This document shows, one piece after another, positions 1 through 38,713 of a DNA stretch of 38,713 nt (the stretch's first letter is position 1; each line of letters begins with the position of its first letter). The notes below the pieces were generated by a model. That model made no database searches and was not told the origin of the DNA. It saw only the letters and a program-made list of their open reading frames with translations. The DNA comes from Fischerella sp. CENA71 (GTDB lineage: Bacteria; Cyanobacteriota; Cyanobacteriia; Cyanobacteriales; Nostocaceae): positions 1-38,713 of the forward strand of contig JANBVI010000051.1 in the NCBI GenBank assembly GCA_024239075.1. The letters are read 5' to 3'. The translations under genes and the position numbers were made by a program.

Positions 1-1
1 T

Positions 2-112
2 AAATATCAATGGATTGAGCTCGATGCTTATTCTAGCTGGCAAACGTTTGTTGAATCTCTGGAAAAAATACTCAGAGAATTTGGACAAAACTATGTAATT
101 AATTTTGAGTAA
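2..112 (+). CDS. C-terminal fragment of an unknown gene cut by the window edge
   Basis: An open frame enters from the left edge and ends at TAA 110-112, giving 36 residues with alternating charged and hydrophobic positions (WIELDAYSSWQTFVESLEKIL). The pattern looks like a terminal amphipathic helix pair. I do not recognise the family. The following PPC-protein frame is in the same reading phase, separated only by this stop, so this tail could be a foreign 3' end joined to a decapitated gene, or an unrelated neighbour. It is too short for a confident call as a real gene. Confidence 0.4.
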   Translation, partial: KYQWIELDAYSSWQTFVESLEKILREFGQNYVINFE

Positions 113-2386
113 CTACTTACTCTTAGCAGCTATAACACCACAGATTATGTTGGTAACAAGGGTGTAATTATCGATACCGATGACTACTATAAATTTTCTG
201 TAGTCAGTAATGGAACATTCAATTTGGCACTAAGTGGTTTGGGAGGCAATGCCAACGTTGAGCTATATAGCAATTTTGGTACTAAAATTACAAGTTCCAC
301 TCTCTCTGATATCAGCGCAGAATCGATTATACAAAGTTTAACTACAGGCACTTACTATGTCCGAGTATTTGCTGCTGGCGCATCTAGTGCTACAAATTAT
401 GATTTGAGTCTTGCTTTTACCGCAGATCCAACGGATAACGCAGGAAATACAACAGCCACAGCTCGTAATATTAATCCTCTCAGTCCAACTGCTTCTAACT
501 ATTCAGATTTCGTTAATACCGTTGACCCTAACGATTATTACCGCTTTGATTTAACATCAGATGCCCTAATTAATATCTTATTAGCACCTGAAACGGCAAA
601 CGCTGATCTTCAACTACTGAACAGCAATGGCACATCTATAATCTCTTCTAATCAGACTGGAACTACAGTTGACTCAATTCTTCGTAGCTTGAATGCAGGT
701 ACCTATTACATCAGAGTATTTCCTTCCTCTGGTGAAGTAACTAACTACGATCTTAGTATCTCTGCTGAAGCCATTGGTGCAGACATAGCAGGAAATATAC
801 GTTCTACAGCTAAAAATATTGGTACACTCAAATTTTCCCAAGACTTTAGTGACTTCGTTGGTACTATCGATACTAGAGATGTCTATAAATTCACTTTGAG
901 TAACAACAGTGTTTTTAACCTGACACTCAATGGTCTAATTGCCAATGCTGATGTGGAATTGCTAAATAGTGGTGGCACTGTCCTGCTGAGTTCTACTAAC
1001 ACAGGAAATGCTGATGAAAGTATTAGCACTGACCTAACAGCAGGTACTTATTACGTCCAAATTAGACAAATCAGCCCTGCCGAAAGTTTCTACAACCTCA
1101 ACTTGTTTGCTGAACCTAAAACTGAAATGCTGGAAATCATTTCTGGTTCTGACAGTCCTGCTCCGAAAAATTTAATAGCAGTGGGTAATACACTCTACTT
1201 TACTGCTAATGATGGTAGTAACGGCGTACAACTTTGGCAGAGTGATGGCACAACTAATACTCGCCTGACTGGTATAAATCCTGGCGGTTTCAATCCGGCA
1301 AATTTAACTGCGGTTAGCAGCAATCTCTTATTCACTGCTAATGACGGCACAAATGGGGCAGAGTTGTGGATGTATGATGGCTCCTCAGCGCAAATGGTAG
1401 CTAACATTAATACTTCTGGCAATTCTGATCCAACTAATCTGACAGCTGTGGGTAGCAAGCTGTTCTTTAGTGCCAATGATGGTATCAATGGTAGGGAACT
1501 GTGGGTATACGATGGCAGCACAGTTCGCTTAGTGCAAGATGTTTACTCTGGTACGAATAGTTCTAACCCCAGCAATTTCACTGCTTTTAACGGCAAGCTC
1601 TATTTTACAGCAACTAACAGCACAAATGGTACTGAATTGTGGTCAAGTGATGGCACTAGCGCAACAATGGTGGCAGATATTAGATCAGGTGGATTGAGTT
1701 CATCTCCTAGCCAACTCACCGTTGCTGGCAATACGCTGTACTTCCGAGCCAACAATGGTACTAATGGAGTGGAATTATGGAAGAGCGATGGTACTACCGG
1801 AGGAACCTCGCTAGTCAAAGATATTACCCCACCAGGTACGAGTGGATTTGGACCAGATCAACTGATTGCTGTTGGCAGTAACCTGTTCTTCGTGACTGAT
1901 AGCAATAATGACTTCCAATTTGAACTGTGGAAGAGTAACGGAGCTGTATCAGGAACAATGTTGGTCAAATCTAATCCGTCAGCAGCAACTAATATTGGTC
2001 TTGGTGCTTTCAATCTGACTACTGTTGGTAACACACTCTATTTCACTACCTATGACACTGCAACTGGTTTGGAATTGTGGAAGAGTGACGGCACTGATGC
2101 AGGCACAAATTTAGTTAAGGATATCTGGGAAGGTGCAGATCCTAACAACAGCATTCCCACTAGTCTCGTAAATTTTGGCGGCACTCTTTACTTTGTTGCT
2201 TCTGAACCTGAAAACGGAACGGAAGTGTGGAGCAGTGACGGCACAGATGCTGGTACCCAGAGGGTTAGTGATATCAATTCTGGAGCAGGCAATGCTAACC
2301 CCACTCAGCTGACTGTCGTTGGTGACAAGTTGTTCTTCACTGCTACTAACGGGACTGATGGCACAGAATTGTGGGTGATTGGGTAA
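113..2386 (+). CDS. PPC-domain / ELWxxDGT-repeat secreted surface protein, 5' truncated
   Basis: The C-terminal half has nine repeats of about 45-60 residues of the form LTAVGNTLYFTANDGTNGxELWxSDGT, the ELWxxDGT beta-propeller-like repeat. The N-terminal half has three PPC (bacterial pre-peptidase C-terminal) beta-sandwich domains, each with a DxxDYYxF motif and an AGTYYVRV strand. No protease domain is present. The first possible start codon is TTG 224, but PPC-type sequence (DYVGN...IDTDDYYKFSV) continues in frame upstream to codon 113, directly after the TAA at 110-112. There is no ATG, GTG or TTG between 113 and 223, and no signal peptide. The 5' end therefore appears lost, and a start at 224 would begin inside a beta strand. 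The family is usually exported and surface-associated in cyanobacteria. It lies just upstream of a chaperone-usher cluster; a role as its adhesin is only a guess. Confidence 0.75.
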   Translation, partial: LLTLSSYNTTDYVGNKGVIIDTDDYYKFSVVSNGTFNLALSGLGGNANVELYSNFGTKITSSTLSDISAESIIQSLTTGTYYVRVFAAGASSATNYDLSLAFTADPTDNAGNTTATARNINPLSPTASNYSDFVNTVDPNDYYRFDLTSDALINILLAPETANADLQLLNSNGTSIISSNQTGTTVDSILRSLNAGTYYIRVFPSSGEVTNYDLSISAEAIGADIAGNIRSTAKNIGTLKFSQDFSDFVGTIDTRDVYKFTLSNNSVFNLTLNGLIANADVELLNSGGTVLLSSTNTGNADESISTDLTAGTYYVQIRQISPAESFYNLNLFAEPKTEMLEIISGSDSPAPKNLIAVGNTLYFTANDGSNGVQLWQSDGTTNTRLTGINPGGFNPANLTAVSSNLLFTANDGTNGAELWMYDGSSAQMVANINTSGNSDPTNLTAVGSKLFFSANDGINGRELWVYDGSTVRLVQDVYSGTNSSNPSNFTAFNGKLYFTATNSTNGTELWSSDGTSATMVADIRSGGLSSSPSQLTVAGNTLYFRANNGTNGVELWKSDGTTGGTSLVKDITPPGTSGFGPDQLIAVGSNLFFVTDSNNDFQFELWKSNGAVSGTMLVKSNPSAATNIGLGAFNLTTVGNTLYFTTYDTATGLELWKSDGTDAGTNLVKDIWEGADPNNSIPTSLVNFGGTLYFVASEPENGTEVWSSDGTDAGTQRVSDINSGAGNANPTQLTVVGDKLFFTATNGTDGTELWVIG

Positions 2387-2396
2387 AGGAGGTGAT
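2385..2396 (+). promoter_or_regulatory. Perfect extended Shine-Dalgarno sequence without a gene
   Basis: AAAGGAGGTGAT is fully complementary to the conserved 3' tail of 16S rRNA and overlaps the stop codon of the PPC protein. The only starts at suitable distance give dead-end frames (ATG TGA; GTG AAT AAC TAA). No reading frame of useful length follows for about 180 bases. Confidence 0.5.
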
Positions 2397-2482
2397 GTGA
2401 ATAACTAAGTAAGTAATCAGCGAAGTTAGGAACTTAAAACGATAGTATTTTTTCGCCGAAATCTATTCTCAAAAGCTCAAAA

Positions 2483-2536
2483 ATCACTGACAAATTAGTG
2501 ATGCTCAAAATCAGCCTTGCCTAGTTGAGTAGGCAA
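2483..2536. repeat. Two small inverted repeats upstream of the pilin-like gene
   Basis: ATCACT/AGTGAT pair at 2483-2502 with an 8-base loop. TTGCCTA/TAGGCAA pair at 2517-2536 with a 6-base loop. Neither is followed by a T-run, so they are not convincing terminators. They lie 40-95 bases upstream of the ATG at 2579 and could be leader structures or operators. Confidence 0.35.
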
Positions 2537-2578
2537 TTACTAAATAGACACAAACATACTCAGGAAAGATTGATAATC

Positions 2579-3172
2579 ATGAAAAACAAAATTCTAGCTA
2601 TTGCTGCTGGTAGTGCGATTCTGAGCAGTTCCTTACTTTCTACACCCGCTCAAGCTCAGTTAAGTGTTACTAGCGACCCTATAGATGTGGAGATTAATGT
2701 ACCAGAAGTATTGTTCTTACGGACTTTTGATACTATCTCTTTGACTCTGAATGAGACCGATTTGGGAGGAGTAACTAGTGGCGGAGTTGGTAAAATTTTC
2801 GACACCACCAATGGTACTCCTGCTGGTACGACAGATGGTACTACCCTAATTGACGACAGCAGTCCATTCACTACTATTGACGCTATCGAAAAAGATGTAG
2901 AAGAGTTGTACGCAGTTTGGTCTAATAATCCTAATGGTGGTGTAAATGTGAGCTTTAATATCACTGATCCTACTCTGGCTGGTGCAAATGGTGGTACTGC
3001 AACTATTGACCTCGTTAAGGCAAATAACCCCGATCCAGCTAGCGTAGCAACTGCACCTGGTTTAGTAACTCCTTTTGTGGGGGGCGCAACCATAGAGTTT
3101 GACTTGAGTGGTGCTACACAGGCTGGTCTTTACACAGGGGGAGCTATTACAGTCACAGCTTCAGCTCCATAG
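2579..3172 (+). CDS. Secreted pilin-like subunit of a chaperone-usher system
   Basis: A 197-residue protein. The first about 26 residues are a clear Sec signal peptide (MKNKILAIAAG... cleavage after TPAQA). The mature chain is Thr/Gly/Asp-rich with alternating hydrophobic strands and no cysteine. It ends in a beta strand, AGLYTGGAITVTAS, that resembles the last strand of spore-coat-U-like/archaic pilus subunits. I chose ATG 2579 because AGGAAAG lies about 10 bases upstream and the signal peptide begins there; an earlier in-frame TTG at 2525 would bury the signal. It is followed by a second subunit-like gene, a PapD-like chaperone and a PapC-like usher on the same strand, which is the main evidence for its role. 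The fold assignment is by eye. An unrelated cell-surface protein cannot be excluded. Confidence 0.6.
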   Translation: MKNKILAIAAGSAILSSSLLSTPAQAQLSVTSDPIDVEINVPEVLFLRTFDTISLTLNETDLGGVTSGGVGKIFDTTNGTPAGTTDGTTLIDDSSPFTTIDAIEKDVEELYAVWSNNPNGGVNVSFNITDPTLAGANGGTATIDLVKANNPDPASVATAPGLVTPFVGGATIEFDLSGATQAGLYTGGAITVTASAP

Positions 3173-3183
3173 TTAAGTTTTCA

Positions 3184-3232
3184 TGGTGCAGGCATCTTGC
3201 CTGCTGTCTAAATTAGGCACGCAGGATGCCAA
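3184..3232. repeat. Dispersed palindromic repeat (GCAGGCA-type)
   Basis: GCAGGCA TCT TGCCTGC forms a tight hairpin at 3188-3204. A second half-copy, GCAGGATGCC, follows at 3221-3230 and can pair with GGCATC at 3192. Repeats of this type are scattered between cyanobacterial genes. It sits between the two pilin-like genes and may act as a weak transcript-end or mRNA-stability element. Confidence 0.5.
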
Positions 3233-3315
3233 CCCCAACCCTTGATGTGATGGGTCATCTACCCATGATTCGAAGCATAGGTTATCAGTTAAAGCGAATT
3301 TTCTAAATTAGCCAA

Positions 3316-3885
3316 ATGGTTAGCGATCGCCCCCGACTTCATCACCAAAATTATTTTCAACGTTACTTGGGTATTTTAATAGGGGTTGTGACTTTCTCAC
3401 AGTCTCAAGTTTGGGGACAATCTCTGGTTTTGCCGGAGCCAAAGCAGATATATGATTTAGCAACACCCCAAGAACTGAGTATTCCTCCCCAACAATTGGA
3501 GGATATATTACCGAATTCCATTAGTGAAACGGTTAAAAATGAGCAAGACTTAACAGCTCCTCCTGTATTGAGTGCAGTGGTTACTCGTGAATTCCCAGGA
3601 TTGTGGCAGATGCGAGTTCCTATAGATGAGGTTGGTTCTATTTATGCCACTTATGAAATCAAGGGCATGAATGGACAGACTAATGGTTTCAGCAACAATA
3701 CCCGTAGCGATCGCTCTGTACGGGTTTCTGTGGAACCATTGCCCATTGTCGAAATCTCCCGCGATGAAAGCACTAATACAGCTTTGATTCAGGGGGGTAT
3801 TCGCTTGTATTTTGATCTCTCCACTGCTCGTGTTGCAGGTGGATATGAGGGTGTAATCAAAGTAACAGTGAATAAACGTGAGTAG
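3316..3885 (+). CDS. Second secreted subunit-like protein of the chaperone-usher cluster
   Basis: A 189-residue protein. A hydrophobic N-terminal segment at about residues 16-34 (YLGILIGVVTFSQSQVWGQ) looks like a signal peptide after a short basic lead. The rest is beta-rich. The C-terminal strand AGGYEGVIKVTVNKRE has the AGxYxGxIxVTV pattern shared with the preceding gene and with spore-coat-U-like pilus subunits. The lead residues MVSDRPRL are encoded by DNA containing a HIP1 site, and no strong ribosome site precedes ATG 3316. It lies 143 bases after the first subunit-like gene and 166 bases before the chaperone. Possible roles are minor pilin, tip subunit or anchor. The family is not recognised with certainty. 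Confidence 0.55.
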   Translation: MVSDRPRLHHQNYFQRYLGILIGVVTFSQSQVWGQSLVLPEPKQIYDLATPQELSIPPQQLEDILPNSISETVKNEQDLTAPPVLSAVVTREFPGLWQMRVPIDEVGSIYATYEIKGMNGQTNGFSNNTRSDRSVRVSVEPLPIVEISRDESTNTALIQGGIRLYFDLSTARVAGGYEGVIKVTVNKRE

Positions 3886-3910
3886 GCAATGTAGATAGAT
3901 ATATCTATCA

Positions 3911-3957
3911 TCATTGCGAACGAAGCGTAATCTGGCATTTCGTTTCGTTCACAATGA
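3911..3957. repeat. Dispersed palindromic element (TCATTGCGAACGAA / TTCGTTCACAATGA)
   Basis: Two near-complementary 14-base arms face each other across about 19 bases of spacer. It belongs to a widely scattered class of intergenic palindromes built on TCATTGCGA...TCGCAATGA. It separates the subunit-like genes from the chaperone gene and could fold in RNA on either strand. Confidence 0.55.
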
Positions 3958-4051
3958 CACAGTTGCCGATGGTTTGTAGTAAGTGTTTTCACACTGATGA
4001 CAAACTCATCAAAATGACTGTTGTGTGAAGGAGTTAAAAAAGTAAATACAG

Positions 4052-4984
4052 ATGTTGCGTAAAGTTACGAGTTTAGCCTTAACAGCAATTGGGGCATTAA
4101 CACTAGGAATACCAACTGCGATCGCAGCTCTCGACATAGGTGTCAGTCCATCTCGGGTGGAAGTGCAAATTAATCGCAAAACCCGTACTCAATCTATCCG
4201 TGTGCTTAACCTTTCTTCTAAACCATTAGAACTTAAAGCTTACACACGGACTTGGAAAATGAATGAAAATGGTAAGCTTGAGGATATTTCCTCCACAGAA
4301 GAATCATTGGATCGGTGGATTGTTTTTACTCCCTCTCAATTTACTATCCCACCTAAAAGTTCTCAGACTATACGTTTTGCCATCCGTCCCAGAGTGCAAC
4401 TTAAACCGGGTGAACACCGTGCTGTATTGTATTTAGAAGAAGTTAGACCAGCCAAAGAAGAACAGACAAAGGCTATCCGTACAATCGGACGGTTTGGCGT
4501 TGTAATTTATGGTTATGTGGGAAATATCACAAGAGTTGGTGTACTCAATTCAATAACTGTAGATACTAAACCGAAAGTACCAACAGCAGTATTTGATGTT
4601 TCCAGTACAGGTAGTGGTTATGTACGTTTGAAAGGTCAATATGCTGTTTGGCCAGCAGCTAAATATCCAGGAGCAAAAGCAACACAGGGTATAGATGACT
4701 TAGGAAAACCAGGGAAAAAACTCCCAGAAAATCTCATAGATGCAGGAATGTTACCAATATCACCTGTTTTACCTGATACTCGTCGTCGTCTGCTACTACC
4801 CATAGTTAAAAATTTGCCTGCTGGTGACTATGTTTTGGATCTCAACGGTGAATTGAATGGTACAAAAATTGATCAAGGTATACCTTTTACCGTGACAAAA
4901 CCGATGAACATCCAAAAACCACAGTCACGAAATCGTTCTACAACTTCCCCTAGCAATCAAAATATTCTTCTTCGCAATAGATAG
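4052..4984 (+). CDS. PapD-like periplasmic pilus chaperone
   Basis: A 310-residue protein. Residues 1-25 are a Sec signal peptide ending AIA. The mature chain starts LDIGVSPSRVEVQINRKTRTQSIRVLNLSS, the first strands of a PapD-type immunoglobulin-like domain. It continues through WIVFTPSQFTIPPKSSQTIRFAIRP and GEHRAVLYLEEV, matching the conserved chaperone motifs of the first domain (to about residue 150). A second beta domain runs to about residue 285, followed by a short Ser/Asn/Arg tail. Such chaperones hold pilus subunits in the periplasm by donating a beta strand and pass them to the usher. An AAGGAG lies about 20 bases before the ATG, rather far for a ribosome site. The usher gene follows after 109 bases on the same strand. 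Confidence 0.8.
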   Translation: MLRKVTSLALTAIGALTLGIPTAIAALDIGVSPSRVEVQINRKTRTQSIRVLNLSSKPLELKAYTRTWKMNENGKLEDISSTEESLDRWIVFTPSQFTIPPKSSQTIRFAIRPRVQLKPGEHRAVLYLEEVRPAKEEQTKAIRTIGRFGVVIYGYVGNITRVGVLNSITVDTKPKVPTAVFDVSSTGSGYVRLKGQYAVWPAAKYPGAKATQGIDDLGKPGKKLPENLIDAGMLPISPVLPDTRRRLLLPIVKNLPAGDYVLDLNGELNGTKIDQGIPFTVTKPMNIQKPQSRNRSTTSPSNQNILLRNR

Positions 4985-5093
4985 TTATTGCTATTGGAAA
5001 TTTAGAAAAGAAATCTGTTTACTGCTTAGAGATTCTCTAGGCGGTGAATCTCTGCTTGCTATTTATAGTTTTTTGTAACTTTAGTGCTTGAGT

Positions 5094-8000
5094 ATGTTTT
5101 ATTTTGCTTTACCGCCTGTGCCACCTATAATTTCAATCTCATTACAGTCACATCAAGTTGTTGAGAAAACATCAATTCAAAAATTAGCCTCTACTCCAAA
5201 ATCAAAAAATACGTTGATTAATGATTCAGTAAATAGTGATTTTCAAAATTTCACTAGTCCTGAGTTAGATTCATCATTAGACAATACAAAAATACAAAAT
5301 CCTAATTTAGAAATTAAATGGATAGAAAATGAAAATAATGAACTAGATATTTTATTTGCAAACAATCAAATATTTTCCTCAAAGGAGAATATTCATAATG
5401 TTTCTGAAACTACATATTTATTAGAGACAGTAAGGTTTTCTAATTCATCAGTACAAAACATAAATATTACAAATTTACAAAATATTAATGAATTGCCACA
5501 AAGTTTAACTAGTAACTCTAATAATTCATCATCTAATCATCTAAAATCTGTAAACGATATTAAGTCAATAGAAAATGTAAATTTAGACTCTGAGAATATA
5601 GATTCTACTAAGTTAGTCCAAAATATAAAAGCCGTAGGCGGAGTTTTTTTAGTTGGAGTAATTGTCAACCAACAAGAAGTTGGTAGTTTAGAAATTCGCT
5701 TAGATGGTAACACAATTTTAGTACCTTTGGTAGAGTTTGCAGAGCTTACTGATATAAAAATAGAAAATATTGATAATAAAACTCTTCTCAACACGCCTTT
5801 AGGAGTAGTTGAAATATCATCAAATAATTTGAGAAAAATTGATGGTGTTACATATATTAGTGATGCTTTAATAAAAGAAAAACTTGCGACACCAATTGAA
5901 TTTAAAGCAGCAGATTTAGCTTTAAATGTTAATCTTCCTTGGCGGCAGGGTGGACAGAGTTCTGGACAAACATCTGCTGATTTAAAACCAGAAGCACTAC
6001 CTCCCAGCAACACAGTTTCAAGTTTGAGACAAGAGTTATATTTCTATAGAAACTCTAGAGATAATAGCTTACGTAGCTCTACCCTATTGGGAGGAAGATT
6101 AGGAGGAGGTTCATGGCGTGTTCGTCTCAATAATAGCTTCGAGAGTGCGCCATTTTTATCTGAATATTTTTATTATAAACGTCAAGGTCAATTTCTCTAT
6201 CAAGTAGGTCAGCAGCAAGTTGGGATTAATCCTTTATTAAGTGGTATCAATTTAACTGGTGTACAACTTGGTTTTACAAATATATCTGTAGATAAATTTT
6301 CTCAAAACAACAGTGCTGCGGAACTTTTGCCCAGACGTTCTCAACCTTCACAGAGTTTTCGAGGTAAAGCACCACCAGCTAGCTTGGTACAATTAAGAGT
6401 AGCTGGAACTGTCGTAGTTCAGCAGCAGGTAGGATTGAATGGAAAATATGAATTTGCTGATATTAGATTACCTGCTAATAACAGTAACGAAGTAGAATTA
6501 TTAGTCTATGATCGCAATAATCTTGACCTACCCATTGAAATACGTTCTTTAACACTTAATGCTTCTGATTTGTTACTACCAATCGGTGGTAATGTGCAAT
6601 TAGTAGGTTTAGGTTTCAATGGTAACTTAATTCAAAATACTCTATTTGACGACTTTGATGGAGATAAAGGTAACCCTGTTGGATTTTATCAATTCCGTCA
6701 AGGTCTTTCTGAAAACTTAACTTTTGAAGGTGGTGTTCAGCTTGTTCCTGACACTGTACAAGCAGAAGCAGGCTTTGTTTGGCGGCTGGCAGATCCAGTA
6801 ATTCTTGCTACTAGTCTTGGTACATCTCGCGGTCAGTTAGGTTATTTAACAGATTTAAATATAGACTTAGGCGACTTTGAAATTGTAGGTAATTCTCAGT
6901 TATTTCCAGATGGTTATTATTCTGATAGCCAATCACGCGATCGCTATAATCACAGCTTAGAAACTAATTATCGTATTAATAATAGATTTAGGCTCGGATT
7001 TATCGTCCGCAGCTACCAAGATGGAGGTAATTCTGGTAATTATATTTTGCCAACTTTTTCTATGTCTCCTTTTTCGAGGTTTTCTTTATCAGGGAGACCA
7101 GACTTTGAAGGGCGATATTTATTTAACGCTTTCTACTATCCAACTACAACTACAAGACTTTCTTTTAGCAGTTTTGGAGATATATATACTTCTAATTTTA
7201 CTCAAAAACTTAACCGTCAATACCAATTATCTATGGGCGGAGAATTCGGAGGTGATTTAGATCCTCGTTACACGGCAACCCTCAATTATAATGCCTTGAA
7301 ATTAGGTGGTTTAAATTGGAGATTAGGAGTTGCCTACAGTGATGGAGATGTAGGACCTGTTGTTGGCGCAGATATGCAAGTACTTCCAGGGTTACATGCC
7401 AGAGTAGACTATCAAGGTATTCCCTCCAGAACTAGAAGCTTAATTCAAGGAATTGGAGACGAACGCCTGACAATATCTTTGGTCTCAGATTTATCTTTTG
7501 CTCAAGGCAAAATTACCCCTGCAAAGTATTCTGGTTTAGGACGAGAACGAGGTGCGATCGCTGGAAAAATTGTTATTGAAGGCGAAAATAAAGATTTTGA
7601 CTTAGACGGCGCTATCATCCGAGTTACCAATACTCGCAATGGCAAAATTAGTGCTATCAAAACAGATTCTTTTGGTAGTTTCTTTGTTGGTAACTTACAA
7701 GAAGGTATATATGTAGTCAATATTGACCCAGATAAATTACCTGTAGAACTTTCCACTATCAAAACCAGCATAGTGGCAGAAGTAGGAGCGTCTGCTGTAA
7801 CTCGTTTAGATTTCCCTGTGAGAGAAGAATATGGTGTAGCTGGAAAGATCACCGATGGAGCAGATCAACCAATTTCAGAAATGCAAGTAGAGCTGATCAA
7901 TGCTGATGGTAAACGTGTTGCATCTGGTGTAACAGATGAATTTGGTCTTTATCGCTTTGATAATGTTCCTGTTGGTAAGTATACAATCCAGGTTCCTTCA

Positions 8001-8117
8001 CAGGATGCTACGGCAACAAGCGGTAATTTACCCAAACGAGTAGTACAAATTGAAAATGACTTTGCTTTTGATCAAAATTTACAATTACCTATCTCAGCAG
8101 CAGTGAAGAAGAAATAA
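5094..8117 (+). CDS. PapC-like outer-membrane usher with C-terminal carboxypeptidase-regulatory-like repeats
   Basis: About 1007 residues from ATG 5094 (an in-frame TTG at 5088 adds two). Residues 20-175 are an Asn/Ser/Ile-rich, AT-rich extension. Residues about 180-290 (GVIVNQQEVGSLEIRLDGNT...) match the usher N-terminal subunit-binding domain. A beta-barrel of alternating aromatic/polar strands runs from about 300 to 815. Inside it is a plug-type domain at about 420-500 (FRGKAPPASLVQLRVAG...). The segment FRQGLSENLTFEGGVQ is typical of ushers. Two carboxypeptidase-regulatory-like beta domains follow (about 822-905 and 915-1000), the second with VTDEFGLYRFDNVPVGKYTI. Ushers secrete chaperone-bound subunits and template pilus assembly. 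No convincing signal peptide follows either start, which is odd for an outer-membrane protein. Confidence 0.75.
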   Translation: MFYFALPPVPPIISISLQSHQVVEKTSIQKLASTPKSKNTLINDSVNSDFQNFTSPELDSSLDNTKIQNPNLEIKWIENENNELDILFANNQIFSSKENIHNVSETTYLLETVRFSNSSVQNINITNLQNINELPQSLTSNSNNSSSNHLKSVNDIKSIENVNLDSENIDSTKLVQNIKAVGGVFLVGVIVNQQEVGSLEIRLDGNTILVPLVEFAELTDIKIENIDNKTLLNTPLGVVEISSNNLRKIDGVTYISDALIKEKLATPIEFKAADLALNVNLPWRQGGQSSGQTSADLKPEALPPSNTVSSLRQELYFYRNSRDNSLRSSTLLGGRLGGGSWRVRLNNSFESAPFLSEYFYYKRQGQFLYQVGQQQVGINPLLSGINLTGVQLGFTNISVDKFSQNNSAAELLPRRSQPSQSFRGKAPPASLVQLRVAGTVVVQQQVGLNGKYEFADIRLPANNSNEVELLVYDRNNLDLPIEIRSLTLNASDLLLPIGGNVQLVGLGFNGNLIQNTLFDDFDGDKGNPVGFYQFRQGLSENLTFEGGVQLVPDTVQAEAGFVWRLADPVILATSLGTSRGQLGYLTDLNIDLGDFEIVGNSQLFPDGYYSDSQSRDRYNHSLETNYRINNRFRLGFIVRSYQDGGNSGNYILPTFSMSPFSRFSLSGRPDFEGRYLFNAFYYPTTTTRLSFSSFGDIYTSNFTQKLNRQYQLSMGGEFGGDLDPRYTATLNYNALKLGGLNWRLGVAYSDGDVGPVVGADMQVLPGLHARVDYQGIPSRTRSLIQGIGDERLTISLVSDLSFAQGKITPAKYSGLGRERGAIAGKIVIEGENKDFDLDGAIIRVTNTRNGKISAIKTDSFGSFFVGNLQEGIYVVNIDPDKLPVELSTIKTSIVAEVGASAVTRLDFPVREEYGVAGKITDGADQPISEMQVELINADGKRVASGVTDEFGLYRFDNVPVGKYTIQVPSQDATATSGNLPKRVVQIENDFAFDQNLQLPISAAVKKK

Positions 8118-8158
8118 CAACGATGCGATCGCACTGTTGATTCCAAATAACATAATAT

Positions 8159-8197
8159 ATCCCCGAATTTTCTAAAAAGTCGGGGATTTTGTTTTTT
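8159..8197 (+). terminator. Rho-independent terminator after the usher gene
   Basis: ATCCCCGA at 8159-8166 pairs with TCGGGGAT at 8180-8187. A T-rich tail (TTTTGTTTTTT) follows to 8197. It lies about 40 bases after the usher stop and closes the chaperone-usher cluster. Confidence 0.85.
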
Positions 8198-8219
8198 AAA
8201 ACAGGCGATCGCATTCAAA

Positions 8220-8249
8220 TTAGTTATTAGTTATTAGTTATCAGTTATC
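8220..8249. repeat. Heptanucleotide tandem repeat (TTAGTTA)
   Basis: Three TTAGTTA units followed by TCAGTTA and a partial unit, in the leader region of the WD40 gene. This is a short tandemly repeated repetitive (STRR) sequence of the heterocystous cyanobacterial type. Confidence 0.8.
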
Positions 8250-8342
8250 AAGCTATTAATCACATACTGGAGGAATTGTTTCTCAAGTGATATAACTAAT
8301 AACTATTAATCTGGCCAGTCTCAGCAATTCCAACTGGAACCC

Positions 8343-11300
8343 ATGAAACTACAGCAATACTTAACCTACCAATACCAAGTCGGGGGTAGTTTACCAGCTA
8401 ATTCTCCCACCTATGTGATGCGGCAGGCAGATCAAGATTTGTACGCGGCGCTGAAAGGAGGAGAATTTTGTTATGTTCTCAATTCGCGACAGATGGGTAA
8501 ATCGAGTTTGCGGGTGAGAACCATACAGAGGTTGCAAGAAGAAGGGATTGCTTGTGCTGCTGTTGATATGACTGCAATTGGAACTTGGGATATTACCCCA
8601 GAACAATGGTATGCAGGAGTAATTGATTGTTTGGTGGGAAGTCTAAATTTATATCACCATTTTGATTTAGAAACTTGGTGGAATGAGCATCATTTGTTGT
8701 CGCCTGTGCAGCGATTCAGCAAGTTTATTGAAGATGTTTTATTAGTACAAATTACGGAACAGATAGTAATTTTCATTGATGAAATTGATAGTGTCCTCAG
8801 TTTGAGTTTTCCAATTGAGGATTTTTTTGCTGTGATTCGTAATTGTTACAATCAACGTGCTAATCAACAAGTTTATAATCGTCTGAGTTTTGCGTTAATT
8901 GGTGTAGCTATTCCTAGTGATTTGATTGCAGATAAAAAGCGTACACCGTTTAATATTGCTAGAGCAATTGAATTACAAGGATTTAAGTTAGAGGAAGTTG
9001 ATTCACTGACGCAAGGATTGGTAGGAAAAGTTACTAATCCTCAAGCTATGATGCAAGAAATTCTAGCTTGGACTGGTGGACAGCCCTTTTTGACGCAGAA
9101 GTTGTGTGAAATAATCCTCCGGGAGTTGGCAGAAAATAGATATAACTCCTTTACTCCTAAGGAAGAGGGAGAATTTTTTAACTTTCTTGATGGGAGAGAG
9201 TTCGGAGGAGATATTTTCCCTTCTGAGAGTAGCAAGGGTTGGGTGGAAGCAGTTGTCGAATCTAGAATCCTAGAAAATTGGGAATTTCGTGATGAACCAG
9301 AACATTTGCGGACAATTCGCGATCGCATCCTGCAAAATCATCAAAAAGCGTGCAGATATTTGAATTTATACCATAAAATTTTGCAGCATGGAGAATTGGC
9401 ATGTGACAATAGCCAGGAACAGATGGAATTACGACTGACGGGGCTAGTAGTTGAATCTGAAGGAAAGTTAAAAATATACAATCGGATTTACGAGTCTGTT
9501 TTTAATCAAAACTGGGTAGCAAAAGCCTTAACAGATTTACGCCCCTACGCAGAAATATTAGAATCTTGGGTTAGTACTAATCAAGAAGCAGAAAAACAAG
9601 CGAAGCAGATTTTAGAGTCAGCGCAGCAGAAAGCCAAGCGTCAAACTTACATTGGAGCTGGTATTTTAGGAGTGTCACTGCTAGGGGCTTTAGTGGTAGC
9701 AGTAGGAACAGAACAAGCTAGACAAAGAGCTTTTACTGCAATTCAAGTGGAACGTAATGGTAACTATGCTTTAGAAAGATTTAAGCAAAACCAAATTGAT
9801 GGTTTATTGATGGCGATGTCAGCAGGACAAACCCTCAAAAGCTTAGTTAACCAAAATAACCAAAACTATTCTATAGTTGATTACCCTGCTTTTAGTCCCA
9901 TTCTCAGCATTCAAGATATTTTGGCGCAGATTCAACAGAAAAATTCCTTTGAAGATTCTAGCCGTCCTACAAGTGTAGTATTTAGCCCAGATGGCAAAAC
10001 AATTGCTTCTGGCAGTGATCATACAATCAAACTTTGGGATATTAACACAGGTCAAGTGAACAAAACTTTGACTGGGAATGAGAGTACACTCAAAAGCATT
10101 GCATTTAGCCCCGATGGTAAAATAATTGCTGCTGGCGGTGATGACAAAACAATCAAACTTTGGGATGTCACCACTGGTAAAATTATCAAAACTCTATCCA
10201 GTCAAAATAATTCGATTTATGAAATAAAATTTAGTCCTGATGGCAAAATACTTGCTTCCCATAGTAATAACAATATTATTCAACTTTGGGATGTCACCAC
10301 TGGTAAAATTATCAAAAATCTCTCTGAGCATACGGATTTAGTTAATAGCATTGTATTCAGCCCGGATGGCAAAATACTTGCTTCCGCTAGTTCTGACAAT
10401 ACAATCAAACTTTGGGATGTGGCGACTGGTAAAGCGATCAAAACTTTCACTGGACATGTTGATACAGTTAATAGCGTCGCCTTTAGTCCCGATGGTAATC
10501 TGATTGCTTCTGGTAGTGATGACAAAACAATCAAACTTTGGGATGTCACCACTGGTAAAGCTAAAACCTTGACAGGAAACAACAGTCCGGTTACTAGCGT
10601 TGCATTTAGCCCAGATAGCAATCTGATTGTTTCTGGTAATTACGAAAATACAATTAAAATTTGGGATGTCACTACTGGCAAAGCTACCTATTCTTTACAT
10701 GGGCATGATGGTAGTGTCAAAAGTGTAGCATTTAGCCTTGATGGTAATCTGATTGCTTCTACTGGTGACGACAACAGAATTAAACTTTGGGATTTTAGCA
10801 ATCATCAAGATATTAAAACTTTAAATGGGCATGAATCGCAGATCAATACTATCGGATTGAGCTTGGATGGTAAAATAATTGCTTCTGGTAGTGTTGACAA
10901 CACAATTAAACTCTGGGATACCAATACTGGCAAAACTGTTAATAGCCTTGTAGAACATAGCGCTGCGATTACCAGTATTGTATTTAGTCCAGATGGCAAA
11001 ACACTTGCTTCTGGTAGTGCTGACAAGACGATTAAACTCTGGGATGTTACTACTGGTAAAGCTATCACAACTTTAAGCGGATATGATTTGCCTATTAGTA
11101 GTGTTGGATTTAGCCCGGATGGGAAAATACTTGCTTCTGGAAGTTATGACGGTAAGATTAAACTCTGGGATATTGCAGCTAGCAAAGAAATTTTAACTTT
11201 ATCTGATCACAGTGGTGCGATCGCAACTATCAAATTTAGCCCAGATGGTAAAATTATTGCTTCGGGAAGTACTGACAAAACAATCAAATTTTGGGATATC

Positions 11301-12512
11301 GCCACTGGTAAAGTGAGCAAAACCCTCACCTACGGAAGTTCAGTTACAAGCATTGCATTTAGTCCTGATGGGAAAATACTTGCTGCTGGAAGTGATGACA
11401 AAACAATCAAACTTTGGGATATCGCCAGTGAAAAAGTGATAAAAACTTTCACTGGACATAGCGATATTGTCAAAAGTGTAGTGTTTAGTCCAGATGGCAA
11501 AGTTGTAGCTTCTGGTAGCAATGACAATACAATTAAACTTTGGAACGTCGCCACTCATAAAGAAATTCGTACCCTCACGGGACATAATTCTGCTGTCACC
11601 AGTCTTGCATTTAGTAATGATGGTAAAGTCCTCGCTTCTGGAAGTGCTGACGAAACAGTTAAAATTTGGCGTTTAAATATAGATGATGTCCTTTGGCGGG
11701 GTTGCAGTACTTTAAAATCATATTTAATTTCCCATCCAGATACTTTAGAAAAGCTCAAAGTTTGCCAAAATCAATCTCTGTTTTTAGCAGCAGCACCAGC
11801 TTTAGTTAACCAAGGTGAAAACTTAGCAACAGCAGGTAAATATCAAGAGGCTGTAGCTAAGTTTAAAAAAGCCAAAACATGGGATTCTAAGTTAGATATT
11901 AATCCCGATGTAAAAGCAGCCCCGGCTTTTGTGACTCAAGGTATTGAACTCGCAATGCAGGGTGATTTTGCTGGTACTTTTAAAAAATTTAGAGAAGCGC
12001 AGAAACTCGATCCCAAAATTGATCTTAATCCCTATACTGAAGGTGTACAAGATAATGCTGAATTCGTTGCCAAACAGCTAGCAGCAGAAGGTTTAATTAA
12101 TAAACAAAATTTGATTCCCAAAGCTGAAGAGTATTTAAAACAGGGTGATTTGAAAAAAGCCGTAGCGACATACACAGAAATTGAAAAGTTACAGCCATCT
12201 AAACAAACTTTAGCTAATTCTTGGAATAGTCTTTGTTGGGAAGGTAGCTTGCGTGGTTACGCCAAAGATGTCATGTTTGCTTGTGAAAAAGCTGTGTCTC
12301 TTTTGCCTGATGATGGGAATATCCGTGATAGTCGTGGTTTAGCAAGGGCGTTAACTGGTGACACCAAAGGCGCGATTGAAGATTTTCAAGTATATATCCA
12401 ATGGATTGATAATCCTGGGGCGAAAGCGAAACGCCAAAGTTGGGTGAAAGATTTAAGTGCAGGTAAGAATCCGTTGACACCAGAGGTGTTGCAGAAGTTG
12501 CAGAGTGAGTAG
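8343..12512 (+). CDS. AAA-like ATPase / WD40 / TPR-like membrane-anchored protein
   Basis: A 1389-residue multidomain protein. Residues 1-400 are an AAA-like (AAA_35-type) ATPase. It has a P-loop [10 protein letters not shown] at 47-56 and a Walker B strand [10 protein letters not shown] at 141-150. A predicted membrane segment lies at about 436-455 ([18 protein letters not shown]). Residues about 540-1115 hold fourteen WD40 repeats of the form AFSPDGKxIASGSxDxTIKLWDVxTG, enough for two seven-bladed propellers. The C-terminal about 270 residues contain TPR-like helices ([41 protein letters not shown]). Proteins of this layout in cyanobacteria are usually considered STAND-like signalling or scaffold proteins, and the substrate is unknown. 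It appears to be transcribed alone after the upstream terminator. Confidence 0.85.
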
Positions 12513-12663
12513 TCAACAGCGATCGCACAATTTGCCAACAGCATCCTTTAGACACAGGAGTGTCAAAGAAGCGTTATCTTAAAAATTGGTAGCAGGCGTC
12601 ATAATATTAAGTGCTGAATTCAGTATCCACTGACAAAAAATAGAGGTTAAAAGGTTCCTTTAG

Positions 12664-13248
12664 ATGAAAGGCATAAAGTTGCAATTTTTACCTAATCTTG
12701 TCCTGAAGTGGCGACGCTTTTTGTCCTTAGTTTTGCTGCTTGTGTGCCTATTCTCTCTAAGTACGCCACCAGCGTTTGCAGAACTTAAAGATGACAGATA
12801 TGACGGTAATATATTCGTGGTTTATGCTGGGAATGGTTCATTAGTTCCGCCTAGAGCTACACTAGCAGCAGCGTTAAATGAACATAAACCAGCATTATTA
12901 GTTTTTTATGTTGATGACAGCAGTGATTGCAAAGAGTATGCAATAGTTGTCTCACGTTTACAAGCATTTTATGGTGGAGTCACAGAGATGATTCCTGTTG
13001 ATGTGGATTCGATTCTACCCACGCAAACCTACGATTCCACAGAGCCGGGTTATTATTACTCTGGCGCTGTTCCTCAGGTTGTCTTGTTTGATCAATCAGG
13101 TCAGATAGTTTTAAATAAGACAGGTCAAGTACCATACGAAGAAGTAGATGGGCAATTGCGTCAAGTGTTTGATTTATTACCACGTTCTGAATCGGTGGAA
13201 TTAAAACGCCGTTCCTTTAATGAGTTAAATAGTGAATTAACAGAATAA
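12664..13248 (+). CDS. Thioredoxin-fold thylakoid-type protein (possible photosystem I accumulation factor)
   Basis: A 194-residue protein. The N-terminus has a basic stretch (KWRR) followed by a hydrophobic signal/anchor at about residues 19-40 ending PPAFA. The mature part is thioredoxin-like: KPALLVFYVDDSSDCKEYAIV aligns with the region before and around the usual CXXC, followed by DVD and a cis-Pro strand GAVPQVVLFDQSGQIVLNKTG. Only one cysteine is present at the active-site position (DSSDCKEY), so a normal dithiol redox role is unlikely. Conserved cyanobacterial homologues have been linked to photosystem I accumulation; I recall this from memory and could not check it. The protein is probably lumenal or membrane-tethered. 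A terminator follows immediately, so it may be a single-gene transcript. Confidence 0.7.
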   Translation: MKGIKLQFLPNLVLKWRRFLSLVLLLVCLFSLSTPPAFAELKDDRYDGNIFVVYAGNGSLVPPRATLAAALNEHKPALLVFYVDDSSDCKEYAIVVSRLQAFYGGVTEMIPVDVDSILPTQTYDSTEPGYYYSGAVPQVVLFDQSGQIVLNKTGQVPYEEVDGQLRQVFDLLPRSESVELKRRSFNELNSELTE

Positions 13249-13255
13249 TTATTAG

Positions 13256-13287
13256 GGGCAGACTAAATTTGTCTGCCCTCAATTTTT
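13256..13287 (+). terminator. Rho-independent terminator
   Basis: GGGCAGAC at 13256-13263 pairs with GTCTGCCC at 13271-13278 across a 7-base loop. TCAATTTTT follows. It starts 8 bases after the stop of the thioredoxin-fold gene. Confidence 0.8.
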
Positions 13288-13360
13288 AGTAAAACTTGAT
13301 ACTGCATCTTTAATCAACGCTAGAGAAAATATCCAAATAAGGGTAGACACTCGAAGAAAA

Positions 13361-13381
13361 TGACCAATGACCAATGACTAA
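13361..13381. repeat. Heptanucleotide tandem repeat (TGACCAA)
   Basis: Three units (two TGACCAA, one TGACTAA) end at the first possible start codon of the following gene. That ATG may therefore be part of the repeat rather than the real start. Confidence 0.75.
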
Positions 13382-13392
13382 TGAAATGCTTT

Positions 13393-14004
13393 ATGACGTC
13401 AAAGGTTTATACTACAGAGGATCTCATCAAAATTTTGGCAACCGAACGCCAAGCTTGCTTGAAAGGCGATCGCCTCAAATTAGAGGTAGATATTTCTGGT
13501 AATCCTGTAATTGACCAATTTATCAGAACTGATGGATTGCAAAAGTTCAGCGCCTATCAAGATTTTAAAGCTGCTATCCATGAATATCAAAAAGAATATC
13601 TCGTTTCTGGCATTATTTGGCGGGAGGTGACAGTTAAAGGTAAAGCCTTGTGTTATCCCGAAGTGGATTCTCAGTTAATTGCTTTATCTGGTGACTTAGA
13701 TATATTAAAAGTGGCCAAAAATTCCATTTTAGAATTTTGGAATGAAGTCACTGTAGAAATGGATTTATATTTAAGTGTTAAGAATGGTAAGCAATATCAA
13801 CAAATAATAAAAGCTGATGTTGATCGAATTGCTCAAAGAACAGAATGGGCAAGTATATGTTGTTTTGAAAAATCTAACTTCTTAGAAATAATTTTACAGT
13901 TGGGGTGGGGTCAACCACAAGAAGCATGTTATAAACGAGGTTTTCCGACATCAGGTAGTGAGTTTATTCATGCTGTTAACCCTGGTAATCATCCAATTGC
14001 TTAA
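13393..14004 (+). CDS. Conserved-looking hypothetical protein
   Basis: A 203-residue soluble protein with no signal peptide and no membrane segment. I do not recognise its family. It contains an N-terminal helix-rich segment (TTEDLIKILATERQACLKGDRLKLEV), a central alpha/beta part and a C-terminal Trp/Cys-containing stretch (EWASICCFEKSNF...QLGWGQPQEACYKRGFP). I prefer ATG 13393 (MTSKVYTTEDL). The earlier in-frame ATG 13381 arises at the edge of a heptamer repeat, and no ribosome site distinguishes the two. Codon use and HIP1 sites match the neighbourhood, so it looks native. A tnpB remnant lies in the opposite orientation just downstream. Confidence 0.65.
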   Translation: MTSKVYTTEDLIKILATERQACLKGDRLKLEVDISGNPVIDQFIRTDGLQKFSAYQDFKAAIHEYQKEYLVSGIIWREVTVKGKALCYPEVDSQLIALSGDLDILKVAKNSILEFWNEVTVEMDLYLSVKNGKQYQQIIKADVDRIAQRTEWASICCFEKSNFLEIILQLGWGQPQEACYKRGFPTSGSEFIHAVNPGNHPIA

Positions 14005-14020
14005 TGTGGTTAGTGTTTAA

Positions 14021-14060
14021 GCGTGAACTACCCACACAGACCTGACGGTACAGTGTGGGC
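14021..14060 (-). ncRNA. IS605-type right-end hairpin / omega-RNA 3' scaffold remnant
   Basis: CCCACAC at 14031-14037 pairs with GTGTGGG at 14053-14059, with an inner ACC/GGT pair around TGAC. On the minus strand this lies at the very 3' end of tnpB and is followed by GTAGTTCAC. That arrangement is known for the transposon end that forms the omega-RNA scaffold in TnpB systems. Bases to the left of about 14021 on the plus strand would be the guide-equivalent flank. This is inferred from position and structure; expression is unknown. Confidence 0.55.
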
Positions 14061-14654
14061 TTCCAACTTCACAGAAGATTGCCTCATCTTGGACTTGCGT
14101 CCGCGAATAGGTCTTACATCCTCTCCATTGGCGTTAGCCTCCCCCGTCCCAGAGCAGGAGAGCATTCTGATACCTTCTGCTCTAATATTTACAGCTGCGT
14201 TGCCATCTCTATCGTGATGAGTTCCACAACTTGGGCAAATCCAAGTTCTTACATCCAACGGCAACTCAGGTATTTGGTAGTGGCAATGAGAACAGAGTTT
14301 AGAACTGGGGAAGCATCGATTTATTTCTACCAACTTTCCACCACTACGCTCCAACTTGTAGCTGAGGAAGTTTACAAAGGTTCCCCATCCAGTATCAGAT
14401 ATTGCTTTTGCTAGTTTATGGTTACGAACCATGCCCTTGAGGTTGAGGTTTTCGACTACTACAACTTGGTTGTGAGCAACTATCTTTCTAGACAGTTTGT
14501 GTAGATAGTCTTGGCGGACATTGCTAATTTGTTCATATACCCTAGCGACAGTCTTGTGAGCTTTTTGACGACGATTACTACCCTTGTGCTTTCGTGCAGC
14601 AATACGTTGTTTTACAGCTAGTTTCTTTTGATACCGCCAGAGCAATCCCGCCAC
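14028..14654 (-). pseudogene. tnpB: 5'-truncated IS200/IS605-type tnpB (OrfB) remnant
   Basis: A 208-residue frame corresponds to about the second half of TnpB. Visible are the basic helix segment KHKGSNRRQKAHKTVARVYEQISNVRQDYLHKLS, the RuvC-II strand VVVVENLNLKGM with its Glu, the zinc-binding motif CSHC...CPSC, and the RuvC-III motif HDRDGNAAVNI with its Asp. The N-terminal domain and the RuvC-I Asp are absent, where full-length TnpB is about 400 residues. The start would be GTG 14652-14654. No tnpA is adjacent. Loss of RuvC-I means it should not cut DNA. The last codons run into the element's end hairpin. It is inserted between two plus-strand genes. Confidence 0.8.
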
Positions 14655-14832
14655 TGATTCGGAGTACCAAATTCAGTGGGGGACTTACGGCGAATTAGTT
14701 AAATGCTTTCTCATTTCGGTAATTCATGCATTAATCACCAACCCCCATTTGTGAACTTAAAAGCATCTAGGTGCAATTTCTAGTCACCTGAGGCAAAATA
14801 TCAAGACATTCCAATAAATTTTCAGTATCAAA

Positions 14833-16386
14833 GTGGATGTTGCTTCCTTAGTCACTGTTTCAATTATTCTCCTGCTCCTAGCCACAGGCGTTGCACTGCT
14901 AACGCGACAACTTCATATTCCCTACGTGACAGGTTTAGTATTGGCAGGTTTGCCAATCACTGAGCTACTATCTCGTCCCGTTGGTTTAGATCCTTCCCTG
15001 GTTTTGAATCTTTTCTTGCCGATTTTAATATTTGATGCTGGTATTAATACAGATATTAGCCGCTTACGCAGCACGTTTAAACCAATTGCTCTCTTGGCTG
15101 GTCCAGGGGCTGTGCTTTCCAGTGCTATTATTGCCGTTGTGTTGAAATTTGGACTGGGACTAGCTTGGATACCAGCTCTATTTGTAGGAGTAATCCTGGC
15201 AAACACTGATACGGTTTCCATGATAGCCGTCTTTAAGGAAATACCAGTACCGTCTCGGCTTTCTACTATCGTTGAAGGAGAAACCTTATTCAATGATGCT
15301 GCTGCCCTAGTTTCGTTCAACCTAATTTTACAAGTATATTCGACAGGTTCGCTCACGGTACTAGAAGGAATCCAACAACTGCTATTTATCTCTTTAGGAG
15401 GCTGTCTCGTCGGATTAGTCTTAGGCTACTTGAGCATACCGATATTTGCCCGTTTAGATGATCCCCTTAGCAGTCTTCTGCTAACTGTCGCAGTTGCATT
15501 AGGAACTTTTCAGGTTGGGCAATTTCTAGGTGTCTCAGGTGCTGTGGCTGTAGTTGTAGCTGGATTAATTTTCGGGAATTTAGGGCTTTCTCACAATACT
15601 TCTGCTTCTAATCGCATTACTTTGTTGAGTTTCTGGGAATATGCCAGTTTTACTGCCAATACCTTTATTTTTCTGCTAATTGGTGTAGAAATAGACCTTG
15701 TAACGCTCTGGAGGGCTTTACCTGCAATTCTACTTGCAGTTTTGGCTTATCAAGTCGGACGAATTCTTACAGTCTATCCTCTATTGGCAACAGTTCGTTG
15801 GTTTGACCGTGCAATTCCACTACGCTGGCAACATTTACTCTTTTTAGGCAACATCAAAGGCTCACTTTCAATGGCTCTGGCGTTGAGCTTACCCACCACA
15901 CTGCCAGGGCGAGAAGTCTTGATCGCTTTAGTTTTTGGCAGTGTGTTAGTGTCATTGGTGGGACAGGGTTTGAGTTTGCCTTGGCTGGTGAAACGCTTAA
16001 AACTATCTAAATTTTCAGAGGCACAGCAGCAGGTTGAAGAGTTACAAGCCCAATTAATCACAGCTAAGGCAGCGCAAGATGAATTAGATAGCCTTTTGAA
16101 AACAGGGGTGTTACCAAAAACTGTGTACGAAGAGATGCGTTCAGCTTATCAAGTGCAAATTGTAGGTGCAGAAAAGGCATTACGAGAATTCTATAATCGC
16201 CGCCCGCATGAGTTTGACACCAAAAGTGGCGAATACAAAAAACTTGATGCTATTCGTCGTCGATTGCTACTGGCGGAGAAAGTTGCACTAAACGAGGCAA
16301 TACGTAAGCGAATTCTCTCAGAAGAAATTGGGCGTGGGCGGCTAAAAATAATTGATGAGCAGTTGCTAAACCTAGAAGACGATTGA
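14833..16386 (+). CDS. Na+/H+ antiporter, CPA1 (NhaP-like) family
   Basis: A 517-residue inner-membrane protein with about twelve hydrophobic segments in residues 1-395. The family signatures are visible: FLPILIFDAGINTD, GVILANTDTVSMIAVFK and the ion-binding region VEGETLFNDAAALVSF, whose Asn-Asp pair is typical of electroneutral CPA1 exchangers. The C-terminal about 120 residues are a hydrophilic, helical cytoplasmic tail rich in Glu/Lys/Arg (EAQQQVEELQAQLITAKAAQDELDSLL), often regulatory. The start is GTG 14833; no stronger upstream start is seen. The opposite strand carries a TrkA-like nucleotide-binding regulator that converges on it, suggesting a monovalent-cation homeostasis neighbourhood. 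Choice between Na+ and K+ as substrate cannot be made from the sequence. Confidence 0.88.
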   Translation: MDVASLVTVSIILLLLATGVALLTRQLHIPYVTGLVLAGLPITELLSRPVGLDPSLVLNLFLPILIFDAGINTDISRLRSTFKPIALLAGPGAVLSSAIIAVVLKFGLGLAWIPALFVGVILANTDTVSMIAVFKEIPVPSRLSTIVEGETLFNDAAALVSFNLILQVYSTGSLTVLEGIQQLLFISLGGCLVGLVLGYLSIPIFARLDDPLSSLLLTVAVALGTFQVGQFLGVSGAVAVVVAGLIFGNLGLSHNTSASNRITLLSFWEYASFTANTFIFLLIGVEIDLVTLWRALPAILLAVLAYQVGRILTVYPLLATVRWFDRAIPLRWQHLLFLGNIKGSLSMALALSLPTTLPGREVLIALVFGSVLVSLVGQGLSLPWLVKRLKLSKFSEAQQQVEELQAQLITAKAAQDELDSLLKTGVLPKTVYEEMRSAYQVQIVGAEKALREFYNRRPHEFDTKSGEYKKLDAIRRRLLLAEKVALNEAIRKRILSEEIGRGRLKIIDEQLLNLEDD

Positions 16387-16393
16387 TAATTTT

Positions 16394-16966
16394 TTAATTC
16401 CCTTGCTTTGCCGGTGAGCTTTTGTTATTTTTTTGGCTTTTGATTACCTTGCCAGGACTAACAAAAGAAACTCCTTGTTGGAATTCGGTAGCAATCATAA
16501 CTGCCTCTACTATAGGTTCAGAAACTTCTGTTTGCGCTACCCACTCCACAATAAAATTTGCTCCTAAACCTCCACTAGTATCACTTCTATTGATAAAAAA
16601 ATCTGTAGAACCTAACGCATCAAGTTGAATAGGCTGCTCCAAATACTGCTTGACTAATTTCCCATTTGAGTCATAGTAGCGAACAGAAGTAATGATGATA
16701 GATTTATTCAAATCTGTATTACGAATACTGAGTGTAGCTGATAAATCTAAAATCTTTTGTTGATTGTCATGATAGATATGGGAATAGACAGGTACATAAA
16801 TAGTCTGACCCATTGCTATCTGAAAATTTTTATCCAGAGTTACCACCTTTTGAGATGGATTTACCTGATTATTATCCGATTGTGACTTTGGTGGACTCTC
16901 TGATGATGTGCAAGACGTAAGAAAAATAAAAGCAATTGCTAAATAAAAATGTGGGTACAACTTCAT
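16394..16966 (-). CDS. DUF3124 family lipoprotein
   Basis: A 190-residue protein. The N-terminus MKLYPHFYLAIAFIFLTSC is a lipoprotein signal with lipobox LTSC, predicting a lipid-anchored Cys19. After a Ser/Gln/Asn-rich linker comes a beta-rich domain (GQTIYVPVYSHIYHDNQQKILDLSATLSIRNTD...SVRYYDSNGKLVKQYLE) that matches DUF3124 as I know it. A polar Lys/Ser tail closes the protein. The start lies 5 bases after the trkA-like stop, so the two are very likely one transcript. It converges with the antiporter gene, with 7 bases between the stops. Function is unknown. Linkage to ion transport is positional only. Confidence 0.75.
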   Translation of the reverse strand: MKLYPHFYLAIAFIFLTSCTSSESPPKSQSDNNQVNPSQKVVTLDKNFQIAMGQTIYVPVYSHIYHDNQQKILDLSATLSIRNTDLNKSIIITSVRYYDSNGKLVKQYLEQPIQLDALGSTDFFINRSDTSGGLGANFIVEWVAQTEVSEPIVEAVMIATEFQQGVSFVSPGKVIKSQKNNKSSPAKQGN

Positions 16967-16971
16967 TGAAT

Positions 16972-17649
16972 TTATTTACAGCCTTCAATAAAATCAATAA
17001 CTTGATGCAATGAGCCAGGTTTTGTCACAATCAGCACAGTTGAATTAGGTTCCAGTACTGTACTACCGTTAGGAATCGTTAAATCTTCGTGGGGATGGGG
17101 TTGATAGCCAATAATTAGAGATCCAGAAGGAAAGCGTGAATCCTGAGCAATTTCGGCAACGCTACGACCAACAACATAGCAATTGTTGGGGATGGAAAGT
17201 TTCAACACCTCAATCTGCCCTTGCTCAAAATGCATCATTGATTCTACTTGCGGATACTCAATGGCATTCACCATCGTTGAAACTGCTAAATCCACAGTAC
17301 TAATGATATGATTGGCTCCTGCTAAACGCAGCGGATCGGCAAAATCAGAGTGGCGCATCCGAGCCAGAATATGGGGAACACCGTAGTGTTTAGCAAGAGT
17401 TACCATTGCTAAGTTCAAAGCATCACTTCTCAGGACAGCTGCTAGGGCATCGGCTTTACGGATTCCAGCTTCTAACAATACTTCTGTACTCACAGCACTG
17501 CCTTCAAAAGCGATCGCTCCCACTTGTTCACGGGCATAGCGGCAAGCAGTAGGGTTAATATCAATAACGGCAACAGTATGCCCTAGTTCTACCAATTTTT
17601 GAGCCAAAGAAAGCCCCACTAAGCCTGCTCCACCTATTAGTACATACAT
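16972..17649 (-). CDS. TrkA-like K+ transport regulator (RCK N and C domains)
   Basis: A 225-residue cytoplasmic protein. Residues 1-120 form a Rossmann-type RCK/TrkA-N domain. It begins MYVLIGGAGLVGLSLAQKL, with a GxGxxG-like dinucleotide-binding loop (GGAGLVG), and the acidic end of strand 2 (AVIDIN) binds the ribose. Residues about 140-220 (GQIEVLKLSIPNNCYVVGRSVAEIAQ...STVLIVTKPGS) are a TrkA-C domain. Such proteins gate potassium uptake (Trk/Ktr) or other cation transporters in response to NAD(H), ATP or cyclic di-AMP. No transporter subunit of Trk/Ktr type is adjacent. The nearest membrane protein is the convergent antiporter. The upstream region to 17838 shows no obvious site. Confidence 0.85.
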   Translation of the reverse strand: MYVLIGGAGLVGLSLAQKLVELGHTVAVIDINPTACRYAREQVGAIAFEGSAVSTEVLLEAGIRKADALAAVLRSDALNLAMVTLAKHYGVPHILARMRHSDFADPLRLAGANHIISTVDLAVSTMVNAIEYPQVESMMHFEQGQIEVLKLSIPNNCYVVGRSVAEIAQDSRFPSGSLIIGYQPHPHEDLTIPNGSTVLEPNSTVLIVTKPGSLHQVIDFIEGCK

Positions 17650-17838
17650 GCCTACTCCCCTGATACTCTTCGACTTTCTATTTCACTTTACAGGCTAACA
17701 CTCGCAGTAAAGGTGTAGCTTTAACAAGCTTGTTGGAGTCTTTTTAATAAATAGCTTGGTACGTTCAACTTACAACTGCTTCAACTCGTGGGGACATCAA
17801 CAACCTCTACTCAAAAACATGAATTTCTCCCCAATTAC

Positions 17839-18975
17839 TCATAATTTTTTCAGCAATTGCTGGGCTATTTGCTGATTAATATTTTTCACATCAAAACGTT
17901 GACTGGCTGTAGTCTGGGCATGATTGGCAATCATCGCAGTTTTTTCTGGCTCTTGTAAACAACTGGTAATTATCTGTGCAAGTTCTTGGGATTCCCCTGG
18001 GGTAGATAAAAAGCCATTAATACCATGTTCTACTAATTCAATTGCACCACCAGCTTTTGCTGCTATGACTGGTTTTCCGCATAACATAGCCTCGACAATT
18101 ACTCTACCAAAGGGTTCGGCAGCAGTGGAAGTATGTGCTACTAAGTCACATGCTGACATTAGTTGAGGAATATCTGAACGAAATCCTAAAAATTTAACTC
18201 GATTTTCTAGCCCTAAAGAAGCAATTTGTTGGTGTAATTGTTGGATATATTCTTGTTCTCCAAACAATGCATCTCCTACTAAGATTACTGTCACTTCTTC
18301 AGGACACTGTATAAGTGCTTCAATTAATATATGTTGCCCTTTCCAAGGTGCAAGACGACTAAAGTGTCCGACGACAAATTTATCTTCTAGTCCTAGTTGT
18401 TGTCTGGTTTGATGAATTATAGATGCATTTATTTGATAATTTTGGGGATCAAAGCCGTTGTAGATAACTGTGGTAATATCTGCACGTCCTCCCGCTTCGA
18501 TAAATGCTGTTTTACTTGCTTGAGAATTAGCAATTACTAATGATGCACGATTGGCAGCAGTTACGGCAATACGGCGGTTGGTTTGACTAAAATGTTGTGG
18601 TGAAAGTATGTCATGTAAATGATAAACCAAAGGACGCCCACTCAAAAAACTGGCGATCGCTCCCACAACTAATGCTTTTTGAGTGTTGGCGTAAATTAAA
18701 TCATAGTCACGGGCTGTTTGCACAACTTTAGCAAGTAAAGGTATGAGTTGTCCTAGACTTGCTAATCCTTGTGCAAAAGAACTTTCTTTGCGAACTTGGA
18801 TGGTTTGAGTAGTCAGAACTTGAACTGGAATCTGATTTTTTTCTAGTAAAGTTCTAAAATCACCATCAGCAAATAAACCAACTAAACAATGATCTCGATA
18901 AGGTTTAGCAATGTCTATCAGACACAGTTCTGCACCACCTGGTTTACCACTTTGATCTAAAAATAAAACTTTCAT
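17839..18975 (-). CDS. GT4-family glycosyltransferase
   Basis: A 378-residue GT-B glycosyltransferase. The N-terminal acceptor domain opens MKVLFLDQSGKPGGAELCLIDIA, with the Gly-rich GGAE loop. The donor domain has VVGHFSRLAPWKGQHILIEAL, FLGFRSDIPQLMSACDLVAHTS and the E-x7-E type motif EPFGRVIVEAM followed by GKPVIAAKAGGAIELV. This is typical of retaining family-4 enzymes that build exopolysaccharide or lipopolysaccharide. There is no signal peptide, so it is cytosolic or membrane-peripheral. It lies 119 bases downstream of a second GT4 gene on the same strand. Donor and acceptor cannot be deduced. Confidence 0.88.
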   Translation of the reverse strand: MKVLFLDQSGKPGGAELCLIDIAKPYRDHCLVGLFADGDFRTLLEKNQIPVQVLTTQTIQVRKESSFAQGLASLGQLIPLLAKVVQTARDYDLIYANTQKALVVGAIASFLSGRPLVYHLHDILSPQHFSQTNRRIAVTAANRASLVIANSQASKTAFIEAGGRADITTVIYNGFDPQNYQINASIIHQTRQQLGLEDKFVVGHFSRLAPWKGQHILIEALIQCPEEVTVILVGDALFGEQEYIQQLHQQIASLGLENRVKFLGFRSDIPQLMSACDLVAHTSTAAEPFGRVIVEAMLCGKPVIAAKAGGAIELVEHGINGFLSTPGESQELAQIITSCLQEPEKTAMIANHAQTTASQRFDVKNINQQIAQQLLKKL

Positions 18976-19094
18976 ATTTTACCTTTTCACATTTTCTAGA
19001 TGAAACCTCTTGCATTGATGTCATGAGTGCAAAAAGTGGGAGGTGGGATGCATATTAAATGAATTTAATTGCTAGCAGTTACTTAAAATAATCG

Positions 19095-20279
19095 TCAAGC
19101 TAATATGACTTTCCTAACATCTTGAGCTATTTTATACCAATCAAAATTATCAGTAACATACTGGCGACAGTCTTCTTTGGAAGGAGTTGGTATTTTTCCT
19201 AACAGCACTTGTTCTAATTTTTCTGCAATTGCTGAAACTTCTATACCAGAAGTAATTAATTGTGGTGAAAATTGTTCTAAAATTTCTGGCATTCCACCTA
19301 CTGGAGTACACACAACAGGAGTACCACAGGCGAGGGATTCTACTACTGCTAACCCAAATCCTTCAAAACACTGACTAGGCATTACACTAACATCAGCAGC
19401 TTGATAAGCTATAGGCAAATCCTCATCAGGTAGAAATCCTAAAAATTTCACATGTTCGTTGAGTCCTAATTCGGTTGCTTGTTGTTGTAGTGCTGTTTGG
19501 ATTGGACCGCGACCAGCGATCGCTAACCAAAAATCTGGTAATCTTGGTTTAATAATTGCTAGGGCTTGCAGTAATTTATCAATTCCAACTCGATGCACTA
19601 AGCGGCGACTACTAAAAATAATCGCCCTGTCTTGTGGCCAGCCAAGTTTGGCGCGAGCCTCAGCACGTGATAAATTAGACTTAAATTGGTCAGTATCTAC
19701 CCCACCAGGAATAATGTAAATTTTTTCCCAAGGGATTTGATACTGTTCGTGCAGTATTTGACCAAAGGCTTTACTCAAAACAATAAAGCGATCGCACTGA
19801 TCATAAGTTCTTTTTTCGATCAGCTGGTGCTTAAAAAAAACACTTAATCGTTGATGAACTACCTCTTGCTTACTCTCCGACGCCCAAGGGCCATGAAAAT
19901 TAAAAGTAATTGGTACTCCTTTGGGTAACAAATCTAATATCGGAAAGCTATACAAAGCAAAATGCAAATTGATTGCATCTGGTTTTCCCGTTCTGGTTTT
20001 CTGGAAATTTTGGCGAATTGACCATAACCGTTTCCAAATCGGGCTATCTGGCGAAGCCAAATTAGTTAACTTCATCGGTAGACTAAGTTGAGTATCTGGT
20101 AGACCTACTCCACATAGTTCAATCTGGTCTTGATTTTCTGCAAGTTTTTGAGTCAGGTCATACACATATCTTTCTAGTCCTCCAGGTGTTGTAGGAAACC
20201 AACCCACTCCCACGCAAAGAATATATGCAGATGATTTATTGTTTGTTTTATTACCTGTCACGTCGATATCCCTAAACAT
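19095..20279 (-). CDS. GT4-family glycosyltransferase
   Basis: A 394-residue GT-B glycosyltransferase. The N-terminal domain contains YILCVGVGWFPTTPGGLERYVYDLTQKLA, the usual acceptor-loop region of family 4. The C-terminal donor domain has FSSRRLVHRVGIDKLLQAL, FLGFLPDEDLPIAYQAADVSVMPS and EGFGLAVVESLACGTPVVCTPVGGMPEIL with the two catalytic-site glutamates. It is not a close duplicate of the next gene, but both probably act in the same cell-surface polysaccharide pathway. The start at 20279 (MFRDIDVTGNK...) leaves a 16-residue polar lead before the fold; a later start is possible. The upstream region is a long AT-rich divergent intergenic stretch. Confidence 0.88.
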   Translation of the reverse strand: MFRDIDVTGNKTNNKSSAYILCVGVGWFPTTPGGLERYVYDLTQKLAENQDQIELCGVGLPDTQLSLPMKLTNLASPDSPIWKRLWSIRQNFQKTRTGKPDAINLHFALYSFPILDLLPKGVPITFNFHGPWASESKQEVVHQRLSVFFKHQLIEKRTYDQCDRFIVLSKAFGQILHEQYQIPWEKIYIIPGGVDTDQFKSNLSRAEARAKLGWPQDRAIIFSSRRLVHRVGIDKLLQALAIIKPRLPDFWLAIAGRGPIQTALQQQATELGLNEHVKFLGFLPDEDLPIAYQAADVSVMPSQCFEGFGLAVVESLACGTPVVCTPVGGMPEILEQFSPQLITSGIEVSAIAEKLEQVLLGKIPTPSKEDCRQYVTDNFDWYKIAQDVRKVILA

Positions 20280-21096
20280 GAGCTACTTATGTTTGTATTT
20301 ACTTTTACCAGTTTTTGAGCCACCTTATTTGAAAATAACAAGAAACTGATGGCTGTGGTATTTGTATTTTTCGATGAAGCACATAAATTATCACTTTGTT
20401 GTCATTCCTTGGATAGATTTCCATCAAATACTTTGATTTGAGATTTCAGATTTTAGATTGGCTACACAGCCCCTATTTCCCTTATTTGGGTATTAGGAGG
20501 AGGAATTATTAGTTAAAATATTCTAACTATTGAACATTAAAATATCTAAATTAAATTACTTAAATCAATAGAGATTTTGATGACAGTTTTAAGGTAGAAA
20601 ATTTCAATAATTCTATAAATAAACATAATTTCAATATATACAATCCTAATTGTTGCTGAATTCGAGATTTATGAGAGATATAGTATTCCTAAATTATTTA
20701 TTAACAACTAAACTAAATATCCGAATTCACAGAAATTGTCGGAAATCTGGCTCTCTCAATTTTCACAACTCCTACACACAAATTGCGATCGCAATAGAAT
20801 TATTACGATAATTTCTTAGCTAAAATTAAAAAACTAATGTGGTTTTTGTAAATTTTTCATGAAATTAGCCATATTTACGGAAAATTTGGTTACTTTTATT
20901 GATGAATATTGTATTAATGACAAAAAAATGATTATTTTTAACTAAAATAGTTGATTTGTATTTACTAAAAATACAGTAACTATAGTTTTAGTATAAAAAA
21001 TGACTTAAAATTTAAGTATAGTTTATTAAGTAATAAAAATATAATTAATTGCATAGCAATTATCAAAAAATAATGGTATTCACGTAAAAATCTACT
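20280..21096. other. AT-rich divergent intergenic region
   Basis: About 817 bases between a minus-strand glycosyltransferase and a plus-strand NHL-type protein. No reading frame with coding character is visible on either strand. It has long A/T runs, one HIP1 site near 20788, and degenerate repeats around 20435-20460 (GATTTGAGATTTCAGATTTTAGATT). The last 150 bases before 21097 are extremely AT-rich with several TATAAT-like boxes. It probably holds both promoters and a long leader for the plus-strand gene. No classical riboswitch was recognised. Confidence 0.6.
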
Positions 21097-23451
21097 ATGA
21101 AAAATAAATTTAAACGACAAATTAGTCAGCTATATTACCAACAAATAAGTAAAATAAAAGATTTAATCCGTAAGCTCAATAACTTAATAGGAAGAGGTAA
21201 TTTCCGAACTCAAAGGAGATTAAAGTTCTTATTTAGTTTCATTGCTGGATTGATCACTGTGACTTTAATTGCCATTTATTTGACTGGAAGAATGACATCT
21301 GGAACAAATATTGGCACAGTCCCACCTACGATCAAAATCTACACATTACCTGAAAAAAGTACTTATACACCTTCTACAACAAACATATACACACCACCAG
21401 CTACAGATAATTACACATTACCCACAACAGATACTTTCACAGCATCGACTACAAATTCTTACACAATATCTGCGGCAAATAGTTATAAAACTTCTTGGAT
21501 AGGTAACTCCTTTGGTGATGGTAAGAAATGGGTACAAATCCAAATAAGTGATATGTATGTGGCTCCTGACGGTACAGTTTACACTAATACAGATTGGGAT
21601 GAAGCCGGAAGAGAAGTCGGAATTTACAAAAATGGAGACGTCATTGGTAAAGCTGATGACTTGCATGGCTGGGGAAGAATGGGAGGAGATGCGATCGCAG
21701 TTGATCAAAAGTATATGTATGTAGCAATGCAGCAATCTCCCGAAGGAAAAGCAGGAGAAGATTACCCCCCCAAAGGTACAACGTGGTTTTGCATCAGACG
21801 CTATAACTTATCTGGAAAACCAGCAGCTTTTCCTCAAGGGCGTGGCTGGGATAAAAGCATGTTAATAGTTAATACCAAAGATAAAATTACAGGATTAGCA
21901 ACTGATGGAAAAGTGTTGTATGCAAGTGATAAAGCAGCCAATTTGGTTCATGTCTACAATACCGCTACGATGAAAAAAATCCGTAGCTTTAAAGTCACTA
22001 ATCCTAGCAAAATAGCTCTTGATAAAAAAGGAAATCTCTGGATTATTCGAGGTAAAAATCAAATTGGGCATTATTCCCCAACAGGTAAGCAATTAGGTGT
22101 GATCGCGGGTGTTGCTCAACCAAGTGCGATCGCAGTCGATAATAAAAACAGGTTGTTAGTTGCAGACAACAGCCCACGTCAGCAAGTATTAATCTACGAC
22201 ATAGCCAATAAACCCAAACAAGTAGGTACTTTTGGCACTCAAGGCGGTATTTATTCAGGGAAACGTGGCGAAATTGGAGATTTGAAATTTTACGGTTTGA
22301 GTGGAGTTGGTACAGATGCAAGTGGAAATATCTATGTTAGTAACGTTGGTTTCAATCGTTCCGGCGTAGACTTACGTAAACTCTCCCCATCCGGCAAATT
22401 ACAGTGGCAATTGCTGGGTTTACAATTTTTAGATACTGCTGATGCTGATGTTGGTACTGATGGGGCTAACGTCTTCACCAAAGACGAGCATTACATCATG
22501 GATTACAGCAAAAGTAGCGGTAAAGAATGGCAATACAAAGGCTATACCTTAGATCGATTCCGCTACCCTAATGATGCCAGACTACACACCACACCCACAG
22601 CCGCCTTTGTCCGACGTTTAAAGGGAAAACGTTTGTTATATCTCTCTTCAGAAATGATGTCAGAACGCTTATTAATGTATCGTTTTGATGGAGAAATTGC
22701 CGTTCCCTGCGGTATCTTTGGCAAAGGCAAAGAAGACTGGCTAGCCAACGAACCGACAAATAGTAGTTGGATATGGATTGATGCAAACGGCGACGGTTCA
22801 CCTCAAGCCAACGAATATCAAGCCACGGGTGAAAAAGATGATTCTGTTTGGGGTTGGGAAATAGATAGTAAAGGAGATGTTTGGCAAGCAGCAGAAGACG
22901 GCTACATCAAACATTACCGCTTTGGTGGATTAAATGCTCATGGTTGTCCGGTTTACAGTACCAAAACTGTACAAAAGACACCAATGCCCCAACCATTTAA
23001 AACTATTACCAGAATCAAATATTTTCCCGAACAGGATGCAATGTATTTAAGCGGTTATACAAGCGATCGCCCCAACATTGATGGTGATTGGGGATTGGTT
23101 GGCACAGAAATCATCCGCTACGATAATTGGAGCAAAGCCAAAAAAATAGGCTGGCGCATAGCACTACCATACGAAGTCAAACGTGATCCCAAATTGCACA
23201 TCAAAGCCATGGATGTAGTAGGGAACCGAGTATTTGCTGCCAGCAGTAAAACCCCAGACGTATTTGTCTACGACACCAGCACAGGCAAACAAGTACAACA
23301 GTTGAAACCAGGTGCTGAAGTTGGTAACGAAGTTGGCTGGATTGACATACCCTTTGGGATTCGGGCTTTTCGTCGTTCCAATGGTGAGTATTTAGTTTTT
23401 GTAGAAGAAAATTCTAAAGCTAAGGTGATTATGTATCGCCTACCAGGATAG
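21097..23451 (+). CDS. Membrane-anchored NHL-type beta-propeller protein with Thr/Tyr repeat stalk
   Basis: A 784-residue protein. A basic cytoplasmic lead of about 45 residues precedes a single membrane segment (about 47-66, FLFSFIAGLITVTLIAIYLTG), suggesting an N-in signal anchor. Residues about 75-130 are a stalk of roughly ten-residue units (YTLPTTD, YTPSTTN, YTISAAN). The remainder has NHL/SMP-30-like strands (ITGLATDGKVLYASDKAANLVHVYN, PSAIAVDNKNRLLVADNSPRQQVLIYD, SGVGTDASGNIYVSN). A calcium-loop-like DANGDGSPQANE lies near residue 565. It probably forms a periplasmic or surface propeller that binds a ligand or polysaccharide. The enzymatic role, if any, is unknown. A strong terminator follows. 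Divergent glycosyltransferases hint at cell-envelope work. Confidence 0.75.
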   Translation: MKNKFKRQISQLYYQQISKIKDLIRKLNNLIGRGNFRTQRRLKFLFSFIAGLITVTLIAIYLTGRMTSGTNIGTVPPTIKIYTLPEKSTYTPSTTNIYTPPATDNYTLPTTDTFTASTTNSYTISAANSYKTSWIGNSFGDGKKWVQIQISDMYVAPDGTVYTNTDWDEAGREVGIYKNGDVIGKADDLHGWGRMGGDAIAVDQKYMYVAMQQSPEGKAGEDYPPKGTTWFCIRRYNLSGKPAAFPQGRGWDKSMLIVNTKDKITGLATDGKVLYASDKAANLVHVYNTATMKKIRSFKVTNPSKIALDKKGNLWIIRGKNQIGHYSPTGKQLGVIAGVAQPSAIAVDNKNRLLVADNSPRQQVLIYDIANKPKQVGTFGTQGGIYSGKRGEIGDLKFYGLSGVGTDASGNIYVSNVGFNRSGVDLRKLSPSGKLQWQLLGLQFLDTADADVGTDGANVFTKDEHYIMDYSKSSGKEWQYKGYTLDRFRYPNDARLHTTPTAAFVRRLKGKRLLYLSSEMMSERLLMYRFDGEIAVPCGIFGKGKEDWLANEPTNSSWIWIDANGDGSPQANEYQATGEKDDSVWGWEIDSKGDVWQAAEDGYIKHYRFGGLNAHGCPVYSTKTVQKTPMPQPFKTITRIKYFPEQDAMYLSGYTSDRPNIDGDWGLVGTEIIRYDNWSKAKKIGWRIALPYEVKRDPKLHIKAMDVVGNRVFAASSKTPDVFVYDTSTGKQVQQLKPGAEVGNEVGWIDIPFGIRAFRRSNGEYLVFVEENSKAKVIMYRLPG

Positions 23452-23467
23452 TTAATGTGCGACGTAA

Positions 23468-23503
23468 CCTCACCCCGTCCTATGGGACGGGGTGAGGTTT
23501 TTT
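23468..23503 (+). terminator. Strong rho-independent terminator
   Basis: CCTCACCCCGTCC at 23468-23480 pairs perfectly over 13 bases with GGACGGGGTGAGG at 23485-23497 around a TATG tetraloop. Six T residues follow. It lies 16 bases after the stop of the propeller gene. Confidence 0.93.
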
Positions 23504-23662
23504 CATGCTTGGTTGTGAAATTTTTGATTGGGACTGCTTTGTTCAATTGTGAGAATTTTCTAACAACTGTACTCGATCGAGGACTGGATGAGCCAAGAAA
23601 AAAATTTTATCTTAATTAATAAATAAAATTTATCGACCAAGCTAATTACCAAGATAAAAACC

Positions 23663-24505
23663 ATGATTAGTTACGCCCATCCTGAAGTAATTGTTGACAC
23701 CCAATGGGTTGTTGACCACTTGAGCGATCGCAACGTTCGCATCATCGAAGCAGGTATGAATCCACAGTTATACAATAGCGGACACATTCCTGGTGCAGTC
23801 TTCTGGAACATGATCACTGATTTGCTACTCTCTGATTACCGCACTAATTTTGATCCAACTGCATGGGAAAAACTATTGTCGCGTTCTGGTATTACCAACA
23901 ATACGACTGTAATTACTTATAGTGACTTTCCTGCTCTTGAGGTCTCATTATTTTGGCTTTTCAAAATCTTTGGTCATCGTGATGTGCGCGTTCTCAACGG
24001 TTGTCGCCGCAAATGGGTAGCAGAAGATCGTCCGCTCACAACAGCATTACCAACAATCGTACCTACCCATTATCAAATCCAAGCATCCGACGCAAGCTCA
24101 CGAATATTTTGTCATCAGGTACAGGAATCTATTGGCAAGGAAAACAGTGTATTAGTTGATGTGCGTACACCTCAAGAGTACAGTGGCGAATGGTTCACTA
24201 TCCAGCCTCCTCAAGGAAAAGAGCGAGGAGGACATATCTTAGGTGCAGTGCATGTCTGTTATGATTTAGCGATGAATGAGGATGATACTTTCAAATCATT
24301 TAAAGATTTGCAAGCACTTTACAAGAGTAAGGGTATTACTCCTGACAAGAATGTAATTACTTACTGTGCTGTTGGTGCGCGATCTGCACACACCTGGTTT
24401 GTCTTGAAATATTTACTGGGTTATCCCAATGTGCAAAATTATGACGGATCGTGGACTGAATGGAGCCAATTACCCAATATGCCGATTGAGACAACGTCTG
24501 CTTGA
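23663..24505 (+). CDS. Sulfurtransferase, two-rhodanese-domain type
   Basis: A 280-residue protein. The N-terminal rhodanese domain (about 5-125) is non-catalytic: VVDHLSDRNVRIIEAGMN...GHIPGAVFWN is present but no active cysteine lies at the loop. The C-terminal domain (about 150-275) has VLVDVRTPQEYSGE, GGHILGAVHV and the catalytic loop YCAVGARSAHTWFVL with Cys in the CxxGxR form typical of thiosulfate sulfurtransferases. This suggests thiosulfate:cyanide or related sulfur transfer, rather than the CGSGxT loop of mercaptopyruvate sulfurtransferase. The start ATG 23663 fits the domain start. The protein is cytosolic, with no signal peptide. It converges with a histidine kinase, with 12 bases between the stops. 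Confidence 0.88.
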   Translation: MISYAHPEVIVDTQWVVDHLSDRNVRIIEAGMNPQLYNSGHIPGAVFWNMITDLLLSDYRTNFDPTAWEKLLSRSGITNNTTVITYSDFPALEVSLFWLFKIFGHRDVRVLNGCRRKWVAEDRPLTTALPTIVPTHYQIQASDASSRIFCHQVQESIGKENSVLVDVRTPQEYSGEWFTIQPPQGKERGGHILGAVHVCYDLAMNEDDTFKSFKDLQALYKSKGITPDKNVITYCAVGARSAHTWFVLKYLLGYPNVQNYDGSWTEWSQLPNMPIETTSA

Positions 24506-24517
24506 ACACCTATCTAT

Positions 24518-26152
24518 TTACTCTATTTTGTAGATTGGCAGTTGGACTTTAAATGTAGCTCCTTGACCGATTCCCTCACTAGTAGCATAAACATGACCGT
24601 GGTGTAGTTCAACTAAGTGATGAACGATAGCCAGTCCTAATCCCAATCCTCCATATTTTCTAGTTGTAGTACCATCTGCTTGGCGAAAGCGATCGAACAC
24701 GTAAGGTAAAAATTCGGAACTGATACCTTGTCCTGTATCAGTAACTGTAATTTGGGCTAAGGAGTCAATTTGCTCAAGCCAAACCTGCACTTGACCAGTA
24801 GGAGGAGTAAATTTAATAGCATTAGATAGGAGATTAGAGACAATTTGCTGCAAGCGTTCTGCATCGCCCATAACTGGACTGATGAAAGGACTAAGCATGG
24901 ACTCTATTTGAATTGACTTGGCTTGAGCTTGTGGTTGTATATCTTCAATTGCAGCATGAACGATTGGAACTAGGTAAAGAGGTTGTAACTCCAAACGCAG
25001 CTTGTCCTGAATGATCATGGAAACATCAAGGATATCTTCAATCAATTTTTTCTGCTGTTTGGCGTTACGTTCAATTGTCTCTAATGCTTTGGTGGCGATC
25101 GCTTCATTTAATTTTCGATTTTTCAGTATCTGCGCCCAACCCAACATAGAATTAAGCGGTGTACGAAGTTCGTGAGAAACGACAGCTAAGAATTCATCTT
25201 TGAGTCGGTTTGCTTTCTCAGCTTCTTCTCTCGCTGCTTGCTCTTGACGTATTAGTTGTTTACGTTCTTCTTCAACTTGTCGGCGTTCTGTTGTATCGCG
25301 CCAAGTCACAACTACCCCATCTCCAAACTTCACAGCACGAATATCATATGCTGTTTGCTTGTTGGTAGTTGATTGTTGATTATTATTTATTAACCATTCC
25401 CCTTGTCCCCCCTGTCCCTCTCTTCCTAATTTTGACTTTTGACTTTTGACTTTTGACTTATTTTGTCCCCCATCTTCCAACAATAATTCCTTCACTAGTG
25501 ATTCACCCGTTTCTACAACTCGACAGTATTCTGTAAATAGACCACTTGTCTGATGTATAGGCATAAGTTCGCACAAACACTTACCTAATTGCTCTTCTTG
25601 TGTAAACTGGTGATTTTCACAAGCGGCTGCATTCACATAATCAATACGAAAATCTGTTATCTTACCTGATTTGTCACGGATAGCAGAATAAATGCCAAAG
25701 CAATCTAGGATAGTTTCTACAGATGTACGAAATAATTCTTCACTCTTACGTAATTCTGCCTCTGCTTGCTTGAGTAATTTTCGTTCTTCGGCTTCTCGCA
25801 AGGCTCGCTCTACTGCTGGAACTAGTCGCTCCAAGCGTTGTTTGAGTACATAATCTGTAGCTCCACTTTTGAGGGTTTCAATAGCTCGCTCTTCACCAAG
25901 TATGCCCGAAATAATAATAAATGGTACTTCAGGACAAATAGCCCGAGCAAGCTCTAAAGCAGAAAAGCCATCAAAGGAGGGAAGAGCGTAATCAGCCAGA
26001 ATTAAATCCAAGGTTTCAGTTTTGAGAGCTTCTATAAAGTCTGCACGAGTTTCTACTCGTACCAACTCGCAATTAATTTTACTTTTTGCCAAAGCTGCAC
26101 CGATCAACTCGGCGTCTGCCCAAGAATCTTCCAGCAGCAGAATACGCATCAT
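24518..26152 (-). CDS. Hybrid REC-PAS-histidine kinase
   Basis: About 544 residues. An N-terminal receiver domain begins MRILLLEDSWADAELIGAAL, with phospho-acceptor Asp54 in LADYALPSF. A PAS-type sensor follows (SVETILDCFGIYSAIRDKSG...TWRDTTERRQ), then a coiled coil, then HisKA with the phospho-His in AVVSHELRTPLNSMLGW near residue 325. HATPase_c shows the N box (NLLSNAIKFT), G1 (VTDTGQGISS) and G2 (GLGLGLAIVHHL). I start at ATG 26152, immediately before the receiver fold; an upstream ATG at 26227 would add 25 unrelated residues. The PAS domain contains an in-frame repeat-derived insert of about 36 residues (see the repeat entry). It is probably co-regulated with the next upstream kinase and the Rcp-like regulator. 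Confidence 0.9.
   Translation of the reverse strand: MMRILLLEDSWADAELIGAALAKSKINCELVRVETRADFIEALKTETLDLILADYALPSFDGFSALELARAICPEVPFIIISGILGEERAIETLKSGATDYVLKQRLERLVPAVERALREAEERKLLKQAEAELRKSEELFRTSVETILDCFGIYSAIRDKSGKITDFRIDYVNAAACENHQFTQEEQLGKCLCELMPIHQTSGLFTEYCRVVETGESLVKELLLEDGGQNKSKVKSQKSKLGREGQGGQGEWLINNNQQSTTNKQTAYDIRAVKFGDGVVVTWRDTTERRQVEEERKQLIRQEQAAREEAEKANRLKDEFLAVVSHELRTPLNSMLGWAQILKNRKLNEAIATKALETIERNAKQQKKLIEDILDVSMIIQDKLRLELQPLYLVPIVHAAIEDIQPQAQAKSIQIESMLSPFISPVMGDAERLQQIVSNLLSNAIKFTPPTGQVQVWLEQIDSLAQITVTDTGQGISSEFLPYVFDRFRQADGTTTRKYGGLGLGLAIVHHLVELHHGHVYATSEGIGQGATFKVQLPIYKIE
25362..25475 (-). repeat. Intergenic-type repeat cluster inserted in-frame inside a histidine kinase
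   Basis: Four TTTTGAC units at 25429-25456 are flanked by GTTGATT-like units (25367-25381) and runs of CCCCTTGTCCC type (25398-25420). Such material normally lies between genes in this order. Here it encodes a Lys/Ser/Gln/Gly-rich loop (GQNKSKVKSQKSKLGREG, then NNNQQSTTNKQ) between two strands of the PAS domain and keeps the frame open. Confidence 0.8.
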
Positions 26153-26273
26153 GATATTATTTTGATAGTATTGTCGCCACGCCAAAATTTTCCTATAAAT
26201 ATAGGAACCTAGCAGCATTATTTTCAAGAAATTTCTTCATTCCAGACATCTAGCTGGCGATGTAAATTAGAAT

Positions 26274-26329
26274 TTATTGGTCATTGGTCATTGGTCATTG
26301 GTCATTGGTCATTGGTTATTGGTCATTGT
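26274..26329. repeat. Heptanucleotide tandem repeat (TCATTGG), 8 units
   Basis: TTATTGG, five TCATTGG, TTATTGG and TCATTGT lie in direct order. They are in the gap between the two hybrid kinase genes. Unit length 7 and degeneracy are typical STRR features. Confidence 0.9.
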
Positions 26330-26400
26330 TTAAATCTGTAACGCTATGTCTTTCTCTACGAAACTTACTTGTCATTTATTGTAGACCAATGTATAGTAGA

Positions 26401-26420
26401 CCTCGTCCTTAAGGACGGGG
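26401..26420. repeat. Short GC-rich palindrome
   Basis: CCTCGTCC TTAA GGACGGGG forms a hairpin with one mismatch and has no T-run after it. It resembles scattered cyanobacterial intergenic palindromes and may be a degenerate terminator of the upstream kinase gene. Confidence 0.5.
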
Positions 26421-26457
26421 ACTATTACAGACCAATTTGTTTTATCTGCCTTGTGAA

Positions 26458-27954
26458 TTAAATATTTGCTTTCGGTAGAGTAAAGTAAATTTTTGCCCCT
26501 TGATTGATGGCTCCCTCTGCCCAGACTCTACCATGATGTCTGTGAATAATTCGCTGGATGTTGGCCAGTCCTATACCTGTTCCTTCAAATTGGGTTTCGT
26601 TGTGGAGGCGTTGAAATATGCCAAATAAGCGATTGACATATTGCATATCAAATCCCACACCATTATCTTGGATGAAAAAAATAGTTTCTTGCTCATCCTC
26701 AATACTGCCAATAGTAATGACTGGTTGGTGACATGGTTGAGTGAACTTAACAGCATTTTCAATCAAATTTTGCCATACAAGGCGTAACAGAGAGCGATCG
26801 CCCCACACATGAGGTAGTCGCTGTAAATACCAAATTATATGTTTATCAGGAAAAAGCATTTCTGTCTGTTGTTTTGCTTCCCAAACTAGGCGATTCATAT
26901 CAACTGTAGAGTAGTACATTTCTGCACGTCCGGTACGGGAGTAAGTCAGCAAATCATCTACTAGTTCGCCTGCTCGGTGAGTTAATTCTAAAATTGCTTG
27001 CAAATAATGCAAGCTTGTTTCATCACTGGTTGTGGTTTCTAGGTGTTCTTTCAATATATTTGCAAATCCATCTATTTGGCGAATAGGCGATCGCAAATCA
27101 TGGGATACTGAATAAGCAAAAGCTTCTAGTTCACTGTTAATGGCTTCTAGTTCGGCTGTACGTTCTTGGACTCGACGTTCTAAAGTTTGGTTAAACTGAA
27201 GAATTTCTGCTTCGGATTGCTTACGCTGTGTGATATCTTCCACTAAGCCATCTATAAAAGTTTCACCATCTAATTGATTGAGGGTTTCGTTGAAAAGCAC
27301 CCAGATGTTTTTACCGTCGGGGCGTTGTAAGTGTATCTCCCGTTCCCACTCTTTCCCAAATTGACGCTCGTTAGTCATAAAAGAGTAGAGTTGTTCACAA
27401 ATAAATGATTGCACCTCCTCTAAGGATGGCAAACCTAAAATATTTAAAAAAGCCGTATTTACATCTAAAATTTTCGCTTGGGGTGTAATACGGAATACAC
27501 CTATTCTTAATTGATTCAATAATGACTGTAACCGTAGTTCGAGCTGGGCTGCTTTACGGCTAGTTTGATATTGTTGCCAAACTGAACGTACAGCTTGGGT
27601 GAGGCGAAGAAAATGTTTTGTGGATTTGATTACGTAGTCATCTAATCCCGCTTTCATTGCCTCAACTGCAATTTCTTGGGAACCTGTGTTGGTAAACATA
27701 ATCACAGGGCAATGACGGCGAGATTTGACAGCACGCAAAACTTCTAAGCCGGTCGTCCAATTGAGTTGATAATCAGTAATAACTAAATCAAATTTATCTG
27801 CTACTAATGCCTGATTCAATGCACTGGTATCAATTATTTCTATCACTCGGACTTGAGGAAATTCTCGGCTTAATTCTCTCATCACCAACAGGCGATCATC
27901 TGGATTATCATCTACCAGCAAAATTCGTTGAATTGAATTATTCTGAGTACTCAT
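26458..27954 (-). CDS. Hybrid REC-PAS-histidine kinase
   Basis: A 498-residue cytosolic protein. The receiver domain at residues 9-130 begins RILLVDDNPDDRLLVMREL, with the phospho-acceptor in LVITDYQLNW and the conserved Lys in YVIKSTKHF. A PAS domain (about 145-255) ends LVEDITQRKQSE, followed by a coiled coil RRVQERTAELEAINSELEAF. HisKA has the phospho-His in FAYSVSHDLRSPIRQIDGF. HATPase_c has N box LVWQNLIENAVKF, G1 FIQDNGVGFDM and G2 GTGIGLANIQRI. HisKA/HATPase sequences of this type match phytochrome-like cyanobacterial kinases, but no GAF/PHY chromophore domain is present. It lies 100 bases downstream of the Rcp-like regulator, its likely partner. Confidence 0.9.
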   Translation of the reverse strand: MSTQNNSIQRILLVDDNPDDRLLVMRELSREFPQVRVIEIIDTSALNQALVADKFDLVITDYQLNWTTGLEVLRAVKSRRHCPVIMFTNTGSQEIAVEAMKAGLDDYVIKSTKHFLRLTQAVRSVWQQYQTSRKAAQLELRLQSLLNQLRIGVFRITPQAKILDVNTAFLNILGLPSLEEVQSFICEQLYSFMTNERQFGKEWEREIHLQRPDGKNIWVLFNETLNQLDGETFIDGLVEDITQRKQSEAEILQFNQTLERRVQERTAELEAINSELEAFAYSVSHDLRSPIRQIDGFANILKEHLETTTSDETSLHYLQAILELTHRAGELVDDLLTYSRTGRAEMYYSTVDMNRLVWEAKQQTEMLFPDKHIIWYLQRLPHVWGDRSLLRLVWQNLIENAVKFTQPCHQPVITIGSIEDEQETIFFIQDNGVGFDMQYVNRLFGIFQRLHNETQFEGTGIGLANIQRIIHRHHGRVWAEGAINQGAKIYFTLPKANI

Positions 27955-28017
27955 CGCTGGTTTTTGCCCATTGACTGCGATCGGGAGATGGGGAGAAGAG
28001 ATATATTTTTAATATTT

Positions 28018-28052
28018 CTTCTGCCTTCTGCCTTTTGCCTTTTGCCTTCTGG
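28018..28052. repeat. Heptanucleotide tandem repeat (TTCTGCC/TTTTGCC)
   Basis: Five units, two TTCTGCC, two TTTTGCC and one degenerate, end 3 bases before the stop codon (minus strand) of the response-regulator gene. Confidence 0.85.
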
Positions 28053-28054
28053 TA

Positions 28055-28510
28055 TTACGTCAAGTAAACAGAAGGATACTGATTAAATTTTAGCCAGTAG
28101 GAGTTTAGCGCCTGCATCATCTCCTGTAAAGCATCAAATGCAACAGGTTTAATCAGATAGGAGTTTACCCCCATATCATAAGCACGGTCAACATCAAGAT
28201 TTTCCCGCGAAGATGTGAGAACTACAACCGGAATTCGTTTTAGTAACGGCTGTTGCTTTAGCCATTCTAGAACTTCTAGACCAGAACGACGTGGTAGCTT
28301 TAAATCTAGTAATATTAATGCTGGTAATGGATAATTTTCTCTTTCTTCATAGCAGCCTTGACCTTCAAGGTACATAACTGCCTCATCCCCATCTTTGACA
28401 ACATGAATGGAATGGTGCAAATTTGCCCGACGAAATGCCCTCTCTAGTAAGAAAATATCATTAGGATCGTCTTCTACCAGCAAGATGCTACATTCAGCGT
28501 GATTCATCAT
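28055..28510 (-). CDS. Rcp1-like single-domain response regulator
   Basis: A 151-residue receiver-only protein. It begins MMNHAECSILLVEDDPNDIFLLERAF with the acidic pair. The phospho-acceptor Asp is in ALILLDLKLPRRSG, the Thr/Ser switch in VVVLTSSREN and the Lys in YLIKPV. The insertion YLEGQGCYEERENYPLPALI and the C-terminal ALNSYWL are typical of Rcp1, the partner of cyanobacterial phytochrome-type kinases. The start is chosen by AAGGAG at 28521-28526, 10 bases upstream of ATG 28510; the longer frame from 28531 would place this ribosome site inside the coding sequence. A GTACG-type palindrome lies about 180 bases upstream. It signals by protein contact, having no DNA-binding domain. Confidence 0.92.
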   Translation of the reverse strand: MMNHAECSILLVEDDPNDIFLLERAFRRANLHHSIHVVKDGDEAVMYLEGQGCYEERENYPLPALILLDLKLPRRSGLEVLEWLKQQPLLKRIPVVVLTSSRENLDVDRAYDMGVNSYLIKPVAFDALQEMMQALNSYWLKFNQYPSVYLT

Positions 28511-28520
28511 TACAAGCTGG

Positions 28521-28526
28521 CTCCTT
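28521..28526 (-). promoter_or_regulatory. Ribosome binding site fixing the Rcp-like start
   Basis: AAGGAG on the minus strand, 10 bases before the ATG ATG pair. It lies within the possible N-terminal extension MSRSQLV, arguing against translation from 28531. Confidence 0.7.
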
Positions 28527-28688
28527 GACATTTTTCATTTCTGGACGCCAGTAGAAAAATAAATAGTAGAAAATTTGGTTGTGCTAAACAGAATTTTCAT
28601 ATCAATGTTTAGTTGTCAAATGTATACTATTCGAGTGGATGATCACAAAAAGACTCTTATAGCATGACATAATTCTATCTCACGCTCT

Positions 28689-28702
28689 GTACGGTAGCGT
28701 AC
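28689..28702. promoter_or_regulatory. GTACG-N4-CGTAC palindrome, NtcA/Crp-type site (copy 1)
   Basis: GTACGGTAGCGTAC fits GTAN8TAC and has a 5-base perfect half-site on each side. It is the exact reverse complement of copy 2 and shares the flank ATAAGC with it. It lies upstream of the Rcp-like gene. On the minus strand TATAAG, a plausible -10 box, follows 27 bases downstream. Confidence 0.7.
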
Positions 28703-28762
28703 ATAAGCTTCAGATTTTTTCCAAAAACGACTTGTTGATATTGCTAAAAAAGCGGGAATACT

Positions 28763-29461
28763 TCACTTTTGTTCTTCATTGAGCAAGCGATCGAATTCTT
28801 TTTTAATAAAACCGTAACACTCACAAGCAGTTGCCTCTAAAGCTAGGCGATTAAGAATTGTAATTCGACCTCGGCTGTAGCGGATAATACCTGCTTGTTG
28901 CAACAAACCAGCTGCCACAGTTACACCAGAGCGTCGCGTACCCAGTAACTCAGCAATAAACTCTTGAGTAATCTGTATAGTATCAGAAGCTGTATGGTCT
29001 TGGGCAGTAAGTAGCCAACGAGCAAGTCGTGCTTCTAGTGAATGATGACGATTGCAGGCAGCAGTTTGACTAATTTGGGTAAGTAAGGCTTGGGTATAAA
29101 GTAACAATCGCCTTTGTAGAACTCCACCACGAATAAATTCCCGTTTGAGGACTTTGGTATCTATTTTCATCGCAGTACCAGCAACTTGCACAATTGTGCG
29201 AGTTGTTGTTAAATCGCCTCCTAAAAATGCAGGATAGCCTACAACTCCATTGCTACCCACCATACCAACTTCTGTTGTCGAACCATCCTCAAGAACAGCA
29301 ATTAAAGACACCATTGCTCGATTCGGGAAATAGACATGTTTAATATTTTCCCCCGCTTCATAAAGAACTTGACCGAGGGAAAGTCGCACCTCTTCTAGAT
29401 GGGGAGCAAGGCGCTGGAACTCCAAATCTGGTAAAGCCAGCAGTAGCTGATTAACTAGCAC
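28763..29461 (-). CDS. Crp/Fnr-family transcriptional regulator
   Basis: A 232-residue protein. Residues 1-120 form a cyclic-nucleotide-binding-type beta roll (LSLGQVLYEAGENIKHVYFPNRAMVSLIAVLEDGSTTEVGMVGSNGVVGYPAFLGG). The phosphate-binding cassette of true cAMP receptors (GExxxxxxRxA) is replaced by GMVGSNGVVGYPAF, so cAMP is unlikely to be the ligand. Residues about 170-215 are a winged helix-turn-helix with recognition segment LGTRRSGVTVAAGLLQQAG. The C-terminus (ATACECYGFIKKEFDRLL) is shared with its paralogue at 29655. The start is GTG 29459-29461, because the frame closes 8 codons upstream. A GTACG palindrome lies 65 bases upstream, consistent with autoregulation. Confidence 0.9.
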   Translation of the reverse strand: MLVNQLLLALPDLEFQRLAPHLEEVRLSLGQVLYEAGENIKHVYFPNRAMVSLIAVLEDGSTTEVGMVGSNGVVGYPAFLGGDLTTTRTIVQVAGTAMKIDTKVLKREFIRGGVLQRRLLLYTQALLTQISQTAACNRHHSLEARLARWLLTAQDHTASDTIQITQEFIAELLGTRRSGVTVAAGLLQQAGIIRYSRGRITILNRLALEATACECYGFIKKEFDRLLNEEQK

Positions 29462-29525
29462 GGCATCGCTTCCATCACTTCTAAATCAAGCATCTTAAAT
29501 TGACATGGCTGGAGTAACCCTGTCT

Positions 29526-29539
29526 GTACGCTACCGTAC
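29526..29539. promoter_or_regulatory. GTACG-N4-CGTAC palindrome (copy 2)
   Basis: GTACGCTACCGTAC matches GTAN8TAC and lies 65 bases upstream of the GTG start of the first Crp/Fnr gene. On the minus strand a TAAGAT box follows 28 bases downstream, nearly the same spacing as at copy 1. The segment between site and box contains ATGTCA in both copies at almost the same position. Confidence 0.75.
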
Positions 29540-29654
29540 ATAAGCACTAGACTTCTTGGACAAGTAAGGTAAAGTCTAAAAAGCAGGATTTTTCTTTTCC
29601 TTTTCTAATCCATTATTTCTTTTTGTCTGTTGCAAAGGCTAATTGGCAAAAGTA

Positions 29655-30368
29655 TTAATTATTAAGCAAACGGGCAAACTCATTTGTTACTATGCCATAA
29701 CATTCGCAAGCAGTTGCTTCTAGTGCAGTTCGGTTCAGAATTATAATTTTTCCACGACTGTAGCGGATCATGCCTTCTTCTTGTAAATTACCTGCTGCAA
29801 CTGTGACTGTGGCACGACGGGTTCCCAACAAATCGGCGATATACTGCTGAGTTAAAAATATTTCATCTCGACCAAGACAGTCTTGAACGCACAACAGCCA
29901 ACGAGCAAGTTGTTGTTCTGTGGAATGGTGAAATTTGCAAACCGCATTTTGCCCAATCTGGGTTAAGAGTGCCTGGGTGTATAGCAGTAGTTTTTTTTGT
30001 AATACTCCCCCCTGCTCAAATTGACGCTGAAGGATTTCAGCATTAATTTTCAAAGCACCATCTGCTATTTGTACAAGCGCACGGCTATTAGTAAATTTCC
30101 CGCCCAAAAATGCCGGAATGCCAATCATACCCTCATTTCCCACCATGGCAAATTCGGTGGTTGAGTTATCCTTGAGAACGGAAATTAAAGACACCATTGA
30201 GCGGATGGGAAAGTAGACTTGTCGAATCACTTCCCCACGATCATAGAGAATTTGCCCTTGAGAGAGCCTTGTATATTCTAGATGGGGAGCCAGGTGCTGA
30301 TACTCCTCATCCGGTAAAGATGCCAAGAGTTGATTAATCGACCTGGGATCACTATCGGATGGAGACAT
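29655..30368 (-). CDS. Crp/Fnr-family transcriptional regulator, paralogue
   Basis: A 237-residue protein, collinear with the preceding gene over nearly its whole length: SINQLLASLPDEEYQHLAPHLEYTRLSQGQILYDRGEVIRQVYFPIRSMVSLISVLKDNSTTEFAMVGNEGMIGIPAFLGG. It has the same altered cyclic-nucleotide cassette, and a winged helix-turn-helix with recognition segment LGTRRATVTVAAGNLQEEG. The ends match too (ATACECYGIVTNEFARLL). The two proteins look like an old tandem duplication. Recognition-helix residues differ mainly at SG versus AT, so they may bind overlapping sites. The start ATG 30368 gives a 10-residue polar lead. A GTACG palindrome lies 147 bases upstream. Confidence 0.9.
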   Translation of the reverse strand: MSPSDSDPRSINQLLASLPDEEYQHLAPHLEYTRLSQGQILYDRGEVIRQVYFPIRSMVSLISVLKDNSTTEFAMVGNEGMIGIPAFLGGKFTNSRALVQIADGALKINAEILQRQFEQGGVLQKKLLLYTQALLTQIGQNAVCKFHHSTEQQLARWLLCVQDCLGRDEIFLTQQYIADLLGTRRATVTVAAGNLQEEGMIRYSRGKIIILNRTALEATACECYGIVTNEFARLLNN

Positions 30369-30514
30369 GCTGTTGTCTGTTGGCAGAACAGTCAGGACGT
30401 TACATAACTGCTAGAGAATGAGAAAAACATACTCTGAGAGCTAGTGACGACGTGAGAGGTTGTCATAGGTTAATAAAAATTTGCAAACGACTTCTTCTCC
30501 CTACTGGAAGATTC

Positions 30515-30528
30515 GTACGTTAGCGTAC
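30515..30528. promoter_or_regulatory. GTACG-N4-CGTAC palindrome (copy 3)
   Basis: GTACGTTAGCGTAC matches GTAN8TAC, with one base different from copy 1 in the spacer. It lies 147 bases upstream of the second Crp/Fnr start and 95 bases after the stop codon of the DUF4118 kinase gene. Confidence 0.7.
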
Positions 30529-30582
30529 AGATTATAAAGGAAGAAGATAAGAGATGGACGGATTGAGAGATGGAGAGAAACC

Positions 30583-30610
30583 AATTAAAAATTAAAAATT
30601 AAAAATCAAA
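30583..30610. repeat. Heptanucleotide tandem repeat (AATTAAA)
   Basis: Three AATTAAA units and one AATCAAA, immediately beyond the 3' end of the DUF4118 kinase gene. Confidence 0.8.
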
Positions 30611-30622
30611 AAGATTAACTAG

Positions 30623-32308
30623 CTAGCAATTATCTGCTAATGGCAACTCAATCCAAAATTGGCTACCCTGTCCTAATTGCGATTCAACTCCTACACTACC
30701 TCCCATACGCTCAATTCCCCGTTTGATAATCGCCAAACCGATACCAGTACCCGGATAAGATTCTATGCCATGCAAGCGCTCAAAAGTTCTGAATATTCGT
30801 TGTTGATGTTGGCTAGCAATGCCAATTCCGTTATCTCCTACCCATAGACGAATAAATTTAGAGGAAGATGATGTAGAAGACGCGGAGAAGGACAGACGCG
30901 GTGACGCTTCTGAAGATGATGTAGAAGACGCGGAGAAGGAGAGACGCGGTGACGCGGAGAGTGTCTCATCTGTATTCCCCGTGTCAGAGTTTCCCCGCGT
31001 CTCCGTGTCAGAGTGTCCCCCTTGTCCCCCCACTCTCTCCTCTGCCCATATCCGCACTTGAGGTTTAACATCACTAGCTACAAACTTAAGGGCATTACCA
31101 ATCAAATTAATCAACACCTGTACTAAGATGCTGCGATGTGCTTTCACCATCGGTAAAGTTGACTCGATGGTTATGTGTGCTTGACTAATTTGTATATCTG
31201 AGTCTAATTCATTGATTGCGTCAGCGATCGCACTCTCCAAACTCAGCCGTTGTAGCCAAATTTCGCCCCGCCCTAGACGACTGTAAGCAAGCAAATCCAG
31301 AATTAAAGTGTCCATCCGTGCAGCAGCCGTAACAATACGGTTGGTATATTCTTGTGCTGTTTCGTCTAAATTAGATTTGTAGTCTTCTTGTAAAGCTTGG
31401 GCTAGTCCTTGCATAGCACGCAATGGGGCGCGTAAATCATGGGAGACACTGTAGGTAAAAGCTTCTAATTCCTGATTGACTTCTTGCAGTTGTGTGGTGC
31501 GTTCTTTGACTTTTTGTTCTAAGTTTTCGTTGAGTTGCTTAATTTCTGCTTCAGCTTGTTTGCGATCGCTAATATCAATAACTAGCCCACAATAACCTCG
31601 GACTTCCCCATTTTTGGCGATGTCAGGAACTAAAATAGCTTGGATATAACGCCTCCCTCCTTCTCGATAGGGAAGTTCCGCTTCATACTCAACTAAATTA
31701 CCTGCTAGTGCTTGTTCTAGTTTGTCTTTAATGATTTCGTACGCCGCTTCTCCTAAAACTTCTGCTATGTGTTTTCCGTAGATTTCTTCTGGAGATAAGC
31801 CAAACCAATCTTTGTAGGTTTTGTTAATAAACTGATAGCATTGCTGGGTATCAATATAAGAAATGCAGACGGGCAAAGAATTGGCAATTAAGTTTAACAA
31901 TTCTTGATGTTGACGACCTTTGTCTTCACTTAAGAGTAATTGTTGGCTAATTGTTTGCGTATTTCGCCGAGCTGTCTTTAGGGAGTTAATGAGTGCAACA
32001 ATACATAACCCCTCCAGCAAAAATATAATCAGTTGGAAATTTGTCCACAAGTGAGTGCTGAATAATGATCTAGCAGGAGTTAAAAAAAAATAAGTACTCA
32101 CTAAACCAGACAAAACAACTGCCAATATACCGGGGCCAATTCCTCCATATCGACTAGTCGCCATTATGGCAGCAAAAAATAGTAAAAATGGTGTTTCGTA
32201 TTGTTGACCAGACCAATAATTTAGCAGTAGTTTACCCAGTAACGCGATCGCTACAGTTGAAATTGCCATACTGTAACGCCAAACAATCCGGCGTCTTTCT
32301 TTCCACAT
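30623..32308 (-). CDS. DUF4118-PAS-histidine kinase
   Basis: A 561-residue membrane sensor kinase. Residues 12-110 have three or four membrane segments of the KdpD-like DUF4118 type (TPFLLFFAAIMATSRYGGIGPGILAVVLSGL). A PAS domain follows (about 135-255, ending VIDISDRKQAEAE), then a coiled coil. HisKA has the phospho-His in FTYSVSHDLRAPLRAMQGL. HATPase_c has N box LVQVLINLIGNALKF, G1 VGDNGIGIAS and G2 GTGIGLAIIKRG. Between N box and G1, residues about 423-484 are a repeat-derived Ser-rich insert (see repeat entry). No receiver is fused. The likely partner is the Rcp-like regulator or an unlinked one. The gene lies at the upstream end of the minus-strand signalling island. Confidence 0.9.
   Translation of the reverse strand: MWKERRRIVWRYSMAISTVAIALLGKLLLNYWSGQQYETPFLLFFAAIMATSRYGGIGPGILAVVLSGLVSTYFFLTPARSLFSTHLWTNFQLIIFLLEGLCIVALINSLKTARRNTQTISQQLLLSEDKGRQHQELLNLIANSLPVCISYIDTQQCYQFINKTYKDWFGLSPEEIYGKHIAEVLGEAAYEIIKDKLEQALAGNLVEYEAELPYREGGRRYIQAILVPDIAKNGEVRGYCGLVIDISDRKQAEAEIKQLNENLEQKVKERTTQLQEVNQELEAFTYSVSHDLRAPLRAMQGLAQALQEDYKSNLDETAQEYTNRIVTAAARMDTLILDLLAYSRLGRGEIWLQRLSLESAIADAINELDSDIQISQAHITIESTLPMVKAHRSILVQVLINLIGNALKFVASDVKPQVRIWAEERVGGQGGHSDTETRGNSDTGNTDETLSASPRLSFSASSTSSSEASPRLSFSASSTSSSSKFIRLWVGDNGIGIASQHQQRIFRTFERLHGIESYPGTGIGLAIIKRGIERMGGSVGVESQLGQGSQFWIELPLADNC
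30857..31040 (-). repeat. 48-bp tandem repeat and GC-rich repeat DNA inside the ATPase domain
   Basis: Two 44-base copies at 30864-30907 and 30912-30955 (period 48) differ by a single base. They encode the 16-residue unit ASPRLSFSASSTSSSE. Adjacent GC-rich sequence (GTGTCAGAG, CCCCGCGTCTCCG, CCCCCTTGTCCCCC) resembles intergenic repeats of these genomes. The frame stays open through the whole block. Confidence 0.85.
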
Positions 32309-32585
32309 ATTTTTTGTCCAGGCTTACAAACCCTTTTGGGTGTAGGGAACGGGAAAGGTGAGGCAACGGGAAACAAAATAGAAAACGTTAATTGTGGGTT
32401 TAGAAGCGCACTTAATTAAACAAAGTGTCCTTGTTGAAATCCCATGTTTTTAAACCTGGGTTCCCTATTTCCTTTTCTCTCTTCCCTTTAAATTAACTCA
32501 GTTAGGGTTAAGATTACCCGTAAAACTTTACACAAAAGAAAACGCCTAAATTGAGAATCCAGCTGTTAATATGTATATTTTTCAT

Positions 32586-32657
<72 letters not shown>

Positions 32658-32750
32658 GTTTTTGCTCACAAGAAATAATGTTAGCACACTAATTTGAAAA
32701 ACGCGATAGTATTTTTGAGAAAATTTTTGCTTGCTTCATCCAAAATTCCT

Positions 32751-33380
32751 ATGCCCTCTGGCCAAACGCACGATCGCATTACTTTATGGGCTTTGCCGTT
32801 CGTTGCTGGAGCCACTTTTGTCCAAACCAAGAGTGGCAACCTGACTTTATTGGTGGCAGGTGGATTTATGTTCGGGGGGCTAATGTTTGGCCCTGACCTG
32901 GATATATATTCCCGCCAGTATCAACGTTGGGGTTTGTTACGTTGGATTTGGATTCCTTATCAAAAAAGCCTACGCCATCGGTCTTTTTTATCACACGGGC
33001 CAATTATCGGTACAACGCTGCGAGTGATCTATTTGAGTGGTGTTGTGGGAATATTAGTAATTTTGGGTACAGTAGTTGCTCAAATGCTCGGTAATGGGGA
33101 CTGGAGTAGGCAGATTTTAAGTGAAATTGTTGGGCGATCGCTCTTGAATCACAGTCTAGAATTGCTAGCACTATTCTTAGGGCTGGAATTGGGTGCGATG
33201 AGTCATTCGCTTAGTGATTGGGGTGGCTCTGCATACAAGCGTGTGCAGAAGCAAGGCATTCAAGGTTTATTGCCCCGTGCGAAAATGAAGAAACGTAAAG
33301 CGACAACTCGCAGTAGTCGTAGGACAAAAAGTCTGGGAAGCAAGGGAAGTAAGGGAACTAGGGGAAAAAGTAGTAAATGA
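32751..33380 (+). CDS. DUF2227 putative metal-binding membrane protein
   Basis: A 209-residue protein from ATG 32751 (MPSGQTHDRITLWALPFVAG), the usual start of this cyanobacterial family. The longer frame from 32694 adds 19 residues of no clear homology. Putative metal ligands are His/Asp in THDR, GPDLDIYS and LRHRSFLSHGP. There are about four hydrophobic segments and a very basic tail (RAKMKKRKATTRSSRRTKSLGSKGSKG). The stop overlaps the mazG start by 4 bases (ATGA), so the two genes are translationally coupled. Function is unknown; a membrane-bound metal-dependent hydrolase is the usual guess for this fold. Confidence 0.85.
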   Translation: MPSGQTHDRITLWALPFVAGATFVQTKSGNLTLLVAGGFMFGGLMFGPDLDIYSRQYQRWGLLRWIWIPYQKSLRHRSFLSHGPIIGTTLRVIYLSGVVGILVILGTVVAQMLGNGDWSRQILSEIVGRSLLNHSLELLALFLGLELGAMSHSLSDWGGSAYKRVQKQGIQGLLPRAKMKKRKATTRSSRRTKSLGSKGSKGTRGKSSK

Positions 33381-34222
33381 AAAACTCTGAAACTTTGGCA
33401 GCGTTACAAGAATTAATAGATGTAGTGGCAAAGTTGCGATCGCCTGATGGTGGGTGTCCTTGGGATTTAGTGCAAACTCCCGAAACGTTGACACCGTATG
33501 TTATTGAAGAAGCTTATGAAGTGGTAGATGCGATTAATAGTGGAGACAAAGAAGCGATCGCTGAAGAATTAGGAGATTTGTTACTACAAGTTGTTCTGCA
33601 AGCACAAATAGCCAAGGAATATCAACAATTTTCTTTACAAGAAGTCGCGCAAGGAATTTCCCAAAAACTAATTCGGCGTCATCCTCATGTTTTTGGAGAT
33701 GTGTCGGTGCAAAATGTAGATGAAGTGCGGCAAAATTGGGAACAAATCAAAGCAGCAGAAAAAGGCGAACCATCTCCAGAAAATCAAAAATTGAGTACAA
33801 AACTTAGTAGTTACGCCCGTAAGCTTCCCCCCTTGATGGCGACGATGAAAATTTCTCAAAAAGCTGCTGCCGTTGGGTTTGAGTGGGAAAATATTGATGG
33901 AGTGTGGGATAAGTTTCATGAAGAATTGCAAGAGTTTCACGAAGCTTTAGCCCACGAAACACCAGAACGACAACAAGCTGAACTAGGAGATTTATTATTT
34001 TCTATTCTCCAGCTGGCTCGTTGGTACAACCTTGATCCGAGCGAAGCTTTACAAGAGACAAATCAACGTTTTATTCAGCGCTTCCAAAAAATAGAGGTGT
34101 TTGCCGATCGCCCCCTGTCTGATTACACTCTCGAAGAGTTAGAAGCCCTTTGGCAGCAGGCGAAAGCACAACTTGAAGGGGATCGGGGACGCAAAGAAAA
34201 ACCAATGACCAATGACCAATGA
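33377..34222 (+). CDS. mazG: MazG nucleoside triphosphate pyrophosphohydrolase
   Basis: A 281-residue protein with two MazG domains. The first contains EEAYEVVDAINSGDKEAIAEELGDLLLQVVLQAQIA, with the metal-binding pattern ExxE...ExxD. The second contains EELQEFHEALAHETPERQQAELGDLLFSILQLA. It hydrolyses non-canonical or alarmone-type NTPs to NMP and pyrophosphate. The opening (LRSPDGGCPWDLVQTPETLTPYVIEEAYE) is the family signature. It overlaps the DUF2227 stop by four bases. The last four residues (TNDQ) and the stop codon are encoded by a heptamer repeat, so the C-terminus has been redefined by repeat expansion. It converges with the aldehyde dehydrogenase. Confidence 0.95.
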   Translation: MKNSETLAALQELIDVVAKLRSPDGGCPWDLVQTPETLTPYVIEEAYEVVDAINSGDKEAIAEELGDLLLQVVLQAQIAKEYQQFSLQEVAQGISQKLIRRHPHVFGDVSVQNVDEVRQNWEQIKAAEKGEPSPENQKLSTKLSSYARKLPPLMATMKISQKAAAVGFEWENIDGVWDKFHEELQEFHEALAHETPERQQAELGDLLFSILQLARWYNLDPSEALQETNQRFIQRFQKIEVFADRPLSDYTLEELEALWQQAKAQLEGDRGRKEKPMTNDQ

Positions 34223-34246
34223 CAATTGACCATTGACCATTGACCA
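34201..34246. repeat. Heptanucleotide tandem repeat overlapping the mazG 3' end
   Basis: Six units, three ACCAATG, one ACAATTG and two ACCATTG, plus a partial unit. They run through the mazG stop codon (34220-34222) to 2 bases before the aldehyde dehydrogenase stop. Confidence 0.9.
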
Positions 34247-34247
34247 C

Positions 34248-35717
34248 TTACAACTTAATTGTGACTGTCTTGACTTCAGTGTAATGTTCTAGACAATACT
34301 CACCGAGTTCGCGACCCATACCTGATTGCTTGAACCCGCCGAAGGGCGCAGCAGCGTCAAAGATATGGTAGCAATTTACCCACACAGTACCAGCACGGAC
34401 ATTGTTAGCTATGGCATGGGCTTTGGTAATATCTTTTGTCCATACTCCAGCGGCAAGTCCGTACATTGTAGTGTTAGCAAGATGAATTACTTCGTCGATG
34501 TCCTTAAATTTAATAATGCTCATCACTGGGCCGAAGATTTCTTCTTGAGCTATCTTCATCTCATTTTTGACATCGGCAAATACAGTCGGTTCAATGAAGA
34601 AGCCGCGATCGCCCCAGCGATGACCGCCGCATAACATCTGCGCTCCTTCACGCATTCCCGACTCGATGTAGCTCATAATTTTGTCAAACTGCTCTTGGTC
34701 TATCTGCGGACCTTGCTTGGTATTGGGGTCGAAGGGATCACCAACAGTTCTCTGTCTGGCTTTTTCTACACTCTTAGCGACAAAATCGTCATAGCATTTT
34801 TCTTCAACGAATAGCCGCGATCCAGCGTTGCAACATTGTCCTTGGTTAAAGAACAAACTATGATGCGCGCCTTCAATGGCCATATCCATATCAGCGTCGG
34901 CAAAAACGATGTTGGGACTTTTACCACCAAGTTCCAGGCTCACACGCTTGAGGTTGCTTTTGGCTGCTGCTTCCATCACTAGATGTCCGACTTCAGTTGA
35001 GCCAGTAAATGCCAATTTATCAATATCCATGTGGCGAGCGATCGCAGCCCCGGCAGTTGGACCATAGCCTGAGAGAATATTAACCACACCAGGCGGAAAA
35101 CCTGCTTCGATAATCAACTCACCCACCCGCAGCGCTGACAAAGGAGTTTGTTCGGCAGTTTTCATGACTACCGTATTACCTGTTGCCAAAGCTGGACTTA
35201 ACTTCCACGCCTGCATCAACAATGGGAAATTCCAAGGAATAATTTGACCGACTACACCCACTGGTTCATGGCGCGTGTAGCAGAAGTAGGGGCCGTTGAT
35301 GGGAATGGTCTTGCCTTGCACTTTGTCAGCCCAGCCTGCATAGTAGCGATAGCAGGCAATAACTAGCTTTAAGTCGCCATAAGAGCTATGTAGCGGCTTA
35401 CCGTTGTCTAGGGTTTCTAGCCGTGCTAACTCGTCAATATTTTGCTCAATTAAATCTGCTAGCTTGTAGAGTAACTCACCCCGACGGGTGGCAGACATCT
35501 TGCGCCATTCTCCATTCTGGAAAGCAGATCTAGCCGCTTCTACTGCCTTATCTACATCTGGGGCGTCCGCTTCAGCAACGTTACAGATTACTTCACCTGT
35601 AGCGGGGTTAATCGTTTCAAACCTTTTACCGCTGACGCTTTCTAACCACTCGTTATTAATCAGCAGCTGAGTTGGACCAATTTTCACCTGTTGTTCGGGT
35701 CTAGTAGCTGTAACCAT
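34248..35717 (-). CDS. NAD(P)-dependent aldehyde dehydrogenase
   Basis: A 489-residue protein matching the class 1/2 aldehyde dehydrogenase length. The cofactor-binding strand [32 protein letters not shown] and GSTEVG loop are present. The catalytic Glu lies in LELGGKSPN, and the nucleophile Cys in [17 protein letters not shown] (around residue 298). The C-terminus is [30 protein letters not shown]. It oxidises aliphatic or aromatic aldehydes to acids. Sequence resembles the retinal/acetaldehyde dehydrogenase group, but the physiological substrate is open. AAGGAG lies about 9 bases upstream of the ATG. It is divergent from the Rieske gene, sharing a 256-base promoter region. Confidence 0.93.
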
Positions 35718-35868
35718 CAGGTGCTCCTTAAGCCTTAAGCTTTTGTTAAAAAACTATTTGAAATCTAAACTTTCCAATAGGTCTATATAATATGCTGCTC
35801 TGGTTACAGGAAATAGTGTGATTTTATTTATATAAATTCTGATTTTTTTACATCCAATTTACATAAAA

Positions 35869-35880
35869 AATTACGTAATT
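35869..35880. promoter_or_regulatory. Perfect 12-base palindrome in the aldehyde dehydrogenase/Rieske divergent region
   Basis: AATTACGTAATT reads identically on both strands and lies in the intergenic space between divergent genes, 94 bases before the Rieske ATG. It could be an operator for either gene; its binding protein is unknown. Confidence 0.35.
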
Positions 35881-35973
35881 AACCAGGATAATTATGTTAC
35901 ATTGTACGCACGATGGGGGCTATTCCCGAAAGCAATGTTACCGTGCCAAAGTCAAATCTACTAAAAACAGTTT

Positions 35974-36411
35974 ATGAATCGTCGTGAATTTATTGGTTGG
36001 GTAGGTGTGGGGAGTTTAGCAAGTTCTCTACCTGTAGTCATTGCAGCTTGTTCTTCTCAAACAAAATCCGAATCGACTACCAATCCTGTGCGTGCTGATG
36101 GTTTTCAGGTAGTTGGCAAAGTGACAGATTTGGACAAAAACGGCCAACTCTTGAATGAGGAAATTGCTGTTGGGAAGGTGTTAGTAATTAAAGATTCTGC
36201 TAATACTAGCAATCTAATTGCCGTCAACCCTACTTGCACTCATAAAGGCTGTATCGTGGGATGGAATAAAGGCCAAAACGCTTTTGTGTGTCCCTGTCAT
36301 GGCTCCAAATATGCTAGTGATGGCAAAGTTATAAATGGCCCAGCAGATCAACCCCTTTCTACATACACAGCCAAAGTGGAAGATAATGAAGTGTTGGTGA
36401 AAGGAAGTTAA
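35974..36411 (+). CDS. Rieske [2Fe-2S] protein with Tat-type signal
   Basis: A 145-residue protein. The N-terminus MNRREFIGWVGVGSLASSLPVVIAAC has an RR-x-F-I pattern of a twin-arginine signal and a Cys at about residue 26, possibly a lipobox. The cluster ligands are CTHKGC and CPCHGSKY, the two Rieske boxes, about 16 residues apart. The rest matches a small stand-alone Rieske fold (PADQPLSTYTAKVEDNEVLVKG). It is shorter than cytochrome b6f PetC and lacks its transmembrane anchor pattern, so it is probably an accessory electron carrier outside the cytoplasmic membrane. No partner oxidoreductase lies beside it. No strong ribosome site is seen. Confidence 0.9.
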   Translation: MNRREFIGWVGVGSLASSLPVVIAACSSQTKSESTTNPVRADGFQVVGKVTDLDKNGQLLNEEIAVGKVLVIKDSANTSNLIAVNPTCTHKGCIVGWNKGQNAFVCPCHGSKYASDGKVINGPADQPLSTYTAKVEDNEVLVKGS

Positions 36412-36871
36412 CACTCAACAGTCAATCGATTTTAGATAACTCTGTCGTTAACATTGTTAAGGGTAAAGGGTAACTGTTCAAGGTTTTTCTTTTGCTTTTC
36501 TTCTACCCTTTTTTCCCTTAACTCATAAGTATTAAAACGCACCCCATGATCAATAGATAACGCTCTTTAATCTAACCAATGATTTCAGACACTCTTCGTT
36601 AAAACATCTCAGTTCAACCACAAGTAAGTCTTGCTTTGCCTGATATAGATGCTGTGTAACTGTTGTCGAGATTTTGTTTCTTGAGATTCAATACGTTGAT
36701 TATCAAGCAATTAGTCGGTTTACGCTGGACAAAAAATCACAGAATATTAGTTATATTACTCATTGATTTTTTTTACTTAATTTGATAGATACTTGATTCA
36801 AGTTTGTGCCTTTGTACCTCCCGTGAGTTGATAGGATTGGAAAACGGCATAGATTTAGGTTGTTGTGTGGC
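36412..36871. other. Intergenic region between the Rieske gene and proA
   Basis: About 460 bases without a convincing gene on either strand. It contains pyrimidine-rich stretches (TTTTTCTTTTGCTTTTCTTCTACCC) around 36484-36510, and no terminator with a T-run was found. A minus-strand frame at 36760-36942 lacks coding character and overlaps the proA start. It presumably holds the proA promoter and leader. Confidence 0.5.
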
Positions 36872-38182
36872 ATGAATATTTCTGGTGATCGTTCATTAAA
36901 CTTGGTTGCAATAGCTAAAAGAACACGTCTGGCGGCACTCAAGTTATCAGTTTTATCAACTGAGGCAAAAAATCAAGCGATCGCTGCGATCGCTCAAGCT
37001 TTAGAATCAGCAAAAGATGAAATTTTGCAAGCGAATATTGCTGATTGTCAAGCAGCAGCAGCGCAAGGTATTGCTAAACCACTTTATAAACGCTTGCAGT
37101 TAGATGAGTATAAATTAAAAGATGCGATCGCAGGAGTAAGAGATGTTGGCAAACTTGCCGATCCTGTGGGTGCAGTACAGATAAACCGTGAACTTGATAC
37201 AGGTTTAATTCTCAAGCGGATCACTTGCCCTTTGGGTGTTTTGGGTGTGATTTTTGAAGCGCGTCCAGAAGCGGCTATTCAAATTGTGGCTTTGGCGATC
37301 AAGTCGGGTAATGGTGTGATTCTTAAAGGTGGTAAAGAAGCGATTCGTTCTTGTGAAGCCATAGTCAAAGCAATTAAGCAGGGATTATCAGCAACTGCTG
37401 TTAATCCTGATGTAGTACAGTTGTTGACAAGCAGAGAAGAAACTTTAGAACTTTTAAAATTAGATAAATATGTAGACTTAATTATTCCTAGAGGTTCTAA
37501 TGCTTTTGTGCGGTTTGTGCAGGAAAATACCCGTATTCCCGTACTAGGACATGCTGACGGGATTTGTCATCTCTATATAGATCAAGCCGCTAATTTGGAA
37601 AAAGCAATCATTATCACAGTGGATGCAAAAACACATTATCCGGCTGCATGTAATGCCATTGAAACTTTGCTACTTCATGCCGATATCGCTCCAGATTTTC
37701 TTCCAAAGATTGCTGAGGTTTTGCAAACACAAAATGTCGAATTAAGAGGCGATGAACACAGCCGCGAAATTTTACCAAATCTGACATTAGCCACAGAAAC
37801 AGACTGGGAAACTGAATACAGCGATTTAATTTTGGCAATTAAAATTGTAAATTCTTTAGAAGAAGCGATCGCTCATATTAATGATTACGGTTCCAAGCAT
37901 ACCGATGCGATCGTTACTGAAGATCCAGAAGCGGCTAACACTTTCCTGGCACTGGTAAATGCAGCAGGAGTTTATCACAATTGTTCGACTCGCTTTGCAG
38001 ATGGTTTCCGCTACGGTTTCGGTGCAGAAGTGGGAATCAGCACTCAACAAATGCCACCACGAGGCCCTGTTGGTTTAGAGGGGTTAGTTACATATAAGTA
38101 CCAATTAATCGGTGATGGTCATATTGCTGCTACTTACACAGGTGCTAATGCCAAATCTTTTACTCACAAGGATATAAAATAA
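36872..38182 (+). CDS. proA: Gamma-glutamyl phosphate reductase
   Basis: A 436-residue protein from ATG 36872. It converts glutamyl 5-phosphate to glutamate semialdehyde with NADPH, the second step of proline synthesis. Family signatures seen: the N-terminal helices [56 protein letters not shown] (cofactor site), [27 protein letters not shown], and [16 protein letters not shown] with the nucleophile Cys. The C-terminus has [41 protein letters not shown]. In-frame TTG codons just upstream (36857, 36860) are unlikely starts. It has no partner proB nearby. The gene is followed by a long untranslated region before the psbA terminator. Confidence 0.96.
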
Positions 38183-38550
38183 CCAAAAAGCCTGTGTGAG
38201 TTGGATGAAAATTTCTTTGTGTCTTGGTACGCTAGGTGCTACAACGGGGGGCTTTGGGACCCCCACGATACTGGGGATGGGGGAAACCCTCCAACGCACT
38301 GGCTCGTCTTGGTGGTTAGAAAATACTTTTTTTTAACACTAAGAAACTAAGACACAAAGAGATAAAGGTTTTTTCTATCCACCTTGAAGGCTAGTATCAA
38401 TAGGTAGTAGTTTTAGCACCTCTGGTTAAGCTTTATCGATAGATTACCTGAGATCATAAATAAAAAAAAGTACACTTGGTTGCCAGTTTGGCAATTTTGG
38501 CGATTTAAAAGGGCAGAAATACTTATAGTAGACTTGAGTTTTCTTGAAAT
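38183..38550. other. Intergenic region between proA and psbA with GC-rich repeat
   Basis: Nothing coding is visible. Bases about 38240-38306 are GC-rich with interleaved inverted runs (GGGGG...CCCCC; GGGGAT...) ending CCAACGCACTGGCTC, a type of repeat seen between cyanobacterial genes. A second stretch near 38336-38362 (AACACTAAGAAACTAAGACACAAAGAG) is also repeat-like. Neither is followed by a gene on the plus strand before the psbA end. Confidence 0.5.
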
Positions 38551-38585
38551 AAAAAAGCACCCTCCACTTCGGAGGGTGCTTTTTT
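38551..38585 (-). terminator. Bidirectional rho-independent terminator of psbA
   Basis: GCACCCTCC at 38557-38565 pairs with GGAGGGTGC at 38571-38579 around a 5-base loop. The A-run before and T-run after the stem make it work on both strands. It lies about 45 bases downstream of the psbA stop. Confidence 0.9.
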
Positions 38586-38629
38586 GTCTATCTATTGTAG
38601 AGACTGATTACATCCAGGCTATGCGATGA

Positions 38630-38713
38630 TTAACCGTTGATAGCAGGAGCTTCGACAGCAGCCAAGTCGAGAGGGAAGTTGTGAGCGTTACGCGCGTGCA
38701 TTACTTCCATACC
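38630..38713 (-). CDS. psbA: Photosystem II D1 protein, C-terminal end (window edge)
   Basis: Reading from the right edge on the minus strand gives 27 residues, GMEVMHARNAHNFPLDLA followed by AVEAPAING and stop. This is the conserved end of D1. HARNAHNFPLDLA holds the residues near the manganese cluster, including the Asp and the final mature Ala whose carboxylate is a ligand. AVEAPAING is the extension removed by the CtpA protease. The rest of the gene lies beyond the window. Cyanobacteria usually carry several psbA copies, and which one this is cannot be told. Confidence 0.97.
   Translation of the reverse strand, partial: GMEVMHARNAHNFPLDLAAVEAPAING

Follow-up and report, generated by a model that had tools for sequence, protein, structure and literature searches.

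Three palindromes in a signalling locus of the cyanobacterium Fischerella sp. CENA71 are copies of one 20-bp putative operator, T[A/C]TGT[A/G]CGNTANCG[C/T]ACA[G/T]A, and are very probably (we put the probability at about 0.84) the operators of two Crp/Fnr proteins whose genes are interspersed with them, forming with these proteins what would be a self-regulating circuit. They lie in the window, i.e. the whole 38,713-nucleotide stretch of DNA that was analysed (contig JANBVI010000051.1). In the proposed circuit, each Crp dimer would read two GTACG half-sites at the usual Crp spacing (GTAC-N6-GTAC), and Crp1 and Crp2 would act on their own genes as well as on those of the response regulator and the two kinases; with three sites and no further strong site in the genome, the circuit would be small and closed. 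From sequence comparison, we infer binding as well as the operon structure, whether each promoter is activated or repressed, and how the paralogues share the work. Altogether, the comparative tests point to a dedicated Crp/Fnr circuit of a known kind, with an operator that we have not found described: a search of the open-access literature returned no published operator for this Crp/Fnr subfamily, a negative that is weak evidence because it covers that literature only.

Position and conservation of the three palindromes

On the minus strand, the locus reads HK0, operator 3, crp2, operator 2, crp1, operator 1, response regulator, HK3 and HK4 (Table 1), crp1 and crp2 being tandem paralogues (63% identical). 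The palindromes GTACGGTAGCGTAC, GTACGCTACCGTAC and GTACGTTAGCGTAC stand exactly where a previous sequence-only reading had located them, upstream of the response regulator gene, crp1 and crp2, respectively, and none of the three (0/3) lies inside an open frame of at least 60 aa in the window. The response regulator was rejected as a candidate DNA binder, Pfam having found no DNA-binding domain in it.

Table 1. Features of the Crp/Fnr locus, in window coordinates
Feature	Position	Strand	Support
Putative operator, copy 1, upstream of response regulator	28686..28705, core 28689-28702	-	0 mismatches to family 20-mer; 29.0 bits
Putative operator, copy 2, upstream of crp1	29523..29542, core 29526-29539	-	0 mismatches to family 20-mer; 29.1 bits
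Putative operator, copy 3, upstream of crp2	30512..30531, core 30515-30528	-	1 mismatch to family 20-mer; 19.5 bits
crp2, Crp/Fnr regulator, 237 aa, RRATVT recognition helix, CECY C-terminus	29655..30368	-	Pfam HTH_Crp_2 2.4e-15; AlphaFold2 pLDDT 90.3
crp1, Crp/Fnr regulator, 232 aa, GTG start	28763..29461	-	Pfam HTH_Crp_2 2.6e-14, cNMP_binding 7.2e-9
Single-domain (Rcp-like) response regulator, 150 aa	28055..28507	-	Pfam Response_reg only
HK3, REC-PAS-histidine kinase, downstream of response regulator	26458..27954	-	Pfam; syntenic in two other genera
HK4, second REC-PAS-histidine kinase	24518..26143	-	Pfam; syntenic in two other genera
HK0, DUF4118-PAS-histidine kinase, upstream of crp2	30623..32308	-	Pfam
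Candidate -10 region, response-regulator promoter, TGtCATGCT with overlapping TATAAG (28656-28661)	28656..28669	-	Operator centre would lie at about -41.5
Candidate -10 region, crp1 promoter, TGtCAATTT with overlapping TAAGAT (29492-29497)	29492..29505	-	Conserved in 5 genus genomes
TATAAT directly 5' of operator copy 3	30531..30536	-	Conserved in 5 genus genomes; would be repressor-like if crp2 promoter

With up to 2 mismatches, the palindrome pattern has 3 matches in the window vs a mean of 0.51 in shuffles, and 1 shuffle out of 100 reached 3. Across the 7.47-Mb genome, GTACGNTANCGTAC occurs 3 times, always at the Crp/Fnr locus, vs once for the reversed control pattern; the same number, at the same locus, was found in each of four other genomes of the genus. 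The pattern GTACGNNNNCGTAC occurs 5 times genome-wide, 3 of them at the Crp/Fnr locus, one within a 544-aa open frame and one near a contig end, outside any 80-aa frame. The motif of the source genome is thus not strewn at random positions away from gene starts, the finding that could have undone the sequence-only reading. As for the full 20-mer TNTGTRCGNTANCGYACANA, the three operators are the sole sites with at most 1 mismatch in each of the five genus genomes; at 2 mismatches, the source genome gains two further sites (5 vs 84 for the reversed control). Note that pattern searches at 2 mismatches are swamped by noise (87 forward vs 384 reversed matches for GTACGNTANCGTAC in the source genome) and that the reversed controls say little, being similar to the common GCGATCGC octamer.

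All three palindromes are kept in the orthologous loci of the genus (5/5 genomes). Re-reading the sequence confirms both the flanks described as shared by copies 1 and 2 (CTGTACG...CGTACATAAGC) and the ATGTCA box, whose start lies 18 nt after the palindrome at the response regulator and 19 nt after it at crp1. The description of copies 1 and 2 as exact reverse complements holds for the source genome and fails in the four others, where copy 2 is identical to copy 1, indicating that the two centre positions simply vary.

The Crp/Fnr subfamily and the spread of the motif

Several features place Crp1 and Crp2 in the Crp/Fnr superfamily: the AlphaFold2 model of Crp2 displays a cNMP-binding-like β-barrel and a Crp-type winged HTH with the elements in the expected order, Pfam HTH_Crp_2 matches both proteins, and cNMP_binding scores above its cut-off for Crp1 and slightly under it for Crp2 (25.1 bits vs a cut-off of 27.5). 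The spacing of the putative operators agrees with the GTxx-N6-xxAC palindrome to which a Crp/Fnr dimer would bind. Against the NtcA equivalog TIGR03697, the two proteins reach 29.6 and 23.6 bits vs a cut-off of 244.95. The search for a close solved relative of Crp2 found none, the best match having an E-value of 2.3e-6 (5.9e-13 with a family profile).

The subfamily is characterized by an RRxxVTxAA recognition helix (residues 185–197 in the model), a Cys144-x3-His148 motif and a Cys221-Glu-Cys223 motif. Conservation reaches 98–99% among 194 family sequences for R184, for R185 (which occupies the position of CRP R180), and for C144, H148, C221 and C223. In the model, C144 lies close to where the long helix ends, H148 sits in the hinge that follows, and the last helix opens with C221 and C223. 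These four near-invariant residues hint at metal or redox sensing. In the columns compared with the phosphate-binding cassette of cAMP-responsive CRP, Glu79 is 88% conserved and the Arg96 column less than 85%, the equivalence of columns having been judged by eye. Residue 186 covaries with base 7 of the half-site: this base is G in 31/66 half-sites when residue 186 is Glu, and G in 7/98 and A in 81 when it is not (82 sequences in all), a pairing that the Glu181 rule of CRP would predict. This covariation amounts to a single evolutionary contrast, the only independent one in a tree-corrected comparison of Glu186 with base 7 of the operator, and is confounded with base composition (p = 0.078 in non-cyanobacteria alone).

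The operator motif tracks this one putative reader subfamily across phyla, which supports the earlier suggestion that local Crp/Fnr proteins, rather than NtcA, may read the extended half-site. We surveyed 388 genomes of the order, our own included, with an E-value limit of 1e-40 for calling family genes: such a gene is present in 116 genomes and the motif in 51. With the source genome set aside, the motif occurs in 39/115 genomes with a family gene vs 11/272 without (Fisher p ~3e-14, the total of 388 genomes being entered as given), and the reversed control pattern in 12/115 vs 35/272, a non-significant difference. Overall, the motif is no commoner than the control (58 sites in 50 other genomes vs 60 in 47), and placement alone differs. 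More specifically, 47 of these 58 sites fall in gene-carrying genomes, 40 have a family gene or a piece of one (at least 60 bits) within 1 kb, and 33 lie 0–700 bp 5' of one; in three of the 11 gene-less genomes with the motif (G098, G125 and G154), the site adjoins a short or truncated family gene. The remaining 18/58 sites, with no family gene within 1 kb, count against the Crp/Fnr reading. Several of the gene-less sites (L104, L124, L126 and L130–L134) sit inside open frames and look like chance occurrences; three of them, in G052, G166 and G152, occupy one and the same spot in a 223-aa frame that encodes a HEAT-repeat protein in G166.

Relatives on plasmids gave the first hint that the site predates Cyanobacteria. 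Out of eight relative records, those of Halomonas and Azospirillum carry an exact GTACG-N4-CGTAC upstream of the gene and that of Skermanella a core with 1 mismatch; no core was found upstream of the gene in the other five, one of them a Calothrix plasmid. Named genomes were then scanned with alignment A1, giving 79 loci that are the best matches to an Azospirillum-led alignment and not a random sample: a core match of at least 9/10 lies within 500 bp upstream in 21/79 loci and inside the gene in 0/79, the control being interior in all loci. We also enumerated all 5-mer dyads with spacers of 0–12 and one mismatch allowed, a procedure that uses no seed and is blind to the window. In 102 cyanobacterial upstreams that were not chosen by motif and exclude the source genome, the top dyad is GTACG-N4-CGTAC (28/102 vs 0.07 expected). 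In 74 non-cyanobacterial upstreams, the top dyads are all frames of this same site: TATGT-N10-ACATA (20/74 vs 0.33 expected), GTACG-N4-CGTAC in 18 (0.35 expected), TGTAC-N6-GTACA in 15 (0.17) and GTGCG-N4-CGCAC in 28 (2.52).

The matrices built from both sets agree on the 20-bp consensus given above, cyanobacteria favouring A at the [A/G] position (0.83). In a cross-group prediction at 10 bits, sites were found in 47/120 cyanobacterial upstreams, a set that contains loci fetched by motif, vs 0.75% of shuffles, and in 38/74 others vs 0.27%; the gene-interior control gave 0/79, and in nine loci that have a different start it is not inside the gene. This test is not fully independent because both matrices began from one consensus seed written after the non-cyanobacterial dyads. 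At 8 bits, 38/104 cyanobacterial family genes not fetched by motif and 41/74 others have a site, and no site was found within 400 bp at this threshold for 66/104 and 33/74, respectively; on a FastTree tree, operator presence requires at least 38 changes. This family-wide spread goes beyond what the sequence-only reading had proposed. The operator also lies 5' of genes encoding GGDEF + DUF1816, DUF1816, EAL + cNMP-domain, CheB and SpoIIE-type regulator proteins, as well as CBS, Tll0287-like, SpoIID-type and polynucleotide-phosphorylase-type proteins; with few cases each, such putative operators before signalling and other non-crp genes are suggestive only.

Synteny of the crp–response regulator–HK3–HK4 cassette extends to a second genus of the family, with two crp genes, and to another family, with one. 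Orthologues of the response regulator occur at 55 places in 50/388 genomes, and 30 of these places were fetched with 1.5-kb flanks. An operator of 26–29 bits lies upstream in 3/3 fetched loci where crp adjoins the response regulator, vs 0/27 at 15 bits in the loci without an adjoining crp (best scores 13.6, 12.0 and 11.2). The latter 27 loci keep a flanking kinase, and some of their genomes carry family genes elsewhere. Therefore, the operator and the crp gene occur together at the response-regulator locus, a pattern that agrees with the proposal that the Crp/Fnr proteins may control the phosphorelay.

Promoter geometry and competing explanations

In class II promoters of E. coli, the CRP site is centred at -41.5. 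We aligned 85 upstreams on the operator and counted TAnnnT boxes per label, label 29 corresponding to -41.5 for the operator centre. Enrichment of the box peaks at this label (12/47 cyanobacteria and 4/38 others, tied in the latter with labels 26 and 12), and pooling labels 28–30 gives 28/255 -10 boxes vs 4.0 expected. The enrichment holds after clustering at 80% (22.0/195 vs 3.1) and 70% (10.4/111 vs 2.0) and loses significance at 65% or 60% identity, thresholds that leave 19 and 12 clusters.

The -10-like boxes of the window itself do not lie cleanly at -41.5 and fit only as weak extended -10 boxes. At the response-regulator promoter, the class II place is occupied by TATGtCATGCT (TATGaCATAGT and TATGgGATACT in two other genera), which may be an extended -10 element, with TATAAG five bases further as an alternative; CATGCT is kept in the five genus genomes and TATAAG is replaced by TATGAG in one. 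The TGtCAATTT of crp1 sits one base off the class II position, TAAGAT being the alternative there, and no -10-like box was found at the class II place of crp2 in the window. The operators at crp1 and the response regulator would most likely serve class II-type activation, and the one 3' of TATAAT at crp2 would serve autorepression or a different use. Given the family-wide -10 pattern and the partial fit of the window, we therefore infer the regulatory sign promoter by promoter, with least certainty for crp2.

The case of crp2 raises the question of whether the local Crp/Fnr proteins bind purely as repressors, in a simple negative autoregulation. This is a possibility that we hold to be rather unlikely: autorepression is a common self-regulatory mode, and copy 3 is directly 3' of TATAAT in all five genus genomes, but family-wide the -10 box follows the operator at the class II distance, and the candidate -10 boxes of crp1 and the response regulator also come after the operator. 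Far less probable still is the view that the palindromes lack function and were left behind by a repeat family or by the duplication that produced the tandem genes. The tandem crp paralogues and the shared flanks of copies 1 and 2 would fit such an origin, but copy 1 stands as a conserved island within the otherwise diverged region upstream of the response regulator in the five genus genomes, the operator between crp2 and crp1 survives insertions there in two of them, and the site recurs in unrelated upstreams of other phyla. A mobile repeat was rejected, the genome containing no further copies of the 20-mer at up to 1 mismatch. An RNA hairpin was set aside as a reading because two of the three genes have their candidate -10 boxes downstream of the operator.

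It is also improbable that the palindromes are ordinary NtcA sites placing the locus under nitrogen control. All three satisfy GTAN8TAC, but the window holds 12 matches to this pattern, indicating that the core is common and not specific. Proteobacteria and other bacteria that are not known to have NtcA carry the operator just as well, there often with GTGCG halves. No operator (0/12) was found in the flanks of six remote cyanobacterial loci of Crp type that we treated as NtcA-like, and NtcA would hardly explain an operator found at the response regulator only where crp adjoins. According to the accessible part of one account (PMC3898017), NtcA-activated promoters have a site at about -41.5 and a TAN3T -10 box about 22 bp from it, which matches the family-wide geometry described above; as far as the same text goes, however, NtcA sites lack a fixed inner CG...CG, with T and C at positions 4 and 5 and A at 10 and 11 somewhat conserved, where the operators have C, G and C, G. 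Since the dyads are subfamily-wide and operator and crp co-occur at the response regulator, NtcA is unlikely to be the main binder, and we rejected it as such on the inner bases, the phylogenetic range and this co-occurrence. The reading that we retain is that of operators probably bound by Crp1 and Crp2.

Known regulators and implications for the subfamily

The system resembles those of better known Crp/Fnr proteins only in part. Like E. coli CRP and FNR, Crp1 and Crp2 would read half-sites at a fixed spacing (TGTGA-N6-TCACA vs TGTRC-N6-GYACA here), and the Arg at the position of CRP R180 is nearly invariant (R185). By contrast, the half-site itself differs, the equivalents of CRP E181 and R185 are not kept, and the phosphate-cassette Arg is not among the columns conserved at 85%. 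With NtcA, the putative system shares the Crp/Fnr fold, a GTA...TAC palindrome of the same spacing and, judging from the available portion of PMC3898017, a probable class II promoter geometry. However, Crp1 and Crp2 are only distantly related to NtcA, the operator adds a fixed CG-NTAN-CG, and the proposed circuit is small and local, unlike the global NtcA regulon.

Bcam1349/BerA of Burkholderia cenocepacia is a c-di-GMP-responsive Crp/Fnr regulator of biofilm-matrix genes, whose description, in the parts of PMC3584217 and PMC5552954 at hand, includes no operator consensus. A family member in Mycetohabitans adjoins an exopolysaccharide-type gene, a likeness to this regulator of matrix genes that is drawn by description only. 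The redox-regulated LhfE was rejected as a relative, being a kinase in the accessible text of PMC6879726.

A broader and frankly tentative reading is that Crp1 and Crp2 belong to a large, ancient and apparently uncharacterised subfamily with its own self-activating operator and redox or metal sensing through its Cys and His residues, which in some cyanobacteria has been inserted into a kinase–regulator–kinase locus that already existed; with the same reserve, this operator-bearing subfamily might extend over Cyanobacteria, Proteobacteria and other phyla and, in those cyanobacteria, hold the phosphorelay under its control. A DNA target for a widespread Crp/Fnr group would make its regulons predictable and testable by simple binding assays in many bacteria. 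Elsewhere the signalling locus is free of both the crp gene and its putative operator, and their joint presence here offers a natural experiment in circuit rewiring; the near-invariant Cys and His residues offer a direct handle on the signal that is sensed.

Possible tandem operators, and operators at other genes

The palindromic GTACG-N4-CGTAC-type operator, a predicted target of Crp/Fnr regulators, is followed within about 25–75 bp by a second operator-like palindrome (judged by eye) in four loci (L101, L102, L230 and L237), and these paired palindromes suggest that some members of the Crp1/Crp2 subfamily carry tandem operators.

Elsewhere, within one cyanobacterial family, operators lie 5' of a c-di-GMP-type GGDEF + DUF1816 gene (L129, position 3815), 5' of a DUF1816 gene, grouped with the c-di-GMP-type genes (L108, position 2410); the operator of L127 (position 2239) has a crp gene on one side and, on the other, a divergently oriented EAL-cNMP gene. 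The operators of L090, L111 and L125 adjoin short or truncated family genes; the host genomes were scored as lacking a family gene.

Insertions and sequence repeats near the regulators

Two other genomes of the genus (L006 and L009) bear unrelated insertions of at least 100 bp between crp2 and operator 2, the copy upstream of crp1; operator 2 itself is undamaged in both. The HATPase domain of HK0, the DUF4118-PAS-histidine kinase encoded upstream of crp2, is split by a Ser-rich repeat insert in which SASPRLSFSASSTSSS is present twice and whose length differs in another genome of the genus.

Additional features of the window
Feature	Position	Strand	Basis
Open frame similar to the C-terminal portion of IS605/TnpB-type proteins	14028–14654	−	Translation, judged by eye
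Ser-rich insert of HK0	about 30860–31060	−	

Conserved cysteines and histidine of Crp1 and Crp2

The crp1 and crp2 products (P0001 and P0002) belong to a family in whose alignment of 194 rows Cys144, His148, Cys221 and Cys223 are 98–99% conserved, to the same degree as the DNA-reading arginines. Judging from this alignment, the four residues could possibly constitute a metal or redox site.
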